Origin: Nitrososphaerota archaeon
GTDB lineage: Archaea > Thermoproteota > Nitrososphaeria > Nitrososphaerales > Nitrosopumilaceae
Assembly (NCBI GenBank): GCA_028867755.1
Contig: JAGWFT010000002.1
Location: 62,001-126,000 of the forward strand
Length of the DNA: 64,000 bases
Direction of reading: 5' to 3'
A model generated the notes under the pieces. That model was not told where the DNA came from. It did not search any database and worked only from the letters and a program-made list of their open reading frames with translations. Shown here piece after piece: positions 1 to 64,000 of the stretch. How positions within the stretch are numbered: the stretch's first letter is position 1; each line of letters starts with the position of its first letter. The position numbers were made by a program, and so were the translations under genes.

Positions 1-93
1 TAGGTATGCTCAACTGACATTTCCAAGAGTTTCTTCACATTAATTCTTTTATTTGCTTAAAGTTAAATAATTAATAATTCTAGTATTCTCGGA

Positions 94-594
94 ATGCAGG
101 TGGCTCTTAGAGAAATTGGTAGTTGCATAATCAGAAGATGTGACTCTTCAGATATAATCCCTGTAATGGAGATTAACCTGAAAACCTTACCCGAACACTA
201 TTCTGATTATTTCTATGAAAGTCTGCTTGCTGAGTTACCTGAAGCATTTCTTGTGGCTGAAATTGAAAGGAAATTAGTGGGATATATAATGTGCAAAATT
301 GAATATGGTTTTTCAAACTTCAAAAAGCTAGGATTTGTAAAAAAGGGACATGTTGTCTCTGTTGCAGTTCTGCCTGACTACAGACAAAAAGGGATCGGTA
401 GGGCTCTAGTTGAAGAGGCCATGACAGGTGTAAAACTAAAGAAATCAGATGAATTGTATCTAGAGGTAAGATGTAGTAATAATGAAGCAATAAGACTGTA
501 TGAAAAGCTCGGTTTTATAATAAAACAGAGGCTAAAGGCATACTACAGAGATGGCGAAGACGCTTATCTTATGGCGATTGAATTCACGTACTAG
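94..594 (+). CDS. rimI: RimI/Ard1-type N-acetyltransferase
   Basis: GNAT-fold acetyltransferase of 166 residues, the usual length for archaeal N-terminal alpha-amino acetyltransferases (RimI/Naa10 type), which move an acetyl group from acetyl-CoA to protein N-termini. The acetyl-CoA pyrophosphate loop is visible as RQKGIGRAL near residues 97-105, after the strand VVSVAVLPDYR. The C-terminal half carries the GNAT signature LEVRCSNNEAIRLYEKLGF near residues 122-140. The upstream 93 bases hold no recognisable gene. The ATG at 94 gives a slightly long N-terminus before the first strand (CIIRRCDSSD), so a later start is possible. Family certain; exact substrate inferred. Confidence 0.85.
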   Translation: MQVALREIGSCIIRRCDSSDIIPVMEINLKTLPEHYSDYFYESLLAELPEAFLVAEIERKLVGYIMCKIEYGFSNFKKLGFVKKGHVVSVAVLPDYRQKGIGRALVEEAMTGVKLKKSDELYLEVRCSNNEAIRLYEKLGFIIKQRLKAYYRDGEDAYLMAIEFTY

Positions 595-629
595 ATTAAA
601 ATAAATAAGTCTGGAAAAGGTTTAGCGTT

Positions 630-854
630 ATGACAAAACGACGTACTGTCGGAATAACGATCTTTGGTTTATCCATCGGAGGATTCTTTGTATATGCATA
701 CTTGCTAATGCTTTCGGAGTGGAGTCCTATAGTACTTCAACTCTCAGTACTTATGGCGGTAGGGGGAATTTTGGGAGTTATATCTTGGATAGGTTATAAC
801 ATGGCAACATCCAAACCGCCACCTTCTTCTTTTATAACTGACGACAAAAAATAA
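630..854 (+). CDS. small two-helix membrane protein
   Basis: 74-residue protein with two predicted membrane helices (about residues 8-28 and 35-57) and a short polar Pro/Ser/Asp/Lys tail. The first helix begins after a basic TKRRTVG leader, consistent with a cytoplasmic N-terminus. It follows the acetyltransferase by 35 bases and ends immediately before the convergent methyltransferase gene. No family recognised; function unknown. Confidence 0.55.
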   Translation: MTKRRTVGITIFGLSIGGFFVYAYLLMLSEWSPIVLQLSVLMAVGGILGVISWIGYNMATSKPPPSSFITDDKK

Positions 855-1691
855 TTATTTAGATATTACGGCATCTACAACTGCCTGATAAAATCTTGGA
901 CCCACTGGTCTGACAATTTTTGAACCAAGAACTTTAGCTCCAACTGTAATGACTGATTGAAAATGACTGGTGGCCACTGCTGAGACCTGATTTTTTTTAT
1001 CTGAATGTACATGGCAATAATAATGCAGGGTTCCTTTTTGTTTTAGTGCCTTTATAGCAGAATCTAAAAACTCGTCTGATCTCTCAGGTAACAACATCAA
1101 GACTCTGTCGCCTTTTCCAGATAATTCTTTTTCTATAATGTCTGCTGCATCTCCTTCGATTGAATCAATCGTACCCTTTAACTTGTTAAGAGCGATGTTT
1201 TCTGAACAAAGCTTTGCAGCATATGGATTTATGTCTACATTATACACATGGCATTTCTTCTTTTTTGCAGCTACAATGGAAAACATTCCAACCCCGCCAA
1301 ACATATTGACGATTACATCTCCATCATTTACTAAATCCGCTATTCTAAGGCGTTCGGTTGCAAGCCTAGGTGAAAAAAATGTTTTTTCAACATCTACTCT
1401 GAATCTACATCCATGTTCTTTGTATTCTGTCTCTGTACTGTCTTCACCAGCAAGTAATTCTAGTTGACGAATTCGGTAATCTCCCTCTACTGGAGATGAC
1501 TGATAAAATATTGACTTGGCGGTCTTTACCTTTTCTAAGAGAACCTCGCCAATTGTCTTTCTTTTAGAAAGTAGAGAATCTGGAATTCTTAATATTATTA
1601 TATTTCCTATCTGATCAAATGCACCGTACATCTCCTCAGCTTCCTCTGACGTCAATATGCTTGCCATTGCTTGTTTTAGCATCTTTGTCAA
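855..1691 (-). CDS. Trm5/Tyw2-family tRNA methyltransferase
   Basis: Class I SAM-dependent methyltransferase of 278 residues resembling archaeal Trm5 (m1G37 of tRNA) and related Taw22/Tyw2 enzymes. The N-terminal part carries the family pattern YRIRQLELLAGE and the segment RFRVDVEKTFFSPRLATER (about residues 97-115), matching the FSPR-R motif of Trm5 proteins. The SAM pocket is VNMFGGVGMFSI near 128-139, followed by an acidic strand end (VYNVDINPYA). The catalytic loop reads LLPERSDEFL in place of the usual NLP motif. Its start overlaps the stop of the upstream ABCE1 gene by 4 bases, so the two are translationally coupled. Trm5 versus Tyw2-like activity is not resolved. Confidence 0.8.
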   Translation of the reverse strand: MTKMLKQAMASILTSEEAEEMYGAFDQIGNIIILRIPDSLLSKRKTIGEVLLEKVKTAKSIFYQSSPVEGDYRIRQLELLAGEDSTETEYKEHGCRFRVDVEKTFFSPRLATERLRIADLVNDGDVIVNMFGGVGMFSIVAAKKKKCHVYNVDINPYAAKLCSENIALNKLKGTIDSIEGDAADIIEKELSGKGDRVLMLLPERSDEFLDSAIKALKQKGTLHYYCHVHSDKKNQVSAVATSHFQSVITVGAKVLGSKIVRPVGPRFYQAVVDAVISK

Positions 1692-3472
1692 TTTCTATAA
1701 TAGAAATGCCCAGATTGTTTCTGTCCCCTATCGAGCCTACTTTCTGATTTGTTTACTCGTGGCCTCATGCTTGTCTCATCTCTTCGATAAGTAATATCAA
1801 GTGATCTCAAAAACTGATTCATTCCTTGAGCTTTTGACATTGGAGATGTAGCATGTCCTTCTCTACTGGGGCTACCATGAAAAATTACAAGAGAATCCGA
1901 AATTAAATCCATCAACTGTATGTCATGATCAATTATTATTGCTGATTTTCCATAAGAGCGAACAAACCTTTGGATTAATTTTGCTATTGCAATTCTATCT
2001 TCAACGTCAAGAAATGCAGAAGGCTCATCAAGTGCATACAAATCAACTTTTTGCAGTAAGCATGTGGCAATAGCTACTTTTTGAAGTTCACCTCCTGACA
2101 AATTTTTAACTGATTTATTGTAGAGTTTTTTTATTTTCATAGGATGAGTAATTAATTCCTCTTCTGTAGTTCCATCAATTGCACCATTGTTTGCTTTTTC
2201 TAATAGAGAAATAACATCAACATCATAATCGTTTGAAAGATATTGTGGCTTGTATGCTATCTTGATTTTCGTGTCTATCGTTCCAGAATCAGGTTTCTCA
2301 ACACCTGCTATCATTTTCATCATAGTTGTTTTTCCCAATGCATTTGCACCAACTATTCCTAGCACTTCACTTTTTCGTACTCTTCCTACATCAATTGTTA
2401 AAGAAAAATTAGAAAATTTCTTCTCTAACGTGGGATATTCTATAATATTTTCACTCATGACAAATTCATCTGTTGATGTTGATGCATCAAATCTAAATGC
2501 CGAGTCTCTAAATCTTACATTCTCGTTGGGCAAATAACCGTCCAAAAACACATTTATCCCAACTTTTGTTGAAAGCAAATTTGCAACTACACCATATGCT
2601 GCAGGCTCTCCATAGATAATCTCAATAAAATCACTTAGATAATCAAGCAAGGTGAGATCATGCTCAACTACCATAACGCTTTTTCCAATCTTTGCAAGAT
2701 TCTGGATAACGCGCGCAACCCCCATTCTCTGAAAAACATCATTATAAGAAGATGGTTCATCAAAAAAGTAAAAATCAGACTCTCTTGAAGCTGTTACCGC
2801 TACTGCAATTCTCTGCAACTCGCCTCCGCTCAAATCCGAGATCTTGGTATCTAGTGAGTTTTGCAAACCAAGTTCTTGTACCAATTCATTGATCTTATTT
2901 CGCTCATCATATTTTTCAAGTAATTCTTTTGCAGTTCCATCAAAGACCTTGGAAAGATTATACACCTGCTGTGGTTTTATGGATGCCTTCAAATCTTTAT
3001 TTGCAATTTTCTCGAAATGTACTTTTAATTCTGTACCGTGATAATGTTTCAAAATCTCACTCCATTCTGGTGGAGATGAATAATTACCCAAATTTGGTTT
3101 AAGATTTCCAGATAAAATGCCAACCACTGTGCTTTTTCCTATACCATTTCTTCCAAGCAAACCCATCACCTGACCTTTCTTTAAGGAGGGAATTCGATAC
3201 AATCTGAACGAGTTTATTCCATATTGATGAATTTTATCCGATTTTAGCTCTTCTGCAAGATTGACAATTGTTATTGCATCAAAGGGACAAACTTTTACGC
3301 AAATTCCACATCCATTGCAAAGATTTTCATCTATCTGGGCCTTTCCGATCTCCTGATTCATTATTATGCAGTCTGCACCTGATTTGTTCACGGGACAATA
3401 CTTGATACATTCAAGTCCACATTTCTTTGGTTGACAGATTTCTTTGTCAAGGACCGCCACTCGATGAGTCAT
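1688..3472 (-). CDS. abcE1: ribosome recycling ATPase ABCE1/Rli1
   Basis: 594-residue soluble ABC ATPase that splits post-termination ribosomes into subunits with aRF1/aPelota. The N-terminus carries two 4Fe-4S motifs: the cysteine cluster around CGLECIKYCP and the ferredoxin motif CNGCGICVKVCP. Two ABC cassettes follow. The first has Walker A GRNGIGKST (about residue 109), signature LSGGELQR and Walker B FYFFDEPSS. The second has Walker A GANALGKTT, signature LSGGELQK and LYALDEPSA. The tail after residue 565 is basic. Length and domain order match the universally conserved archaeal protein. The downstream methyltransferase overlaps by 4 bases. Identification is firm. Confidence 0.96.
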   Translation of the reverse strand: MTHRVAVLDKEICQPKKCGLECIKYCPVNKSGADCIIMNQEIGKAQIDENLCNGCGICVKVCPFDAITIVNLAEELKSDKIHQYGINSFRLYRIPSLKKGQVMGLLGRNGIGKSTVVGILSGNLKPNLGNYSSPPEWSEILKHYHGTELKVHFEKIANKDLKASIKPQQVYNLSKVFDGTAKELLEKYDERNKINELVQELGLQNSLDTKISDLSGGELQRIAVAVTASRESDFYFFDEPSSYNDVFQRMGVARVIQNLAKIGKSVMVVEHDLTLLDYLSDFIEIIYGEPAAYGVVANLLSTKVGINVFLDGYLPNENVRFRDSAFRFDASTSTDEFVMSENIIEYPTLEKKFSNFSLTIDVGRVRKSEVLGIVGANALGKTTMMKMIAGVEKPDSGTIDTKIKIAYKPQYLSNDYDVDVISLLEKANNGAIDGTTEEELITHPMKIKKLYNKSVKNLSGGELQKVAIATCLLQKVDLYALDEPSAFLDVEDRIAIAKLIQRFVRSYGKSAIIIDHDIQLMDLISDSLVIFHGSPSREGHATSPMSKAQGMNQFLRSLDITYRRDETSMRPRVNKSESRLDRGQKQSGHFYYRN

Positions 3473-3546
3473 GGCTAATCACGACATCCTTAATTTATAT
3501 CTCTATCAAGCAAGATTAATACAGAACATTATTAATCACACTGATC

Positions 3547-3666
3547 AAGCCGGCCATAGCGTTGGGGTCCGACCCGGTCCCATTCCGAACCCGGAAGTCA
3601 AACCCAATGTCGCTACTGTGTTACTAAGGTGCGAGAGCCCTTGGGAAGCAGTAGTGCTGGCGCCTT
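3547..3666 (+). rRNA. rrf: 5S ribosomal RNA
   Basis: Stand-alone 5S rRNA not adjacent to 16S/23S in this window. The terminal helix pairs GCCGGC at 3549-3554 with GCTGGC at 3656-3661. The conserved loop C block CCCATTCCGAACCCGGAAGTCA-type sequence is present around 3578-3600, and the loop E / helix IV region around 3620-3650. A T-run follows at about 3664-3668, consistent with termination. Exact ends are approximate by a few bases. Confidence 0.93.
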
Positions 3667-3668
3667 TT

Positions 3669-3926
3669 CTATTCTAGAGCAACAGAATTGGGAGAGCCCT
3701 TCCATACTGTCTGCGTTGCAATATTTTTCTCAACCCCTCTTTTCTGAGCATCATCAGGAAAGCTTTCTACATACTCTGATATTAGAGCCCTTATCGTTTG
3801 TTCGATGTCTACCACTGAACCTATGTCAGTAAAGAGATATGGTATTTCACTACAATCTACTACGTATCCATTGGCGTTAGGAGTTATGGTAAAAGTCAGT
3901 TTAGGTAATTTTTGAATCCTTACCAT
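3669..3926 (-). CDS. small HicB-like hypothetical protein
   Basis: 85-residue protein with an N-terminal beta hairpin pattern (LTFTITPNANGYVVDCSEI) and a following helix (EQTIRALISEYVESF). This layout resembles the single-domain HicB/UPF0150-like fold. No HicA-like toxin is adjacent, so a toxin-antitoxin role is not supported. It is convergent with the 5S rRNA gene, ending about 3 bases after it. Assignment to a family is inference only. Confidence 0.5.
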   Translation of the reverse strand: MVRIQKLPKLTFTITPNANGYVVDCSEIPYLFTDIGSVVDIEQTIRALISEYVESFPDDAQKRGVEKNIATQTVWKGSPNSVALE

Positions 3927-3977
3927 ACATTCTATATTGCAACAAAGCCTAAAAAGATCTTCTTATTTGTTAGATCT

Positions 3978-4106
3978 ATGAATAACTGTGCAGTTTGCGG
4001 TGAGAAATTCACGGATGATATAAGATTCTTAAACCATATGATGGAAAAACACGGATTTAGGAATCCAAACGTAGGTACTCCAGATAGAAATAGCAGGGGA
4101 TACTAA
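3978..4106 (+). CDS. single C2H2 zinc-finger microprotein
   Basis: 42-residue protein consisting mainly of one classical C2H2 finger: CAVCGEKFTDDIRFLNHMMEKH, i.e. C-x2-C-x12-H-x4-H. The tail is short and polar. The ATG at 3978 is chosen because the in-frame sequence upstream (from 3912) overlaps the start of the divergent gene and looks non-coding. Small C2H2 proteins are common in these archaea; the partner (nucleic acid or protein) is unknown. Confidence 0.6.
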   Translation: MNNCAVCGEKFTDDIRFLNHMMEKHGFRNPNVGTPDRNSRGY

Positions 4107-4136
4107 TTCCACCATGTCTTGTTCTTGCTTGAAAAG

Positions 4137-4523
4137 CTACCCTAGTGGTATCTTCTGACTATTTGAGAGAAGAGTTCTTACTCTCATAAAAAATGCCTTT
4201 GTAGTCTTACAATCATCTCCATATATCAAAGGCATATCTTTCAAAGGTGTTTTTCTAGATCTTCTCTTCAGGATGGCAAAAATCAGCGGTAAAATTCCTG
4301 CTCTCCCGCCATATGCTATTTTATCTGTTACAAACCAAAACATTCTAGTTGCATCATAATCTTTTGGAAAGATCTCTGACTTGATTTCTTTACCACTTTC
4401 AGTATTATGACCTACAATTAGGATATTTTTTCCCGCAAGAGACTTTACAATACTAGCGAACTTTGAACAATGATAACAACTATCATCGTAAATCAATAAT
4501 GGCAGAAGATCCCTAACATTCAT
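4137..4523 (-). CDS. DCC-family (DUF393-like) thiol oxidoreductase
   Basis: 128-residue protein with the DCC family signature at the N-terminus: IYDDSCYHCSKF (about residues 11-22), a thioredoxin-like strand followed by a C-x2-C redox motif. The rest has the family's mixed alpha/beta pattern with a basic helix (ILKRRSRKT). These proteins are thought to be thiol-disulfide oxidoreductases with unknown targets. It is divergent from the downstream pentose-phosphate operon. Confidence 0.65.
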   Translation of the reverse strand: MNVRDLLPLLIYDDSCYHCSKFASIVKSLAGKNILIVGHNTESGKEIKSEIFPKDYDATRMFWFVTDKIAYGGRAGILPLIFAILKRRSRKTPLKDMPLIYGDDCKTTKAFFMRVRTLLSNSQKIPLG

Positions 4524-4596
4524 GTCTTTAATTGGCTTGTTTCAGATTAAAATTTTGTGAAATAACTTTTTATTGGCTCCAAATGCGCTAAAATTC

Positions 4597-4659
4597 ATGA
4601 GTTTGAGCTCACAGAATGATTATCTAGAAACTCAAATTTTAGAACGGATATGGGCCTAA
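4597..4659 (+). other. 20-codon upstream ORF or displaced N-terminus
   Basis: Short ORF (ATG 4597, TAA 4657) in a different frame from the transketolase fusion, overlapping its start by 10 bases. A TATA-like TTTTTATTGG lies at about 4567, roughly 30 bases before this ATG, so the transcript could begin leaderless here rather than at 4650. It may be an upstream ORF coupled to the operon, or the true N-terminus separated by a frameshift. Confidence 0.3.
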
Positions 4660-6317
4660 ATTACTATTATATTTTCAAAAGAGTACGAGAAGCCAGAAAA
4701 CTTGTCATTAAAGGTACAACAGCTGCTGGTTCTGGCCATCCGGGAGGATCATTCTCTATGGCTGAGATTATGGGTTGTATGTACTACAAATTTCTCCGTC
4801 ACGATCCAAAAAATCCCCTTTGGCAAGATAGGGATAGATTAGTTCTATCAAAAGGCCATGCATCTCCTGGGTTGTTTTCTAATTTGGCAATTGCAGGCTA
4901 TTTTGATAAATCCGAAATCGAAACTTTGCGAAAATTTGGAAGCAGATTGCAAGGCCATCCAGACTTCAAATGCCCGGGGGTTGAATTCTGTGGAGGCTCA
5001 CTTGGTCTAGGGTTATCGTTTTCAATTGGTATGGCTCTTGCAGCAAGAATAGATGGCAAAAATCATCATATTTACACTATAATTGGAGATGGTGAATCTG
5101 ATGAGGGACAAGTCTGGGAGGCAGCTATGGCAGGATCAAAATTTAGACTTGATAACCTGACTGTCTTCTTAGACAGGAATTTCATCCAACAAGATGATTA
5201 TACTGAACGAGTTATGCCTCTTGATGAAGAGTTAATCGGTGATGACATTTCAGAAATGTGGAAAAATGCAGCAAGGTGGAAAGTAGGCGATAAATGGAGA
5301 TCATTTGGATGGAATGTTCTAGAAATTGATGGACATCGCATAGAGCAGATTGTAAAGGCAATAAACTCTGCATTGCAAACTAGAGGTACGCCATCAATAA
5401 TTGTAGCACGTACTATTAAGGGAAAATCCGTTGAACACATGGAAGATAACCCAAAATGGCATGGAGTTGCACCAAACCCAAAAATCTCGCCGATTATAGA
5501 ACTTGAACTTGACTGCCAATCTCTTATCGCGCCATCTATTATTGCAGGGGATATGACTAATTTAGAAAATGAAGTAAAGAGGGCCACTCATGGTAGATCT
5601 GATTTTATACATCTTGACGTAATGGACGGTCAGTTTGTTCCAAACAAAACATTTGATCACGAAAAAATAAAACAACTAAGACCTATCACTCATACCCCAT
5701 TTGATACTCATCTCATGATAAATGAACCCGTAAAACATGTTAGAGACTATGCTACTGCTGGTAGTGACATTATTACAGTACATGCAGAAGTTTGTGATGC
5801 ATCAAGCTTTGGAGAAATTCATGATATTCTACGATCAAATGAGATAGGTCTTGGCTTGGCAATCAATCCTGAAACTGAACTGCCACCTTGGGCTGAAAAA
5901 TTCATTCCAGATTTAGACCAGCTAATAATAATGTCAGTTGTTCCTGGAAAATCAGGCCAGAAATACATTGAATCAACTCACGAAAAAACCCAAAGAATAT
6001 CAAAATTCCTTGCAGAAAGAAACTTTCAAGGCCTAATTGAAGCAGACGGAGGAGTAGATTTGTCCAATATCGAGTCGTGTTTCTTAGATGGTGCTAGGGT
6101 ATTTGTTGGAGGTAGTGCTATAATAGGTCAAAAAGACGTACGTCTGACCATAACAGAATTTAGAAAACGTTTGATGCATGCAAGAAGAAAACTCTTGATA
6201 AACAAAGCACATAGTCTTGGTGGATCTGAGCTTGTGACCCAATGGATAGATCTTCATGAAGTGGGAAAGAAGAAAACCGATCTTCTTCAGATTGCAAAGG
6301 AGGCTGGTTTTGTATGA
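4650..6317 (+). CDS. transketolase N-half fused to ribulose-phosphate 3-epimerase
   Basis: 555-residue fusion of two pentose-phosphate enzymes. Residues 1-285 are the thiamine-diphosphate half of transketolase: GSGHPGGS near 27-34, SKGHASPGL near 67-75, and the TPP/Mg motif GDGESDEGQVWEA (146-158) followed by DRN. Residues about 291-505 are a complete ribulose-phosphate 3-epimerase TIM barrel: IAPSIIAGDM, HLDVMDGQFVPN with the metal/catalytic Asp (321-332), HLMI, SVVPGKSGQ, EADGGV and GGSAI. A roughly 50-residue basic helical tail follows. The stop overlaps the next gene (transketolase C-half) by 4 bases, so both halves should be made together. Separate proteins are the norm in other organisms. 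Confidence 0.9.
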   Translation: MGLNYYYIFKRVREARKLVIKGTTAAGSGHPGGSFSMAEIMGCMYYKFLRHDPKNPLWQDRDRLVLSKGHASPGLFSNLAIAGYFDKSEIETLRKFGSRLQGHPDFKCPGVEFCGGSLGLGLSFSIGMALAARIDGKNHHIYTIIGDGESDEGQVWEAAMAGSKFRLDNLTVFLDRNFIQQDDYTERVMPLDEELIGDDISEMWKNAARWKVGDKWRSFGWNVLEIDGHRIEQIVKAINSALQTRGTPSIIVARTIKGKSVEHMEDNPKWHGVAPNPKISPIIELELDCQSLIAPSIIAGDMTNLENEVKRATHGRSDFIHLDVMDGQFVPNKTFDHEKIKQLRPITHTPFDTHLMINEPVKHVRDYATAGSDIITVHAEVCDASSFGEIHDILRSNEIGLGLAINPETELPPWAEKFIPDLDQLIIMSVVPGKSGQKYIESTHEKTQRISKFLAERNFQGLIEADGGVDLSNIESCFLDGARVFVGGSAIIGQKDVRLTITEFRKRLMHARRKLLINKAHSLGGSELVTQWIDLHEVGKKKTDLLQIAKEAGFV

Positions 6318-7282
6318 CTGAATTTGCAGATATGAGAACAGTTTATGGAGACACTTTGATCAAAATAGGAGAAGAGAATCCAAATGTGGTTGTAGTAGGA
6401 GCTGACACTACTGATTCGCTTAAAACAAAACCATTTGGTAAAAAATTTCCAAATAGATTTTTTAATGTAGGAATTGCAGAGGGTAATCTAATAACCATAG
6501 CAGCAGGACTTGCCAACGAAGGCAAAACTCCTTTTGTTAGCACCTATGCTGCTTTCCTACCTGGCAGATGCGTCGACCAGATAAGAAATGTAATTGCGTA
6601 TCCTACTAGAAATGGGAAAAATGGACTAAATGTAAAGATGGTTGTTTCCCATGGTGGGCTAAGTGTAGGTGCTGATGGTGGGTCGCATCAACAAATTGAA
6701 GATATTGCAGTAATGCGAGCTATTCCTAACATCAAGGTTTTAATTCCAGCAGACACAATTGCCGTAGAGAAACTCATAAAACTAATTTCACAACTGTATG
6801 GGCCATTTTACATGAGAATGACACGATCAAAAACTCCAATCATACATTCACAAGAACAAGAATTTCAATTAGGTAAAGGAATAATATTACGAGATGGTTC
6901 TGATTGCACTATTGCAGCATGTGGAATCACAGTGAAAATGGCTCTTGATGCTGCTGATGCATTAAAACAGGAAGGAATTTCATGCAGAGTAATAGACATG
7001 TTCTCAATAAAGCCAATAGATTCTGATCTTTTAGAAAAATCTGCACGTGAGACAGGCGGTATTGTTACATGTGAAGAGCACAATATTATGGCAGGTTTTG
7101 GTTCTGCAGTGTCTGAGGTTGTTTCTGAGAAATACCCAGTGCCAATAAGACGAATAGGTGTAAGAGACCAATTTGGTGAATCTGCTAGAGATGGTGAAAT
7201 TTCACTACTGTTAGAAAAACATGGTATGACATCAATTCATATATCTAATGCTGTTAAGGATATCAGGAGTAAGAAACAATGA
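6314..7282 (+). CDS. transketolase C-terminal subunit
   Basis: 322-residue pyrimidine-binding half of a split transketolase. It contains the conserved RFFNVGIAEGNLI (about residues 50-62, catalytic Glu), the FVSTYAAFL segment, SHGGLSVGADGGSHQ and the C-terminal transketolase domain (CEEHNIMAGFGSAV). It needs the TPP-binding half encoded immediately upstream with a 4-base overlap. Together they shuttle two-carbon units in the non-oxidative pentose-phosphate pathway, giving ribose-5-phosphate in an organism without the oxidative branch. The stop overlaps the transaldolase start by 4 bases. Confidence 0.93.
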   Translation: MTEFADMRTVYGDTLIKIGEENPNVVVVGADTTDSLKTKPFGKKFPNRFFNVGIAEGNLITIAAGLANEGKTPFVSTYAAFLPGRCVDQIRNVIAYPTRNGKNGLNVKMVVSHGGLSVGADGGSHQQIEDIAVMRAIPNIKVLIPADTIAVEKLIKLISQLYGPFYMRMTRSKTPIIHSQEQEFQLGKGIILRDGSDCTIAACGITVKMALDAADALKQEGISCRVIDMFSIKPIDSDLLEKSARETGGIVTCEEHNIMAGFGSAVSEVVSEKYPVPIRRIGVRDQFGESARDGEISLLLEKHGMTSIHISNAVKDIRSKKQ

Positions 7283-7944
7283 AAATATTCCTTGATACTG
7301 CAAATCTTGCTTCGATAAAAATGTACAATGACATGGGTCTTGTAGACGGAATTACAACCAATCCATCACTTTTGGCAAAAGAGGGTGGAGATCCACAAAA
7401 AACAATGGCAGAAATTGTTCAAATTGTGAAAGGGGATGTTAGTCTAGAAGTAGTTAGTACCGAAACTTCAGGAATGATAGAGGAAGGAAAACGACTTCAA
7501 AAATATGGTAATAATGTTGTGGTAAAATGTCCACTGACTGCAGAAGGACTCAAAGCATGCAAAAGTCTGACATCTGAAGGAATACCTGTTAATGTAACCC
7601 TTTGTTTTTCAGTAAATCAAGCACTATTGGCAGCAAAGGCAGGTGCAAAATACATCAGTCCATTCATTGGTAGATTAGATGATAATGGACAGGATGGAAT
7701 TCACTTGATTAAAGAAATTCATGAAGTGTTTCAAAATTATAAATTCAATACACAAATTCTAGTTGCAAGCGTAAGACATCCTATGCATGTAGTAGAGGCA
7801 GCAAAGATTGGAGCAGATGTAGTAACATTACCCCCTGATGTACTAGGAAAAATGTTAAAACATCCACTAACTGATATAGGACTCAAGAATTTCCTTGCAG
7901 ACTGGGAAAAACTCAAGAAAGAAAATCCGAGTATTAGAATTTAA
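7279..7944 (+). CDS. tal: transaldolase (TalC/Fsa-type)
   Basis: 221-residue member of the short transaldolase / fructose-6-phosphate aldolase family. Diagnostic segments are IFLDTANL at the N-terminus, DGITTNPSLLAKEG (23-36), the Schiff-base lysine in VVVKCPLT (about residue 84), NVTLCFS, YISPFIGRLDD and VASVRHP. It is the last gene of the overlapping pentose-phosphate operon. Transaldolase rather than aldolase activity is inferred from the operon context. Confidence 0.92.
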   Translation: MKIFLDTANLASIKMYNDMGLVDGITTNPSLLAKEGGDPQKTMAEIVQIVKGDVSLEVVSTETSGMIEEGKRLQKYGNNVVVKCPLTAEGLKACKSLTSEGIPVNVTLCFSVNQALLAAKAGAKYISPFIGRLDDNGQDGIHLIKEIHEVFQNYKFNTQILVASVRHPMHVVEAAKIGADVVTLPPDVLGKMLKHPLTDIGLKNFLADWEKLKKENPSIRI

Positions 7945-7961
7945 CAAAGACTAAACAACTG

Positions 7962-8417
7962 TTAATGTTTTCCAATCCATTGATATCTGTATTCTTCATC
8001 AAATAACTCTGATTTGATGTCATTATTGTTTATCTTAGCGTCTAATTTGGCCTCAAAAAATCCCAGACTTCCTTTGTATGGAATTGGTATTCTTAGCTCT
8101 TTTGGGTTCTTCAATAGAAATCCATACTTGTGATCAAGAAGTTCTTTACTTGCAAAGTGTTTACTATGATCAGATTTTATTTCCTTAAGAGTTCTGTACA
8201 TCTTAACATCGTAGAGTTCTACCCTGCCTATTATCACTCCAGTTCTAAGATTTGATTCATCAATTCCTAGCCTTCTGCACGCCTCGGTTTTTACTCTAAG
8301 TGGGGCATGAACAAGAAATTCTCCTCTGAATCTAGTATTCCATGTTCTCAACTCAATCGTTTTCTTACCTTGAATTATAAGATCAGCATACGGTTGAGAG
8401 ACCGACAAGCATTTCAT
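7962..8417 (-). CDS. ASCH-domain (PUA-like) protein
   Basis: 151-residue protein with an ASCH fold. It opens with CLSVSQPYADLIIQGKKTIE, the typical ASCH start (QPYA...G.K..E.R), then WNTRFRGEFLVHAP, and ends its barrel with YGFLLKNPKELRIPIPYKG. ASCH domains bind RNA or act on modified nucleosides. It lies 2 bases downstream of the VWA gene and may be cotranscribed with the MoxR/VWA pair. Substrate unknown. Confidence 0.75.
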   Translation of the reverse strand: MKCLSVSQPYADLIIQGKKTIELRTWNTRFRGEFLVHAPLRVKTEACRRLGIDESNLRTGVIIGRVELYDVKMYRTLKEIKSDHSKHFASKELLDHKYGFLLKNPKELRIPIPYKGSLGFFEAKLDAKINNNDIKSELFDEEYRYQWIGKH

Positions 8418-8418
8418 G

Positions 8419-9987
8419 TTAGTCTGTTCCTAACACGTTTAAGACTCGTTTTGGAATCTCATTTAATCTACTTACCGCAAGAGTTCGCTCGTAACCCAGC
8501 CTTCTCAAGTTATTTGCTATTGTAATCGAATACCCAGTATCAAGACCAACACCTATTGCGACCATCTTTGTGCCTAGCATCTTAAAATCCCTCATTACTG
8601 ATCTTACCGCGTCTGGGTCTGACGGCTCTCCATCAGTTAGTGTAAGAAAGATGTCGGGTTTTTTCGAACGTATAGTGGGAAGTAAAAGGTTGTAAACTTC
8701 AGCTAATGGAGTACTACCATTTGCCTTTATCTGTGCAAGACGCTTTGCAGATACGTTATTCCATTGCAAGTTTTCAGGTTTTATCAGCCAACATGTAACT
8801 TGTTTTTGTTCTGTGTTAAATGCATAAACAGAAAATTGCACTTTTAAAAAATTTAAAACTTCACAAAGAGCCAATGTTGCCTTTTTGTATTGAGTCTCCT
8901 GCTCAGCTATGCTAGAAGAATGATCAAGAAGTATGAATATTCTAGTCTTAATTGCTATTTTTTTATCTGTCATGAATGGTTTATGGCCTTCCATGTATGT
9001 TTCTTGATCAAATTCGTCACCAGTAACTACATGTTGTTCTTTCCAGCCTGATTTCCATTCCTTGAATTTGACTTTGAGATTATTAATCAAATCAGTATCA
9101 TAGATCTTGGTTTCATCTACATTTGTTAAAACTGGAACACTAATTCCTGCTACTTCTGTTGTTAGACCTTTATTTTGATTCTTTTTTGTCTCTTCAAGTA
9201 AAACTTTGAATTCATCAAATACTTGTTTTCCATCTGAAATTTTTGTTGGATCTAGTTCTCCAAAGTCGCTTTCTCGGTATTTTGCAATTTTGTTCAGTGT
9301 TTTCATAAATTCTTGTTCAGTCATGGCAATTCCTGAAGAAATTTTTGGCATAGAAATAGGAATGGTCAGAAGTGGATCAATCTCTAGAACCCTAATAATG
9401 TCTGAAACTTTCTTTTCAAGCCAATCTGTGCCATATTTTTTTTCTACTGCCTCGCATACAGACTCGCTGGCTATCTTGGCTGCTTTTTGGATCTTTTCAA
9501 ATGAGCTTGGGGGAATCTCTCCTTTTATGTCTCCAAGCAGAAAATATTGTGTAAATCCCTCAACAATTCTGTTATGGCCGTACAAAGAATTGAGTAGTGG
9601 CCTATACAACCACGCAAATCCATAACTGAATATTATTTCCTCATCCATTCCTTGCCAATATTTCCTGCCTATGGATTCTATCCTTCTTGTCTCCAGTGTA
9701 TTTAGTATAAATCCAAATGCATGATCGTTACTTAGAATCTTGCTAGAGTGCCTTATTCTCATCGATTCATACCAAAGGGCAGTTCTAAGTTGCCTATATT
9801 TTTGAAAATCTGTGCCTTGGTACCTGTCTAGTGGAAACATTGTAACCTTGTTTTCACGTAGTTTTGTTTGAATCTCTTTTTGGTCTTTAATGCTTAAAGT
9901 AACCTGCTCTTTTCCAGACCATCGTCGAACTAGAAACGTACCTATTTCAAGTAATGTATCATTTCTTAGTTGTAATGAATGCATCAA
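8419..9987 (-). CDS. VWA-domain protein (CoxE/NorD/CbbO-like)
   Basis: 522-residue protein with a helical N-terminal two-thirds and a C-terminal von Willebrand A domain. The metal-ion-dependent adhesion site is complete: DHSSS at residues 355-359, the Thr in STPLAE (about 426), and TDGE at 451-454. Such proteins pair with MoxR-family AAA+ ATPases to insert metals or remodel client enzymes. The upstream gene (4-base overlap) is exactly such an ATPase. No metalloenzyme client gene is adjacent; the client is unknown, though the abundant copper enzymes of this organism are candidates (inference). Confidence 0.85.
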   Translation of the reverse strand: MMHSLQLRNDTLLEIGTFLVRRWSGKEQVTLSIKDQKEIQTKLRENKVTMFPLDRYQGTDFQKYRQLRTALWYESMRIRHSSKILSNDHAFGFILNTLETRRIESIGRKYWQGMDEEIIFSYGFAWLYRPLLNSLYGHNRIVEGFTQYFLLGDIKGEIPPSSFEKIQKAAKIASESVCEAVEKKYGTDWLEKKVSDIIRVLEIDPLLTIPISMPKISSGIAMTEQEFMKTLNKIAKYRESDFGELDPTKISDGKQVFDEFKVLLEETKKNQNKGLTTEVAGISVPVLTNVDETKIYDTDLINNLKVKFKEWKSGWKEQHVVTGDEFDQETYMEGHKPFMTDKKIAIKTRIFILLDHSSSIAEQETQYKKATLALCEVLNFLKVQFSVYAFNTEQKQVTCWLIKPENLQWNNVSAKRLAQIKANGSTPLAEVYNLLLPTIRSKKPDIFLTLTDGEPSDPDAVRSVMRDFKMLGTKMVAIGVGLDTGYSITIANNLRRLGYERTLAVSRLNEIPKRVLNVLGTD

Positions 9988-10781
9988 TTCCCAAACATCG
10001 ATGTTATGATATCGTTTACCTTTTGATATTCAACATTGCCCCACTGGGCATACACGTTTGCAAATACAATATCTGCAGCTTGCCTTGGCTTTATGCCAGA
10101 ATCAAGTATCTTACCAAATGCTATGGTCTCACGTAAGCTGGGAGAATAGTAAAGCTCTTCAACTGCAGCTGCTTGTCGCAAAGTACTTGCAAGTCTGATT
10201 CCTTGAATGATATCATTCTCGTGAGCACCAGTTACGTGTTTTTTTACTATTTGCAACTCTATCTCTTCTGGTGGATAATCTAGCCTGATCCTTACTGGAA
10301 ATCTGCTGAGTAATTGAGGTGGAAGCTCTTTGGTACCAACATGTGATAATGGGTTTATAGTTGCAACTACAAACCATCCTTTTGCAGCTTCAATTAGCTC
10401 ACCACCAGCTTCTTTGAGAACTATCTGCCTTCTGTCGTCTAATGCTTCGTCTAATCTAAGTAAAACATCTGCTTCGGCTGAGTTTATTTCATCAAGATAA
10501 AGCATGTCGCCTTCCTTCATGGATTTTACTAGTATCCCCTCCTCAAAACCTACTGTTCCGCTCTCTAGAGTTTTTGAGCCTACCAGATGACTTTCACGAG
10601 TTCTCAAACTGAAATTAATTGATTCGAGTTTCATTCCCTTTCTTGCAGCAAATTCTCTCACAAGAGTAGTTTTGCCAGTTCCCTTTGGACCTATTATGAT
10701 AGCAAACAAACCTGATGCATATGCTTTATCCAAAACTTCAAAGGAATTATTCCAATCTATGTATAATGATTCTGCTAGCAC
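9984..10781 (-). CDS. MoxR-family AAA+ ATPase
   Basis: 265-residue single-domain AAA+ ATPase. Walker A is GPKGTGKTT (about residues 32-40), Walker B MLYLDEIN, sensor 1 in FVVATINP, and the arginine finger in LLSRFPVRI. The order and spacing fit the MoxR/CbbQ/NorQ group. It overlaps the VWA gene by 4 bases, forming a two-gene chaperone module with it. A TATA-like AT stretch precedes the start around 10800-10815. ATPase assignment firm; client unknown. Confidence 0.88.
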   Translation of the reverse strand: MLAESLYIDWNNSFEVLDKAYASGLFAIIIGPKGTGKTTLVREFAARKGMKLESINFSLRTRESHLVGSKTLESGTVGFEEGILVKSMKEGDMLYLDEINSAEADVLLRLDEALDDRRQIVLKEAGGELIEAAKGWFVVATINPLSHVGTKELPPQLLSRFPVRIRLDYPPEEIELQIVKKHVTGAHENDIIQGIRLASTLRQAAAVEELYYSPSLRETIAFGKILDSGIKPRQAADIVFANVYAQWGNVEYQKVNDIITSMFGN

Positions 10782-10834
10782 GTTAATTAGCGGTTTTTTC
10801 CTTAATTTAAGACTGTCTTAAATTATTGATATTC

Positions 10835-12295
10835 TTAACTATTTTCAAGTCTTGCATAAGACTCGTCTAGGACTTTATGAAGTGTCTTATGCCATGTGTC
10901 GTATCCATCAGGTGTCTTGGGGAAATTATAGTAATGCTCTGTCAATATCTTATTTTGTTGTGCAGTGAATCTTAATCCGTCTGCTAACTTTTTGTTCAAA
11001 GCACCTCTGATCATCATTCCGAGTTTTCCAACTGTTCCAAAGTCAGGGTGTTCGCCCTTGCTGATTGCTTCAACATCTAACTTTGACAAAAAGTGTTTCA
11101 TGCCGTAGTTTATCTGCTCATTTGTCAGCGTTTGGAGTAATCTTCGGAAAATCTCCAATCCTGCAGTTTTGTAACCGTAATCGTTGATAAAATCTATGTT
11201 ATATTTCCATAATTCTCGCTCGCTAACATCTCCTGCCTCGATTGCTTCAACAGCATTCTTTCCAATTATTGTTGCAGCAACTATTGCAGGACCAATACCT
11301 CCAGCATCTAGTGGTTTTGGCATCCATGCAGAATCTCCTACCAACATGTATCCATTTGCAACCAAACAATCATTCTGTCTTCTTACTGAGACCTGCCAAT
11401 TTCCAGTTGCATTCATTGAATCGCTTGAATCATCTGATAATTTTGGATCCTTCATTGCTTTGTTGATCTTAACATAATCGTTTATCAATTTGGTAACGTC
11501 ATCACTCTTTCCTAATCTCTGATTTCTTTTCAGTAGTTCTTTTTGCTGTACACCTAGTCCTATGTTCACTTTGTTTTGACCCTTGGGAAAGACCCAACCA
11601 TATCCTCCAGGAGCAATGTCTTGATCTAGATGTATGATGCAATAATCTGGGTCAAAATCTGTTTTGTCATCTCCAACATGCTCAAATTTCATTATGTGTC
11701 TTCCTGTAGACTCTAGATCATCGCGGTCAATTTTTTTCTCAATTTTTGAATCTATAGCAAGCCCATTTCTCAGCATGGAGGTAACGCCTGTAGCGTCAAT
11801 TACTATTTTTGCAGTCTTCTTGAATGGTTCATTAGTGATAAGGTTAGTTCCTTCTACACCAACAACAGTGCCGTTTTCATATATCAGACCTCTTAATGCA
11901 ACAGAAAATTGCATGTTGATTCCCATCTTCTTAGAGTCGCTTAGTTGACGTCGAGGTAGTTGTTGTCTATTTAACATGAATCCATCCCCATCAAAAGGAA
12001 TGGAAGTTTCTCTATCTGGCGAAAAGGCCATCACACCTTTAACTGGGTGTTCAATCTCTGGGCTTCCCCAACTAATCTTTATCCGCTCTGTCATATAGTC
12101 AACTGTGTTTTTGCCAACAGCATCTCCACAAATCCAACCGTTTATCGTTTTTTTACCTACAGTTGGTTCTTGATTTCTATCAATGACAAGAATCGATAAT
12201 TTTTGTTTTGAATAGAACGCTGCTGATTGTGCTGAGATCATTCCAGCCAAACCTCCTCCCGCTACTATAATATCATAATCAGTTTTCACAGCCAA
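10835..12295 (-). CDS. geranylgeranyl reductase family FAD protein
   Basis: 486-residue flavoprotein of the digeranylgeranylglycerophospholipid reductase family, which saturates the isoprenoid chains of archaeal membrane lipids. The dinucleotide-binding motif IIVAGGGLAGM is at residues 9-19. The family's GDAVGKNT substrate-site segment lies near 58-65. A second FAD motif GYMLVGDSAWMPKPLDAGGIGPA lies in the C-terminal third (about residues 313-335). Length is at the long end for the family. Probably essential for membrane lipid maturation; exact substrate inferred. Confidence 0.87.
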   Translation of the reverse strand: MAVKTDYDIIVAGGGLAGMISAQSAAFYSKQKLSILVIDRNQEPTVGKKTINGWICGDAVGKNTVDYMTERIKISWGSPEIEHPVKGVMAFSPDRETSIPFDGDGFMLNRQQLPRRQLSDSKKMGINMQFSVALRGLIYENGTVVGVEGTNLITNEPFKKTAKIVIDATGVTSMLRNGLAIDSKIEKKIDRDDLESTGRHIMKFEHVGDDKTDFDPDYCIIHLDQDIAPGGYGWVFPKGQNKVNIGLGVQQKELLKRNQRLGKSDDVTKLINDYVKINKAMKDPKLSDDSSDSMNATGNWQVSVRRQNDCLVANGYMLVGDSAWMPKPLDAGGIGPAIVAATIIGKNAVEAIEAGDVSERELWKYNIDFINDYGYKTAGLEIFRRLLQTLTNEQINYGMKHFLSKLDVEAISKGEHPDFGTVGKLGMMIRGALNKKLADGLRFTAQQNKILTEHYYNFPKTPDGYDTWHKTLHKVLDESYARLENS

Positions 12296-12329
12296 AAAAC
12301 AGGATCTACTCTATTTAAAAGAACCGTAT

Positions 12330-12440
12330 CTTCATAGATCAGGTTTTTGGGTCGGTTCGTCGCGGCTTCCTCACAGCTAATGCTCAGACTGGAGCGGCAA
12401 AATATTACCTCATTCCCTTTTGTCAATGTTCTTCGAATAC
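12330..12440. other. GC-rich intergenic patch, possible structured RNA
   Basis: The 183-base gap between the reductase and exosome-protein genes holds a conspicuously GC-rich core (about 12350-12406) in otherwise AT-rich DNA. No ORF of reasonable length fits. Box C/D-like words occur on the minus strand (CTGA near 12390, GTGAGGA near 12373), but their order and spacing do not give a convincing C/D guide. It could be a small RNA or a regulatory element. Not identified. Confidence 0.3.
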
Positions 12441-12478
12441 TATTAAACTATGCTTCAAAAACAGATGAATTTTGTAAA

Positions 12479-12904
12479 TTAGGCCTTCAATAATTCGGTA
12501 TATGTTTTTGTTATATCTGATTTTTTGTAAATTGGAACTTTTATTCTAATTTTTATTGCATTATTTTGTTGTAAACTAATACTCTTTCCCACAAGCTCCT
12601 TTTTTCCTATTCTAAGAAATAAAGAAGAGTTCTCAAAGTACATCTCAATATTGTCTAGAACTTCGTCTAATTGTAATCTTGAAATTTTAGTAACTAATGT
12701 TTTTACAAACCCTTCTGCTCTTTTCTTTGTAAGTGTGACTCTAAAAAGCATGATTGGATTTCCATAATGACCTACGATTTCCTCTTGTGAAAACTCTTCT
12801 TTTTTTATCTGAAATAAATCAAATATGGGTTCAAAAATTTTCTCACTGTCTTCTGTAGCATGAAATATTATCTCGATACTAGCTTCGATCTGATTTGCCA
12901 TCAC
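12479..12904 (-). CDS. RNA-binding exosome-associated protein (COG1325-like)
   Basis: 141-residue protein resembling archaeal predicted exosome subunit COG1325: an N-terminal strand-rich segment IEASIEIIFHATED, then GHYGNPIMLFRVTLTKKRAEGFVKTL and a C-terminal strand pair NNAIKIRIKVPIY. It follows the eS1 gene by 27 bases at the end of the translation operon, a setting typical for this family. The second Met (12901) is an equally good start. Role in RNA processing is inferred. Confidence 0.7.
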   Translation of the reverse strand: MMANQIEASIEIIFHATEDSEKIFEPIFDLFQIKKEEFSQEEIVGHYGNPIMLFRVTLTKKRAEGFVKTLVTKISRLQLDEVLDNIEMYFENSSLFLRIGKKELVGKSISLQQNNAIKIRIKVPIYKKSDITKTYTELLKA

Positions 12905-12931
12905 TATGAGTATTTTATATGACGATTAAAT

Positions 12932-13549
12932 CTATTTGGCTTGTAACAGGACTGTTTCTGCCTCTGCTGTTCTGATAAGTTTTGCCTTTTCAATTCCTAT
13001 GTGTCTTACATGAATTATTTTCTTAACTGCTGCCATTATGTCAGAATTTATCTTGCCAAATGCTGTGGCTTGGATAAATTGGTCTATTGTCATCTCTGGT
13101 ATGTGTTTTGCCATTATCTCCTTTGCAATTAATCTCAGAGCGTGCTTTCTTGAGGTGTTAAGCTTTTTCTGAGTTAGTGCGATGACTTTAATTCTGAAAA
13201 GATATCCATCCTTAGTTCTTACATCTCCAATAAAATTGATCAAAGAAGAACCTCGTCTTACAAGACTTCGAAGAAATTCCTTTGCATATTCATATCGTTT
13301 AAAGATCGAAATGGCAGTTTCTCCTTCAACTTTGCTTATCTGGAAGTAAAGCTTGAATTGGTGTTGAGAAGGATCGCCTTTTACAATATCAAATAAGGTA
13401 ACTTCAACAACTCTACCAACAGCGCTTTCATCATCAGTTATGGGAATATACGCAATTGGTACACTATTGAATGCTGCAGGGGCAAGAACAGTAACCCATT
13501 TTTTTTCTCTCCACTTGTCTTTAACCCTTGTAGTCTTTTGGCGAGCCAA
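12932..13549 (-). CDS. rps3ae: 30S ribosomal protein eS1 (S3Ae)
   Basis: 205-residue archaeal/eukaryotic S3Ae protein of the small subunit platform. It begins ARQKTTRVKDKWREKKW and contains the conserved VGRVVEVTLFDIVKGDPSQH and HALRLIAKEIM segments. Length matches archaeal orthologues. Its place behind serS and ahead of an exosome-associated gene fits the archaeal uS15-DHH-Pcc1-eS1 gene string. Identification is firm. Confidence 0.95.
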   Translation of the reverse strand: MARQKTTRVKDKWREKKWVTVLAPAAFNSVPIAYIPITDDESAVGRVVEVTLFDIVKGDPSQHQFKLYFQISKVEGETAISIFKRYEYAKEFLRSLVRRGSSLINFIGDVRTKDGYLFRIKVIALTQKKLNTSRKHALRLIAKEIMAKHIPEMTIDQFIQATAFGKINSDIMAAVKKIIHVRHIGIEKAKLIRTAEAETVLLQAK

Positions 13550-13593
13550 CTAAAACCAACCTTTTAAGCCAAAATATAAGTTGTACGACATTT

Positions 13594-14856
13594 TTAGATC
13601 GTGCTTGCACCAACGTATTTCTGTAAAACCTTTGGTATGGATATGTGTCCATCCTTTGTTTGAAAGTTTTCTAGTATTGCAACCATTGTTCTTGTAGTTG
13701 CAACAAGAGTGCTGTTTAGCGTGTGCAGATACTGTGGTTGTTCATTGGTTTTATCACGGAACCTTATCTTGAGTCTTCTTGCCTGAAAGTCAAGACAATT
13801 AGAACAAGAGATAATCTCTCTGTAATTATTCTGACCTGCCATCCATGCCTCAAGATCGTATGTTTTTGCAGAAACCTTTCCCATATCACCACTTGAAAGC
13901 AACATGACTCTATATGGTAACCCAATTTTTTGATAAAATTCTTCTACAGTTAATAGCATTTTTTCGTGTTCGCTCCAAGACTCTTCAGGTCTTGAAAAAA
14001 CAAATTGCTCTACTTTTTCAAACTGATGTACACGAAATATTCCCTTTTGGTCTCGACCATGGGCTCCAGCTTCCTTTCTAAAACATGGACTAACACCAGC
14101 ATATCTAAGAGGCAAAATTTTTCCTTCAATTATCTCGTCTGAATGCATTGAGGCAACAGCGTGTTCAGATGTTCCAATCAAGTAAAGATCTTCTCCCTCA
14201 ACCTTGTAAATCACATCTTCAAAATCATGTGCGATTATTGCTCCTTCCATAGAACTTTTGTTTATCATGTAGGGAGTTTGAATGGGCGTATAGTTCTTTT
14301 CGGATAGAAAATCTAATGCAAACTGAATTAATGATTGGTTTAGCCTGACGAGCTGATTTTTCAGATAGTAGAATCTCGCACCAGCAGTCTTTGCAGCTCT
14401 TTCCAGATCTACTAGGTCAAGACTTTGCGTCAAGTCTATGTGGTCTCTCACCTTGAAATCAAATGTGGGTATATTTCCCCATTTTTTTATTTCCTTATTT
14501 GCTGTCTCATCTTTTCCAGTAGGGACAGATTCATGAATCAAATTAGGTAATGTCAGAGAAAGTTTTTTGTAGGAATCTTCAGCTCTAATCTGAGTTTCTT
14601 CTAGTCTTTGCAGTTCATCTGAGACTGAACGCATTTGTTCCATAATGCTTGTCGAATCTTCGTTTGATTTTTTTTTCTTTGCAACCTCGATTGATATTTG
14701 ATTTCTTGTCTTTCTTAGCTCGTCTGTTTTTATTATTAGCTCTCTTCTCTCTTTGTCTAATTTTATGAGTTCATCTAGTGGAAAGTCAACATCTCTTGCT
14801 TCAAGCATATTTCTTATTTTGTCAGGATTGTCTCGTATGAGTTTTGGATCAAACAT
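13594..14856 (-). CDS. serS: seryl-tRNA synthetase
   Basis: 420-residue class II synthetase of the common (bacterial-type) SerRS form rather than the rare methanogen form. The N-terminal coiled-coil arm that holds the long variable arm of tRNA-Ser spans about residues 25-100 (EELIKLDKERRELI to SDELQRLEETQ). The catalytic core has motif 2 RYAGVSPCFRKEAGAHGRD and motif 3 at the C-terminus (TLNSTLVATTRTMVAILEN). The start codon overlaps the stop of the Pcc1 gene by one base. Confidence 0.96.
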   Translation of the reverse strand: MFDPKLIRDNPDKIRNMLEARDVDFPLDELIKLDKERRELIIKTDELRKTRNQISIEVAKKKKSNEDSTSIMEQMRSVSDELQRLEETQIRAEDSYKKLSLTLPNLIHESVPTGKDETANKEIKKWGNIPTFDFKVRDHIDLTQSLDLVDLERAAKTAGARFYYLKNQLVRLNQSLIQFALDFLSEKNYTPIQTPYMINKSSMEGAIIAHDFEDVIYKVEGEDLYLIGTSEHAVASMHSDEIIEGKILPLRYAGVSPCFRKEAGAHGRDQKGIFRVHQFEKVEQFVFSRPEESWSEHEKMLLTVEEFYQKIGLPYRVMLLSSGDMGKVSAKTYDLEAWMAGQNNYREIISCSNCLDFQARRLKIRFRDKTNEQPQYLHTLNSTLVATTRTMVAILENFQTKDGHISIPKVLQKYVGASTI

Positions 14857-15098
14857 TAGCTAGTCACTCTGAGGATAACTTGGGTCTGTTCAAGAACTTC
14901 ATCAATAGTAGAGATCAATGTTCGTATATTTCCTTTACCTTCAAATGTGAAAATTAGTTTTCCCTTGTCATCTTCAATTTTAAAGGATAGGTCTTTTGGG
15001 AACTCTACGTTATCAGGTTCCAAAGCTTTGTGAATAGCTTCTGCCTTTTTTTCAGAGATATTATTTAGAAACACTTGTACTTTGCATTCTAGAGACAT
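14856..15098 (-). CDS. pcc1: KEOPS complex subunit Pcc1 (CTAG family)
   Basis: 80-residue protein matching the dimeric Pcc1 subunit of KEOPS, which makes t6A37 of tRNA together with Kae1, Bud32 and Cgi121. The family pattern is visible: a first strand, a helix (SEKKAEAIHKALEPDN), two strands (LSFKIEDDKGKLIFTFEG) and a final helix (IRTLISTIDEVLEQTQ). The Met at 15098 is preferred over one at 15125, which only lengthens the overlap with the upstream DHH gene. It ends one base into serS. Confidence 0.8.
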   Translation of the reverse strand: MSLECKVQVFLNNISEKKAEAIHKALEPDNVEFPKDLSFKIEDDKGKLIFTFEGKGNIRTLISTIDEVLEQTQVILRVTS

Positions 15099-16479
15099 TT
15101 TCTTCCAAGTAATCCAGGAATTCATCTAATTTATCCTTAGTAATCCTGGCACCAGCGGCTGCATTGTGTCCGCCGCCTACTCCTGAAACCTTTGCAGCGC
15201 ATTCTCTCATGAGTAGCCCTAAATTCACTTCCGATTTGCATCCTGTAGATTTTCGCGAAGAGAATTTTATAGTGCCTTCCTCACCATTTGTCCTAAGTAT
15301 TATTATTTTCCCAGTATTTTTTTGTGAACCGCCCAGAAGTGAAGATACGGCTCCAGTCATATTTTCTGGTACCAATCCCTCGCCATTTACTAGCACGTAT
15401 GAGCCATTGTCTGTTACTCTCCATCTCTCGCTTGACAGTGTATTCATGTATGTTCTCAAAAATGTTCTATATTCCACCAAAATGCTCTCACCTTCTTGCA
15501 ACATCTTAGTTCTATCTCCCATGCAGATTGCGATACCAACTCCTGCTTTGCGTATTCTGCCACATGAGTTTAATACTGTAGAAAATTCTCTTGCATCGCG
15601 CAAAAAGCTTCGCTTGTCTTCTCCTGCCAGTGTGTAGGTATAACCAACAAGCTCGTCAATAATGTCACTTGCATTCTTGTTTGGAATGAACTTGGAAATA
15701 GTTTGTAAAAGAGTTCTTTTTTCATCTTCGGTAAGTTCTGCTGGAACTCTCCATCTCCCACCGTCTTTTAGCCTGATTCCTGATGAATTTAGCAACGAGA
15801 GACACGCATCACGGTTCCAAGTAAGGCCCTCTATGAAAGGCTGTGAGGTAAAGGCAAGAGCATCAGGAAGTGGTCTTGTTTCTCTTCCAACTAATAGTAT
15901 GTCAAGATCAATTTCTAGCTGGTGGTTCTTTTTTGCTGTTGCTGCAATCTCAACGTTAACTCCAGTAAAAGATTTTTTTTCACCTTGATCTTGACGATCC
16001 CCTAATGCAGCTACTACTGCAATCCATGCCAAATCTGTATTTTCTTTATGTAAAGCCTTTGAGACTAGATATGCCATGCTACCTGCCGATGCATCTACTC
16101 CTCCATCAAGGTCATACTTCCAAGCATTGATGACTCTATCATTATCAAGTTCTTCTTGAGGGATCTGATGATGATCAACAATCATCCAATTATCATCAAG
16201 TGCACTGTCCAAGTCTTTTGCAAATCCTCCTCCAAGATCAGTTATAATGTGAAATTGTCTTGAATCATTTTTGAGTCTGTCAATCAAATTTTTGCTGAAT
16301 TCATTAACTGTTTTAACAGTGCATTTTGCTCCTGATCTAATGAGTGATTTTGTTACAATACTTCCTGATGTAATTCCGTCGCAATCTAGATGAGTTATTA
16401 CAGAGATGTTCTTGCCAGACTTGATACAATCAGTAACTTTGTCATGAAAATGGGATAATGCTTGGTCTAACTTACTCAT
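15061..16479 (-). CDS. DHH-family phosphoesterase (RecJ/GAN-like nuclease)
   Basis: 472-residue DHH/DHHA1 phosphoesterase. Catalytic motifs: motif I THLDCDGITSG (about residues 25-35), motif II ITDLGGG, DHH motif VDHHQ (about 97-101) and AALGDRQD. The DHHA1 domain at the C-terminus ends with the glycine-rich GVGGGHNAAAGA. Archaeal relatives act as single-strand exonucleases (GAN) bound to GINS/Cdc45, or in RNA turnover. It sits directly behind uS15, a conserved archaeal gene pair. Confidence 0.88.
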   Translation of the reverse strand: MSKLDQALSHFHDKVTDCIKSGKNISVITHLDCDGITSGSIVTKSLIRSGAKCTVKTVNEFSKNLIDRLKNDSRQFHIITDLGGGFAKDLDSALDDNWMIVDHHQIPQEELDNDRVINAWKYDLDGGVDASAGSMAYLVSKALHKENTDLAWIAVVAALGDRQDQGEKKSFTGVNVEIAATAKKNHQLEIDLDILLVGRETRPLPDALAFTSQPFIEGLTWNRDACLSLLNSSGIRLKDGGRWRVPAELTEDEKRTLLQTISKFIPNKNASDIIDELVGYTYTLAGEDKRSFLRDAREFSTVLNSCGRIRKAGVGIAICMGDRTKMLQEGESILVEYRTFLRTYMNTLSSERWRVTDNGSYVLVNGEGLVPENMTGAVSSLLGGSQKNTGKIIILRTNGEEGTIKFSSRKSTGCKSEVNLGLLMRECAAKVSGVGGGHNAAAGARITKDKLDEFLDYLEENVSRMQSTSVSK

Positions 16480-16928
16480 TACTCAAGTTGAGCAATGACT
16501 GCCTTATATTTCCAAGTTTTGGGAATACGGCCGATCTTCTTGTAATACGAAGATAGTCTGTGAACCTTGGCCTCTAACAACTCCAACGATCTAACATTTC
16601 TCTTATCTGATTTGTTAGCCTTTAGATGTTTTTGCAGACCCAATGCTTTTGTAACAAGGTTATTGAGGTCTTCTGGCATCTCCGGCTTGACTCCTTTTTG
16701 TTCCAAAATATGCACTAGTGATTTTTTAACAATTTGCTTGGTGAGTGGAATTGCATATTGATCTCGTAGCTTTACTCCAATCTCGCTTGGCTTGAGTCCT
16801 TCTTTTGAATATTTTACTATGAGCTCTTCTATCTCAGCTGGGGTCTGTTTTACCCAAGTCGGTGCACTGGGGGTGACAGGTCTTATAGAATGAGATTTTC
16901 CATGTCGGTGTGAATGAAGACGGCCCAC
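16479..16928 (-). CDS. rps15: 30S ribosomal protein uS15 (S15)
   Basis: 149-residue archaeal/eukaryotic-type uS15, longer than the bacterial form because of the N-terminal extension. It opens MGRLHSHRHGKSHSIRP and continues with the conserved WVKQTPAEIEELIVKYSKEG and the C-terminal helix pair ending YYKKIGRIPKTWKYK. It is the first gene of the translation operon; its stop overlaps the DHH gene start by one base. Confidence 0.96.
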   Translation of the reverse strand: MGRLHSHRHGKSHSIRPVTPSAPTWVKQTPAEIEELIVKYSKEGLKPSEIGVKLRDQYAIPLTKQIVKKSLVHILEQKGVKPEMPEDLNNLVTKALGLQKHLKANKSDKRNVRSLELLEAKVHRLSSYYKKIGRIPKTWKYKAVIAQLE

Positions 16929-17034
16929 GGAGCGCTTGTTTTTTCAGCAAACATAAATGTTACTTGCAGATCGCAAGTCTTGATTTACATAAGAGTTAAA
17001 TACCAACAGAAGTCATTTTGAGATAGGTGCTAAA

Positions 17035-17346
17035 ATGAACAAACCAATAATTATTGGAGCCGCACTATTTGCCCTCTTCGTAGTGTCATCATTTGCTCCA
17101 TTCGCTGCGGCACAGTACGCAGGTGTGGGTGGCGGCGGTGGCATTACTCTAGAAGACCAGTTAAAGCTAGCACGTGCAAGAATAGCAGATGTACAAGCAA
17201 ACCCACATGCTGGGTCTGGTACACCATATCTTGACGCTAACGGTGTCATTGGTGCTACAATCATATCTGGTGCTATATTCGGCGGAATCTTCATTGCTTT
17301 CGTCGTAAGAGCAAAGCAAGTAGAAAAGGCAAGAAAACAACGCTAG
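17035..17346 (+). CDS. secreted/membrane protein, candidate accessory AMO subunit (AmoY/AmoZ-like)
   Basis: 103-residue protein with a clear signal peptide (residues 1-25, cleavage near FAAA-QY), a glycine stretch, a short helical segment (LKLARARIADVQ) and a C-terminal membrane helix (VIGATIISGAIFGGIFIAFVV) followed by basic residues. TATA-like TTAAATA lies about 40 bases upstream. The next gene is another small membrane protein. In Nitrososphaera viennensis two small adjacent membrane proteins (AmoY, AmoZ) were reported as extra AMO subunits; this pair has the same general character, but homology is inferred, not shown. Confidence 0.6.
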   Translation: MNKPIIIGAALFALFVVSSFAPFAAAQYAGVGGGGGITLEDQLKLARARIADVQANPHAGSGTPYLDANGVIGATIISGAIFGGIFIAFVVRAKQVEKARKQR

Positions 17347-17442
17347 ATTTTCTCTTTTTCTTATTTTATTATTTATTCTTAGATCCCATTTTATCAAATA
17401 CTACAGAAATGTATATATCGTACCTAAATTGTTTTGAATAAT

Positions 17443-17712
17443 ATGATGAGCGCGATATTCATGCTCGTAGGTATGCTGTCTAACTTTGCAGGTCAAATAG
17501 GTCCAAACTATGACCCGCTATTCTATGATGTCATGACCTACATATTTGCAACTATGATGTTCGCAGTATTCCTACTCGGCGTCATTGCTTTCTGGCTCAG
17601 AGCACACGGAATGGGTTCAGGCGCTGTCAGAGAAAGATGGGTCTCTGAACTCGACAAGCACTTTGAGAGAGAAGGCATTGGTCTGATACCAGACAACGGA
17701 AAATACTGGTAG
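17443..17712 (+). CDS. two-helix membrane protein, candidate accessory AMO subunit (AmoY/AmoZ-like)
   Basis: 89-residue protein with a hydrophobic N-terminal segment, the sequence IGPNYDPLFYDVM, a second membrane helix (TYIFATMMFAVFLLGVIAFWL) and a charged C-terminal tail ending PDNGKYW. The ATG at 17443 fits a leaderless transcript from the TATA-like TATATA at 17412-17417. A TTG at 17434 would lie too close to the box. The neighbour upstream is a secreted one-helix protein, and PII, Amt and the amo genes are within 10 kb. See the adjacent entry for the AmoY/AmoZ suggestion. Confidence 0.6.
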   Translation: MMSAIFMLVGMLSNFAGQIGPNYDPLFYDVMTYIFATMMFAVFLLGVIAFWLRAHGMGSGAVRERWVSELDKHFEREGIGLIPDNGKYW

Positions 17713-17778
17713 AATTCCATCCTTTTTCCTTCTTTTTAATTACGACTAGTGCTATCGTTAAGATAATTGATTGGCCCT

Positions 17779-18294
17779 TTAACTCGGTGGAGTAAAGGTT
17801 GGTGCTCCCTGGCTGTTCTTTGAGACAAATTCTGCTCTATAATGCGCACCATCTTGTAAGAGTGTGTGGATGAAATCAGGTGACTCTACTCCATTGACAT
17901 AGATCTTGGACTGTTTATCGTCCATATCTCGCAAATCAAATCCCATTAACCATAAGAAATGGCCTACTTCGAACGGATATTCTTTTGTCCATGCAGCATG
18001 AATTACCCCGTCATCTGATAGAGTATAGATAGACCGTTGGCAATCTTTTGTAATTCCAATGTTGGCAGGTATGTCTTGTTTTGCTCCATCCACATAAATC
18101 TCCAAAGTGGCAGATAATTGATATTTTATGTCACGGCCGTTTATGCACTGGTAAAGAGGATCATCTGCTTTTACTATCTTTTGGATTACCAATGTATTGG
18201 TTAATGCTATCCCAATTCCTATGGCTGCTGTAATTGCAAGATACCTGAGGGTTTTCTTCCGTTTTGATGGATCCCCCATTCCAGGCCAGATCAT
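17779..18294 (-). CDS. membrane-anchored extracytoplasmic protein
   Basis: 171-residue protein with a basic N-terminus (SKRKKTLRYL), one membrane helix (AITAAIGIGIALTNTLVI) and an external domain rich in beta strands. Two cysteines in the external part (YQCINGRD and KDCQRS) could form a disulfide. Its anchor closely resembles that of the gene at 23360 (GVGIALSNSL). Function unknown; it is convergent with the preceding small membrane protein gene. Confidence 0.6.
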   Translation of the reverse strand: MIWPGMGDPSKRKKTLRYLAITAAIGIGIALTNTLVIQKIVKADDPLYQCINGRDIKYQLSATLEIYVDGAKQDIPANIGITKDCQRSIYTLSDDGVIHAAWTKEYPFEVGHFLWLMGFDLRDMDDKQSKIYVNGVESPDFIHTLLQDGAHYRAEFVSKNSQGAPTFTPPS

Positions 18295-18380
18295 GAGCTT
18301 GCTTGTGGGTTAATCGAGTTATATACATTGACATCTAGCACATTAGGACTAGATTTTGTGAAAATATGTATAAAAGAAAT

Positions 18381-18722
18381 TTAGAGTGAAGACTCGCCGC
18401 GCTTTTTGGTTCCTACATCTATGGCGTCATCTACATTATAGATGAATATTTTGCCTTCTCCTGTCATACCAGTACTTGCATGAGATGTTATGGCATCAAC
18501 GACTTTGTCCACCATGTTATCATGTACTACAACATAGATGTTTACGTTCACATTAAAGGCAGATTGGAATCGTCCACCTCTCCCAGATGATACCATCTCT
18601 CTGGGTCTCTTTCCTCTACCTTTTGCTGTGAAATATGTGAAGCCACCGATGTCTAATTGTGTTAATGCAGTAAAGACTGGATCTAACTTGTCTTCTGGAA
18701 TTACAGCTTCTATTTTTTTCAT
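18381..18722 (-). CDS. glnK: PII nitrogen regulatory protein (GlnK/GlnB family)
   Basis: 113-residue PII protein sensing 2-oxoglutarate and ATP/ADP and normally controlling Amt transporters. N-terminal MKKIEAVIPEDKLDPVFTAL and the C-terminal nucleotide site TGMTGEGKIFIYNVDDA match the family. The T-loop (about residues 37-57, GRGKRPREMVSSGRGGRF) lacks the Tyr that is uridylylated in enteric PII; a Phe stands there. The Met at 18722 gives the canonical start; one at 18734 adds four residues. It is divergent from the Cas4-like gene and 2.7 kb from amt. Confidence 0.9.
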   Translation of the reverse strand: MKKIEAVIPEDKLDPVFTALTQLDIGGFTYFTAKGRGKRPREMVSSGRGGRFQSAFNVNVNIYVVVHDNMVDKVVDAITSHASTGMTGEGKIFIYNVDDAIDVGTKKRGESSL

Positions 18723-18794
18723 AGCTAGATTCATTGCAACTATGAAATGCTTTTATTAAAATTATTGCTTAGATGTATACTAAAGAAAGAATAA

Positions 18795-18836
18795 TATCAT
18801 AAAAAGACGATTTTGGGATAAAATACCTTTTATAGA
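18795..18836 (+). promoter_or_regulatory. promoter module shared with amt
   Basis: TATCATAAAAA at 18795-18805 and a 21-bp block GGATAAAATACC...TATAGA at 18816-18836, followed by the ATG at 18859. The same two blocks occur before amt with identical internal spacing (21 bases) and identical distance to the ATG (43 bases). TTTTATA within the block is the likely TATA box for a leaderless transcript. Confidence 0.75.
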
Positions 18837-18858
18837 TCAAAAACCGCTTTTTCAAAGA

Positions 18859-19605
18859 ATGACCGAATCTAAAATCAAGAAGGTTCGAATAGTAGAGAAA
18901 GTTCAAGAAAAACTCAAGCAGGGAATCGATAACTATAGAGCAGCAGGTGACGCAGCACCAAAATTTGATGTCTATGATGTGATCGAAGAAGTGTTTGCAG
19001 CAATTAATCCAACAATAGCTGACGAAGGTAAAGTAACAGTGGATGAGGTCAGCGGTTGTCTGCGAGCTTCATATCTGGACAGAAAAGATCCATCTGAAAA
19101 AACTCACAAACAGATGCTGTCAAAAATTATGCAAAAGAGTGCATTGAGCATTATGGAAAAACCCGTAGAGGGACAGCTTGATGCAGGCTCCGGCGTAAAA
19201 CTAGTTGGCAGAGCAGAAAGAGTTGAAGATGATGTAGCAATGGTGTTCAAGGCAGTCGAGGAATTACCAGAGATGCCATATCCAGAACACTTCATACAGC
19301 TAAATTCCTATCTGCACATGTTTGGAAAACCAGAAGGTGTAATCGTCTACTTCGACAAAGAAGGAAATGAAATGGAATTCCAAGTTCCAAGAAGTGACCG
19401 ACTCATGGGTGAAACCAAACGTAGAGCTCGTATATTGAACACATTGTTGAAAAACAATATTGCTCCTGCAATAGAACCATCCGAAAGATGTCTTAGTTGC
19501 CCACATAACGAAAAGTGTTACTATACATCTGAGGACAAACAAAAATGGGGCTTTTGGGCTCGTGGCAAATGGCGCGAACTTAAACCAAAAGACAACATCC
19601 TATAA
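18859..19605 (+). CDS. Cas4-like PD-(D/E)XK protein with C-terminal cysteine cluster
   Basis: 248-residue protein with the layout of Cas4/RecB-type nucleases: an N-terminal cysteine segment EVSGCLRASYLDRK, a central nuclease-like core (KLVGRAERVEDDVAMVFKAV, then HFIQLNSYLHMFG with the conserved Gln), and a C-terminal C-x2-C-x5-C cluster (CLSCPHNEKC) suited to an Fe-S centre. The core looks degenerate: the usual G-x-x-D reads GRAE and the E-x-K triad reads V-F-K. No CRISPR array or cas gene is nearby. It shares its promoter with amt and is divergent from PII. DNA-repair or a non-catalytic role is possible. Confidence 0.7.
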   Translation: MTESKIKKVRIVEKVQEKLKQGIDNYRAAGDAAPKFDVYDVIEEVFAAINPTIADEGKVTVDEVSGCLRASYLDRKDPSEKTHKQMLSKIMQKSALSIMEKPVEGQLDAGSGVKLVGRAERVEDDVAMVFKAVEELPEMPYPEHFIQLNSYLHMFGKPEGVIVYFDKEGNEMEFQVPRSDRLMGETKRRARILNTLLKNNIAPAIEPSERCLSCPHNEKCYYTSEDKQKWGFWARGKWRELKPKDNIL

Positions 19606-19720
19606 CTACACTTTTTTATTCTAATTTTTATTTTATGGAATGCCAATAACTGAATTTGATCTCTTATCCCTCTCTCATAAGATCTAATAGTACAAAGCAG
19701 AAATTATGTAATTCTGTAAA

Positions 19721-19945
19721 TCACTTCAATGTGTCTGAATTTTCTACATTTCTTAGGTAAACTTTAGTCTTGAATGGTTTTTGTGCGTCCTTGTGATGAT
19801 ACAAGATCTTGATGCCGTGCTCAAAAGGTACAATCTGAATAGAATCAGTTGGCTGTAATGAATTATCAGTCTCTCTTAGATATTCAACTAATTCTCTTTG
19901 TGGCATTTTAAGAATTTCTTCTATTTTTTTTCTGCTAGATTTCAA
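19721..19945 (-). CDS. small hypothetical protein
   Basis: 74-residue protein with a basic helical N-terminus (KSSRKKIEEILKMPQRELVEYLRE) and a strand-rich C-terminal half (IQIVPFEHGIKILYHH). It is convergent with the Cas4-like gene. No family recognised; coding status rests on ORF quality and the gap it fills. Confidence 0.45.
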   Translation of the reverse strand: MKSSRKKIEEILKMPQRELVEYLRETDNSLQPTDSIQIVPFEHGIKILYHHKDAQKPFKTKVYLRNVENSDTLK

Positions 19946-20063
19946 TATGTTCCGAATTCAATTCTGATATATAATGTGTCTTGATTTTGGTACTCATTGA
20001 TGATACTGTTGATACGGTGTCATGTTTACTGTTAAATATGCTAAATGATTTGAGACCTTTGAT

Positions 20064-20540
20064 ATGGTTGATAGCAAAATAGATTGGTTTGAAAATTTTC
20101 TAGGACTTGGGTATCATCTTTATGATGTCAGGCCAGTTTTACTTGTTCTTTTAGATGAAAGAAAGGAAATTGCTAATACTTGGAATAAGATTCTGAAATA
20201 TTTTCCAGACGATGAAATTAAAACAAGATTCATAGAAAGAGGATCTACCTATGAATTTGTTCTTTATTGTGAATCTCGTATATTGCAGACTACATGGGTT
20301 TTCCTAAAATCTCTTAACATGTCTGAGCATTACAAGCAGTTCAAAGAAGACTATGATGGTGCAGCTGTACTAAAACTAGCATTGTACATCAAAAAAAAGA
20401 AAGGTGACAACGAACTAGAGATATTCAAGTATCAAAAAAGACTAACAAATGTAAAATTTCTTACTGAACCAGAAGCAGAACAGGATTTCATACTGACAAG
20501 AGCTACTCAGAAGCTTCATGACAAGCCACATGATAATTAA
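20064..20540 (+). CDS. hypothetical cytoplasmic protein
   Basis: 158-residue soluble protein without signal peptide or membrane helices, mixed alpha/beta and charged in the C-terminal third (LYIKKKKGDNELEIFKYQKR). No conserved motif recognised. Convergent with the PH-like gene that follows. Confidence 0.55.
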   Translation: MVDSKIDWFENFLGLGYHLYDVRPVLLVLLDERKEIANTWNKILKYFPDDEIKTRFIERGSTYEFVLYCESRILQTTWVFLKSLNMSEHYKQFKEDYDGAAVLKLALYIKKKKGDNELEIFKYQKRLTNVKFLTEPEAEQDFILTRATQKLHDKPHDN

Positions 20541-20561
20541 AACCACGATAGATAGTGTATG

Positions 20562-21047
20562 CTACAAGTGTGATTTTATCAAATTTACCCATTCATCCCA
20601 ATCCAAGCTATAATACATCAGTGGCTGTCGTTGGGGATAATTTATCACGGCTCTTGTTATGGCAAATTCATACTTCTTTATCTTGTTTTTTTGGTCTTTG
20701 AATGTGATTCTAAGAAAGTTTACTTTTCTAGATGTGACGCTCTCAACATTTACTATGGAACTCAATGGAATCATCCAACTTTTAGAACTCTTTGATATGT
20801 CCTCGTCTAGATCTGCTTCAGAATAATGTGCAAGTTTTCCCACCCTTGCCTTGTCGTCACCAAAGTACTTCTCCCTCTCTTTAGGCGTGATATACAAATA
20901 ATGAGGGGCAAAAATTACATTCTTGTCTGTTAATGCAAGAACTCCTTCCTTACTTTTATGGAAAAAGCCTGCTAATCCAAGAGCTATTCCCCAAATCTTT
21001 GGAAGCGAAGCTATGATGTATTCTTCGTCTTCTAAATTAACTCTCAT
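20562..21047 (-). CDS. PH/GRAM-like domain protein
   Basis: About 161 residues from the preferred Met at 21047 (an upstream in-frame Met at 21080 adds a non-family-like segment). It shows the strand-rich pattern of PH/GRAM-like domains: GVLALTDKNVIFAPHYLYIT, then WMIPLSSIVNVESVTSRKVNFLRITFKD and a closing helix (WDEWVNLIKSHL). Such domains bind lipids or peptides. The assignment rests on the pattern of strands only. Confidence 0.55.
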   Translation of the reverse strand: MRVNLEDEEYIIASLPKIWGIALGLAGFFHKSKEGVLALTDKNVIFAPHYLYITPKEREKYFGDDKARVGKLAHYSEADLDEDISKSSKSWMIPLSSIVNVESVTSRKVNFLRITFKDQKNKIKKYEFAITRAVINYPQRQPLMYYSLDWDEWVNLIKSHL

Positions 21048-21120
21048 TGAAATAAGCAATACTGAAGATGGGTAAATCAATCTATCTTGCTATAGTGAAA
21101 TATTAAAAATAACGTGGATT

Positions 21121-21282
21121 TTATGGATGGCCTTCGCCTTCAAACGTCATTCCATAAGTTCCAGCATGTTTGCCTTCTTTGATTCTCTTGTATCGATACG
21201 CCCTTTCACCAAAGTAAATGGCAATCGTCATTCCAAGAGCAACTGCAGTTGCAATGAATATAGTTATGTCTGCTTCTGCCAT
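21121..21282 (-). CDS. 53-residue single-helix membrane protein
   Basis: Short gene with one N-terminal membrane helix (ITIFIATAVALGMTIAIYFG), a basic segment (ERAYRYKRIKEGKH) and a glycine-rich tail ending EGEGHP. The ATG at 21282 reads MAEADITIF. It lies divergently next to amt, sharing the 160-base intergenic region. Single-helix subunits of this size often belong to respiratory or transport complexes; no family is recognised here. Confidence 0.6.
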   Translation of the reverse strand: MAEADITIFIATAVALGMTIAIYFGERAYRYKRIKEGKHAGTYGMTFEGEGHP

Positions 21283-21337
21283 GGCAAAGATACTTGGTAG
21301 CTTGTATAATAATTTTCTTTAAGATTTTTTGAAATTT

Positions 21338-21423
21338 TATGATACCATAATTCGATCAAAAGTATCATATCTTCTGTATAGTATCATAAAAAAGAGTTTT
21401 TAGGATAAAATACCTTTTATAGA
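21338..21423 (+). promoter_or_regulatory. amt promoter with repeated GTATCATA sites
   Basis: Three copies of GTATCATA: inverted at 21338-21345 (TATGATAC) and direct at 21362-21369 and 21381-21388, the last two 19 bases apart. They are followed by the 21-bp block at 21403-21423 that is identical to one before the Cas4-like gene. The ATG of amt is at 21446, fitting a leaderless transcript. The repeats look like an operator for an unknown regulator. Confidence 0.7.
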
Positions 21424-21445
21424 CGAGAACCATCTCTACGAAAAG

Positions 21446-22951
21446 ATGTCGGAAACAATCTCGAGAATGCCATTACAGATATTATCTAAGCACAAATGGC
21501 CGCTCGTTTTTGCCTTGGCAGCTTTGGTCGTCACAGTGTCAGGATTCACTGCAATGCAAGACGCACAAGCACAATTTGGTCCAATTGGCAATCTTGCCAA
21601 TCCGCAAAAGACAAATGAAATTCACTGTGGTCAAGCAATGACCCCACCAGGAAATGGAACCTTTGGTGGTAGTGAAGCACCATGTATCGATACAGGAGAT
21701 ACAACTTTCATGTACGCAGCAGCTGTGTTCGTCATGATAATGACACCAGGTGGTGTCGGTTTCTTGTATGGTGGTGCCACACGAAGAAAACAAGCACTAA
21801 CAGTCATCTTACAGAATTTCATGGTCTACTCAATTGTGAGTGTTCAGTGGGTCGTTTGGGGTTATGCAATAATGTTTGGTCCATCTGCAGATCCATATGG
21901 TTTCATCGGAAACTTGGATTGGTTTGGACTGAATAATGTCTTTCATAATGCACCAGCTGACGTTTACGCACCAACAATTCCACACTTGGCCTATGTTATG
22001 TTCCAGCTCATGTTCGCTGCTATCACTCCTGCACTTGCAATCGCAGGATATGCTGATAGAGTCAAAATGAGTGCATTTCTGATTCATGTAGTTCTATGGA
22101 CTACATTTGTCTATGACTTTGTTGGACATGCAAACTGGTCACTTGGAAGTCAGGGCACTTCAGTAGGTTGGTTAGCAAAAATAGGGACAGAAGACTTTGC
22201 AGGTGGTACAGTCATCCACATCACATCAGGTTTTGCTGGATTAGCTGCCGCAATGTTCCTTGGACGTAGAATAGGTTATGGAAAAGCTCCATTTGAACCT
22301 CATTCAATTCCGCTAATTATCCTAGGAGCTACAATTCTTTGGTTTGGTTGGTTCGGTTTCAACCCAGGAAGTGCAGGATTTGCAGGGTTCCTTGAAACTC
22401 AGGCTTTCCAAAACACGAACGTGGCAACGGCTGTTGCGGCAATTTGGTGGCTGTTTCTATCTTGGGCTCACACAGGAAAAGCAAGTGCAATTGGCGCTTG
22501 TAACGGTGCAGTAGCTGGACTTGTAGCAATTACGCCAGCGTCAGGTTTCATTGGAACTTGGGCATCAATAATCGTAGGCTTTGCATGTGCAACTGTCTGC
22601 TTCTATTGTGTCTTAATCAAGAACCGGGCAAGAATAGACGATGCGTTGGATACATGGGGTGTCCACGGAATGGGTGGTGTTACTGGTGCACTCTTAACAG
22701 GTGCGTTCAGTGAAACACGTATCAATCCATACGGTCACAACGGACTATTCTTTGGAAACCCAATGCAGTTTGTAATCAACTGTGAAGGAGCAGGCTTTGG
22801 AGCCGCATGGTCATTTGGTATCACTTACATAATATGGAGAATACAAGATGCAATTTGGCCTGGCGGTGTAAGAGTCACACCAAAAGAAGAAGAGATAGGC
22901 TTAGACTTGTCACAAGTCGGAGAAAGAGCATACTCGCAATTTGCGGAGTAG
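21446..22951 (+). CDS. amt: ammonium transporter Amt
   Basis: 501-residue Amt/Rh channel importing ammonium, the energy substrate and nitrogen source of this organism. A hydrophobic leader (about residues 17-40) precedes the core, which has 11 expected helices. Recognisable sites: FVMIMTPGGVGFLYGG near the first core helix, the conserved Asp in VYDFVGHANWSLG, the pore twin histidines in GGTVIHITSG and WGVHGMGG, and the WFGWFGFNPGS signature. PII is nearby and divergent small genes flank it. The promoter holds repeated operator-like sites. Confidence 0.96.
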   Translation: MSETISRMPLQILSKHKWPLVFALAALVVTVSGFTAMQDAQAQFGPIGNLANPQKTNEIHCGQAMTPPGNGTFGGSEAPCIDTGDTTFMYAAAVFVMIMTPGGVGFLYGGATRRKQALTVILQNFMVYSIVSVQWVVWGYAIMFGPSADPYGFIGNLDWFGLNNVFHNAPADVYAPTIPHLAYVMFQLMFAAITPALAIAGYADRVKMSAFLIHVVLWTTFVYDFVGHANWSLGSQGTSVGWLAKIGTEDFAGGTVIHITSGFAGLAAAMFLGRRIGYGKAPFEPHSIPLIILGATILWFGWFGFNPGSAGFAGFLETQAFQNTNVATAVAAIWWLFLSWAHTGKASAIGACNGAVAGLVAITPASGFIGTWASIIVGFACATVCFYCVLIKNRARIDDALDTWGVHGMGGVTGALLTGAFSETRINPYGHNGLFFGNPMQFVINCEGAGFGAAWSFGITYIIWRIQDAIWPGGVRVTPKEEEIGLDLSQVGERAYSQFAE

Positions 22952-23057
22952 TGTTCAGAACCCCTTCATTTTTCTGTTTATTTTTCATAATCTAGAGTGA
23001 GATGAATCTATTTTGGTTTCAGAAACGGTAAAAAGGATGGGGGCTTAGACTCAAACA

Positions 23058-23270
23058 ATGGTCGACAAATGGTTAGCATTTTGTGCATCACAATTCCTAA
23101 GCGGAGGATTGGGATTCTATTGGGGATTTGCAGCAAGAGCTGATCCACATCATTATAATTTGATATTCATGTATGTCGGAGGTTTCTTTTTCTCACTTGG
23201 CGTATTTGCTATAACTCGATGGGGATTTGACAGGTGGAAGTCAAAACAGAAACCACGACGACGTAAATAA
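23058..23270 (+). CDS. small two-helix membrane protein
   Basis: 70-residue protein with two membrane helices (about residues 10-26 and 34-53), the sequence ARADPHHYNLIFMYVGG between them and a strongly basic tail (KSKQKPRRRK), giving an internal C-terminus. It follows amt by about 106 bases. Function unknown. Confidence 0.6.
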   Translation: MVDKWLAFCASQFLSGGLGFYWGFAARADPHHYNLIFMYVGGFFFSLGVFAITRWGFDRWKSKQKPRRRK

Positions 23271-23359
23271 ATCCCAACTTTTTCATACCTTTTAAAATTA
23301 ATTTTTTATAAATTAGGTTTGTTTATATCAACCAGTCTTACGAATACCTTTGATCTTCT

Positions 23360-24052
23360 TTGTCCAAAGACAAATCATTTCATTTGACCAGAAAAAAACG
23401 CTATATGATCTTTGCAGTTATTACAGCAGTGGGAGTGGGAATTGCACTCTCTAATTCTTTGAGCAGCTTCAATTATGGGCATACAAAAGACTGGAATTTT
23501 GATTCTTACCAAAATAATACTTTGCCTGCAGATTTTGCAGCCTTTGAATCAAATTCTGAATCTGGATTGTGGGTGGTAAAAGCTGATGACTCGACATCAT
23601 CAAAACCTAATGTGTTAGCAACATTGCCTACCGTAAATAGTTCAGGTTATCATATGCAAATAATGCCTGATTCTCCTGCAGTATCTGATGCTGAAATCAG
23701 TGTAAAATTCAAGATAATGCCTGGTCACAAGGTAGAGCAAGCTGGACTGGTAATCCGATTTATTGACCCAAGTCACTATTTTGTTTTGATGGCAGATCCG
23801 GCAAACAATAGGCTCTCATTGTGTAAAGCTGATATTCAATTTGTAGTGTGTAACTATGAGATAAACACGCCAATTAGTACAGGTGAATGGCACACTTTGA
23901 AAGCTACTACCTCATCAGAGGGCATAGGAGGGTGGTTAGATGGTAGCGAACTGATCAAAGCCAATAATGAATACTATCAAACTGGACAGGTGGGACTGTG
24001 GACCAAGGATGATACTGAAGCTTCTTTTGATGACCTGAAAATCGACTACTAG
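23360..24052 (+). CDS. membrane-anchored LamG/DUF1080-like protein
   Basis: 230-residue protein (TTG start) with an N-terminal anchor (RKKRYMIFAVITAVGVGIALSNSL) and an external concanavalin-A-like domain. The latter shows the jelly-roll pattern of DUF1080/LamG proteins: DWNFDSYQNNTLPADF, ISVKFKIMPGHKVEQAGLVIRF, HYFVLMADPANNRLSL, GEWHTLKA and the closing GQVGLWTKDDTEASFDDLKI. Such domains bind glycans or act on glycosides. The anchor resembles that of the gene at 17779. Binding target unknown. Confidence 0.7.
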   Translation: MSKDKSFHLTRKKRYMIFAVITAVGVGIALSNSLSSFNYGHTKDWNFDSYQNNTLPADFAAFESNSESGLWVVKADDSTSSKPNVLATLPTVNSSGYHMQIMPDSPAVSDAEISVKFKIMPGHKVEQAGLVIRFIDPSHYFVLMADPANNRLSLCKADIQFVVCNYEINTPISTGEWHTLKATTSSEGIGGWLDGSELIKANNEYYQTGQVGLWTKDDTEASFDDLKIDY

Positions 24053-24139
24053 CGATTTCGATAAAAACATCCCTGCTGAAATCCTAATGCTAGGCAAAGT
24101 TTTTGAAACTTTTATTAAATGACTAGGTGAAACTAAGAT

Positions 24140-24448
24140 ATGTTATTTGGAATTTTTGCAGTGCACAGTCCAGAATTGTGTCCATTGAACAACACCCGAA
24201 GCAAGAAAATTTTCTTGGAAATTGAAAACAAAATGAAAGCAAACATGAAGAAATTCAATATATCCAAAGTCGTTAACTTTTACATGTCAGTACTTGAGCA
24301 CGAATGGATAATTATCTTGGATGCAAAAAATGCACATGATATAGAACAGCTTTGTATTGCTGTTGGGATATCGTCTCTGAGTACTGTAAAAATTGTGCCT
24401 ATGAATGACTTTAAAGTAGTTGCAAAAAAATTCAAATCTAAAAACTGA
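24140..24448 (+). CDS. small conserved-looking hypothetical protein
   Basis: 102 residues beginning MLFGIFAVHSPELCPLNN, with helix-strand alternation (KMKANMKKFNISKVVNFYMSV, then EWIIILDAKNAHDIEQLCIAVG) resembling the ferredoxin-like fold of small dimeric alpha-beta barrel proteins. No ligand motif is visible. Function unknown; the opening phrase might hold a metal-binding His/Cys pair. Confidence 0.6.
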   Translation: MLFGIFAVHSPELCPLNNTRSKKIFLEIENKMKANMKKFNISKVVNFYMSVLEHEWIIILDAKNAHDIEQLCIAVGISSLSTVKIVPMNDFKVVAKKFKSKN

Positions 24449-24501
24449 TATCTTCTGCCTAAATAGGCAGGAATTAGTATGGCCAAAGTCTAAGGTTTAC
24501 T

Positions 24502-24792
24502 GTGAGCTCAAGCAAGGATAATCACGAAAAAGTTCGTTTGCGAAGTCAGCTAATTCTTGCATTGATTCCAAGTTTTATTTCACAGATGATTGCCTTCTAC
24601 AGAATTAGAAAAGTGCTTTACGGAATTATAATAGAGGTAGCAATTTTCTTCATTGCTCTTGTCATTAACTTGGTAATATCGTGGCCAATTGGGATGGTGT
24701 TTGCTTTGCCAATAACTGTTGGAATTCCTGTCTATTATATCAGAAAATGGACTATGGAATTTAATCGTGCAGATCAAGGTATGTTTGGATAA
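24502..24792 (+). CDS. small membrane protein
   Basis: 96-residue protein with a GTG start. It has a basic N-terminus, one hydrophobic stretch near residues 17-32, and two strong helices around 40-58 and 60-80. It ends shortly before the convergent amoB gene. Function unknown. Confidence 0.55.
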   Translation: MSSSKDNHEKVRLRSQLILALIPSFISQMIAFYRIRKVLYGIIIEVAIFFIALVINLVISWPIGMVFALPITVGIPVYYIRKWTMEFNRADQGMFG

Positions 24793-24843
24793 AGTCACCG
24801 CTAGTTGTGGTTTAATAAAATGAAAAGAGAGGGGGTGATTTTT

Positions 24844-25410
24844 TTAAATCACTTGCCACGGTCTTGTTGCAAATGTAATCGCATAACCTACTCCAATCAC
24901 TATTGATTGATATACAATGTTTGTATATGGAATTGGTTTTACGATTGGGTCGCCTGTTACGACTATAGTTTGTCCTGGACCAAGACCTGGACCGATGCTT
25001 GCTACGTTAAGCTGCGTATGCATGTGATATACTGCTGGCTCTAAAGCCCTGATTGTGAGCTTGTATGGAACCACACCGTTTGCTGGAATCGTAATTACGT
25101 TTCCTGGTGGGTCTCTTGAGACAATCTCCCATCTGTTACCAGCGTTAGGAGAGTCACCATATACAGTGTACCAGCCTCTGAGATCTCTATTTACGAGACT
25201 CACAAACTTGCCAGAATCTGTCAGAGTATCGCCTGTTTGGACAGATTGTTTAGACCAAGTCTCATCGTCTATCCTTACGAAACGGCTCTGCAGCTGTGCT
25301 TGTACACCGTGAGCTTCTGCATGTTGGAACATTTGTGCAAATGATGGTCCAACTGCTCCAAGTGCTACTATCACACCTATTGCAGCTACAATAAACTTCT
25401 TATCGACCAT
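24844..25410 (-). CDS. amoB: ammonia monooxygenase subunit B
   Basis: 188-residue archaeal AmoB, much shorter than bacterial AmoB/PmoB because it has a single cupredoxin-like domain and one C-terminal membrane helix. The signal-anchor (residues 5-25, FAQ cleavage) exposes the mature N-terminal His cluster QHAEAHG (His30, His34). HMH at residues 129-131 supplies the other ligands of the CuB site known from PmoB. Catalyses NH3 to NH2OH together with AmoA, AmoC and AmoX at the outer membrane face. Transcribed divergently from amoC. Confidence 0.96.
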   Translation of the reverse strand: MVDKKFIVAAIGVIVALGAVGPSFAQMFQHAEAHGVQAQLQSRFVRIDDETWSKQSVQTGDTLTDSGKFVSLVNRDLRGWYTVYGDSPNAGNRWEIVSRDPPGNVITIPANGVVPYKLTIRALEPAVYHMHTQLNVASIGPGLGPGQTIVVTGDPIVKPIPYTNIVYQSIVIGVGYAITFATRPWQVI

Positions 25411-25673
25411 ATCGCTTAACTAATCCAACTGACAAACAACAATGATATATGTTTTGCCCTATCTGTAATCGATCAAAAATAAACGTGAGGTAAAGGATGA
25501 TTAACATCGACGTTAATCATGAATGTGACAGTCATTTAGCATTGAATTCATAACTTTAATTCTTGATTAAATTAAATATATTTTCTAATCATAGGCTAAA
25601 TATGAAATAATTAGAAAATATTATGTGGTTTTTACAACTCATACTTTAAATAAACACACAACTACTCTCACAC
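25411..25673. promoter_or_regulatory. divergent amoB / amoC promoter region
   Basis: 263-base AT-rich intergenic region. For amoC, TTTAAATA at about 25646 sits 28 bases before the ATG at 25674. For amoB, an A/T box (ATATAT on both strands) lies near 25446, about 35 bases before its start. No clear long inverted repeat is seen. These genes are among the most highly expressed in ammonia-oxidising archaea. Confidence 0.6.
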
Positions 25674-26237
25674 ATGGCACAAATGCCGGCACTGATTCCA
25701 AAAGAAGTTGAGATCCAGAGACTGAAGAAGATCTGGATGATCATCATCGCATTGGGATCGATCGCAGCATCCGTAGAGGTCGACAACTTTGTAGATGGAT
25801 CTCTACACCAGACATCAATCAGAGACAGTGCCTTCACACCAGCACACTGGTGGTTATACAGCCACTTTATTGCACTCCCATTAGGTTGGGCAGCAATTTC
25901 CATGTATGACAGGAAGGTACCAATCCTGAGAGGTCCAAACAACTCAATGAACACTGGTCTTAAGATGACTATTCTCGGTTATCTAGCAACAATGTTTACA
26001 ATCGGTGTTAATGAGATGTGGCACTTCTGGTATGTAGAGGAAATCTTTGCAGTTCCAAACCACTGGATGTTCAATATGGGTGTAGTCGTAGCATTCATGG
26101 GCGCACTTGCCTATGTAGTTAGAGTCTACGCACGTCTAGTCGAACTTGGCGCAGAAACACCAGGTGAGAATCCATATGTTGCAGAAATGTACAAGATGGC
26201 CTTAGAAGGCAAATTGTACAGCAGATCCATCCCATAA
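25674..26237 (+). CDS. amoC: ammonia monooxygenase subunit C
   Basis: 187-residue integral membrane subunit. It has hydrophobic helices near residues 18-36, 58-78, 95-115 and 128-150. The conserved metal-site residues are in DSAFTPAHWWLYSH (Asp51, His58, His64), the counterpart of the CuC/CuD region of PmoC. Length and sequence match archaeal AmoC. It is followed by an intrinsic-terminator-like hairpin, then amoX and amoA. Confidence 0.96.
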   Translation: MAQMPALIPKEVEIQRLKKIWMIIIALGSIAASVEVDNFVDGSLHQTSIRDSAFTPAHWWLYSHFIALPLGWAAISMYDRKVPILRGPNNSMNTGLKMTILGYLATMFTIGVNEMWHFWYVEEIFAVPNHWMFNMGVVVAFMGALAYVVRVYARLVELGAETPGENPYVAEMYKMALEGKLYSRSIP

Positions 26238-26241
26238 ACAA

Positions 26242-26260
26242 GCGCAAAAGCGCCTTTTTT
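26242..26260 (+). terminator. hairpin plus T-run after amoC
   Basis: GCGC-AAAA-GCGC hairpin at 26242-26253 followed by C and six Ts (26255-26260), only 4 bases after the amoC stop. It could end or attenuate transcription between amoC and amoX, letting amoC be expressed as its own transcript. Confidence 0.55.
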
Positions 26261-26343
26261 CTTATTTTTGAGATCTACTAATGCTAAATTAGTACTCTCA
26301 TTCAGGAAAAACTTAAAAGCAAATGCCTTTCTAATTAAGCCAA

Positions 26344-26706
26344 ATGACCTTACCAAAAGGATTCGGTTCAGGTGGCGGAGCCTCTAGTTCTGACGTTTCC
26401 AAGATGATTGGTAGACGTATAGAGAACTACATTGGTCCAATCACAGGCATATTCATTGGTCTGTGGCTAGGAACATGGGGAGGAGTTGCCGTCGCAGTTA
26501 CCTACTATCCGTGGGCATATCCACCGCCAAGCGCACACTATGCATTAACTGTGCTTACAATCATTGAGGCTATTGGATACATGTTATGTGTTAAAGTAGC
26601 AACTGAAGGCACAGACAAAGCAAAGACATACAATGGTCTTATTGCAGGCGTGATAGCCGCAATTGCTGTCGCAACAGTACTGACAGATTGCTTCTTCTTC
26701 GGATAG
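26344..26706 (+). CDS. amoX: ammonia monooxygenase subunit X
   Basis: 120-residue membrane protein found only in archaeal amo clusters between amoC and amoA, and shown biochemically to be part of the archaeal AMO complex. A soluble N-terminus rich in Gly/Ser (GFGSGGGASSSD) precedes three hydrophobic segments: GPITGIFIGLWLGTWGGVA, a middle helix at YALTVLTIIEAIGYMLCV, and GLIAGVIAAIAVATVLT. A short TATA-like stretch upstream (about 26310) allows its own transcript. Confidence 0.93.
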   Translation: MTLPKGFGSGGGASSSDVSKMIGRRIENYIGPITGIFIGLWLGTWGGVAVAVTYYPWAYPPPSAHYALTVLTIIEAIGYMLCVKVATEGTDKAKTYNGLIAGVIAAIAVATVLTDCFFFG

Positions 26707-26745
26707 AAGAACTATCCATTTTTCCTTTCTTTTATTAAATACAGG

Positions 26746-26759
26746 GCCTCAGTTGAGGC
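26746..26759 (+). promoter_or_regulatory. inverted repeat between amoX and amoA
   Basis: Perfect GCCTCA/TGAGGC inverted repeat separated by GT, 39 bases after the amoX stop and about 60 bases before the amoA start. It is GC-rich within AT-rich spacer. As RNA it forms a five-pair stem with an AGTT loop. It may act as an operator, attenuator or RNA-processing signal. Confidence 0.4.
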
Positions 26760-26820
26760 TTTGATCCTGATCTCGTACCTCATAAAATTTTATATACATC
26801 ACATATGTCATTAGTAGCTA

Positions 26821-27471
26821 ATGGTCTGGCTAAGACGATGTACTCACTACTTATTCATAGTAGTGGTGGCAGTAAACTCGACCTTGTTGACAATCAACGC
26901 GGGAGACTACATCTTCTACACTGACTGGATGTGGACATCATATGTGATATTCACTTTATCACAATCACTGATGCTCGCAGTCGGTGCAGCATATTACCTT
27001 ACGTTCACTGGAGTACCAGGAACGGCAACCTACTATGCGCTGATAATGACAGTGTATACATGGATTGCAAAAGGTGCGTGGTTCTCTCTAGGATATCCGT
27101 ACAGCTTTATCGTTGTACCAGTATGGATTCCATCGGCGATACTGATGGATCTGGCATATTGGGCAACCAAGAGAAACAAACACATGCTTATCTTGGTTGG
27201 AGGCGTGCTGTGTGGAATGTCCATGTCGATGTTCAACATGATCAATCTATTGACAATAGATGATCCACTAGAGACTGCCTTCAAATATCCAAGAACTACA
27301 TTGCCTCCATACATGACTCCTATAGAACCCCAAGTAGGGAAGTTCTATGATAGTCCGGTAGCGCTAGGTGCAGGTGCTGGTGCAGTTTTGACAGTTACAA
27401 TGACTGCATTAGGCTGCAAATTAACAACCTGGACCTACAGATGGATGGCAGCTTGGTCTAAGTGGGATTAA
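26821..27471 (+). CDS. amoA: ammonia monooxygenase subunit A
   Basis: 216-residue archaeal AmoA, the standard marker gene of ammonia-oxidising archaea. It starts MVWLRRCTHYLFIVVVAVNS and includes GDYIFYTDWMWTS, GVPGTATYYALIMTVYTW, KGAWFSLGYPY and the C-terminal TLPPYMTPIEPQVGKFYDSPVALGAG and TWTYRWMAAWSKWD segments, with about five membrane helices. A TTTATATA box at about 26790 lies 30 bases before the ATG, suggesting a leaderless transcript. A T-rich tail follows the stop. Confidence 0.97.
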   Translation: MVWLRRCTHYLFIVVVAVNSTLLTINAGDYIFYTDWMWTSYVIFTLSQSLMLAVGAAYYLTFTGVPGTATYYALIMTVYTWIAKGAWFSLGYPYSFIVVPVWIPSAILMDLAYWATKRNKHMLILVGGVLCGMSMSMFNMINLLTIDDPLETAFKYPRTTLPPYMTPIEPQVGKFYDSPVALGAGAGAVLTVTMTALGCKLTTWTYRWMAAWSKWD

Positions 27472-27606
27472 CCCCCTTTCCTTTTACTTTATTTTATTAG
27501 GATTATCGAGAGATTTACTCTCATTAATTTTGATTAAAAAAAGTTACACAATGTGTGATCTTTTCTTATCATGGTATTTTCTATAACATTTTGAAATTAG
27601 TCTATA

Positions 27607-28464
27607 TTGAAGCAAGAATATCGATTAATTTCATCAACACCAAAACCCTTTGTAAAGTGGGCTGGAGGAAAAAGACAACTTTTACCTGTCATTACAAATC
27701 ATATTCCAAAATTTGAGAGATATTTTGAACCATTCCTGGGTGGAGGTGCAGTATTTTTCAGTCTGGTTTCTCAAGACCGATATGTCAAATGGTCTGTATC
27801 TGATCTGAATTCTGATCTAGTCCTGTCTTATGTTACAATACGAGATAGAGTAAAGGAATTGATTTCTGCCTTGGAACTGCATTCTACAAATTATTTCAAG
27901 AACCCAAGTTCATACTATTACAAAATTCGTGAAAGCAACCCAAAAGGACAGATTGAGAAGGTGTCAAAACTCATCTTTCTCAATAAGACGTGCTTTAATG
28001 GGCTGTATCGAGTAAACAGTAAAGGAAAGTTCAATGTGCCTCTTGGCAAGTACGTAAATCCAAACATCGTGAATAAAGAAAATCTTCTAGCAGTAAGTGA
28101 AACTCTACAATCAAAAGAGATCTCAATTAAATGCCAGGATTTTGAAAGAGCACTCAAAAACGCAACCAGCGACGACTTTGTCTACTTGGATCCTCCATAC
28201 CAACCAGTAAGCGAGACTGCAAACTTTACAAGCTATACAGATGGGAGTTTTGGATACGATGACCAGGAAAGACTATGTGCCAAATTCAAGGCCCTTGACA
28301 GAAAAGGTGTCAAAGTGTTGCTATCAAACTCAAAATCTTCTGAAATACTTGAGCTCTTCGATGAGTTCTCAGACGGCATTATAGAGATAAACGCAAACCG
28401 ATTCATAAATTCAGTATCTAAGAAAAGAACAGGCCATACTGAGCTTCTCATTAAAAACTACTGA
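27607..28464 (+). CDS. dam: Dam-type DNA adenine-N6 methyltransferase (D12 class)
   Basis: 285-residue alpha-class N6-adenine methyltransferase with a TTG start. Motif order fits Dam/DpnM: FVKWAGGKRQLLP (about residues 15-27), the SAM motif FEPFLGGGAVFF (41-52), the TRD region in the middle, and the catalytic DPPY at FVYLDPPYQP. Enzymes of this type usually methylate the A of GATC, which is inference here. No GATC endonuclease gene is adjacent. The next gene encodes an AbiTii-domain protein, so the two may form a defence-related pair. Confidence 0.88.
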   Translation: MKQEYRLISSTPKPFVKWAGGKRQLLPVITNHIPKFERYFEPFLGGGAVFFSLVSQDRYVKWSVSDLNSDLVLSYVTIRDRVKELISALELHSTNYFKNPSSYYYKIRESNPKGQIEKVSKLIFLNKTCFNGLYRVNSKGKFNVPLGKYVNPNIVNKENLLAVSETLQSKEISIKCQDFERALKNATSDDFVYLDPPYQPVSETANFTSYTDGSFGYDDQERLCAKFKALDRKGVKVLLSNSKSSEILELFDEFSDGIIEINANRFINSVSKKRTGHTELLIKNY

Positions 28465-28522
28465 TAACTCTAGCAATGTTTTTTCAGATAAGGTAAAATC
28501 AAAGATATTTTACAGGATCAAA

Positions 28523-29065
28523 GTGAGCAACACAAACAAAGGAGAGATCCTACGACTTGCAGAATCTACAAGCGTTGACCTTTTGGAGGAAAAAAAGTCC
28601 CTCCATGACATACTGCTAACCTGCAAAAATATTGCAAAATCATTGCATGTATCTGATGGGAATTCTTGGATAGATCTTGAACTCAATGGATACTTGGTCA
28701 AATACAAAACTAGGGACCAGCTTTGCGATAGCCTGCCAGACTATAGAAAGACAAGCTGGAAGTTCTATGACCTTTATGGAAATGCGGTATCTCTACCTTC
28801 TGACATATTAGACCTCTTTGGCAAGTCTACTGTGCATCATTCTATACAAGAGCTGGAAAATAGCAATCAGGTTGTCATTGGGAGCCAGCTGTTGGAAAAA
28901 TTTAACAAATTCATATCTGAACACGGAATGGACTATGCGTCAAAAAATATGAGGATACACGAGGCAAAAATTTCAAAAAATGAAATAAATCAGGTTCTAA
29001 GCGGTGCAAAAAATAAGGCACAAGAATTCCTTGATAATGTCATAGCTATACTTGAAATTAACTAA
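28523..29065 (+). CDS. AbiTii-domain protein
   Basis: 180-residue protein (GTG start) whose N-terminal half matches the AbiTii domain pattern: a helix (ILRLAESTSVDLLEEKKSL), LLTCKNIAKSLHVSDGNSW, then the hallmark IDLELNGY and LPDYRKTSW. AbiTii-like domains occur in bacterial abortive-infection and other defence proteins, usually with larger effectors. Here the domain stands alone with a C-terminal helical region. It follows the Dam-type methyltransferase by 58 bases and may be cotranscribed. A defence role is inferred. Confidence 0.65.
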   Translation: MSNTNKGEILRLAESTSVDLLEEKKSLHDILLTCKNIAKSLHVSDGNSWIDLELNGYLVKYKTRDQLCDSLPDYRKTSWKFYDLYGNAVSLPSDILDLFGKSTVHHSIQELENSNQVVIGSQLLEKFNKFISEHGMDYASKNMRIHEAKISKNEINQVLSGAKNKAQEFLDNVIAILEIN

Positions 29066-29160
29066 CTTTTAATTTCGTGATTTTAGGCAACCTGTGAAAA
29101 GTTAATCTTCTAGTCTCACCTTATCTTACTGTTGCAAGGGGTTGCTAAGAAGAGGAAGAC

Positions 29161-30492
29161 ATGAGCTCGTTTAGCTCTATTGGTGGCTTGCTGTTAGGAA
29201 TTTTAGGTTTGTTAGCTGTTGCTTACGGGTTAGATCCGACGACACCTTATGCAAGTCAGGCCTTCTCGGTAGGTGTTGTGGGCGCAGGAGCTGGTGGTAT
29301 TATTGTTTGGGCAAGTAGTAGAAAACCAAGCAAAAGTATTCTCGTTCAACAATATGAAAACAAATCTTCAAAGGATGATTCTATTCAAGACTTGGTAAAA
29401 TACAAGAATCTTTATGAAGGATCTCCTGTCATGCAGCGGACTGTTAACACTGACGGAATAATAATTGAGTGCAACCAAATGTACGTAAAGAACTTTGGCA
29501 ATGAAAAAAGCGACATTATTGGAAAATCTCTCTTTGAACATGTAGCTGAAAACAATAGAGAGAATATGCAAAAAACATTTGAAAGCTGGAAGAAAAGCGG
29601 CAGAGTTGAAAACGAGGAGATCTGGCTTAAACGAAAAGATGGCAGTACATTTCCAGCCTTGCTCAGTGCTAATAACATACACGATAACAAAGGCAGATTG
29701 ATTGGAAGTAACACACTGATAAGAGATATCTCTCAAACTTACCACGCACACAAAATTGTGGAGGATAATGAAAGGCAAAAAATCCAACTCGATGAATTGA
29801 AGAAAATGAACGCACTAAAAGAAGAGTTTTACATGACCGTCTCAAAAGAATGTCAAATACCTCTAGAATTAGTAAAAAGGCACTGTGATATTCTAAAAGA
29901 CTCTGCAGCTGGAAAACTAGATGTCAAACAACTTGATGTAATAGATGAGATTTACAACAACGCTGGCAAACTAGAACAACTGATACAGGACATAATTGAT
30001 GTGCAAAAACTCAACAGCAATAAAATGGAATTTAAAAAGGAGTTGTTACAAGTTGATGAATTTATGCACAACATGGATGATGTTTTCTCCCCCATGATGA
30101 AGGAAAAAAATATTGAATTTGTCACCCATGCCTCTACAAAATATGCACTTACCAGCGACAAAGCGCGCCTAAAGCAAGTGTTTTACAATTTGGTACAAAA
30201 TGCAGTTGATTTTGTACCTAGTGAGAAGGGAAAGATTGAGATTGCTGCACGTGAAGAAGGAGATTCTGTTTTATTTTATGTTAAAGACAACGGAATAGGC
30301 ATATCTGAGAAGCGAAAGGAATCTGTTTTTAAGAAATTTTACCAGGTCAATCTCTCCTTTAAGAGAAAATATGGCGGAAGCGGATTTGGACTGGTAATTT
30401 GCAAGGGGATTGTAGAAAATCTTGGCGGAAAAATTTGGTTTGAAAGCAAGGAAGCAGAGGGAACCACGTTTTATTTCTCAATTCCAAAATAA
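29161..30492 (+). CDS. PAS-domain histidine-kinase-like protein without phosphoacceptor His
   Basis: 443-residue membrane sensor. Two N-terminal helices (residues 7-24 and 34-51) anchor it. A PAS domain spans about 78-190. A DHp-like coiled coil follows (about 215-280). The ATPase domain is intact: N box NLVQNAVDF, G1 DNGIGI, F box KKFYQ and G2 GGSGFGL. In the DHp segment the normal S-H-E-L-R-T-P-L motif reads SKECQIPL, so Lys229 stands where the phosphoacceptor His should be. It may therefore phosphorylate another protein or act as a non-catalytic sensor. No response regulator gene is adjacent. Confidence 0.85.
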   Translation: MSSFSSIGGLLLGILGLLAVAYGLDPTTPYASQAFSVGVVGAGAGGIIVWASSRKPSKSILVQQYENKSSKDDSIQDLVKYKNLYEGSPVMQRTVNTDGIIIECNQMYVKNFGNEKSDIIGKSLFEHVAENNRENMQKTFESWKKSGRVENEEIWLKRKDGSTFPALLSANNIHDNKGRLIGSNTLIRDISQTYHAHKIVEDNERQKIQLDELKKMNALKEEFYMTVSKECQIPLELVKRHCDILKDSAAGKLDVKQLDVIDEIYNNAGKLEQLIQDIIDVQKLNSNKMEFKKELLQVDEFMHNMDDVFSPMMKEKNIEFVTHASTKYALTSDKARLKQVFYNLVQNAVDFVPSEKGKIEIAAREEGDSVLFYVKDNGIGISEKRKESVFKKFYQVNLSFKRKYGGSGFGLVICKGIVENLGGKIWFESKEAEGTTFYFSIPK

Positions 30493-30517
30493 TGTTGAAT
30501 CTGCCAAAAAACATTAA

Positions 30518-30590
30518 GCTTCGAACGGGATTCGATCCCGCGACCTTTACCTTACCAAGGTAACGCTCTACCAGGCTGAGCTATCGAAGC
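30518..30590 (-). tRNA. tRNA-Thr(GGT)
   Basis: 73-base tRNA without intron. The acceptor pairs GCTTCGA with TCGAAGC; D-arm GCTCAGCCTGGTAGAGC; anticodon loop TTGGTAA with anticodon GGT between TTACC/GGTAA; T-arm CGGGATCGAATCCCG. CCA is not encoded. All cloverleaf arms pair. Confidence 0.95.
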
Positions 30591-30688
30591 ATGAGATGCT
30601 CGACCTTGTGAATCCTTATTAATCTTACTTGGTTTTTTATTTTTTTTCCATAAAACGTTTAATTTCTCCAAACTTGTGCTAATAAAAC

Positions 30689-30807
30689 GCAGGAGTAGCC
30701 GAGCCTGGCCAAAGAAGGCATGGCCTTTGGACGCGCGGGACTTAAGATCATAAAAATGGGTGATCCCGTCTCTTAGGGGTTCGTGGGTTCAAATCCCACC
30801 TCCTGCA
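30689..30807 (+). tRNA. tRNA-Leu(TAA) with two introns
   Basis: 119-base precursor giving an 85-base tRNA-Leu. The acceptor pairs GCAGGAG with CTCCTGC; anticodon TAA at 30743-30745 lies between CGGGA and TCCCG. A canonical 37/38 intron of 16 bases spans 30747-30762. A second, 18-base insertion at 30715-30732 lies in the D-arm; removing it restores GCC-loop-GGC exactly. It contains AAGGC/GCCTT, which could build a bulge-helix-bulge. Boundaries of the D-arm intron are inferred from the restored structure. Confidence 0.9.
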
Positions 30808-30811
30808 CCTT

Positions 30812-31198
30812 TTATTTTTGGTGCTTTATTCCTCTAGCATTTAGAACTTCGTAGACTTCGGAAAGTGAAAATACAAACCCAACATGAACACAATCTTTTT
30901 CTTCGCACAGCATACAATAAAGTTCGCCATTTTGAACTGCAACTTCAGCAATTCTATTTTTGATATTGTCTTTTACTACTACTCTGTTATCGTCAGCTGA
31001 GATTTTTTCTAACTTGGGGGCATATCTTGCAAAGGTCTCGTCTTTTTGCATCAGATCTTCCATCATGAAAGTTATGTATCCTGCAAAGCTATTGACGCCT
31101 TTCATTGCAAGATCGTGTCTATTCTTCTTGTAAATATCGTGGAATCTATTGTAGACTTCTTCTGAAACTGTTATTGATTTGAAACCTGCTTTTGGCAA
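30812..31198 (-). CDS. hypothetical protein with C-terminal Cys cluster
   Basis: 128-residue protein opening like a ribbon-helix-helix or short regulator (KSITVSEEVYNRFHDIYKKN) with a helical middle and a C-terminal cluster CMLCEEKDCVH (C-x2-C-x4-C-x-H) suited to zinc binding. It ends only 5 bases from the tRNA-Leu gene on the opposite strand. Likely DNA- or RNA-binding, but no family is recognised. Confidence 0.6.
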   Translation of the reverse strand: MPKAGFKSITVSEEVYNRFHDIYKKNRHDLAMKGVNSFAGYITFMMEDLMQKDETFARYAPKLEKISADDNRVVVKDNIKNRIAEVAVQNGELYCMLCEEKDCVHVGFVFSLSEVYEVLNARGIKHQK

Positions 31199-31615
31199 AC
31201 TTTGTACCTATACCGTACTTTAAAGTACTGATATTTAATGTTTCTGAGCGCAAACAATGTGACCTGAGGTTAATTTCAAGTCAATCAAACCAGGACTGCA
31301 TTTCATTTTTTTTAATTACCGGTCTTGATTTTCAAATCTAATGCATATCAACATAAGATATTTTTGAAGCAAAACTGTTTTAATGAAAAAGAGCAAGTTC
31401 TTGATTAAACTTTTAAGTATTTAGTATCAATGATGCGCGGTTTTTATTTACTTTTTTTGCATTAATGTTATCAATAGTGCGCCTGTAATACAGCATACCA
31501 CCACCGCACTGGACCACTCAGACCATACCAAAGTACATGTCAACGGATGACCTGAATTTCAGGTCACCCGCTGATTTTTAGTAATTCTATATACCAGATA
31601 ACCAGATTAGAGTCT
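31199..31615. other. 417-base intergenic region
   Basis: AT-rich stretch between divergent genes with no credible ORF. It holds an imperfect inverted repeat at 31260-31283 (TGACCTGA / TTCAAGTCA) related to the perfect one at 31548-31566, a TATA-like CTTTTAAGTA at about 31410, and the candidate structured RNA listed separately. Confidence 0.5.
31437..31580 (+). ncRNA. candidate structured non-coding RNA
   Basis: A GC-richer segment after the TATA-like box near 31410. It forms AGTGCG (31476-31481) with CGCACT (31505-31510), enclosing CTGT-AAT-ACAG (31483-31493). A long hairpin follows: TGACCTGAA / TTCAGGTCA around a single T (31548-31566), extended by CGG/CCG, then TTTTT at 31574. The last hairpin with T-run looks like a terminator. 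It could instead be an operator for the divergent regulator genes. No known RNA family recognised. Confidence 0.4.
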
Positions 31616-32512
31616 GTGGCACGAGGATACGATACTGAAGAAATGAGAGAGAAACTAATTGATGCGCTAAGCAAATCAAAAACTGGCCTTACAGGTATAG
31701 AAATTGCAGAAAAACTGCGTGTTAATCGGGTAACCATGTCAAAATATCTGAAATTTTTTGCAGCCGAGAGTCTAATCCAGCAAAAAAGCATTGGCAGTGT
31801 GAATTTATGGTTTATAGAAAAAGGTGTAGACCAACTAAGCTTTCCAGCAGATCTCTTTCATGTGAAGAATAGATATTTGGAATATGTAATGTCTGCATCA
31901 AGCCATGAGGCACATAATCTTATAAGAACTTCATTACATTCGGGCGCAAATCCATCTAAACTTGTAAACGAGGTCATTGTATCTGCCATAGATGCCGTAG
32001 AAAATTCCTACAAAAATGGAAAGATAGGCAAGTCTGAGAAGAACCTTCTTGATGAAATAATATCATCATCGATATACCTGATCAAACTATCAGAAAAAGA
32101 AGTAAATTCAAAAAAGAACATTGTAATTATATCAACTGACTATCAAAACTCTCTTCTTGCGCAAGCTGCCTCGTCTGCATTCCAGACTGAAGAATGGAAA
32201 GTATCGCTTTTGGGAGATATGTCTTCTGCAATAGATGTATTATTTGACATAGATTTGCAGAGGTTTCTTAACAAAGTATGGGCAAAAAGAGAAGGAATAA
32301 TGGTTGTTGCAATATTCTCATCCACAGAAGGGGCAATCAAGTTCTTCTCTCAAGCAGTTGATGCAAGTAGGGAAAAATTTGGCAAAAATCTGTATCTTGC
32401 ACTATGTAGCAAAATTGCAAAAAAGCCAAAGGTTAATGCAGATTTTGTTTCAGATGACTTGGAAACATTACTGCAATGGTCTCAGACAGTTTTTGAAAGT
32501 TCTCAGAATTAA
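31616..32512 (+). CDS. winged-helix regulator with B12-binding-like domain
   Basis: 298-residue protein, GTG start. Residues 9-65 form a winged helix-turn-helix (GLTGIEIAEKLRVNRVTMSKYLKFF). A four-helix cap resembling the cobalamin-binding helical domain follows (about 85-155). A Rossmann-like C-terminal domain (KNIVIISTDYQNSLLAQ onward) occupies the place of the B12 domain. The cobalt-ligating D-x-H-x-x-G reads DYQNSL, so no His is present; the domain may sense another ligand. It starts 50 bases after a large palindrome (31548-31566). Confidence 0.7.
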   Translation: MARGYDTEEMREKLIDALSKSKTGLTGIEIAEKLRVNRVTMSKYLKFFAAESLIQQKSIGSVNLWFIEKGVDQLSFPADLFHVKNRYLEYVMSASSHEAHNLIRTSLHSGANPSKLVNEVIVSAIDAVENSYKNGKIGKSEKNLLDEIISSSIYLIKLSEKEVNSKKNIVIISTDYQNSLLAQAASSAFQTEEWKVSLLGDMSSAIDVLFDIDLQRFLNKVWAKREGIMVVAIFSSTEGAIKFFSQAVDASREKFGKNLYLALCSKIAKKPKVNADFVSDDLETLLQWSQTVFESSQN

Positions 32513-32859
32513 TGAGATAGTATCTTTATTACCTTGAATGGAATCTCTGAGAAATTAATATTCTTCTCAGTTGATAATAACAGAACATTGTCTTTTACAG
32601 GAAAACTCATGATTATTACTTTCTCTCTATATGACATGGCAAACTGTACAGGCCCAAGTACCTTGTCAAACTCGCGTCTCATCTTTGCTCTGAGGACCAA
32701 TTCCATATACAACATTTCATCATCCCTTGAATCCTCAAGGGATTTGAATCCCTCCCTCATTCCACCTGCAAATAACCTCCCTTTTTCATTTATCATGCCG
32801 GCGAACCTTATTTTGGAATCCAATTCTATTACTTTCTTACATATTTTTTCATAGTCCAT
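32509..32859 (-). CDS. DUF6659-like small conserved protein
   Basis: 116-residue soluble protein resembling the roadblock-like families abundant in ammonia-oxidising archaea: KIRFAGMINEKGRLFAGGMREG is the typical sensory-fold opening, then YMELVLRAKMRREFDKVLGPVQFAMSYREKVIIMSFPV. It overlaps the end of the winged-helix gene by 4 bases (convergent). Likely a small signalling or protein-interaction module; the family name is given from memory. Confidence 0.65.
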   Translation of the reverse strand: MDYEKICKKVIELDSKIRFAGMINEKGRLFAGGMREGFKSLEDSRDDEMLYMELVLRAKMRREFDKVLGPVQFAMSYREKVIIMSFPVKDNVLLLSTEKNINFSEIPFKVIKILSH

Positions 32860-32985
32860 GGCATGTTATCCTGCTGCCAAAATTACATGTTGATAGATTG
32901 ATTCTTGGCAACAGAGATGGTATAGAATTCACAACTATTTATCGAGATCTCTTGTATGCATCTTTAAAATAGTTATAAAACAAAA

Positions 32986-33073
32986 TGGGCCGAATGGGAT
33001 TCGAACCCACGACCTTTCGATATCTGAATAATTTTATCAGTCGAACGCTCCAGCCAAGCTGAGCTATCGGCCC
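32986..33073 (-). tRNA. tRNA-Ile(GAT) with intron
   Basis: 88-base gene. The acceptor pairs GGGCCGA with TCGGCCC, discriminator A. Anticodon GAT lies between TTCGA and TCGAA. A canonical 37/38 intron of 13 bases (33022-33034) is inferred; without it the anticodon loop is the normal CTGATAA. T-arm GTGGGTTCGAATCCCAT is intact. Confidence 0.93.
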
Positions 33074-33099
33074 AAGAAATTTTCCGATTCAACTGTCAT

Positions 33100-33660
33100 T
33101 TAAGTCTGCTGGCTTTTCCACTTGATGGAACAACCCATCGATGGGTCAAAATCCTTCTCTATCTTTTTTCCTGAAAGTAGTTTCTCTACATTTAAAATCA
33201 TTGTCTTCTCTGTAGGGCTGTCTTCTGGTTTCATTGCATTGTCTATTCTACCATGGAAAACCAACTTTTGGTTATTGTCAAAGAGGAACGGGTCTGGAGT
33301 GCAGACTGCGCCGTATTTTTTTGCTATTTCTTGTGTCTCATCTACAAGATATGTGAATTTTATGCCTCGCTCTTTTGCAAACGTCTTCATGGCATCAAAA
33401 CTGTCATCTGGATAGTTTGTCGGGTCATTGCTGTTAATCCCAATCATTGCTAATTTTCCCTTGAATTTTTCAGCAACTTCATTCATTGCGGAAACCTTTG
33501 CTTGTACATATGGGCAGTGGTTGCACATGAAAACAACCAGCAATCCAGGGTGTTCCTTGAATTCTGATAGAGAGTGCTTTTTGTCATCTATTCCAAGCAG
33601 GTTAAACTCTGGCGCCTTGTCGCCTGTTTTTAAAACGATCTCAGATTTGAGTAAGACCAT
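33100..33660 (-). CDS. thioredoxin-fold peroxiredoxin-like protein
   Basis: About 186 residues from the preferred Met at 33660. AhpC/TSA-thioredoxin family: GDKAPEFNLLGIDDKKHSL at the N-terminus, then VVFMCNHCPYVQA containing the redox motif C-x2-C. The C-terminal part has YGAVCTPDPFLFD and the R-I-D segment of this bacterial/archaeal group. It probably reduces peroxides or protein disulfides in the cytoplasm; no signal peptide. An upstream in-frame Met (33714) adds 18 atypical residues. Confidence 0.82.
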   Translation of the reverse strand: MVLLKSEIVLKTGDKAPEFNLLGIDDKKHSLSEFKEHPGLLVVFMCNHCPYVQAKVSAMNEVAEKFKGKLAMIGINSNDPTNYPDDSFDAMKTFAKERGIKFTYLVDETQEIAKKYGAVCTPDPFLFDNNQKLVFHGRIDNAMKPEDSPTEKTMILNVEKLLSGKKIEKDFDPSMGCSIKWKSQQT

Positions 33661-33746
33661 GATATCTTTCTGGTGTGCAATATCAATAAAATCTTTGTCA
33701 CACAAAGAGAACAATTAAAATCTGTGCGCTTTTCAATCCATGCAAT

Positions 33747-33818
33747 GGGCTGGTAGTTCAGCGGTAGAATACCCGCCTTGCACGCGGGGGGTCAGGGGTT
33801 CAAATCCCCTCCAGTCCA
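33747..33818 (+). tRNA. tRNA-Ala(TGC)
   Basis: 72-base tRNA without intron. Acceptor GGGCTGG/CCAGTCC with the identity pair G3-T70; anticodon TGC in loop CTTGCAC between CCCGC-type stem halves; T-arm AGGGGTTCAAATCCCCT; discriminator A. CCA is not encoded. Confidence 0.95.
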
Positions 33819-33955
33819 TTCCTACTGTCATATAGGACAGGTCACAGTCAGCTACCATTTTTCTCCACTCTGCCTTCAACTTTGACTCTTGATCCTTTGA
33901 TTAGAAATCTGATCGCTTTTTTAAGATTATATTCACGAATGTAATAAAATGATAT

Positions 33956-34276
33956 ATGACAGAAATCTTATGTCGTAATTGTCGTAGAATAATAGATGTC
34001 GAATTAATCCCGACTGAGTGTCCATGGTGTCATGATAAAATAATAATGAAACAAAATACAGATGGTAGATGGAACATTACAAATCTAACTGACCATATTT
34101 CGCCAACTGTGGCTTATTATCATAGTGGTATCAATCTCCATCATTCAGGTCTATGTAATAGCGGTATTTTGACAGAGAATCCTAGTTCTCATCCCATAAG
34201 TTTTTGCCCTAAATGCGAGCGACAAATAATCCAACCATCAAATCACTGTCCATATTGTGGATACGGCACGAGTTGA
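33956..34276 (+). CDS. double zinc-ribbon protein
   Basis: 106-residue protein with two zinc ribbons: LCRNCRR...CPWCHDK at residues 5-26 and CPKCERQ...CPYCGYG at the C-terminus. The middle is polar and His-rich (YYHSGINLHHSG). Probably a small nucleic-acid- or protein-binding scaffold. Function unknown. Confidence 0.6.
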   Translation: MTEILCRNCRRIIDVELIPTECPWCHDKIIMKQNTDGRWNITNLTDHISPTVAYYHSGINLHHSGLCNSGILTENPSSHPISFCPKCERQIIQPSNHCPYCGYGTS

Positions 34277-34357
34277 TCATGTCCAGTTCTTTACAAGTTG
34301 AAAAATCAGAGAAAATTAACTCACATGTACCTAGGATTATACAGATCGCATTCTCAA

Positions 34358-34615
34358 CTATGAAACTCTGGTTGACCAGACATCAAACATGGACCACTTG
34401 TGGCAACTTGGGCATCTCATGTATCTTTTTTTCCCAAGTCTAATTACTGTAAACGATGCGGATCCGCCTGGTATCCACCTGTAATCAAATGTGTGTGAGC
34501 ATTTCGTACATGTAAGCCTAGAAAGATACCCGTATCCCTTGCTTGGAAGAACTCTGAAAATTACAAAAGAGGCAACTAAAATAACTGCAATAATCACAAA
34601 TACAATTTCTTTCAT
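34358..34615 (-). CDS. membrane-anchored zinc-ribbon protein
   Basis: 85 residues: one N-terminal membrane helix (IVFVIIAVILVASFVIFRVL) followed by a zinc ribbon made of CTKCSHTF and CPSCHKW. The ribbon faces the cytoplasm or exterior depending on topology, which the sequence does not settle. No family recognised. Confidence 0.6.
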   Translation of the reverse strand: MKEIVFVIIAVILVASFVIFRVLPSKGYGYLSRLTCTKCSHTFDYRWIPGGSASFTVIRLGKKRYMRCPSCHKWSMFDVWSTRVS

Positions 34616-34719
34616 TACACAGATCTAGTTTGACACTGAATAAAAGCATTGGATAACTTTGTTATTGCTCCGCATTTGACAAATCCCTAATCTATTCTAC
34701 CAATCAAACCACGAAAAAC

Positions 34720-34836
34720 ATGCAAAATACTGGAAAAACAAAGGGGCCAGTTTTTTCCTATTTATCCAAGATGGTGCCCATAGCATTCTTTATACTATGG
34801 AATATACCGGGCACATTTAATGGCCTGGGATTTTGA
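34720..34836 (+). CDS. 38-residue membrane microprotein
   Basis: Short ORF with a basic N-terminus (QNTGKTKGP) and one hydrophobic helix (MVPIAFFILWNIPGTF). It ends 7 bases before the next microprotein ORF in another frame; the two could be one roughly 85-residue protein interrupted by a frameshift. Confidence 0.4.
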   Translation: MQNTGKTKGPVFSYLSKMVPIAFFILWNIPGTFNGLGF

Positions 34837-34843
34837 TTTTGAA

Positions 34844-34984
34844 ATGTTACTTTATCTCGGTATGATTACCGTAGGGTTTTTCCTAGCTCCGATGGACTCT
34901 AACCCGCCATATTTTCTTGTTATAGGCATAGTTCTTGCTGCTGTAGGACTTGGCTTGGTCTATCGCAAAGTAAAGAAAAAGTGA
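34844..34984 (+). CDS. 46-residue membrane microprotein
   Basis: Short ORF with two hydrophobic segments (MLLYLGMITVGFFLAP and YFLVIGIVLAAVGLGLVY) and a basic end (RKVKKK). An in-frame ATG at 34820 would add eight acidic residues but overlaps the previous ORF. See the preceding entry for the possibility that the two form one gene. Confidence 0.45.
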   Translation: MLLYLGMITVGFFLAPMDSNPPYFLVIGIVLAAVGLGLVYRKVKKK

Positions 34985-34988
34985 TATC

Positions 34989-35351
34989 TCAGGCCTTGAA
35001 CTTGGATCCTGTCTTGAGTTTGTCTATTAACTTGCTAAATATCTCGTTGTGACTTACGTCTGTAAAATTCACGGCACCCCCTTCCCTTATTACCTGTCGT
35101 TCAAACTTTTCTTTGATTGCAAAAGTTACAGATGAATAGTGAATTTTGCCCTTTATCTTTTCCTGTATGGTAGTCTCTGTATCAGGAAAAGTTGCAAAAT
35201 GAAATGCAACCCCGCCTGCCCAAAATATTGTGGGTATTCCTCCACCGGCTGATCGTGCAGTTGCGATCACCTGAGCAACCCAGTCATCAAACTTTAGCTC
35301 TAATACTTCATGTATGATTAATTCCTTCCATGGATCTACTGTTATCTCCAA
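34989..35351 (-). CDS. hypothetical protein
   Basis: 120-residue soluble protein with a pattern of strand, helix (FDDWVAQVIATARSAGGG), then TIFWAGGVAFHFATFPDTETT and a C-terminal helix (EIFSKLIDKLKTG). No catalytic motif recognised. It is convergent with the microprotein pair. Confidence 0.6.
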   Translation of the reverse strand: MEITVDPWKELIIHEVLELKFDDWVAQVIATARSAGGGIPTIFWAGGVAFHFATFPDTETTIQEKIKGKIHYSSVTFAIKEKFERQVIREGGAVNFTDVSHNEIFSKLIDKLKTGSKFKA

Positions 35352-35464
35352 ACCTAGTTCAACTCTAGTCTAGTTTTATTTAAAGAAGAATATCTTATGA
35401 GAGGACGCTTCTGAAAGATGGATTTAAATAGTATGGCAGTTTTTGTTAGCTTGGTAATTAAGAA

Positions 35465-35569
35465 ATGCAAGATTGGAGTCAAGCAGGTGTATACATACCA
35501 TTGGCCGTTGGTTTAATCCCAGGATTCGTATACTGGTGTGTTATCACCGCAATGAAGAAACACAAGTAA
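35465..35569 (+). CDS. 34-residue single-helix membrane protein
   Basis: Microprotein MQDWSQAGVYIPLAVG... with one membrane helix and a basic end (MKKHK). A strong TATA-like TTTAAATA lies about 40 bases upstream (around 35424), and a T-rich tail follows. Size and shape suit a small subunit of a respiratory or transport complex (inference). Confidence 0.55.
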   Translation: MQDWSQAGVYIPLAVGLIPGFVYWCVITAMKKHK

Positions 35570-35699
35570 ACTAACCATCTTTTATTCTTCTTTTTGTAAT
35601 CTTCTATAGTCAGTATATTTTGGTAAAAGCTTCCAATCCACGTTGTATAGATTATGATATACCGTATATGATTAATTACTTGTGCAAAACGTATAGCAT

Positions 35700-36782
35700 A
35701 TGAAGTCCATAGTTCTTTCCAGTTTTCTCATTATGGTATTACTTTTAGCTGCTGCCATGTGGACGCCAGCAGAGGGTGCCGAGCAGAATCCATGCCAGCA
35801 AACTGCTGCCCATACAGGAGAAAGCTTACCTTCTGATACATCCCTACAAGTTGTAGTTTGCTCATCGTATAGTTACAAGGCTACTGATGGCACAACCACA
35901 GTCCTAGGTGAGATTCAAAATAACAACAACTCCCCTATAACCAATGTCAAAATAGGAATTACTTTTGAGGGTCTTAACAATAATGTACTAGAATACAAAA
36001 CAGGTACGACACTTCTCCAAGTAGTCGAGCCAAACTCAATTGCCCCATTTTCAATATCATCAACAAAGGCTGATCCTTCAATTACTCAAGTTGCAGTAAA
36101 TCTAGCTGGATTCACACCAGCGTCCAAAAAAGACCAACTGTTGACAGTCTCTCCAAGCTCACTTCAGGTGTCTGATAACTTGATCCTAACTGGAACAATA
36201 AAAAATGGCGGGCAATCTATCTCCACACATACTCGTCTCTATCTGATATCATATGATGCATTCCAAAGAACAGTGGCAATTGGCAATACTACTGTATCTG
36301 ATATTGGTGCAGGCAAAACAGTAGACTTTACCATGACATCAGAACCCAGCAGCCGTGAAAAAACATTCCAAGTGATTGCAGAATCTGATAACTATCAATC
36401 TGTATCTATACCTGTTACAAACATTGTTGCATCGCTACCGGTAATGATAAGCAATACAAATGTTACAAATCCATCAGGAAGCCCGTATTCTTCGATTCCA
36501 GTATATGCACCAGTTAAGATAAGCAGTGATCTAAGATATCTACTTGATAGTCCGCAGCCCTATGTTTACTATGTGCAAGTAAAGAAATTTGGAGGACAGG
36601 TTGATTTTATTGGTAATTCAACAGGAATATTTCTTGGGGGCAATGACCAAGAACATACAGGATCTGTGTCTTGGACTCCTGATACTGCAGGTTCATATTT
36701 TCTGGAAACATATGTGTGGGATTCTAATGGTGTGCCTATTTCATCTGCAGGAACTAAGATTAATGTCGTACTTGTGAAATAG
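35700..36782 (+). CDS. secreted protein with FxLYD/CARDB-like beta domains
   Basis: 360-residue exported protein. Signal peptide at residues 1-26 (AEGA cleavage). The mature part is made of immunoglobulin-like beta domains: the first matches the FxLYD type (TTTVLGEIQNNNNSPITNVKI), the second looks CARDB-like (LILTGTIKNGGQSIS), the third is a C-terminal strand domain (GSVSWTPDTAGSYFLETYVWD). No anchor helix at the C-terminus. Probably a cell-surface or extracellular adhesion or interaction protein. Confidence 0.7.
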   Translation: MKSIVLSSFLIMVLLLAAAMWTPAEGAEQNPCQQTAAHTGESLPSDTSLQVVVCSSYSYKATDGTTTVLGEIQNNNNSPITNVKIGITFEGLNNNVLEYKTGTTLLQVVEPNSIAPFSISSTKADPSITQVAVNLAGFTPASKKDQLLTVSPSSLQVSDNLILTGTIKNGGQSISTHTRLYLISYDAFQRTVAIGNTTVSDIGAGKTVDFTMTSEPSSREKTFQVIAESDNYQSVSIPVTNIVASLPVMISNTNVTNPSGSPYSSIPVYAPVKISSDLRYLLDSPQPYVYYVQVKKFGGQVDFIGNSTGIFLGGNDQEHTGSVSWTPDTAGSYFLETYVWDSNGVPISSAGTKINVVLVK

Positions 36783-36818
36783 TAATATCATATAATTGAT
36801 AATTGGTATTGTATCTGT

Positions 36819-37295
36819 ATGAAGAAATACAATTTGGTAGCTCTTGGTGGAACGTTTGATCTTTTGCACCGTGGGCACTTGGAGCTTTTAAGCAAAGGAT
36901 TCTCTGTATCATCCAAAGTGATAATTGGGTTAACAAGCGATGAACTTGCTAGAAAAAAGGGCAAGAACCTAATTCATGATTATGAAAAAAGATACAATGC
37001 TTTGGAAGATACCATAAAAAGAAATTTTCCAAATGTGGCATACCAGATAAGCAGACTGGAAAATGATTTTGGCCCGGCAGTTTTAGAAAAACAAGTCGAG
37101 GCTTTGGTCGTAAGCGAAGAAACAGCATTCAAGGGAAACGAACTGAATAGACTAAGAAGACAAAGAAATTCTCCAGATGTAGAAGTGATAGTGGTGCCAA
37201 TGACTCTTGCAAAGGATGGCAAGCGCATATCCACCTCACGAATAAAAAACTCTGAGATAGATTCTAACGGAAATATTCTTGGCGTTGACAAATAG
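36819..37295 (+). CDS. coaD: phosphopantetheine adenylyltransferase (archaeal CoaD type)
   Basis: 158-residue nucleotidyltransferase of the archaeal/eukaryotic PPAT group, making dephospho-CoA from phosphopantetheine and ATP. It begins VALGGTFDLLHRGHLELL, with the T-x-G-H-equivalent HRGH, and carries the ISTSRIK motif near residue 138 that closes the active site. Length is typical. Identification good. Confidence 0.87.
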   Translation: MKKYNLVALGGTFDLLHRGHLELLSKGFSVSSKVIIGLTSDELARKKGKNLIHDYEKRYNALEDTIKRNFPNVAYQISRLENDFGPAVLEKQVEALVVSEETAFKGNELNRLRRQRNSPDVEVIVVPMTLAKDGKRISTSRIKNSEIDSNGNILGVDK

Positions 37296-37348
37296 CTTTT
37301 CTATATTTGAGTGATTGCTCTAAAACTCAAAAATGACTTGGTAAGTTA

Positions 37349-37681
37349 TTGAAAGAAATAACCGATGTCATGCTAGGCAAGATGGCCTCAGACATTGCTG
37401 GTCTAAAAGACGGTCTTGATCCTGAAAATATTGCATTTTGGTACAAGAAGGTGATTGCAGAGGCAAAAGAGATGGCACCGCCATGGCTTGTAGATAAGAT
37501 AAACGTCAAACAAGACCCAATCTTGTATCTCAAGTTCAACTTGGATATATCAAAACGTGCAGTACGATATCTCATGATGGCAATAACAAACAATGCAGAC
37601 AATATGCCATATACTACAAGACTGTATTTTCTCAAAGTACAGGAAATTGTATCTCAAGAAATGGACAAATCGTTAGTATAG
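37349..37681 (+). CDS. hypothetical helical protein
   Basis: 110-residue protein with a TTG start, mostly alpha-helical and lacking membrane segments. Notable stretches are AFWYKKVIAEAKEMAPPWLVD and KFNLDISKRAVRYLMMAI. No family recognised. The next gene lies convergently one base away. Confidence 0.55.
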   Translation: MKEITDVMLGKMASDIAGLKDGLDPENIAFWYKKVIAEAKEMAPPWLVDKINVKQDPILYLKFNLDISKRAVRYLMMAITNNADNMPYTTRLYFLKVQEIVSQEMDKSLV

Positions 37682-37963
37682 CTATTCTTTGGTTATCTCC
37701 ACAATGTTTTTGGTAACCTTGGTATCTACAAGACCACTTGTTTTTTCTATAACCGACTGGATAAAATCTGCAAAAGATTCGGCCTCTGTTTTGTCTCTAA
37801 AAAGTATACTGTGAGCTGATTTGTCCTTTAGTGATACGACAATTTCATTTTCTATGATCTCAAGTATTCCTGTTATGAATGTCTCATTGTTGTCTTTAAT
37901 GTAGATCAAGCTTGCAAGCTTTCGTGCTTCATACTCGTCTTCGCAGGTTACACTCTTTTTCAT
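37682..37963 (-). CDS. small hypothetical protein
   Basis: 93-residue acidic soluble protein, mixed alpha/beta (SLIYIKDNNETFITGILEI, then AESFADFIQSVIEKTSG). It follows trpS by 5 bases on the same strand and is likely cotranscribed with it. Function unknown. Confidence 0.6.
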   Translation of the reverse strand: MKKSVTCEDEYEARKLASLIYIKDNNETFITGILEIIENEIVVSLKDKSAHSILFRDKTEAESFADFIQSVIEKTSGLVDTKVTKNIVEITKE

Positions 37964-37968
37964 TTTTG

Positions 37969-39084
37969 CTAGTCAAACAGGAACTTGTCTACTTGGTCTT
38001 TTGCTTTTTCTCTCTTCTTTTTGAAATCTGCAATGAAAGGTTTAGTGGCATCCTTGAGGTTGCATTTGCACTCTCCGCAAAGAAGCTCGCCGCCCTTGCA
38101 TTTTCTTGCCCTCTCGTCTGATTCTTTTTCCATGTCAAAAAAGTATCTTAGGTACCAAAATACCGGACATATGTTGAAATTAGCTCCAAGTTTTCGCTGT
38201 AGCTCAACAGTAGGCTGGCCTCCAGTAAATGTATTTGAGATCTTTTTGTCTATTGCCTCTTCGGTGTCTGTTGTAAATATTGCAGTCTCTGGAATCGAAG
38301 ATGACATCTTTCCTTGCATTCCAAGCCCCGGCAAGAACTTGGAGTGGATCTGAGTTGGCTTTGTGTATCCCATCTTTTCTGCAATGTCTCTTGTGACACG
38401 CCAGTATGGATCCTGGTCTATTGCTGCAGGTATGAGAACTGGAGTTGGCTTGCCCTCGATGACAGATGGAAGAAAACATGGTGCAGCCTGGATTGGCGGA
38501 AAACCTATCATTCCTATGTTTGTAGAGTTTTGAAATCCAAATACTGCCTTTACTGTTGAAAACGTTATGCGCTTTGCTATCTCAAGTGCTATTGGGTAAA
38601 TTCTCTTGATGTCCTTTGTATCGACTAGAATCTTTGTCTTTTTTGGATCAAAGCCCACTGCAATTATATCGTAAATGTTCTCTGTGGTATACCCAGATAC
38701 ATCCTTGAATGATTTCTCATCATTGTACAGAAACTTTTCATCGTCGGTAATTTGGAAGATCAAGTTTACATCAAATTTTTCTTGCAAGTATTTGGTAAAT
38801 ATCCATGGAAGCAAGTGCCCCATGTGAATTGAACCTGAAGGTCCTCTGCCTGTATACAGATAGAACTTGTTGCCTTTTTCATACTCTGTCAAAACTTTGT
38901 CAAAATCTCTATGGCTGAAAAAATATCCAAGCTTTAGCATCGGGTGAATCTCGCCTGTTATCTTTTTTACGCGTGCCTGAAGCTCATCTGAAATTTTCTC
39001 TGTGCCAAATTTCTGTATTAATTTGTCATAATCAATATCGCCTTCTACGCTCCAAGGTGTGACCGTAAAATCCTCAGACGACAT
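37969..39084 (-). CDS. trpS: tryptophanyl-tRNA synthetase
   Basis: 371-residue class I synthetase of the archaeal/eukaryotic TrpRS type. The HIGH motif appears as PSGSIHMGHL (about residues 81-90) and KMSKS as GKMSSS (about residue 258). The C-terminal part has a cysteine cluster (CKGGELLCGECKC) that may bind zinc. The start sits about 23 bases from a TATA-like TTTTTAAA (minus strand of 39107-39114), indicating a leaderless transcript. That box is part of the element's attachment repeat. Confidence 0.95.
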   Translation of the reverse strand: MSSEDFTVTPWSVEGDIDYDKLIQKFGTEKISDELQARVKKITGEIHPMLKLGYFFSHRDFDKVLTEYEKGNKFYLYTGRGPSGSIHMGHLLPWIFTKYLQEKFDVNLIFQITDDEKFLYNDEKSFKDVSGYTTENIYDIIAVGFDPKKTKILVDTKDIKRIYPIALEIAKRITFSTVKAVFGFQNSTNIGMIGFPPIQAAPCFLPSVIEGKPTPVLIPAAIDQDPYWRVTRDIAEKMGYTKPTQIHSKFLPGLGMQGKMSSSIPETAIFTTDTEEAIDKKISNTFTGGQPTVELQRKLGANFNICPVFWYLRYFFDMEKESDERARKCKGGELLCGECKCNLKDATKPFIADFKKKREKAKDQVDKFLFD

Positions 39085-39106
39085 TCATGTTTCAGTTAGG
39101 TTAAGG

Positions 39107-39120
39107 TTTAAAAAGTCTTT
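39107..39120. repeat. left attachment repeat (attL core)
   Basis: TTTAAAAAGTCTTT, perfect 14-bp direct repeat of 51249-51262. Read on the minus strand it supplies the TATA box of trpS. The integrase gene begins about 50 bases inside. Confidence 0.7.
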
Positions 39121-39169
39121 ACGGGATGGAACATTAGGGTTTAAAATTACTGTATTCCATAACTATGAT

Positions 39170-40270
39170 ATGGATAGAAGTTTAACAAGATTTTTTGCAG
39201 GTATCAGAACAGAAACGACAAGAGAAATTTATGATAGGTATCTTAGGTATTTTCTAAACTTTGTAAAAATAAAAGAGGCTAACGGATTGTTGCAACTCAA
39301 AGACTCTTACCTTCAAACTATGGTAGAAGATTACATCATACATCTGAAAGGTAGGGGCTTACGCAAATCCTCGATTGACGGGCAAATTTCAGCATTAGAG
39401 TTATTCTTTGCTATGAATGACAAGATATTGAATTTCAAGAAAATTCGCAAGATGTCGCCTATTCAACTAAAGATACAGGGAAACGGCTCTTACACAACAG
39501 ATGACATTAAGCGTATGTTAGAGGCTACCACATCGTTAAGAAACAAGGCTATAATTCACTGCCTTGCGAGTTTGGGTTGTCGCCCTAATGCGTTCTGCGA
39601 TCCGCCGTTAAGATTGAGGCATCTAAAAGAGGTCAAGGATGGATATTATTCAGTTCTAATGTACGAAGGCAGTGTCGAGGAATACAGAGGATACCTTACA
39701 AAAGAGGCTTCGATTTTGGTGAAAATGTATATGAACGAGAGGTCAAGGCAAGGCGAAGTAATTACACCTGATAGTCCACTCTTTCGAAATCTGTATCGTG
39801 TGGTCTTGTCTAAAGCCAAGCCTATGACCATAAAAGGAATCAAGTCCATGATTTTAGAAATTCTCAAAAAGATGCGGGGCAAAGGCAAGAAGAGAGGAGA
39901 GAGGTATGATACTGCGATGATTGGAGGGTTTAGACATCGCTACATCGAGATATGTGCAAAAAACAGGCTAGATGTTAGGTTAGCGGAGAGATTGGTATCA
40001 CATACACCAAAGAGCGCACCGATGGACAAGCATTATGTAAATATCAATAACATACAGGATGAACTCTTTAACGAGTTTTTAAGAATTGAAAGAGATCTTA
40101 CTATCTCAAAAGAAGAGAAGGAACGACTTGGAAGAATTGAAGCGGAGAAGAAAGTTACAGAACTTGAAAATGATAAAGATAAACGTATCTCGGAATTAGA
40201 AGCACAGGCAACAGAGACAAGAGATATGATTAAGGGCATTTATGCTCTCTTGGGAAGAGACACGACTTAG
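39170..40270 (+). CDS. tyrosine recombinase / integrase
   Basis: 366-residue site-specific recombinase from the preferred ATG at 39170; an in-frame upstream extension to 39059 overlaps trpS and the att site and is unlikely. A SAM-like DNA-binding domain (about residues 1-100: TREIYDRYLRYFLNFVK) precedes the catalytic domain. Catalytic residues: Arg in LGCRPNAFC, the H-x-x-R-type GFRHRYIE, a later His in LVSHTPKSAP and the nucleophilic Tyr in DKHYVNI. The C-terminus is a coiled coil (RIEAEKKVTELENDKD). It should catalyse integration at the 14-bp repeat. Confidence 0.88.
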   Translation: MDRSLTRFFAGIRTETTREIYDRYLRYFLNFVKIKEANGLLQLKDSYLQTMVEDYIIHLKGRGLRKSSIDGQISALELFFAMNDKILNFKKIRKMSPIQLKIQGNGSYTTDDIKRMLEATTSLRNKAIIHCLASLGCRPNAFCDPPLRLRHLKEVKDGYYSVLMYEGSVEEYRGYLTKEASILVKMYMNERSRQGEVITPDSPLFRNLYRVVLSKAKPMTIKGIKSMILEILKKMRGKGKKRGERYDTAMIGGFRHRYIEICAKNRLDVRLAERLVSHTPKSAPMDKHYVNINNIQDELFNEFLRIERDLTISKEEKERLGRIEAEKKVTELENDKDKRISELEAQATETRDMIKGIYALLGRDTT

Positions 40271-40992
40271 TTGTTTTTTTTAAATTTATTATAAAGAAAT
40301 TTTGTTTGTTGATTTACATTCTTTACTGTTTTTTTGTCATAAGGTGAACCTATCAATGCATTTAGTTTTTTGTAAAGTTGTTTATCAAACCCATATTTTT
40401 CTGCAAACTTGAAATTAAGCCTTATCATGCCTTCGGCAAATCTCACTTCAGAACTATCCGTGACTTTTTTTGAAAAACCATCTATCATGTTTTTTTGATT
40501 TAATTTAGATAATTCATTTAGAAGATTAAAGATATATGGTGCTGAGATTTCTGCTTTCTGAGACGGTGTAAACTTTGGATTGTCGTAAACCTCGAATCTG
40601 AGTAATTTTTTGGCATCGTTTGCAATACTTGGGGTTTTAACAAAACCATCGTCATCAAGGCTAATTTTGAAATAATAACGTGGATGTTTTGACTCTGGAT
40701 TAATTTTCTTAAGTTTGTTGTGTTTGCGAGCATGTAGCAAAACATCACGCAAGCTTGAATCGGAAAGCCCCGTACCCTTTTTAATTTCTGAATGAGTTGA
40801 TTCCCCATGTATGGCTAGGTAATCTGAAACAAGACACCAGTTTAGAACTTCATCTTTTTGCATCAAAGGTCTAATGAATTCGCTCCATTTGTGAGATTTG
40901 ATGGCTTCTGCAATTTCTCCCAAAATTAATTCACTAACGATATGCAATAAAGATGTTTTAACTCTTATGAAAAATTCGTAACATAATGTCAT
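40267..40992 (-). CDS. winged-helix regulatory protein of the element
   Basis: About 240 residues. A central winged helix (WCLVSDYLAIHGESTHSEIKKGTGLSDSSLRDVLLHARKHNKL) identifies it as a DNA-binding protein; the C-terminal half is helical and basic. The start is uncertain (an ATG also lies at 41025) because a large inverted repeat covers 40991-41025. It ends 4 bases into the integrase gene, convergently. Likely controls element gene expression. Confidence 0.65.
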   Translation of the reverse strand: MTLCYEFFIRVKTSLLHIVSELILGEIAEAIKSHKWSEFIRPLMQKDEVLNWCLVSDYLAIHGESTHSEIKKGTGLSDSSLRDVLLHARKHNKLKKINPESKHPRYYFKISLDDDGFVKTPSIANDAKKLLRFEVYDNPKFTPSQKAEISAPYIFNLLNELSKLNQKNMIDGFSKKVTDSSEVRFAEGMIRLNFKFAEKYGFDKQLYKKLNALIGSPYDKKTVKNVNQQTKFLYNKFKKNN

Positions 40993-41025
40993 GTTGTAAC
41001 AGCATGTGCATGTGATGTACAACAT
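40991..41025. promoter_or_regulatory. inverted repeat at the regulator start
   Basis: ATGTTGTA at 40991-40998 and TACAACAT at 41018-41025, perfect 8-bp arms with a 19-base spacer that contains GCATGTGCATG. It lies between the regulator and the divergent gene at 41074, the expected place for an autoregulatory operator. Confidence 0.55.
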
Positions 41026-41073
41026 AGGTCTGAAATGTTATGGTGTTATTAATTTGAAAAATATCGATTAAAC

Positions 41074-41391
41074 ATGGCAACAACTAGTATTGTATTCTGT
41101 CCTTGTGGATGTGGACTTGAGATAGACAAAGTTCCACTAATTGAGATTCTATCACATGCTAGAAAAGCCTGTCAGAAAATATTAGGAGAATGGAAAATGC
41201 AAAATGAAACAAAAACAAGTTGGCAATACGGTGTAGCCTTCAACAAAATACAATCCTTCTTTCAAAGAAAGGCTACTTGTCCGTTAGCTGACTGCAAACA
41301 GTATGTTGAGGCACACACAATGATAGAGTGCGTTCAGCACTTGAAGAGTTACCTCAACTCAATTGAATTGGAAGGTGGGCAACCAAAATGA
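41074..41391 (+). CDS. cysteine-rich hypothetical protein of the element
   Basis: 105-residue protein with CPCGCGLEID near the N-terminus (a compact Cys cluster) and CPLADCKQYVEAH later, together able to bind zinc. It overlaps the next gene by 4 bases, so the two are coupled. No family recognised. Confidence 0.6.
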   Translation: MATTSIVFCPCGCGLEIDKVPLIEILSHARKACQKILGEWKMQNETKTSWQYGVAFNKIQSFFQRKATCPLADCKQYVEAHTMIECVQHLKSYLNSIELEGGQPK

Positions 41392-41900
41392 AAACTATTA
41401 GTGTTGTTGCTCTAATCTCAATTCTACCATTTATTTTTTTTACAAATAACGCAAACGCCTACGTTGAAAACATCCAACTACAAGACCAATCTGGAAATAT
41501 GGTTGCTGTTGGATTGGATAATCCAAGTATAACTGCAATTGAACAGGGTTGGGTTTATGGTTCTGTGCAGACAAGCAATACCCAAGTTGTTCAGAATACA
41601 GGTATGTCGGACTTTGTTTCGCAGATAAAGCCGACACCACTTGGTTCAGAAGTTGACTTTGCTGGAAAGTTGGACAGCACAGCCACTATCAGACTTGTAG
41701 ACAATTCTGGGCAAAGTTGGAGTCTGATCTTGGAACCACAAGTGGGGAAGAAGACTAGCCAAGATGCAAGCAGTGGTAGTATGCCAAGTGTTACAGATGT
41801 CCCATACTACGTCTATGGGATAGTGGGACTGATTGGTGTTGGAACAATCCTACTAATCAGAAGGAGGAAGAGGGAAATTGGTGAAATCAGCAGAGTCTAA
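41388..41900 (+). CDS. exported single-pass surface protein
   Basis: 170 residues: signal peptide (ISVVALISILPFIFFTNNANA), an external beta-rich domain, a Ser/Gly-rich linker, then a C-terminal membrane helix (YYVYGIVGLIGVGTILLI) and basic tail (RRRKREIG). This signal-ectodomain-anchor layout is typical of surface-displayed proteins. It lies between the Cys-rich protein and the tubulin-like gene, overlapping the latter by 20 bases. Confidence 0.7.
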   Translation: MKTISVVALISILPFIFFTNNANAYVENIQLQDQSGNMVAVGLDNPSITAIEQGWVYGSVQTSNTQVVQNTGMSDFVSQIKPTPLGSEVDFAGKLDSTATIRLVDNSGQSWSLILEPQVGKKTSQDASSGSMPSVTDVPYYVYGIVGLIGVGTILLIRRRKREIGEISRV

Positions 41901-42891
41901 ATTTTTCACCGATCCTTTTCAACTGGCTAGCATCGGTATTGTAGCTGTTGGAGATACTGCCTGTAAACAGGCGGAGCAGTTCAGCAAGATACTGCACAAA
42001 CATGAAGCAATATACCAAGTCGGAGTAGTGGCATTAGTCAAAATCTCTACCGAAGTCTACGAAGATGCAAAACAAATAGCAAAACGTTTTCCAAAAAAAG
42101 AAAGACACAAGGTAGTTGGAATCTGTGCCAAGAACACCACACTGATTCGGGAGTTGGAAAAGTCTGAAGAGTTTGCAGAGAGCAAGCGAGGAGTCTGGCT
42201 ACCGAAACTAAAAGACGGCATAGACAGGATCGTAGAACTTCTTGAAACGCATCAGGTAAGCATAGTCGTTGTCTATCTTGGTAGCGGAGGTCATGCAACA
42301 CTGGGCAGGGAACTCATAACCATTCTCAAGGAAAGATATACGGGCGTTCACTTTGTCGTGGTTTTATGCAAACCATATCACGACAAGTTGTGTGAACCCA
42401 TCTACAAAAACAACCAAAAATTTGTCGTAAAAGGTGGAACTCTCAGTGTAATCTTTGAGAGTGAACTCGTAGAGAACTCGTTTGAAGCAAAAGACATTGA
42501 AAACAACACGAGTCTGTTTGCACTTCTCAACGAGAGAAAGACAGCCACTAACAAGTCTGCACCAGATATGCTGAGATTGATGGAGGCACACAAGCAATAT
42601 GTCATCAAGACCGCAGTGCGAAGCAATCCGATTTATCGCAAGCAGGGACTACTATGGGATACAACAAACAATCACAGAGATGTTACAACCGACACAATCG
42701 TGAGAGGAATCAAAGAAATCGGGATATGTCAAGACTGCCTGTATGTAATATCTGGAAGGACAACAGATGGGCAAATCAAGAATGGAATAATGCAAATCGG
42801 CAAAGGTGGCAAGGGCTTTGATCTAAACTACAGGTTACTGCCAACTGAAAAAAACGACACTCTGCTCATTGGGAAGTTTGAGCCATGCTGA
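41881..42891 (+). CDS. divergent tubulin/FtsZ-fold protein
   Basis: 337-residue protein with GTG start preceded by AGGAGGAAG (a strong ribosome-binding site). The order of elements follows tubulin/FtsZ: opening strand and loop (IGIVAVGDTACKQAEQF), a second strand (VGVVALVKIS), KVVGICA, then VSIVVVYLGSGGHATLGREL, in place of the FtsZ glycine loop GGGTGTG, and the following strand HFVVVLCKP and LSVIFESELV. The loop (residues 133-142) is altered, so GTP binding is uncertain. It may form filaments for positioning or segregation of the element. Fold assignment is by pattern, not search. Confidence 0.55.
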   Translation: MKSAESKFFTDPFQLASIGIVAVGDTACKQAEQFSKILHKHEAIYQVGVVALVKISTEVYEDAKQIAKRFPKKERHKVVGICAKNTTLIRELEKSEEFAESKRGVWLPKLKDGIDRIVELLETHQVSIVVVYLGSGGHATLGRELITILKERYTGVHFVVVLCKPYHDKLCEPIYKNNQKFVVKGGTLSVIFESELVENSFEAKDIENNTSLFALLNERKTATNKSAPDMLRLMEAHKQYVIKTAVRSNPIYRKQGLLWDTTNNHRDVTTDTIVRGIKEIGICQDCLYVISGRTTDGQIKNGIMQIGKGGKGFDLNYRLLPTEKNDTLLIGKFEPC

Positions 42892-43002
42892 CCTATCATT
42901 TTTTATTTATTTCTGTGTATACTATTATTGGTAGATTAAATCAGACACATACCAAGAGATATTCATTATGCCAAATGGCTTGCTACCATTTCTGCACTGA
43001 TT

Positions 43003-44787
43003 TTGTTAGTGTATCTGCATTACTGGTTTGTTGCTGTAGTGATTGGTGGTAGTATTATGGGTTGGAAATTCTGGCAGACAAGAGAAGAATATGATAACTA
43101 TCTTGAAGGTGTCATAAGGCGAGTCGAAAACAAAGGCTTGCATAACTTCTTGCAGGTAGTAGCTGATCCCGTACATCCAAAAGGATTCAACATAATAGAT
43201 GAAACGTTAGGTCAACTAAATCAGAACATTCTCATAAATGGTTCTGCAAGAAGTGGAAAAACATGGCTTGGAATGTATCTTTGTTTAAAATTACCACATA
43301 GGAAAATCATTCTCTCTTTCAAAAAATTTCAGAGTAATAATAGAGACTTTGATATTGGTTACAAGTGGATAGACGTATCACAGTTTTTCCCAAACTTGTT
43401 CGCTGACGGGCAAAGTTTTTGTGAGGCATTTCGTTGCGCTTTCTTTAGCGATTTATCAAGTCGTGGACTTATGATCGATACGATCTTGTCTAAGGTCAAT
43501 GAAGTAATTGAGCAAGAGCCTAAGAACTTTGACGAATTCTTCAAGGCACTCGATAGAGTAGCAAAAAGTGGTCAGTGGGATGCCAACATTACAAACATTG
43601 TAAAATCAAAAGTCAAGAAATTACAGGTTGAGGGTGCAAAGCACGGCAGTATTAATTTTAGACAGGGAAACATAGTGTTAGATCTGGGAAATCTTCCAGA
43701 TGATGAGGTAAAGTCCTTTGTAGCCGAGTTATTTTTGAGACAGATAAACAGGATTGAAGAACAGGAACAAAACACAGAGAAGGTCTATGTTGTCATAGAC
43801 GAGGCTTGGCACATTCTAGCCAGCAAACAACAAAAGTCTATCATAGGAACGATGTTGCTTCAGGGTGCTTTCTATATTCAACTTATCATAATTACCCAAA
43901 ACTATACGCATCTTGATGAAGATTATCGGGGGCATTTCGGTTCTCATTTTTGCTTTAGAAATACAAACGATAAGGATTCAAAAGCGATTGAGGCTGGCTA
44001 TGGTGCGTTTGTCAGGGATGGGGTTAGACAATTACCAGATTTTTGCTATACTAATCTTAGATATCAACATGGAGAAAATATCTTACCATATTGGAAATTA
44101 AATTTTGAGAAATTGGAGAGGTTAATACAAGAAGCAAGACAGACTCATGTAGCAGAAGATAACCCACAGGCTGATTTTGTCAGTGATGGAAATAATGTTT
44201 GGAAGGATGGAGAAGAAAAGAAGAAGGATGAAACAAAAGAGAAGGAAAATTTGGAAGAGAGGGCTATTGACGTTCTCAAAAAAAGTGAGGTGGCTATGTA
44301 TGGATATGAACTTGGCAAGGCAGTTGGCGTTAAACCAAAAGATGTAACTACCAGAAGGAAAATTCTAAGAAAACTTTTAGAAGACAATAAAATAAAAGAA
44401 TGGATTTGTCAAATACGAAATGAAGAAGTTTCATACTACTACCTGATTAACGATGGTCGTGATGTATGCCATAATCTTATGACAAGAGAGACAAAGAAAA
44501 AGTTTGGAGACTGGAAGATTATTTTCGAGGCATCGCAGGGAACAGGAGGCGCAGATTTTGTAATACTACGAGAGAAAGATGGAAAGAAAATTGCCATCGA
44601 GTGTGAAACTAGTTTAAAGAAGGACGCCTCGGATCTGCGTGAAAGGATTGAAAAGAACCTTGCAGATGGAATTGACACAATAATTATGAGTCCTACAGAA
44701 GCGGTCAGAGAAAACTATTCTGCTTTGTTTGAGTGCAAATGCTGTCTTATTTCTGAATTGGAGATATTGAAGAATTGGAAAAAGTAA
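43003..44787 (+). CDS. HerA-type ATPase with winged helix and PD-(D/E)XK-like nuclease domain
   Basis: 594 residues. An N-terminal membrane segment (about 4-24; the reading frame stays open and hydrophobic back to 42940, so the true start may be earlier). FtsK/HerA ATPase core: Walker A GSARSGKT (80-87), Walker B VYVVIDEAWH (261-270), sensor LIIITQNY. A charged linker (EEKKKDETKEKE) leads to a winged helix (about 420-480). The last ~100 residues resemble a restriction-endonuclease fold: GGADFVI with Asp517, IAIECETS with Glu532 and Glu534. Such ATPases pump DNA; the fused nuclease suggests DNA transfer or defence. Confidence 0.75.
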   Translation: MLVYLHYWFVAVVIGGSIMGWKFWQTREEYDNYLEGVIRRVENKGLHNFLQVVADPVHPKGFNIIDETLGQLNQNILINGSARSGKTWLGMYLCLKLPHRKIILSFKKFQSNNRDFDIGYKWIDVSQFFPNLFADGQSFCEAFRCAFFSDLSSRGLMIDTILSKVNEVIEQEPKNFDEFFKALDRVAKSGQWDANITNIVKSKVKKLQVEGAKHGSINFRQGNIVLDLGNLPDDEVKSFVAELFLRQINRIEEQEQNTEKVYVVIDEAWHILASKQQKSIIGTMLLQGAFYIQLIIITQNYTHLDEDYRGHFGSHFCFRNTNDKDSKAIEAGYGAFVRDGVRQLPDFCYTNLRYQHGENILPYWKLNFEKLERLIQEARQTHVAEDNPQADFVSDGNNVWKDGEEKKKDETKEKENLEERAIDVLKKSEVAMYGYELGKAVGVKPKDVTTRRKILRKLLEDNKIKEWICQIRNEEVSYYYLINDGRDVCHNLMTRETKKKFGDWKIIFEASQGTGGADFVILREKDGKKIAIECETSLKKDASDLRERIEKNLADGIDTIIMSPTEAVRENYSALFECKCCLISELEILKNWKK

Positions 44788-45680
44788 AAATTCCTAGAGA
44801 CTGGTCTAGAGTCAGGGATGCCATAGTCAGCCGTATTCTGGGGTTTACTACAACATCAGCTAATGCAAAACCATATCGAGACAAAAAGGGAGACTTGGTT
44901 ATACCGATGGGTCACGACGGGGCTTGGCTGATTATATGCATGATGCTCTCAACTCTCATTTTTGCTGGCATCTTTCGTATATCTGGGATGAGTCTTGCAG
45001 AAACGCAGACAGAGTTTCCAAAGTATGATGCTGAGTGGATTTTTCTTATAATGGTCTTATTCCTTTTGCCAAGAATAGTTTTCAGAGGAATTTTAGGCTA
45101 TAGAGATATCCCTAAAGGTTGGACAAGAGAACAGGCTGAGGCTTTTTTTAATTTACAAGGAGCGAGGTCAAGGTGGAAAAGCCTTCTAGAAGAGGTGCTT
45201 GCATGGTTTCCTCTGATAACTTGTTTTAAAATAATTAACAATGTTGGCAAACAAGTTGGTGGTAAGGATTGGAAATTTGGCAGGTGGCTAGTAACTGTTT
45301 TTGCGTGGATGGTTGGATATTATGCATTTTTTAGACTGGTGTTTTGGGTTGAATCTTATGTAAAAGACGCAACGTTAAGCACGTTACTTCCAATAAGTGC
45401 GATAGTCTTTGCTATCATAGCACCTATAGTTTATGCAAGGAAAAAATATCTCACACATTTCAAGAATAACAAAAGATCTCTTGTTGAAGCCTATATGGAA
45501 ATAAAACATGGAAGGCGATGGAGAGTGTGGCTTTATGCATTTATTGGCGTTGGATTGTGCGGTGTTCCCTTGATGATGTATTTTGGGATTGACAAATTAT
45601 TATTTAGCGTGCCAGCCTATTTTGGATTACTTGTTTTCTGTGCATTGAAAGGCAGAGGAAAGTTAAGAAGAAAAAACTAG
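44775..45680 (+). CDS. polytopic membrane protein of the element
   Basis: 301-residue protein, TTG start, overlapping the ATPase gene by 13 bases. It has five to seven hydrophobic helices (around 50-68, 88-105, 140-155, 168-190, 205-222, 255-275) joined by basic loops, and a basic C-terminus (GRGKLRRKN). The tight overlap suggests it acts with the ATPase, perhaps as a membrane channel or anchor. No family recognised. Confidence 0.65.
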   Translation: MEKVKIPRDWSRVRDAIVSRILGFTTTSANAKPYRDKKGDLVIPMGHDGAWLIICMMLSTLIFAGIFRISGMSLAETQTEFPKYDAEWIFLIMVLFLLPRIVFRGILGYRDIPKGWTREQAEAFFNLQGARSRWKSLLEEVLAWFPLITCFKIINNVGKQVGGKDWKFGRWLVTVFAWMVGYYAFFRLVFWVESYVKDATLSTLLPISAIVFAIIAPIVYARKKYLTHFKNNKRSLVEAYMEIKHGRRWRVWLYAFIGVGLCGVPLMMYFGIDKLLFSVPAYFGLLVFCALKGRGKLRRKN

Positions 45681-45754
45681 TATCTTTTACTTGAAGTGTA
45701 GAACCCAGAGCGAGGCTTCTTAGATGTTGTGTTTCTAAATAATATTGTGATGAA

Positions 45755-46174
45755 ATGGAAAATGAAACACCACAGATTGAGGAGAGGTATAGGAGACTAT
45801 ACAGAAGTTATGAAACAGAAGACAAGAAAAGGTCTTACGACCTGTTTGTAAGACAGGACAAGAGCAGGACAACGGTATCAACCATACAGAGCGAGAAGAT
45901 CGCAGAAGGCGAGGAAAAATCAATCTCTGTATTTCTCCGAGAAGAGAACCACATAATCTCTATTGAGGTCTGGACGGGCTTTGTAGGTGATGTTCTCAAA
46001 AAGTACGAGCGTCAGTATACTGGACGAGTGGATTATGACATTGGAGCTCTCTTTATGAGCGAGATATACGACAACGCACTACGCATCAACAGCAGGACGC
46101 CATCGGTTGCAAAGGTCTCGGAAAAAATAATAGACTTTGCAAAAATGCACAGGGAGAAGCAGAAATCATTATGA
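45755..46174 (+). CDS. hypothetical protein of the element
   Basis: 139-residue highly charged protein, mostly alpha-helical at the N-terminus (IEERYRRLYRSYETEDKKRSY) with a strand-helix core (ISVFLREENHIISIEVWTG). It overlaps nothing and begins a second small gene run. Function unknown. Confidence 0.55.
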   Translation: MENETPQIEERYRRLYRSYETEDKKRSYDLFVRQDKSRTTVSTIQSEKIAEGEEKSISVFLREENHIISIEVWTGFVGDVLKKYERQYTGRVDYDIGALFMSEIYDNALRINSRTPSVAKVSEKIIDFAKMHREKQKSL

Positions 46175-46175
46175 A

Positions 46176-46415
46176 ATGCGACAGAAAAATAGACAAATCA
46201 AGTATGCACTTGTGTTACTACAAGTTGGTCTTTTAGCAAGTGCATTTTTTCTTTTCTTTGGTCTAGTGGCGATGATGCTATATCTAATTGGTGAAATTAG
46301 CATCGCTGAGATTGTTGATTATTTGCTACTTTCTACTACGTGGGAGAGTGTGGGAATAACATTTTTTGAAGGTTTGATATGGATTGCGTTTAAGAAAAAT
46401 AGGTCGAAAAAATGA
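46176..46415 (+). CDS. small two-helix membrane protein of the element
   Basis: 79 residues from the ATG at 46176, chosen over a TTG at 46137 that overlaps the preceding gene. Two membrane helices (about 10-40 and 52-70) and a basic end. It overlaps the next microgene by 4 bases. Confidence 0.5.
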   Translation: MRQKNRQIKYALVLLQVGLLASAFFLFFGLVAMMLYLIGEISIAEIVDYLLLSTTWESVGITFFEGLIWIAFKKNRSKK

Positions 46416-46537
46416 TAGACAATATATTGAATTTCCTACTTGGATTGATTGATGGTACTTATGATAATGATGAAGATGTGAATGAAAAACTAAAGGTGAT
46501 TGAACGAGAAAAATTAAAGAGTTTAAAAAGAAAATAG
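46412..46537 (+). CDS. 41-residue microprotein of the element
   Basis: Microprotein with a hydrophobic N-terminus (IDNILNFLLGLIDGTY) and a charged helical tail (NEKLKVIEREKLKSLKRK). Its ATG overlaps the preceding stop as ATGA, the same coupling seen elsewhere in the element. Confidence 0.4.
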   Translation: MIDNILNFLLGLIDGTYDNDEDVNEKLKVIEREKLKSLKRK

Positions 46538-46560
46538 ATCCACGATCCTGCAAGCATAAG

Positions 46561-46677
46561 ATGCTTGTCTATTATCGGAGAAGGTATGGAAATGTAGTAT
46601 GGGAGTTCTGGCGTTGCCTTGATTGTAAAAAAATAGTTCGCAAGGCAATATGGAATGTAAAGAATTTCTTTGGTTAA
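46561..46677 (+). CDS. possible zinc-binding microprotein
   Basis: 38 codons from ATG 46561, aromatic and basic, with CLDC. The frame is open upstream to about 46504, where CKH adds a further potential Cys/His pair, so the real start may be non-canonical and earlier. Low confidence. Confidence 0.3.
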   Translation: MLVYYRRRYGNVVWEFWRCLDCKKIVRKAIWNVKNFFG

Positions 46678-46726
46678 ATGGTAGGTGTGTGGGCTTACTC
46701 TTTATTCGACCCACACGGAGAGTAAC

Positions 46727-46924
46727 TTACTTTGTTTTGTCTGGTTCTTTTCTTAGAAGGTGCTGATATGGGCTAGGGCGGTACATTGTTACTACCCCAT
46801 GACGAATCATGTCGTCCATTATTTCGCTGTCCTTCAAAGGACGCTGGCAAAGTCTACAATAGACTCTGTACGTCCAATATGGTCTTCTATTTTCATAGAA
46901 GGTTCTTGGTTTGTTGTTTTCCAT
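46727..46924 (-). CDS. small Cys-containing protein
   Basis: About 65 residues from the Met at 46924 (an upstream Met at 47005 is possible). Aromatic-rich opening (TFYENRRPYWTYRVYC) and C-x2-C (CRLCQRPL), like a treble-clef or zinc-ribbon fragment. It is divergent from the restriction gene. Function unknown. Confidence 0.4.
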   Translation of the reverse strand: MENNKPRTFYENRRPYWTYRVYCRLCQRPLKDSEIMDDMIRHGVVTMYRPSPYQHLLRKEPDKTK

Positions 46925-47093
46925 TTCCGTTACCTCGCCTAGTTTCTTAGGCAGTATTATTACTATAATCCTGCACTTTAAGTTATCTTCAAAAACAAAT
47001 GTCATTGTAATGAAAATGAGCGAAGCCTAAAGACGACCAGTTTTATCATAACCTTAAATCTCTCAAATTATCGAATAAAATAAGAGAATTCGT

Positions 47094-50069
47094 ATGGATC
47101 TAACAAAAGAAAATCTGCATGTTATCATCAGCGAATTTAGAGAATGGTTCAAGGGCAATGATGGTCAGAGGCATTTCAATAACATAGAGAAGGAAAAACA
47201 AGATGTAAAGGATCTCATGAAAAAACTAAAACCAATGGATAAGAACTCGCCAGAGTTCGTTGACTGGGTTCTATATGGGTTGCTACCTTATTTTAAAACA
47301 AAATTTGCAAAACGTGTTAGTACATTTCCCGTATTTCTAAACATAAAACTCTTCCTTAAAAATCGTAACGAGGAAGATTGGACAATATTGGCGAATATGA
47401 TATATGATCTTGCTCACAATTTTCAAGAAACGCCCAATAAGTTAGATATCTGGATTAAAGATTTTATTTCTGACAAAGCTCGTAGTAGAATGATTCAGTG
47501 TGGCACAATATCTCCGATAATATTTTGTATCAACGAATCGTTCCCAGTAGTGAATAACAGGGTCAGACATACCTACAATGAATTTGCAACTGTTTTTGGT
47601 TGGAATGATATCATGTCTCAGAAATTAGAACACTATTTGGACAATGTAAAAAAATGTCAGAAACTTATTGATGCATTAGGTGTTGAAGAACTTAGAAATC
47701 TTACCATTTTTGATGAATTCTGTTATTGGTATGATTATATTTACAAAGGAGAAAACGATGAGGAAGAAGAAACTGAATCTGATGTTGAGGTAAAGACAAG
47801 AGCTGAGGAAGTTAATCTTCCAATGTTTCTTGAGTCTGCACAATTAAGTAATCTAGCTAAATTTGAACCGCATTCGCTACGTAATCCAGAGAGAATCAAA
47901 ATCGACCAGATTATTTCTAATGCTTCTAACGGTAAATGGGTTCTACCAAATTTTCAAAGATATTTTGATTGGAAGAAGAACGATGTCAAGGAATTACTAA
48001 AATCAATATTCAACGATTATTATGTAGGAGCACTTCTTCTGTGGGATGTCGGAAAAGAACCAGAATTAGATCCTATGCCCATCATGGGTGTGGATATTAG
48101 AAAGGACGAACTCAAACCAAATTCTATCATTTTAGACGGGCAACAAAGGATTACATCGCTTTATTACGCACTGAGAGCGCCTAATTTTCCATTGCGGGGT
48201 AGTAGCGCACCTCTCTATTTTTACATTAACTTTTCTGAATTTTTTAATCAAAATGAGTCGAGTGACATTATAGAAATATTACCGAGAAAATTGGGCAGAG
48301 ATGAATCTTTTAAAAAAAGACTGTTTCCATTCTATGAATTAGAGAAGTATTCTGAATGGGTAGATGGTTTTGAAGATTTTATGTTGAAGGCTTCAACAGA
48401 CCAAGATAAGATAAGATCTATTAGGAGAATCATCGACAAAAAATTAAGGCATGTAATAGACGGTTTTGAAATTCCATATATCTCTCTTCCAGAAACAATG
48501 GAATTACCACAAGTAACCGATATTTTTGAAAAAATAAACACGATGGGAAAAGTCCTTAGCGTATTTGATCTTTTGATAGCTAGACTTAGCAAATACGAAA
48601 TAGAATTGAAAACACATTGGGAGGAATCCGTTAAGCGATTCCCTAAATTGCTTGAATATTACAAATCAATAGATAAGATACCCATTTACATCCTTCAGGC
48701 AATTTCCCTCTGCTATAATAAAACTAGTTCTTGTAAAAGAGAAGATATTCTAAATATATATCAAAATGTTTTTGAGCCTACAGATCTTTCCTTTGAGGAA
48801 ATTTGGAACGAGATGACAGAATACTTGAACAAGGGCATATTAAAAATTGAAAATCTGAGAGATGGGTTTGGTGTTAAAGACAGAAATGAGTTGCCGTTTG
48901 CTCCTATGATTCCTATACTGGCAGCCCTAACTAAGGAAATTGAATCGAGACATAACAAAGTCGACTGTTACAAAAAACTTGGCACATGGTACTGGACATC
49001 AGTCTTCTCTAATGCATACTCTGGTGCTGTTGATAGCCAGTTAACAGCAGATTTCAAGGAAATGAAAGATTGGTTCTCCGATGATACTAAGATTCCAAAA
49101 ACAGTAGATAGAGCTAGGAGAGAATTTGCCACGTTGAATCTTCGTGAAATACAATCTAAATCAAGTGCGATGTACAGAGGAGTCTTGTCACTTTTAGCGT
49201 TGGAAGGAGCTAATGACTTTAACACTAATCAAACCCTTGAGAATGCCCGAAATAACGATAAAGACCACCTGTTTCCCAAAGCTGAATTTCATTCTATGAG
49301 GAATGTAAATTCTATTTTAAACATAAGCTGGATGTCTGATGAGACCAACAGGAAGATTAAGAGATACAAGAAACCCTCCGCTTATGTCAAAGAGTTCATT
49401 AAGGAAAAATATGGCGGAAATGAAAAAGAATTTTTGAAAGTTTTGGAAAGTCATTTCATAAACAAAAATGCCTATGATTGTATGTTAAGAGATGACTTTC
49501 AGGGTTTCATTTCTGAACGCGAAAAAGTCGTTCTTGGTAAGATTAAGAATGCGATCGGTCTTGAAGGTACTGTACAAGACCACACTCTGATAACTCCAGA
49601 GCAACCATTTTCAAATCGTGTAGCTTTCTGGAATACGATAAAATCCTGTGATAGTTATATTTACTGGGTCGATAAATATTTCTCAAAGGAAGGACTCGAG
49701 CTACTCTCTCAATCATTGGATACAAACAAAACAAAAACTGTAAAGATAATCATTTCAGTTGAGAAAGCAGATGAAAAACTAAGAAGTCTCTTCAAAGACT
49801 TTAGAGAAGAGATGAAAAACAAGAATACTATCTGCGAGCTCAGGGTGATAACCGATTCTAAGTTGAAATCAAGTATACACGACAGATGGATATTGTCAAA
49901 GAACAGTTGTTTTAACATACCGTCGCCTGACACAGTAGCGAGAGGTCAGTACAGTGAAATAAAAGCCACAGAAAACAGACCTCCTTTCGATGATTGGTGG
50001 ACGAGAAGCCTCGATATAATCAACAATTGGAATGAAATTCAGAAAAGTAAAGAGATAATTTCAAAATAA
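47094..50069 (+). CDS. GmrSD-like (DUF262-DUF1524) restriction protein with PLD-like C-terminal domain
   Basis: 991 residues in at least four parts. Residues 1-255 are a helical N-terminal region of unknown family. DUF262 follows: LPNFQRYFDWKKNDV near 283-297, YVGALLLW, and ILDGQQRITSL at about 344-354, the NTP-site motif. The DUF1524 HNH-type nuclease carries DHLFPKAEF at about 724. Residues about 835-991 resemble a PLD-like domain (YIYWVDKYFSKEG, IHDRWILSK). GmrSD enzymes cut phage DNA with modified cytosines. The long N-terminus and added C-terminal domain are unusual. Confidence 0.8.
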   Translation: MDLTKENLHVIISEFREWFKGNDGQRHFNNIEKEKQDVKDLMKKLKPMDKNSPEFVDWVLYGLLPYFKTKFAKRVSTFPVFLNIKLFLKNRNEEDWTILANMIYDLAHNFQETPNKLDIWIKDFISDKARSRMIQCGTISPIIFCINESFPVVNNRVRHTYNEFATVFGWNDIMSQKLEHYLDNVKKCQKLIDALGVEELRNLTIFDEFCYWYDYIYKGENDEEEETESDVEVKTRAEEVNLPMFLESAQLSNLAKFEPHSLRNPERIKIDQIISNASNGKWVLPNFQRYFDWKKNDVKELLKSIFNDYYVGALLLWDVGKEPELDPMPIMGVDIRKDELKPNSIILDGQQRITSLYYALRAPNFPLRGSSAPLYFYINFSEFFNQNESSDIIEILPRKLGRDESFKKRLFPFYELEKYSEWVDGFEDFMLKASTDQDKIRSIRRIIDKKLRHVIDGFEIPYISLPETMELPQVTDIFEKINTMGKVLSVFDLLIARLSKYEIELKTHWEESVKRFPKLLEYYKSIDKIPIYILQAISLCYNKTSSCKREDILNIYQNVFEPTDLSFEEIWNEMTEYLNKGILKIENLRDGFGVKDRNELPFAPMIPILAALTKEIESRHNKVDCYKKLGTWYWTSVFSNAYSGAVDSQLTADFKEMKDWFSDDTKIPKTVDRARREFATLNLREIQSKSSAMYRGVLSLLALEGANDFNTNQTLENARNNDKDHLFPKAEFHSMRNVNSILNISWMSDETNRKIKRYKKPSAYVKEFIKEKYGGNEKEFLKVLESHFINKNAYDCMLRDDFQGFISEREKVVLGKIKNAIGLEGTVQDHTLITPEQPFSNRVAFWNTIKSCDSYIYWVDKYFSKEGLELLSQSLDTNKTKTVKIIISVEKADEKLRSLFKDFREEMKNKNTICELRVITDSKLKSSIHDRWILSKNSCFNIPSPDTVARGQYSEIKATENRPPFDDWWTRSLDIINNWNEIQKSKEIISK

Positions 50070-50253
50070 TCCACAGTTTGTTTAGATCTTCGATAAGAAA
50101 CTTGTTACCGCCTATCTTGTTAATACCTCCGTAAAAGGTAAGGCTTGTCAATTACTGTTTTTCTCGAACTATAGTTAAGAGTTCCTTGATTTACAAGCCA
50201 ACACCCAACATCTGCTATTGATTCACATCCCAAAGGGTGAGCCGAAGGCTCGC

Positions 50254-50517
50254 TTAATCCTTACCATATACTTGTTTATGACTGCCAACTCTACGCAGTT
50301 CTATTGTATTGTTTACAAAATCAACCGAGTAGATAATTCTATTACTCTTATCAAGGTTGTAGGCATATACTCTTAGACTCTGTTTGTAGTCGCCTAATTT
50401 TGTAGGATTTTCAGACTTGACTAATTCAGCGAGTACCGAGTCAACTCTTTTTTGAAAATCAGAACTCAATGACTTGTATTGTTTGATAAACTTCTTGTTT
50501 GGAGCAAGTATCCACAA
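50254..50517 (-). CDS. RelE/ParE-superfamily toxin
   Basis: 87-residue protein with the RelE fold pattern: KKFIKQYKSLSSDFQKRVDSVLAEL, LRVYAYNLDKSNRIIYSVD, and the end ELRRVGSHKQVYG containing the basic and His/Tyr residues typical of ribosome-dependent mRNA interferases. TTG start at 50517, one base after the antitoxin stop. It would cleave mRNA when freed from its antitoxin. Confidence 0.75.
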   Translation of the reverse strand: MWILAPNKKFIKQYKSLSSDFQKRVDSVLAELVKSENPTKLGDYKQSLRVYAYNLDKSNRIIYSVDFVNNTIELRRVGSHKQVYGKD

Positions 50518-50518
50518 T

Positions 50519-50665
50519 TTAACTATGTAATTCTTTGAGAAGTTCTTCTAAAGTGCTTCGTTTTATCTTGCCTTTGGCTTTATCGGACTCGTATTCTTTG
50601 ATATCTGCTATCTCTTCTGGTGTGAGATCGTCTTCTACTTTGGTCTTCTTTGTGGCTCGTTGCAT
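50519..50665 (-). CDS. antitoxin of RelE-type pair
   Basis: 48-residue charged protein: basic N-terminus (QRATKKTKVEDDL), helix TPEEIADIKEYE and a C-terminal helix STLEELLKELHS that could wrap the toxin. It lies directly upstream of the toxin. Annotated from gene order and size; no DNA-binding motif is obvious. Confidence 0.65.
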   Translation of the reverse strand: MQRATKKTKVEDDLTPEEIADIKEYESDKAKGKIKRSTLEELLKELHS

Positions 50666-50750
50666 GTTACCTTCACTATGTTATAGCATAGTAGAATAAT
50701 TAAAACTATGTGTAACTATTGTAACTATGTTTGACTATTGAAGACGCTCA

Positions 50751-50790
50751 GTCTCAATTCACCCCGTCCCACGGACACCCCTCTTGAGAC
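50751..50790. repeat. hairpin repeat unit, copy 1
   Basis: Outer stem GTCTCAA/TTGAGAC encloses conserved TTCACCCC and ACCCCTC flanks with an inner GTCC-CAC-GGAC stem. Loop flanks match copy 2, while the stems differ but still pair. Confidence 0.7.
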
Positions 50791-50918
50791 TTCGCTTTTT
50801 GTCTAATTGACGAAATCCTCGCTCACCTCTAACACCAGGATCGTAAAACTCTCTTGGTGTTTTTTTGCTTACGCAAAACCGAGGCTCACCGAGGTAGAGG
50901 TAAAATTTCGCAGTTCGT

Positions 50919-50962
50919 TAGCCAATTCACCCCGTCTGCTTTGCAGACACCCCTCTTGGCTA
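50919..50962. repeat. hairpin repeat unit, copy 2
   Basis: Outer stem TAGCCAA/TTGGCTA and inner stem GTCTGC-TTT-GCAGAC with the same TTCACCCC and ACCCCTC internal loop as copy 1. Stem sequences differ from copy 1 by compensatory changes. Confidence 0.7.
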
Positions 50963-51248
50963 TCTCTCTACTTCATCCTAACTTTGTTCGGACGGCACGA
51001 TTTCCTTCGTGCCGTTTTCCCTCTACCTCGCTTCGGACGGCTGCCGTTGGCAGCCTCTCGCCCTTCGGGCTCGCCTCGCTCGGATTTCGTAGGGGTCTCC
51101 GCTTCGCTCCGCACTCCTTCGACTTCGTTGATAGTCGTTTGGCAGGGGTTTGTCTAAGAATATGTTAGAATGGTTGATTTGTGATAAGACAGAAAATTAA
51201 AGGTTGAAGCGTTGGATAGTATGATATTTTAAACCACAAAAAGCATGC

Positions 51249-51262
51249 TTTAAAAAGTCTTT
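51249..51262. repeat. right attachment repeat (attR core)
   Basis: TTTAAAAAGTCTTT, identical to 39107-39120. On the plus strand its TTTAAAAAG is the likely TATA box of pheS, 30 bases before the ATG at 51279. Confidence 0.7.
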
Positions 51263-51278
51263 TTGGTTGTTTCTCATA

Positions 51279-52712
51279 ATGTCACAAGTTCTGCATCCAA
51301 TAGAACAGAAGATCCTCAAATCATTACTTGAGAAACAAAACTTGACGCCAGAAGAACTCTGTGAAAAAACACAACTATCGATAGACCAAGTAAGACGTGG
51401 TATAGAATGGCTCAAATTCAAAGACTTGGTTCAAGTCAACGAGTCGGAAAAAAATTTTGTTACACTAGGGAAAAGGGGCAACGAAGCATTACAGAAGGGA
51501 TTGCCAGAACGACAACTTGTTAATTATCTAAAGTTACTACCTACATCCTCATGTGAAATCAATGAGGCAAAAGATCAATTAAAAAATGAATTTAGCCCAG
51601 CCATTGCAAATGCAAAGAAAAGCAGCTGGATAGAAATCTACGAAAATAGAGTCATGCTCAAAGGGTACCATGATACTACTTCAGAAGAGAAAATCATAAA
51701 ATTAATTGCATCAAAAAGTCCTACTGCAGTATCATTAGATGTAATAGAAGACAAGGAAGCACTTGACTTGCTCAAAAAAAGACCAGAGTTTCTCAACTTT
51801 ACTTCTACTAAATATACGACAGTAAACATAACCGAAAAAGGAATAGAAGTATCACAGAACGCACCAAGCGAGGCAACAGATTCGTCTGTAAGACGAGCAA
51901 TAGACGTAGAGGCTCCTGCTCCTGTAGTCTTTGCTGCAAAAAGCCACCCCTTGACCGATGTAATTGACGAGGTTAGGGAAATATTTGTCAGCTTGGGATT
52001 TTCCGAACTTGTTGGTAACAGTACACAGTCAAGTTTTTGGAATTTTGATGCGTTGTTTATTCCACAGGACCATCCTGCAAGGGAAATGCAAGATACCTTT
52101 TACCTTAAAGATATTAGTGCAAAGTCAGTTGCAACACCAAACCAAATCAAGCAAGTCTCTATGGCACACAAGAACGGGTGGCATTATGACTGGAACTTGG
52201 ATGCTGCAAAAAAAATGGCACTGCGAACTCATACTACATGTGTTACCATAAGGGCATTGGCAGACCAACAATACGATGATGCAAGACTATTCTCAATAGG
52301 TCGAGTCTTCAGAAATGAGAAGGTCAGCTACAAACATCTTGTAGAATTCAATCAAGTGGAAGGAGTGGTTGTTGGAAAAAATGTAACACTAAGAGACTTG
52401 ATGGGATTACAGATGGAATTTTATAGAAAAATGGGAATCAAAAAAGCCAAGTTCTGGCCAACATTTTTCCCGTATACGGAACCCTCTCTTCAATCAATGA
52501 TATATAATGAAAGGCTTGGCAAGTGGGTGGAATTGTTTGGTATGGGAATTTTCAGACCAGAGGTTACAAAACCGCTTGGCATAAAAAATCCAGTTCTTGC
52601 ATGGGGGGGAGGAATTGAAAGAATAGCAATGTTGCGATATGGCCTTGACGATGTTCGTGAACTCTATAATAACAAATTAGGATGGTTAAGGAGCGTGCCA
52701 AAATGCCAGTAG
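51279..52712 (+). CDS. pheS: phenylalanyl-tRNA synthetase alpha subunit
   Basis: 477-residue archaeal/eukaryotic-type PheRS alpha. The N-terminal winged-helix region (QKILKSLLEKQNLTPEEL) typical of this form precedes the class II core: motif 2 FSIGRVFRNEKVSYKH and motif 3 AWGGGIERIAMLRYG. The ATG at 51279 follows the TATA-like attachment repeat by 30 bases, indicating a leaderless transcript; a TTG at 51267 would lie too close. It overlaps pheT by 10 bases. Confidence 0.95.
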   Translation: MSQVLHPIEQKILKSLLEKQNLTPEELCEKTQLSIDQVRRGIEWLKFKDLVQVNESEKNFVTLGKRGNEALQKGLPERQLVNYLKLLPTSSCEINEAKDQLKNEFSPAIANAKKSSWIEIYENRVMLKGYHDTTSEEKIIKLIASKSPTAVSLDVIEDKEALDLLKKRPEFLNFTSTKYTTVNITEKGIEVSQNAPSEATDSSVRRAIDVEAPAPVVFAAKSHPLTDVIDEVREIFVSLGFSELVGNSTQSSFWNFDALFIPQDHPAREMQDTFYLKDISAKSVATPNQIKQVSMAHKNGWHYDWNLDAAKKMALRTHTTCVTIRALADQQYDDARLFSIGRVFRNEKVSYKHLVEFNQVEGVVVGKNVTLRDLMGLQMEFYRKMGIKKAKFWPTFFPYTEPSLQSMIYNERLGKWVELFGMGIFRPEVTKPLGIKNPVLAWGGGIERIAMLRYGLDDVRELYNNKLGWLRSVPKCQ

Positions 52713-54337
52713 TGACACTGTATTTCAATAGGATAGCAAAACTACTAGGACGAAAAGTTTCAAGAGAAAAAATTATTTCCACATTACCGTTTCTGGGTCT
52801 CGATATTGAAGAAGAGACATCTGATCACATCAATGTTGAATACAGCCCTAACAGGCCAGACTTTTCTACAGATTATGGTATAGCAACTAGCTTGCAAGGT
52901 CTTCTTGGGACAAAGCTAGGCATGCCACAACTTAAAATCAAAAAAGGAACTCATGCAATAAAAGCAGACGCTTCAGTTGCCAAGGTTAGGCCATATATTA
53001 TTGCAATAGAGGCACTAGATGGAAAGATGGATGATGAAACAATAAGGCAGATAATCACAATGCAAGAAGACCTGCACAACGGCATTGGAAGAAAAAGAAA
53101 GAAAGTGTCTATAGGCATTCATGACTTGAACAAAATAAAATTTCCACTAGTATACAAAACTGTGGAAAGAACTTACAAATTCATACCTCTAAACTCTCAA
53201 GATGAGATGGCTATATCTGAAATACTTGACAAGACAGAGACTGGCTTGGCATACAAGCATTTGTTAGAAGAAAGCAAAAAAGTGCCTGTTATTGTAGATT
53301 CTGCAGGAAATACCATATCATTTCCGCCAATAATAAATTCAAAGCTGACCGAAGTTACATCTGCGAGCAGAAATCTCTTGGTGGAAGTAACTGCCACTGA
53401 CAAAAATGCTGCCGAAGATGCACTTGCTGTGGTATCATATACTATGCAGAATGCTGGATTCAAATTATCCTCTGTTCGTATCTTAGGACCGCGCAATTCT
53501 ACTCCATCGTTGGCATCTAGGAAGATTTTGCTTGATCCTGTCCTTGTTAATAACACACTTGGACTTGATGTATCAACATCTGTCATGGTAAAATCCCTCC
53601 GAAAGAGCAGGCTTAATGCTACAGCAAAGGGCAAGCAAATCCTCTGCTTGATTCCAAGATACAGAACTGACATCTTTGGTTCAATTGATCTTGTAGAAGA
53701 AGTGGCACTGGGATATGGAATTCAAAACCTCGAGCCTACAATACCACAGGCCAAGTCTGCTGGACAAAAAAATAGAGTCACTGTATCACTAGAAGCAGCC
53801 AGGTCCACAATGATAGGTCTTGGTTATTCTGAAGTAATGAATTTTGGACTGGCAGGAAAACATACTCTGTATGATCTAACAAAAAGAGATTCATCTGACA
53901 TTATATCAGTATCTGATTCTAAGAGCCAGGAACATCAAATCTTGCGAGACACACTTCTTCCCGGACTGGTTGACGTCTTGTCAAGAAACATACATGAATC
54001 ATATCCGCAGAAAATTTTTGAGATAGGCACTGCATTTTACAGAGACAATCTAGTTGGCGAAGAGATTCATCTGGCATGTGCAAGTGCACATAACGATGTA
54101 AACTATACTGAGATAAAATCAATCCTACAATCGTTTCTGAAATCAGGATTTGATATTGTATCTGCTGCAAAAATTTCAAGTAACCCATTATTTACTCAAG
54201 GAAGAACAGCAGACATTGTTGTTAATGGTAAGAATGTTGGAATTGTTGGCGAGATAGCGCGTGAGGTATTAGATAATTTCAAGCTAAGAATACCTGTATC
54301 TGGCTTTGAGCTAAATCTTACTGACCTGATGTTTTAG
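52703..54337 (+). CDS. pheT: phenylalanyl-tRNA synthetase beta subunit
   Basis: 544-residue archaeal PheRS beta, starting MPVVTLYFNRIAKLLGRK. B1/B5 and B3/B4 domains are present: EYSPNRPDFSTDYGIA, ISFPPIINSKLTEVT, YRTDIFGSIDLVEEVALGYG and GRTADIVVNGKNVGIVGEI. It binds and edits tRNA-Phe with the alpha subunit. The ATG at 52703 matches the family N-terminus better than the in-frame ATG at 52682. Stop followed by a T-rich tract. Confidence 0.94.
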   Translation: MPVVTLYFNRIAKLLGRKVSREKIISTLPFLGLDIEEETSDHINVEYSPNRPDFSTDYGIATSLQGLLGTKLGMPQLKIKKGTHAIKADASVAKVRPYIIAIEALDGKMDDETIRQIITMQEDLHNGIGRKRKKVSIGIHDLNKIKFPLVYKTVERTYKFIPLNSQDEMAISEILDKTETGLAYKHLLEESKKVPVIVDSAGNTISFPPIINSKLTEVTSASRNLLVEVTATDKNAAEDALAVVSYTMQNAGFKLSSVRILGPRNSTPSLASRKILLDPVLVNNTLGLDVSTSVMVKSLRKSRLNATAKGKQILCLIPRYRTDIFGSIDLVEEVALGYGIQNLEPTIPQAKSAGQKNRVTVSLEAARSTMIGLGYSEVMNFGLAGKHTLYDLTKRDSSDIISVSDSKSQEHQILRDTLLPGLVDVLSRNIHESYPQKIFEIGTAFYRDNLVGEEIHLACASAHNDVNYTEIKSILQSFLKSGFDIVSAAKISSNPLFTQGRTADIVVNGKNVGIVGEIAREVLDNFKLRIPVSGFELNLTDLMF

Positions 54338-54371
54338 TTACGTAGAATATTTTTCTATAAAAAACACAAGT

Positions 54372-54842
54372 TTACTTGCATTGGTTTTTCATGAATTCGC
54401 GACCAGCTTTTTCTATTTCTTCTACAGTCATTTCTTTTTTTCTGGTTGCTATTGTCCACCTATGGCCAAAAGGATCCGTAATTACACCTATGCGGTCTCC
54501 CCAAAATCCATCCATCATTGGCATCATTGGCTTTCCACCAGATGAAACAGCTTTGTTAAAGACAGCATCTGAATCATTCACATACAAGTATATTGAACCG
54601 CTTGGCCCTCCTGTTGATTTTGGTGACAGGACACCCATGTGAGGCATTTCATCGCAAAGCATGATTGCAGAATTGCCAATTCTGATTTCTGCATGCATAA
54701 TTGATTTACCGTCTGGTTCTGGAAATCTGTAAACTTCCTTTGCATCAAAGGCTTTTTTGTAAAATTCTATTGCATCAGCTGCTCCGCTTATGGTCAGTGT
54801 GGGAGTAACAGAATGATATCCATCTGGAATTGGTTTTACCAT
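54372..54842 (-). CDS. VOC-superfamily protein (PhnB/glyoxalase-like)
   Basis: 156-residue vicinal-oxygen-chelate protein. The beta-alpha-beta-beta-beta repeats are visible: TPTLTISGAADAIEFYKKAF, MHAEIRIGNSAIMLCDE, GSIYLYVND and VITDPFGHRWTIATR, the last being the typical VOC C-terminal signature D-P-x-G-x-x-W. These proteins are often annotated as PhnB-like; reaction unknown. The His in MHAEIRIG could be a metal ligand. Confidence 0.8.
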   Translation of the reverse strand: MVKPIPDGYHSVTPTLTISGAADAIEFYKKAFDAKEVYRFPEPDGKSIMHAEIRIGNSAIMLCDEMPHMGVLSPKSTGGPSGSIYLYVNDSDAVFNKAVSSGGKPMMPMMDGFWGDRIGVITDPFGHRWTIATRKKEMTVEEIEKAGREFMKNQCK

Positions 54843-54896
54843 AGCAAGAATTTTGTTTGAATGAATTTATACGTTCCTTCATTTCTAAAGTTTTTA

Positions 54897-55139
54897 CTAG
54901 TTGAAATGTTGCATAAGGATTTCATTTTGTGCCTCATGCCACATTAGATTAATCTCACTGGATTCATATTTGACTATAGAATATCTCATTACGCCCCAAA
55001 TGCACGCAGACGGACTGGGATGATAAAATATGATTTTTGGTCCACCCAGCCGTGCGACAGGGCACCCCGGTATGAAAACAAGATGAGGGTTTTGGCTAAA
55101 AATACCTATGATTCTCTGTGAGTCAGAACCGGGGAACAT
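54897..55139 (-). CDS. possible small protein
   Basis: About 80 codons from the Met at 55139 (one at 55175 is upstream). The middle reads HLVFIPGCPVARLGGPKIIF and is GC-richer than the neighbourhood, which could reflect coding or a structured RNA on the same strand. No family recognised; low confidence. Confidence 0.35.
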   Translation of the reverse strand: MFPGSDSQRIIGIFSQNPHLVFIPGCPVARLGGPKIIFYHPSPSACIWGVMRYSIVKYESSEINLMWHEAQNEILMQHFN

Positions 55140-55296
55140 TTTATTTAATTTTTTGAAAAACGTTAGCAATCGCAATGATTTTTGCTATTTTTGAATGTAA
55201 AACTAGTCTTATTTTTAATTATGATATTACTTGATAATTATTGCAAAGAACGAAAACAACAGATCTATTGATATATTTGACTTGTATAGATATACT

Positions 55297-55536
55297 ATGG
55301 CAACTGCATATGTGCTAATAAATTGTGAACTAGGCTCAGAAGAAGCAATAATTTCACAGCTGAAAGCAATTAGCGGAGTAAAAGAAGTTCATGGTACGTT
55401 TGGAGCCTACGATATTTTGGCCAAAATTGAATCTCCAACCGTGGAAGCCCTCAGGGAGATAATCACATGGAAGATCCGTAAAATAGAGAAGATTCGTTCT
55501 ACTCTAACTTTGATGGGAATCGAAGGTCAAAGTTAG
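55297..55536 (+). CDS. Lrp/AsnC-type RAM-domain protein
   Basis: 79-residue stand-alone ligand-binding (RAM) domain: ATAYVLINCELGSEEAII, then GVKEVHGTFGAYDILAKIES and the helix VEALREIITWKIRKIEKI. It has no helix-turn-helix. Such small proteins bind amino acids and modulate full-length Lrp regulators. The ATG at 55297 is chosen because the upstream in-frame residues are not family-like. Confidence 0.82.
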   Translation: MATAYVLINCELGSEEAIISQLKAISGVKEVHGTFGAYDILAKIESPTVEALREIITWKIRKIEKIRSTLTLMGIEGQS

Positions 55537-55639
55537 TTCCATCCTTTCTATCCACTCTAAATATTTTCAAGAGTATGAATCTTCAATTTTTGTTTTTTTA
55601 TGCAAAGACCTTTTAATTGTGTTATAGTTTTGAGCAGAT

Positions 55640-56206
55640 GTGCTCCTCCACTTCATATTCCTTGTAAAAGAAGAGGAATTAGAACAACGCAAGTGGGAAT
55701 TTCAGTATGTAGAAAAAATGGCAAATTTTTACAAGACATGGATTGAAAATACATTTTCTCAGAAAGTTGATGTCCAGTCAGACGAGATGATAGTAAAACC
55801 TGGAAGAAGGTTTGGAATGCTTGATACTCCTGTACTTTTGGAAGATCATGAAAGCAGGGGAGAGCACATTTTTCACTTTTATCTAGCATATTTTAGACCA
55901 ATGTGGACAGACTGTACTTGTGAAGGTTATTTTGCAGAAAACTTTGGGATGATATGGTGGCAAAAAAGCCCTCAAAAAGACGACCTCAATTTTCTAATGG
56001 AAAAAAACTGCTCCAAGGTTTCTCATGAACTTGCTCATGAATTTTTAAGACAAGCACGATACAAGAACTATAAAGAACTCGTGCATGATATATGGGACAA
56101 GCATCTCTTTGCATCTTTGCCATTTGAACACTATGATGTAAATCACAAAAAGACTGAGAAAAATTCCCTCTTTGCAACGCTTGACACTTCCAGCCTCAAG
56201 ACGTGA
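55640..56206 (+). CDS. hypothetical protein with HExxH motif
   Basis: 188-residue protein, GTG start. A zinc-metallopeptidase-like motif HELAH is in SHELAHEFLRQARYKNY near residue 130. The rest has aromatic strands (EHIFHFYLAYFRPMWTD) and a CTCEGYF cluster. No secretion signal. Whether it is a peptidase or the motif is coincidental cannot be told; a further ligand residue is not evident. Confidence 0.6.
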   Translation: MLLHFIFLVKEEELEQRKWEFQYVEKMANFYKTWIENTFSQKVDVQSDEMIVKPGRRFGMLDTPVLLEDHESRGEHIFHFYLAYFRPMWTDCTCEGYFAENFGMIWWQKSPQKDDLNFLMEKNCSKVSHELAHEFLRQARYKNYKELVHDIWDKHLFASLPFEHYDVNHKKTEKNSLFATLDTSSLKT

Positions 56207-56249
56207 TATGTCCAAACAGTTTACTGTATTGTTCTTACTAGACTAGGTT

Positions 56250-56522
56250 TCAGACAAAAGACTTGGAATTGAGCAAAGTTATGCAGCTTTTACAAAGTTT
56301 ATGTGTGAAAAGCTGACTGGTGTCAGCAAAACGAACATGTGGCATATCTGATGGTGATACTATGTGGTTGCCGCATAGGGTCTGCCACTTTCCAGGTGGG
56401 AGATAATGGTTCTTTGTCACACCAAAATATCTTCCCCTTTTGTAGTAAAACCATCCAAAGGTGTCATATGCTGTCTCCATTGTCATTATTTTAGAAAATC
56501 CCAATTTGTGACTGAAATACAT
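56250..56522 (-). CDS. hypothetical protein with Cys/His cluster
   Basis: Up to 90 residues (Met codons at 56522, 56486 and 56480 are all possible). Middle aromatic stretch TFGWFYYKRGRYFGVTKNHY, then LCGNH and KLCKSC, giving a possible zinc site. No family recognised. Confidence 0.5.
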   Translation of the reverse strand: MYFSHKLGFSKIMTMETAYDTFGWFYYKRGRYFGVTKNHYLPPGKWQTLCGNHIVSPSDMPHVRFADTSQLFTHKLCKSCITLLNSKSFV

Positions 56523-56616
56523 TACGCATCTTTTCTACTATTTACTTCTCAAGGTGCATCGTATTGAATTGCCAAATGTTCTAAAAGACTATAAGTAAGT
56601 GTTTTAGAGTTTTTTT

Positions 56617-56733
56617 ATGCCAGAATTCGTTTGTCCTGACTGTGGAACAAAAATGTTTCATGAAAATGAGACAACACTAGATGTTGAAAAACAAGTTCAT
56701 ACAAAGTTCTGTACTGCTAAAAGGAAGCACTAG
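56617..56733 (+). CDS. 38-residue zinc-finger microprotein
   Basis: Microprotein MPEFVCPDCGTKMFHENE... with C-x2-C near the start and a His-x3-x-Cys near the end (VHTKFC), forming a compact zinc finger. A TATA-like T-rich tract precedes it. It overlaps the end of the convergent gene by 4 bases. Confidence 0.5.
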   Translation: MPEFVCPDCGTKMFHENETTLDVEKQVHTKFCTAKRKH

Positions 56734-57362
56734 CACTTGGTGACAGAATAAATTCTATTTTCAAAACTTGCTGTTTTAAAATCGATCTTATTTTGCGGAT
56801 CTTTCTTGCGAGCCTTGCTTAGCTTCTCAAGAGTAACAAGTGCTTCTCCATCAAAACCCACTGAGGAACCAAATACTCCTTCTGTGAGTTGGTTTCCATG
56901 TTCACCCTTTTTTATGTCGTCAACAAGTTCATAGAATTTGACTGCCTCTCGCTTTGATATTGGGCCGCCACTTGACTTGTTAAAACCAACAGCAATGTAC
57001 ATGCCATTGTTTTTTACTGCAATTGGAACCTTGTGAACCTTGCCAGATTGACCGGGGATTTTTTCATTTAGAAGGATTTCACACTTGTGAAACATGCTGG
57101 AAATATATGCAAAAAAGCGATAGTTTGCGTAAGAGCCGTCAGAATTTTCTTCACAATCAACAAAAACCCTGTGAAGGATTTCAAGAGCTGCATCGTTCAT
57201 GCTTTGCAGGCGTTCTTCAATTCTTCCCTTTCTGACCAGGTCAGATTTGCAATCTACTGCAACTTGTTCAAGAATGAAAGGAGGCAGGTTATAGTTTTTC
57301 AGAGTGGAGACATATGTTCCAGTTTTGGAAGCTCCAAATGTGGGAAAATTACCGCGACTCAA
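56730..57362 (-). CDS. hypothetical protein
   Basis: 210-residue soluble protein. Helical first half (FILEQVAVDCKSDLVRKGRIEERLQSM) and a strand-rich second half (IAVKNNGMYIAVGFNKSSGGP, then EALVTLEKLSKARKKDPQNK). No known motif. It precedes the tRNA-Trp gene on the other side of a 116-base spacer. Confidence 0.6.
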   Translation of the reverse strand: MSRGNFPTFGASKTGTYVSTLKNYNLPPFILEQVAVDCKSDLVRKGRIEERLQSMNDAALEILHRVFVDCEENSDGSYANYRFFAYISSMFHKCEILLNEKIPGQSGKVHKVPIAVKNNGMYIAVGFNKSSGGPISKREAVKFYELVDDIKKGEHGNQLTEGVFGSSVGFDGEALVTLEKLSKARKKDPQNKIDFKTASFENRIYSVTKC

Positions 57363-57478
57363 TTTGTATAACCCTCACTTTTGTAATAATTATTGTAAAT
57401 CATCCCCACTTGATCAGTATTAGATGAGTCGGTTTTTCCTTATAACTGTTATCTAAAATCAACGATCTAAAAAAATGG

Positions 57479-57632
57479 TGGGGCCGACCGGAGTTGAACC
57501 GGCGACACACGGGTCACTACAGCTCCAAACTGTACATCATCCTTACGTCAGTGAAGCTAGTTGAACCACTGGAGCCCTTAGCGGTGATCATGTGATCTAT
57601 CCTGTCGCCATGCCTGGCTAGGCTACGACCCC
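57479..57632 (-). tRNA. tRNA-Trp(CCA) with two introns
   Basis: 154-base precursor on the minus strand. Exon 1 57604-57632, exon 2 57569-57577, exon 3 57479-57514, joining to a 74-base tRNA: acceptor GGGGTCG/CGGCCCC, anticodon stem ACGGG/CCCGT, loop CTCCAGA, T-arm GCCGG/CCGGT. A 26-base non-canonical intron (57578-57603) interrupts the anticodon stem. A 54-base canonical 37/38 intron (57515-57568) carries box C-like GATGATG and box D-like CTGA words and TGGAGC complementary to the anticodon loop. Boundaries may shift by a base. Confidence 0.9.
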
Positions 57633-57793
57633 ACGTTTGGTCAATGAATTCACTTGAATTTTAATTTACTTAGCTTCTCAAGATTTATTGCAGACATGAT
57701 TCACCTAATTCATTAGAGATAAAGCATGAGCTCAACCAAATTAACACTAAATTCTTTCATCTACATATATTCAAAAAAATTAACTGAAAAATC

Positions 57794-58327
57794 ATGGCAA
57801 AACCAATAATTCTGATACTAGGAGCTATTCCTATACTTGCAGCTATCTTCATAGTAGTTCCTCAGCTGACACGACCTGAGATTCAAAGTTCAACAGTAAA
57901 TTCTGAAGATATAATGACTCTACAGTATACCAAAGAACACCTGCAAAAAATATCCTTTGGACTCACACAAAGCATTGGGGCTGACACTGCTGAAGTTTTG
58001 ACAATACAAAATGATGGGTCAGCCGTATACAGTCTGACAAAAAATGGTTACTCACAACCTGACGTAAAATACCAACTATCTCAAGATGAATTAACAAAAT
58101 TGAAAGGGCTCGTTAAGGAAACTGGATTTGTAGACATACCTGATGCTGTATACCAAGTAAAACCTGATGCTACAAACTATGAAAAATATGGTATTCAGGC
58201 TACTCTTAATGGCAAGACTGTACATCTTCAATGGGGAGACCAAAATGCCAGCCAGGAATTTGTTCCTCCCATTATAACCCAAGTACAGTCAAGTCTTGAC
58301 GATATTATCAGTGAAATAATAAAATAA
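57794..58327 (+). CDS. membrane-anchored hypothetical protein
   Basis: 177-residue protein with one N-terminal membrane helix (PIILILGAIPILAAIFIVV) and an external domain of strands and helices (GADTAEVLTIQNDGSAVYSLT, LSQDELTKLKGLVKETGF). It lies 26 bases before pdxS but is probably unrelated functionally. Family unknown. Confidence 0.6.
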   Translation: MAKPIILILGAIPILAAIFIVVPQLTRPEIQSSTVNSEDIMTLQYTKEHLQKISFGLTQSIGADTAEVLTIQNDGSAVYSLTKNGYSQPDVKYQLSQDELTKLKGLVKETGFVDIPDAVYQVKPDATNYEKYGIQATLNGKTVHLQWGDQNASQEFVPPIITQVQSSLDDIISEIIK

Positions 58328-58352
58328 ATAGATCTCGAAGCGATCAAACTAC

Positions 58353-59321
58353 ATGATTCCACTTTCTGGTGATCTTGGTAACGCAAAAGGAATCGTTCGG
58401 GAGACACTAGGATCATTTGAAACGCGTAGAGGTACTTCTACTCTTAAACGTGGTTTTGCTCATATGCTAAAAAATGGTGTTGTGATGGATGTCACAACAG
58501 TAGAACAAGCTCAGATAGCAGAGGATGCAGGAGCTGTTGCAGTAATGGTCTTGGATAAACTTCCAGCTGATGTAAGAAAAGCTGGTGGTGTAGCTAGGAC
58601 AGCTAGTATTAGAGTCATTGAAGAGATAATGGACTCTGTAACAATCCCTGTCATGGCAAAATGCAGGATTGGGCATGTCTACGAGGCCAGAGTTTTAGGA
58701 GAAACAGATGTTGATATGATTGACGAGTCAGAAGTACTTACACCAGCAGATGAATTTCATCATATATGGAAATGGGATTTTACAACTCCATTTGTTAACG
58801 GTGCAAGAAATTTGGGCGAAGCACTAAGAAGAATTGAGGAAGGTGCAGCAATGATTAGAACAAAAGGCGAACCTGGGACTGGTAATGTGGCAGAAGCTGT
58901 AATTCACATAAAAAATGTCAATACTGAATTAAGACGAATCAAATCAATTTACGATGCTGGGGACGAACAAGATCTAGTCAGCGTTGCAAGAGATCTCAAA
59001 GTGTCATATTCACTTGTAGAAGAAACTGCAAGCCTTGGCAGACTGCCTGTTGTGAACTTTGCTGCAGGTGGAATATCAACTCCTGCAGATGCTGCATATC
59101 TGATGACTCTGGGATGCGATGGAGTCTTTGTCGGTTCTGGAATCTTCAAGTCTGATGATGCAAAGGAAAGAGCACAAGCTGTTGTTCTTGCTACAACATT
59201 CTGGGAAGATCCTGACAAAGTAAAGGAAGCTCAAAAGATGGTAGATGAGCGACAATCCATGTTGGGACTTGATACAAAGAATCTGGAACTTAGGATGCAG
59301 GAAAGAGGAAGCACAGCATGA
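58353..59321 (+). CDS. pdxS: pyridoxal 5'-phosphate synthase subunit PdxS
   Basis: 322-residue TIM-barrel synthase subunit of the deoxyxylulose-5-phosphate-independent vitamin B6 route, combining ribose-5-phosphate, glyceraldehyde-3-phosphate and ammonia from PdxT. Both catalytic lysines are visible: in [12 protein letters not shown] (Schiff base with sugar) and in [12 protein letters not shown]. Its stop overlaps pdxT by 4 bases. Ribose-5-phosphate comes from the pentose pathway encoded at 4.6-8 kb. Confidence 0.95.
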
Positions 59322-59935
59322 CCGGTGTAAACATTGGTATCCTTGCTGTTCAGGGAGATGTTGCAGAAAACTTGTCTGCTACAAGAATGGCGATGGATGA
59401 TCTTGGCGTTGAAGGAGTTGTAAGCGAAGTAAAAAATCCAGAACAAATCTCAGACCTTGACGGGCTTATCATTCCTGGCGGGGAGAGCACTGTAATTGGA
59501 ACACTTTCGTTGATTAATGGCTCCTTGAAAAAAATAAAAGAAAAGATTGCCTCTGGAATGCCTGTGCTGGGCACATGTGCTGGAATGATTCTCTTATCCA
59601 AGAAGGCAAAGGACAGAATTGTAGGAAACATGGAACAGCCCCTGCTTGATTATCTTGACATCACGATAGAACGAAATACGTTTGGAAGACAAAAGGACTC
59701 GTTTGAGGCAGACATACAGCTTGAGAAGATCGGGGTACATAAATTTCGTGGTATATTCATAAGAGCGCCATCAGTCATAGAGGCAGGCAAGAATGTAGAA
59801 GTGCTCTCAAAATTTAATGAAAAAATAATTGCAGTAAAACAAGGAAATATCATCGGTACCTCATTTCATCCAGAACTTACAGAAGACCTATCGCTACACA
59901 AGTATTTTGTTAGTCTGGTACAAAAGAAAAACTAG
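59318..59935 (+). CDS. pdxT: pyridoxal 5'-phosphate synthase glutaminase subunit PdxT
   Basis: 205-residue class I glutamine amidotransferase. The nucleophile Cys is in LGTCAGMI, and the His-Glu pair in SFHPELTED near the C-terminus. GGESTVIG forms the oxyanion region typical of PdxT. It supplies ammonia to PdxS. Translation is coupled to pdxS through the ATGA overlap. Confidence 0.95.
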
Positions 59936-60004
59936 ATCTTTTTCAATTTAGCCTGTACTAGGGACAATTTATATTAAATTCAGACAATTAACAAGGTGTT
60001 TATC

Positions 60005-62287
60005 ATGAATATAGAGACAACTCCTGATCTTGTTTCCGGAGTCTACAAAAAACTAGAGGAAAATGTTTCAAAATATAAAAACATGGTAAACAGATCCTTA
60101 ACGCTAACAGAAAAGATTCTTGCTGGTCACCTGGAAGAGATCGAGTCTGCCAAGAATCTAGAACCTGGAAAATCCTACATCTTTCTCAAACCAGATCGTG
60201 TGGCACTGCAGGATGTTACTGGCCAGATGGTAATATTACAATTCATGCAATCAGGATTAAAAAGAGTTGCACTTCCAAGTACGGTGCACTGTGATCACCT
60301 CATCCAGGCAAGAGTGGGAAGCGAGGAAGATACTAGATTGGCTCTTGACGAAAATAGTGAGGTATACAAATTTCTTGAATCTGCATCACGAAAATTTGGT
60401 TTGGGATTTTGGAGACCAGGTGCGGGAATAATACATCAAGTAGTTTTAGAAAATTATGCATTTCCAGGTGGGCTGATGATAGGAACTGACTCTCACACTC
60501 CTAACGCAGGAGGACTTGGAATGATAGCAGTGGGAGTTGGAGGACTGGACGCAGCTGAAGTGATGGCTGGATTTCCATGGGAAGTTTTGTATCCAAAAAG
60601 AATTGGCGTTAATCTAAAAGGTGAACTCAATGGCTGGACTGCTCCTAAAGACATTATACTATACGTTGCATCAAAGCTTACTGTATCAGGCGGAACAAAT
60701 GCTATCATAGAATACTTTGGACCTGGTGCCAGGACCATAAGTTGTACAGGAAAAGCAACAATAACTAACATGGGTGCTGAGATTGGGGCTACATGCTCAT
60801 TGTTTCCATATGATGAAAAAATGGCAGCGTATCTTAGAGCAACAGGCCGAGAAAAAATTGCTGATATTGCAAATACTCACAAGGACTTGCTTTGTGCAGA
60901 TCCTGATGTTGAGCAGAACCCTGAGAAATATTTTGATAGAGTAATCGAGATTGACCTCTCAAAACTTGAGCCATATATCGTGGGTCCACATACACCAGAC
61001 CTTGCAAGACCAATCTCGCAACTTGCAGACGATGTCAAGAAAAATAACTATCTTGATACTATATCTGTTGCATTAATTGGAAGTTGTACTAATTCCTCTT
61101 ACGAAGACATGACAAGGGCGGCAAATGTTGCAGAACAAGCAAAGGCAAAAGGGATGAAGGTAAAGATACCTCTCTTGGTTACTCCTGGCTCTGAACAGAT
61201 ACGTGCTACAATAGAAAGAGATGGGCAGATGGCAACCCTGATAGAAGTTGGAGCAACTGTATTGGCAAATGCATGCGGGCCTTGTATTGGACAATGGCAA
61301 AGACCAGAACTAAAGGCAGGCGAACCTAACACTATCATCACATCCTTTAACAGGAATTTTCCGGGAAGAAACGATGGTAGAAGGGAGACGATGAACTTTA
61401 TTGGAAGCCCAGAAATGATTGTGGCCCTTGCTTTGGGAGGGCGGTTGTCATTTAATCCAATGAAAGACCAAGTTACCACACCAGATGGCAAAAAATTCAT
61501 GCTAGAGTCTCCAAAAAAAGCCTTGGAAATTCCGCCGCAAGGATTCCAAAGTGTAAAGGATGTCTATGTTCCACCTTCGGAAATTCCAGATCTTGTTGCA
61601 GTGGTAATTCCTGGAAATAGTGACAGACTGCAAAAGCTTGAACCATTTGCAAAATGGGACAGTAAAGACTTTATCGAATTACCAATTTTATTGAAAGCAA
61701 AAGGAAAATGTACAACAGATCACATATCTCCAGCCGGTCCATGGCTGAGATTTCGGGGTCATCTTGATAAAATCAGTGATAATATTTTCTTGGGTGCAGT
61801 CAATGCTTACACCAATGAAGTAGGAAAAGGAAAGAATGTTCTCACTGGCACTATTGATGCTTTTCCAGCCATTGCAAGACAGTACAAGAGCAAGGGACTA
61901 CGATGGATTGTAATTGGAGATAATAACTATGGTGAAGGCAGCAGCAGGGAACATGCAGCCATGTCTCCGAGATATCTAGGATGTGCTTCTGTAATAGCAA
62001 AAAGTTTTGCAAGAATTCATGAAACCAATTTGAAAAAACAAGGTGTACTTGCATTAACATTTGCCAATTCTTCTGATTATGACAAGATACAAGAAACTGA
62101 CAGAATAAGCATAGTTGAGATCTCAGATATGAAGCCAGAAAAACAGTTACGCGCTTACATAATTCATGAAGACGGCATAAAAGAGGAGATACTGTTGAAT
62201 CACTCTTACAACAATTTCCAGATAAAATGGTTCCAGGCAGGTTCTGCTCTTAACATATTACGCGAAAGCGAGAATTTATTACATTAG
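60005..62287 (+). CDS. acn: aconitate hydratase
   Basis: 760-residue aconitase isomerising citrate to isocitrate. The three Fe-S cysteines are in GSCTNSSYEDM and ACGPCIGQW. GTDSHTPNAGGLGMIAVGVGGLDA and the swivel-domain GDNNYGEGSSREHAA are clear. The ATG at 60005 fits; an upstream GTG at 59996 is possible. Mitochondrial-type domain order. Works in the citric acid cycle used biosynthetically by these autotrophs. Confidence 0.95.
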   Translation: MNIETTPDLVSGVYKKLEENVSKYKNMVNRSLTLTEKILAGHLEEIESAKNLEPGKSYIFLKPDRVALQDVTGQMVILQFMQSGLKRVALPSTVHCDHLIQARVGSEEDTRLALDENSEVYKFLESASRKFGLGFWRPGAGIIHQVVLENYAFPGGLMIGTDSHTPNAGGLGMIAVGVGGLDAAEVMAGFPWEVLYPKRIGVNLKGELNGWTAPKDIILYVASKLTVSGGTNAIIEYFGPGARTISCTGKATITNMGAEIGATCSLFPYDEKMAAYLRATGREKIADIANTHKDLLCADPDVEQNPEKYFDRVIEIDLSKLEPYIVGPHTPDLARPISQLADDVKKNNYLDTISVALIGSCTNSSYEDMTRAANVAEQAKAKGMKVKIPLLVTPGSEQIRATIERDGQMATLIEVGATVLANACGPCIGQWQRPELKAGEPNTIITSFNRNFPGRNDGRRETMNFIGSPEMIVALALGGRLSFNPMKDQVTTPDGKKFMLESPKKALEIPPQGFQSVKDVYVPPSEIPDLVAVVIPGNSDRLQKLEPFAKWDSKDFIELPILLKAKGKCTTDHISPAGPWLRFRGHLDKISDNIFLGAVNAYTNEVGKGKNVLTGTIDAFPAIARQYKSKGLRWIVIGDNNYGEGSSREHAAMSPRYLGCASVIAKSFARIHETNLKKQGVLALTFANSSDYDKIQETDRISIVEISDMKPEKQLRAYIIHEDGIKEEILLNHSYNNFQIKWFQAGSALNILRESENLLH

Positions 62288-62354
62288 AACAAATGGCTTG
62301 TCATAGGCAAAACTCAGCAACTTAAAATGTTTTGATAGTGATATTATACATGTA

Positions 62355-62588
62355 ATGAGCAACAAGTTTGACCCAAACGAGTTGTACAACAGAGTGGTTC
62401 ACTATTACATTGACAAAAAAAAGTATTCTAAAGAAAAGGCAAATCAGATAGCACAAAGAGTCGTTCAAAGGGAAAAAACAAGGCACACGTGTAAAAATGA
62501 AAACTGCGGTCATCTAATGGAAGATCATATCAGAACTAAAGAGACATGTATGGTCTTAGATTGTGATTGCAGACAGTTTGTCAGCTAG
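62355..62588 (+). CDS. small zinc-binding protein
   Basis: 77 residues: helical N-terminal half (ELYNRVVHYYIDKKKYSKEKANQ) and a C-terminal cluster CKNENCGHLMEDH plus CMVLDCDCRQF capable of binding zinc. No family recognised. The last 8 bases overlap the convergent dehydrogenase. Confidence 0.6.
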   Translation: MSNKFDPNELYNRVVHYYIDKKKYSKEKANQIAQRVVQREKTRHTCKNENCGHLMEDHIRTKETCMVLDCDCRQFVS

Positions 62589-63579
62589 AAATTTTCAAGA
62601 TTATCTTTCCAAACTGGGAACTTTTTTCCATCTTCTGGTGAGCAGACTTGGCATCTTTGAGAGAAAATATGCTGTCAATTATTGGCTTTATCTTCCTTGA
62701 TTTCATGAATTTGTGTAATGAGATTAACTGAGACTTTGTGCCAAGATATGCACCAATTATGCTTGCTTCCTTGCTGTAAAAAGCTCTGATGTTTACGTTA
62801 GCTTCTCCTCCAGTGGTGGTGCCACAAGCAACCATCCTTCCACCAACCTTTAGCATCTCGATACTTATTGGCCATGTCTTTGCTCCAACATGATCAATTA
62901 CAGCATCCACGCCTTGGTTGTTGGTATGCTTGAGGGTCTCAGTTATGACATCTTTTCTACTTCTATCTATGACAAGATGTGCACCAAGTTTTTTTGCAAG
63001 CCTTGATTTGCTTTTATTTGATGCAACAGTTATGACTCTAAGACCCTTTGCTCTTGCAAGCAATATTGCTGCAGAGCCAACACCACTGTTTGCTCCCCAA
63101 ACAAGTATTGTGTCGCCTTTCCTACATCTTGATCTTTCAAGCATATTCCATGCAGTAAGATATGATACATTCAATGCTGATGCTTCTGCATCAGTAAACC
63201 AATCTGGTTTTTTTACAATATTTTTTTGTGGAACTAGAACCATCTCGGCATAACCGCCATGATACTTGCCAAAACCGCCTATGATAGAAAATGATATTCT
63301 TGGTATGTTGCTTTGTATTGCTGGATGCACTACCACCTTTTCACCCTTCTTGAATCTTCCAAACCCTTCTACAAGCGTACCACAAATATCGCAGCCTAGA
63401 ACGTGAGGAAATGATACTTGTTTTCCAGGAAGGCCATTTCTAACCCAGATGTCAAGGTGGTTTACTGCACAATAATCTACTCTAACTATTGCATGGCCCT
63501 TGGTTGGTTGCGGATTGTTAATCTCTTCGTACGACAACACGTCAGGCCCGCCATGTTTTCTAATTACTACTGCCTTCAA
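62581..63579 (-). CDS. medium-chain zinc-type alcohol dehydrogenase / quinone oxidoreductase
   Basis: 332-residue MDR-family enzyme. GroES-like domain with VLGCDICGTLVE and the catalytic-zinc region. The NAD(P) motif is GANSGVGSAAILLARAKG (about residues 160-177). The structural-zinc Cys cluster is absent, closer to quinone oxidoreductase and crotonyl-CoA-reductase-like members. Start MKAVVIRKHGGPDVL is typical of this group. Substrate unknown. Confidence 0.85.
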   Translation of the reverse strand: MKAVVIRKHGGPDVLSYEEINNPQPTKGHAIVRVDYCAVNHLDIWVRNGLPGKQVSFPHVLGCDICGTLVEGFGRFKKGEKVVVHPAIQSNIPRISFSIIGGFGKYHGGYAEMVLVPQKNIVKKPDWFTDAEASALNVSYLTAWNMLERSRCRKGDTILVWGANSGVGSAAILLARAKGLRVITVASNKSKSRLAKKLGAHLVIDRSRKDVITETLKHTNNQGVDAVIDHVGAKTWPISIEMLKVGGRMVACGTTTGGEANVNIRAFYSKEASIIGAYLGTKSQLISLHKFMKSRKIKPIIDSIFSLKDAKSAHQKMEKSSQFGKIILKISS

Positions 63580-63654
63580 TTATACCACATAACAAAAAAT
63601 CACTATTTAAAGAACATAGAATTTTTGAAACTGGCTCTTCACAAAAAGAGTCTG

Positions 63655-64000
63655 TTATGAAGTAAGGTTGTGCATGGCTTGCAAATCCTTTGCAAACTGT
63701 TGCAGTTCGCCAGGAATATTCATTTCAATTGAGTCCTTCAAAGACAAGTTAAGTTCCTTTTTCTTGTTCCATACATTGGAGTTAAACTCTGTAATTGTTT
63801 TTGTGAATCTTGTCCAGTCTTCACGATTTTCTGACTGTGGGAATTTTTCCTTATGGACTGTTTTGTCAGAATATAGAGTCTGCCAAAGGTAGTCTGTGAT
63901 AAATGGTGTTATGGGTGCAAGAAGAAGCAACAATGTGGAAAGAACCTTGTGCAACGTGAAGATTGCTGCATCTCTTTCTTCTTCGCTAAAACTACTGCTA
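63655..64000 (-). CDS. valS: valyl-tRNA synthetase, C-terminal part
   Basis: 3' end of a gene that runs off the window edge; about 115 codons are visible and the frame stays open to base 64000. The sequence AAIFTLHKVLSTLLLLLAPITPFITDYLWQTLYS matches the anticodon-binding domain of ValRS (A-P-x-x-P-x-x-x-E/D-x-x-W, then a conserved Ser in LYS). The remainder, including the catalytic core, lies outside. IleRS or LeuRS is less likely. Confidence 0.7.
   Translation of the reverse strand, partial: SSSFSEEERDAAIFTLHKVLSTLLLLLAPITPFITDYLWQTLYSDKTVHKEKFPQSENREDWTRFTKTITEFNSNVWNKKKELNLSLKDSIEMNIPGELQQFAKDLQAMHNLTS

What the first reader, a model, noticed from the sequence alone, without database searches (positions are those of the whole stretch)
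41074..45680. Five-gene coupled module: Cys-rich protein, surface protein, tubulin-like protein, HerA-nuclease, polytopic membrane protein
Consecutive overlaps (4 bases at 41388, 20 bases at 41881, 13 bases at 44775) suggest a module working together at the membrane; only the gap at 42892-43002 breaks the chain, and the frame there is open from 42940. Components suggest either a compact DNA-transfer apparatus or an anti-invader system. I know of no described system with this composition.
Basis: inference. Interest (0 to 1): 0.75.

Follow-up and report, generated by a model that had tools for sequence, protein, structure and literature searches.

The report
Archaeal mobile element with DNA pump
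The five genes are the core of a 12-kb DNA element that inserted itself between two housekeeping genes of an ammonia-oxidising archaeon; its centrepiece is a membrane-bound DNA pump fused to a DNA-cutting domain, joined in some relatives by a tubulin-like protein, and it most likely moves the element's DNA between cells.

Summary
In detail: five same-strand, mostly overlapping genes at 41074-45680. They are the backbone of an integrated element of about 12.1 kb (39107-51262) with 14-bp direct repeats, inserted between divergent TrpRS and PheS; close relatives have the empty site. Both bold calls check out. The 337-aa protein folds like FtsZ/TubZ/tubulin. The ATPase is a membrane-anchored HerA/VirB4-type pump with a C-terminal winged helix and a PD-(D/E)XK nuclease fold. 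The module is only partly a unit. Tubulin-like, surface and polytopic genes occur in the same four Nitrosopumilus-type elements and nowhere else searched, always beside the ATPase. The ATPase-nuclease itself occurs without the tubulin-like and surface partners in about a dozen further loci, mostly beside tyrosine integrases, and on the free plasmid pPO1 of Picrophilus, another archaeal phylum. The conserved core is therefore integrase plus pump-nuclease; the rest is a lineage-specific elaboration. The ATPase core scores best against CedB/TraC/VirB4 DNA-transfer ATPases, and a Thermus element (ICEth1) gives a functional precedent. Best reading: a relaxase-free DNA-transfer device (about 0.5). 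Maintenance, virus-like packaging and defence remain open. No function has been tested.

The parts
39107..39120 (.). attL: 14-bp direct repeat TTTAAAAAGTCTTT in the TrpRS promoter region
   Evidence: Empty-site alignment with relatives ends here; caveat
39170..40270 (+). Tyrosine recombinase (integrase)
   Evidence: SAM-like N-domain and XerA/XerD profiles; aligned with integrases of the sister elements, 40-50% identity
40267..41025 (-). Probable winged-helix regulator, divergent from the module
   Evidence: Weak MarR-type hit; same position and strand in L014, L015, L016, L017, L018
41074..41391 (+). Small Cys-rich protein (7 Cys), zinc-finger-like
   Evidence: Sequence; small CxxC proteins at comparable places in L014 and L016
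41388..41900 (+). Surface protein: signal peptide, small extracellular domain, C-terminal TM anchor
41878..42891 (+). Tubulin/FtsZ-fold protein (TTG 41878 or GTG 41881 start)
   Evidence: AF2 model and Foldseek: FtsZ, TubZ, PhuZ, tubulin, probability 1.0
43003..44787 (+). Membrane-anchored HerA/VirB4-type ATPase - winged helix - PD-(D/E)XK nuclease; probable N-terminal extension from about 42940
44775..45680 (+). Polytopic membrane protein, about 6 TM helices
45755..46174 (+). 139-aa conserved element protein of unknown role
   Evidence: 94/74/40% identical in L015, L014, L019
46137..46415 (+). 92-aa small membrane protein, one or two hydrophobic helices
   Evidence: Homologues in L014, L015, L016, L019
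47094..50069 (+). Cargo: GmrSD-type (DUF262) protein, candidate defence gene
   Evidence: PF03235 5e-30; PADLOC HEC-05 2e-22
50254..50517 (-). Cargo: ParE-like toxin
   Evidence: 49% identical homologue in L015
51249..51262 (.). attR: second copy of TTTAAAAAGTCTTT, upstream of PheS
   Evidence: caveat

Best explanation
The five genes are the core of a 12-kb integrative mobile element and most likely encode a compact, relaxase-free DNA-transfer device. Inferred sequence of events: the tyrosine recombinase excises the element as a circle. The ATPase, held at the membrane by its N-terminal helix and partner membrane proteins, binds element DNA with its winged helix, and its PD-(D/E)XK domain nicks or trims the DNA. 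The HerA/VirB4-type ring pumps the DNA through a channel that includes the polytopic protein; the surface protein makes cell contact. The tubulin-like protein, present only in some elements, positions or segregates the element or its transfer complex. Shown here: element, boundaries, domain folds, synteny, association with integrases, recurrence of the ATPase-nuclease on a free plasmid. Inferred: excision, DNA binding, nicking, direction of transfer, and the roles of the membrane proteins and the tubulin-like protein.
For: Integrase, att repeats and empty sites for two elements of the family. The ATPase scores best on CedB 7e-11 and TraC; homologues on CedB, VirB4 or TraC; a canonical HerA in the same test scores on HerA models. 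Winged helix plus PD-(D/E)XK fold at pLDDT 90. TM helices in ATPase and partners. Same ATPase-nuclease beside integrases in other families of the order and on plasmid pPO1. Functional precedent: ICEth1 needs a HerA/FtsK-type ATPase for DNA donation and is helped by a nuclease, on a 14.9-kb integrative element (PMC5365140); Ced uses TM-anchored HerA/VirB4-type ATPases (PMC11868833).
Against: All profile matches to CedB/VirB4 are far below their curated cut-offs and cover only the ATPase core. The polytopic protein has no detectable CedA/VirB6 similarity. No pilin was identified. Excision and transfer are untested. The nuclease usually lacks the canonical lysine, so its activity is uncertain. 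pPO1 has the ATPase-nuclease without the other membrane proteins.
Confidence: 0.5

Rival explanations
1. Maintenance module: the tubulin-like protein segregates the excised element as TubZ does, and the membrane-anchored ATPase-nuclease anchors, resolves or helps replicate it. No transfer function.
For: Tubulin fold with TubZ among the best matches; no recognisable replication or partition protein elsewhere in the element; ATPase-nuclease kept on the multicopy plasmid pPO1, with no other transfer-like gene recognised there.
Against: The tubulin-like gene is absent from most elements with the ATPase; pPO1 already has Orc1/Cdc6; surface and polytopic membrane proteins are not needed for partition.
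Confidence: 0.2
2. Virus-like or vesicle-borne element: the ATPase packages DNA into membrane particles carrying the surface protein, with the polytopic protein as membrane component.
For: HerA/FtsK-type ATPases package several archaeal viruses (general knowledge); TM-anchored surface protein plus membrane protein; fast divergence of the surface and polytopic proteins.
Against: No capsid or other viral hallmark; no relatives of the ATPase or tubulin-like protein in phage records and none of the ATPase or 139-aa protein in viral contigs by the patterns used; nuclease fused to the ATPase.
Confidence: 0.13
3. Anti-invader or exclusion system: the membrane-bound pump-nuclease degrades or blocks incoming DNA.
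For: HerA-nuclease pairs occur in defence; PADLOC mad8 1e-8 and HerA 0.006 for the ATPase; the element carries a GmrSD-type candidate defence gene.
Against: The module is the conserved backbone while defence-like genes sit in the variable part; constant tie to integrases; no antiphage-HerA match in NCBIfam at E <= 0.01 (window) or 0.001 (homologues), although such models are in the library.
Confidence: 0.12

Closest known systems
Cryptic integrated elements of Thaumarchaeota (Krupovic et al. 2019, PMC6563490)
   Same: Small (median 17 kb) integrase-bearing elements with short att repeats in the same group of archaea
   Different: That class is described as having no signature gene; here a shared ATPase-wHTH-nuclease marks a family. 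Confirmed targets here include divergent promoters
ICEth1 / TdtA of Thermus thermophilus (PMC5365140)
   Same: About 15-kb integrative element; integrase, HerA/FtsK-type ATPase plus nuclease, restriction-type cargo; TdtA at the cytoplasmic membrane
   Different: Nuclease is a separate NurA-like protein; bacterial; no tubulin-like protein. Sequence relation not tested
Ced DNA-exchange system of Sulfolobales (PMC11868833)
   Same: TM-anchored HerA/VirB4-type ATPase plus polytopic membrane protein; CedB is the best curated profile match
   Different: Chromosomal repair-linked system; no nuclease fusion, no integrase; the ATPases form separate clades
pT26-2 plasmid family (PMC6972569)
   Same: Archaeal integrative plasmids with a conserved core of membrane proteins and a HerA/VirB4-like ATPase proposed to move DNA
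   Different: Seven-gene core restricted to Thermococcales and Methanococcales; no tubulin-like protein reported in the passages read. Sequence relation not tested
Plasmid pPO1 of Picrophilus oshimae (PMC3177234)
   Same: Homologous 658-aa 2TM-ATPase-wHTH-nuclease protein (26% identity over 88% of L014)
   Different: Free multicopy plasmid with Orc1/Cdc6 and a serine recombinase; none of the other module genes

Membership tests
Integrated mobile element (tyrosine recombinase type) | Integrase gene, flanking direct repeats, empty site in relatives | tested here: met
   sister element; exact right end has the caveat
Ced system | ATPase above the CedB equivalog cut-off (700 bits) | tested here: not met
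   41 bits; separate clade
Ced system | CedA/VirB6-type channel protein | tested here: inconclusive
   No profile match for the polytopic proteins; no structure could be run
Type IV secretion ICE | VirB4 and VirD4 pair with pilins (as in thaumarchaeal ICEs) | tested here: not met
   One ATPase only; no VirB4/VirD4 equivalog above cut-off
ICEth1-like transjugation element | Demonstrated DNA donation dependent on the ATPase | not testable with these tools
   Experimental; architecture compared
pT26-2 plasmid family | Seven core genes t26-5p to t26-15p | not tested
   Sequences not fetched; compared from PMC6972569 only
Tubulin/FtsZ superfamily | Tubulin/FtsZ fold | tested here: met
   All 50 best structural matches shown, probability 1.0, on a modest model
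Tubulin/FtsZ superfamily | GTPase signature and catalytic T7 loop | tested here: inconclusive
   Glycine-rich loops present (GSGGH; GGSSGGIGT in L018) but divergent; no T7 motif recognised by eye
PD-(D/E)XK nucleases | Fold | tested here: met
   (best PDB E 2e-3, below usual significance, but consistent nuclease matches in both libraries)
PD-(D/E)XK nucleases | Canonical D...(D/E)xK residues | tested here: inconclusive
   D and E/D conserved in 16 homologues; K only in L014, L017 and possibly L018, E in most others
Defence system | Match to known defence system proteins | tested here: inconclusive
   Only superfamily-level ATPase hits for the module
Virus/provirus | Capsid or other hallmark genes | tested here: not met

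The most novel reading that the evidence does not exclude
A previously undescribed class of minimal, relaxase-free archaeal DNA-transfer elements found in at least two archaeal phyla, built on one membrane-anchored ATPase-winged helix-nuclease protein, a subset of which has recruited a tubulin homologue into the transfer machinery.
Probability: 0.3. Interest if true: 0.8.

Novelty: new variant of a known kind. Interest (0 to 1): 0.58.

Why it matters
Most small integrated elements of ammonia-oxidising archaea are 'cryptic', with no known way to spread. A shared pump-nuclease, also on a free archaeal plasmid, gives a signature gene for a family of them and a testable candidate for how they move without a relaxase or a full type IV secretion system. 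A tubulin-fold protein encoded in the same probable operon as a DNA pump is not described in the papers found here. Two elements integrated in the shared promoter region of divergent housekeeping genes, where the repeat may restore promoter elements on both sides, point to a target type not singled out in the thaumarchaeal survey read here.

Tried and rejected
Sequence-only searches for the tubulin-like protein (Pfam, PHROGs, PDB profile) gave nothing significant; only the fold comparison settled it. Viral contigs, phages and all plasmids but one hold no relatives by the methods used. A scan of genome contigs returned only the REEA23 loci. The distant HerA-type hits in G006 (L020) and G228 (L081) are not full-length ATPase-nuclease matches and were set aside. 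Similarity of the nuclease domain to 'replication-relaxation' proteins and of the ATPase-winged helix layout to Streptomyces TraB are leads from memory, not tested. An ancestral two-copy TTTAAAAAGTC arrangement at the TrpRS-PheS site was considered as an alternative to a true att repeat; the relatives with the most similar TrpRS have the simple site, so the att reading is kept with that caveat.

Full report
Observation. The five ORFs, their overlaps and the gap are as described. The window lies in a 1.64-Mb, nearly complete archaeal genome; the closest named genome holding such elements is the MAG Thaumarchaeota archaeon REEA23. Calling it Nitrosopumilus-type is inference from gene content. 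Only one copy of the ATPase is in this genome.

It is an integrated element. Upstream of the five genes lie a tyrosine recombinase (39170-40270) and a divergent winged-helix-like regulator; downstream lie two conserved small genes (139 and 92 aa) and cargo (GmrSD-type protein, ParE-like toxin). A 14-bp repeat, TTTAAAAAGTCTTT, occurs at 39107 and 51249. In close relatives TrpRS and PheS are divergent neighbours and the alignment breaks exactly at this repeat on both sides. The repeat lies about 26-27 bp from the start codons of both genes, where an archaeal TATA box would be expected if the mRNAs are leaderless (inference). Caveat: in four other relatives other genes lie between two copies of the same motif, with some 20 further matching bases beside the right copy, so the exact right end is probable, not proven. 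A second element of the family (L017) is cleaner: a 16-bp repeat in the divergent promoter region of eIF1, with contiguous empty sites in ten relatives. L016 has a 17-bp repeat in a tRNA gene; L082 abuts a tRNA gene, and L019 and L080 abut tRNA-like sequence.

What the proteins are. ATPase: AAA_10 at 4e-8; profile hits to EccC and HerA structures; among curated profiles CedB 7e-11, then TraC, while homologues L014, L017 and L018 hit CedB, VirB4 or TraC. A canonical HerA in the same test scores on HerA models. Eight of these proteins form one clade (100/99) apart from CedB, CedD-like and HerA proteins (the shared C-terminus may contribute). The C-terminal 176 residues fold with high confidence (pLDDT 90) as a winged helix plus a PD-(D/E)XK nuclease (Bax1 and FokI first in PDB, restriction-type and VRR-NUC nucleases in the viral library). 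A histidine, an aspartate and the acidic position of the third motif recur in 16 homologues, but the usual final lysine is mostly replaced by glutamate. Most Nitrosopumilus-type members have an N-terminal hydrophobic helix. Tubulin-like protein: no sequence match anywhere, but the model, although modest (pLDDT 56, pTM 0.56), matches FtsZ, TubZ, PhuZ and tubulin in all 50 structures shown, with probability 1.0. The surface protein has a signal peptide and a C-terminal TM anchor; the polytopic protein has about six TM helices.

Is it a module? L014, L016 and L018 repeat the arrangement at low identity. The tubulin-like family is found in 4 of 250 family genomes, and the surface and polytopic families in the same 4 of 37 genus genomes, always beside the ATPase. 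The profiles were built from these four, so their own recovery is trivial; the absence elsewhere is the information. The ATPase-nuclease is wider: other elements of the genus (L015, L017, L019, L080), another family of the order (L082), seven further loci (L127-L133), and the free plasmid pPO1 of Picrophilus oshimae. An integrase is in the same locus in most of these; pPO1 has a serine recombinase. None of L127-L133 has a detectable tubulin-like, surface or polytopic homologue. The core is therefore integrase plus ATPase-nuclease; the five-gene form is an elaboration.

How it may work. The ATPase belongs by profile to the DNA-transfer side of the superfamily and carries its own DNA-binding and nuclease folds, which could stand in for a relaxase. 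Membrane proteins follow it in the Nitrosopumilus-type elements other than L080, whose ATPase has three N-terminal helices of its own. ICEth1 of Thermus shows that a 14.9-kb element with a HerA/FtsK-type ATPase and a nuclease can drive DNA donation, apparently without replicating after excision (PMC5365140). Ced shows TM-anchored HerA/VirB4-type ATPases with polytopic proteins exchanging DNA between archaea (PMC11868833). pT26-2 plasmids were proposed to use a comparable core (PMC6972569). I therefore favour relaxase-free DNA transfer (0.5), ahead of maintenance (0.2), virus/vesicle (0.13) and defence (0.12). Excision, nicking, pumping and every role of the tubulin-like protein are inferred.

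Known or new. The elements would fall under 'cryptic integrated elements' (PMC6563490), a class described there as lacking signature genes. They are not members of Ced or of type IV secretion ICEs by the tests made. The literature searched here did not describe this composition; the library is partial, so absence is not proof.

Start of the ATPase. In the window, L014, L015 and L016 the reading frame is conserved upstream of the TTG at 43003 (window numbering) although it holds no ATG/GTG/TTG there. An ATG overlapping or adjoining the end of the tubulin-like gene (in L015, which lacks that gene, at the equivalent position) opens a second frame in the same +1 relation, 17-18 codons before the conserved stretch. 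A programmed +1 frameshift and a non-AUG start are both possible; undecided.

Noticed in passing
42885-43010; same place in L014, L015, L016: The ATPase frame is conserved at protein level upstream of the only usual start codon, and an ATG-initiated frame in constant +1 relation precedes it by 17-18 codons: candidate programmed +1 frameshift or non-AUG start.
   Followed up: yes
39107-39120 and 51249-51262; L017 near 2700 and 14260: Two elements with related integrases sit in the shared promoter region of divergent housekeeping gene pairs (TrpRS/PheS; eIF1/neighbour); the repeat may restore promoter elements on both sides.
   Followed up: yes
L027, L029, L030, L031 (TrpRS-PheS region of relatives): Other genes (secreted proteins, one kind with an apparent Hint-like C-terminus) lie between two copies of TTTAAAAAGTC in four relatives: a recurrent insertion or gene-gain spot.
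   Followed up: partly
47094-50069: 991-aa cargo protein with GmrSD N-terminal domain; PADLOC HEC-05 and, at the C-terminus, PDC-S05 matches: candidate defence gene carried by the element.
   Followed up: partly
45755-46415: The 139- and 92-aa genes are 94% identical to REEA23 element L015 while the polytopic protein next door is only 24% identical: mosaic evolution by recombination.
   Followed up: partly
L019:4612-6566: The ATPase-nuclease is split into two abutting ORFs, between Walker A and Walker B parts: decayed gene or two-subunit form.
   Followed up: no
L109:4263-6239 (plasmid pPO1, Picrophilus oshimae): The annotated 'ATP-binding protein' has the same 2TM-ATPase-winged helix-nuclease architecture; a natural free plasmid on which the function could be tested.
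   Followed up: yes
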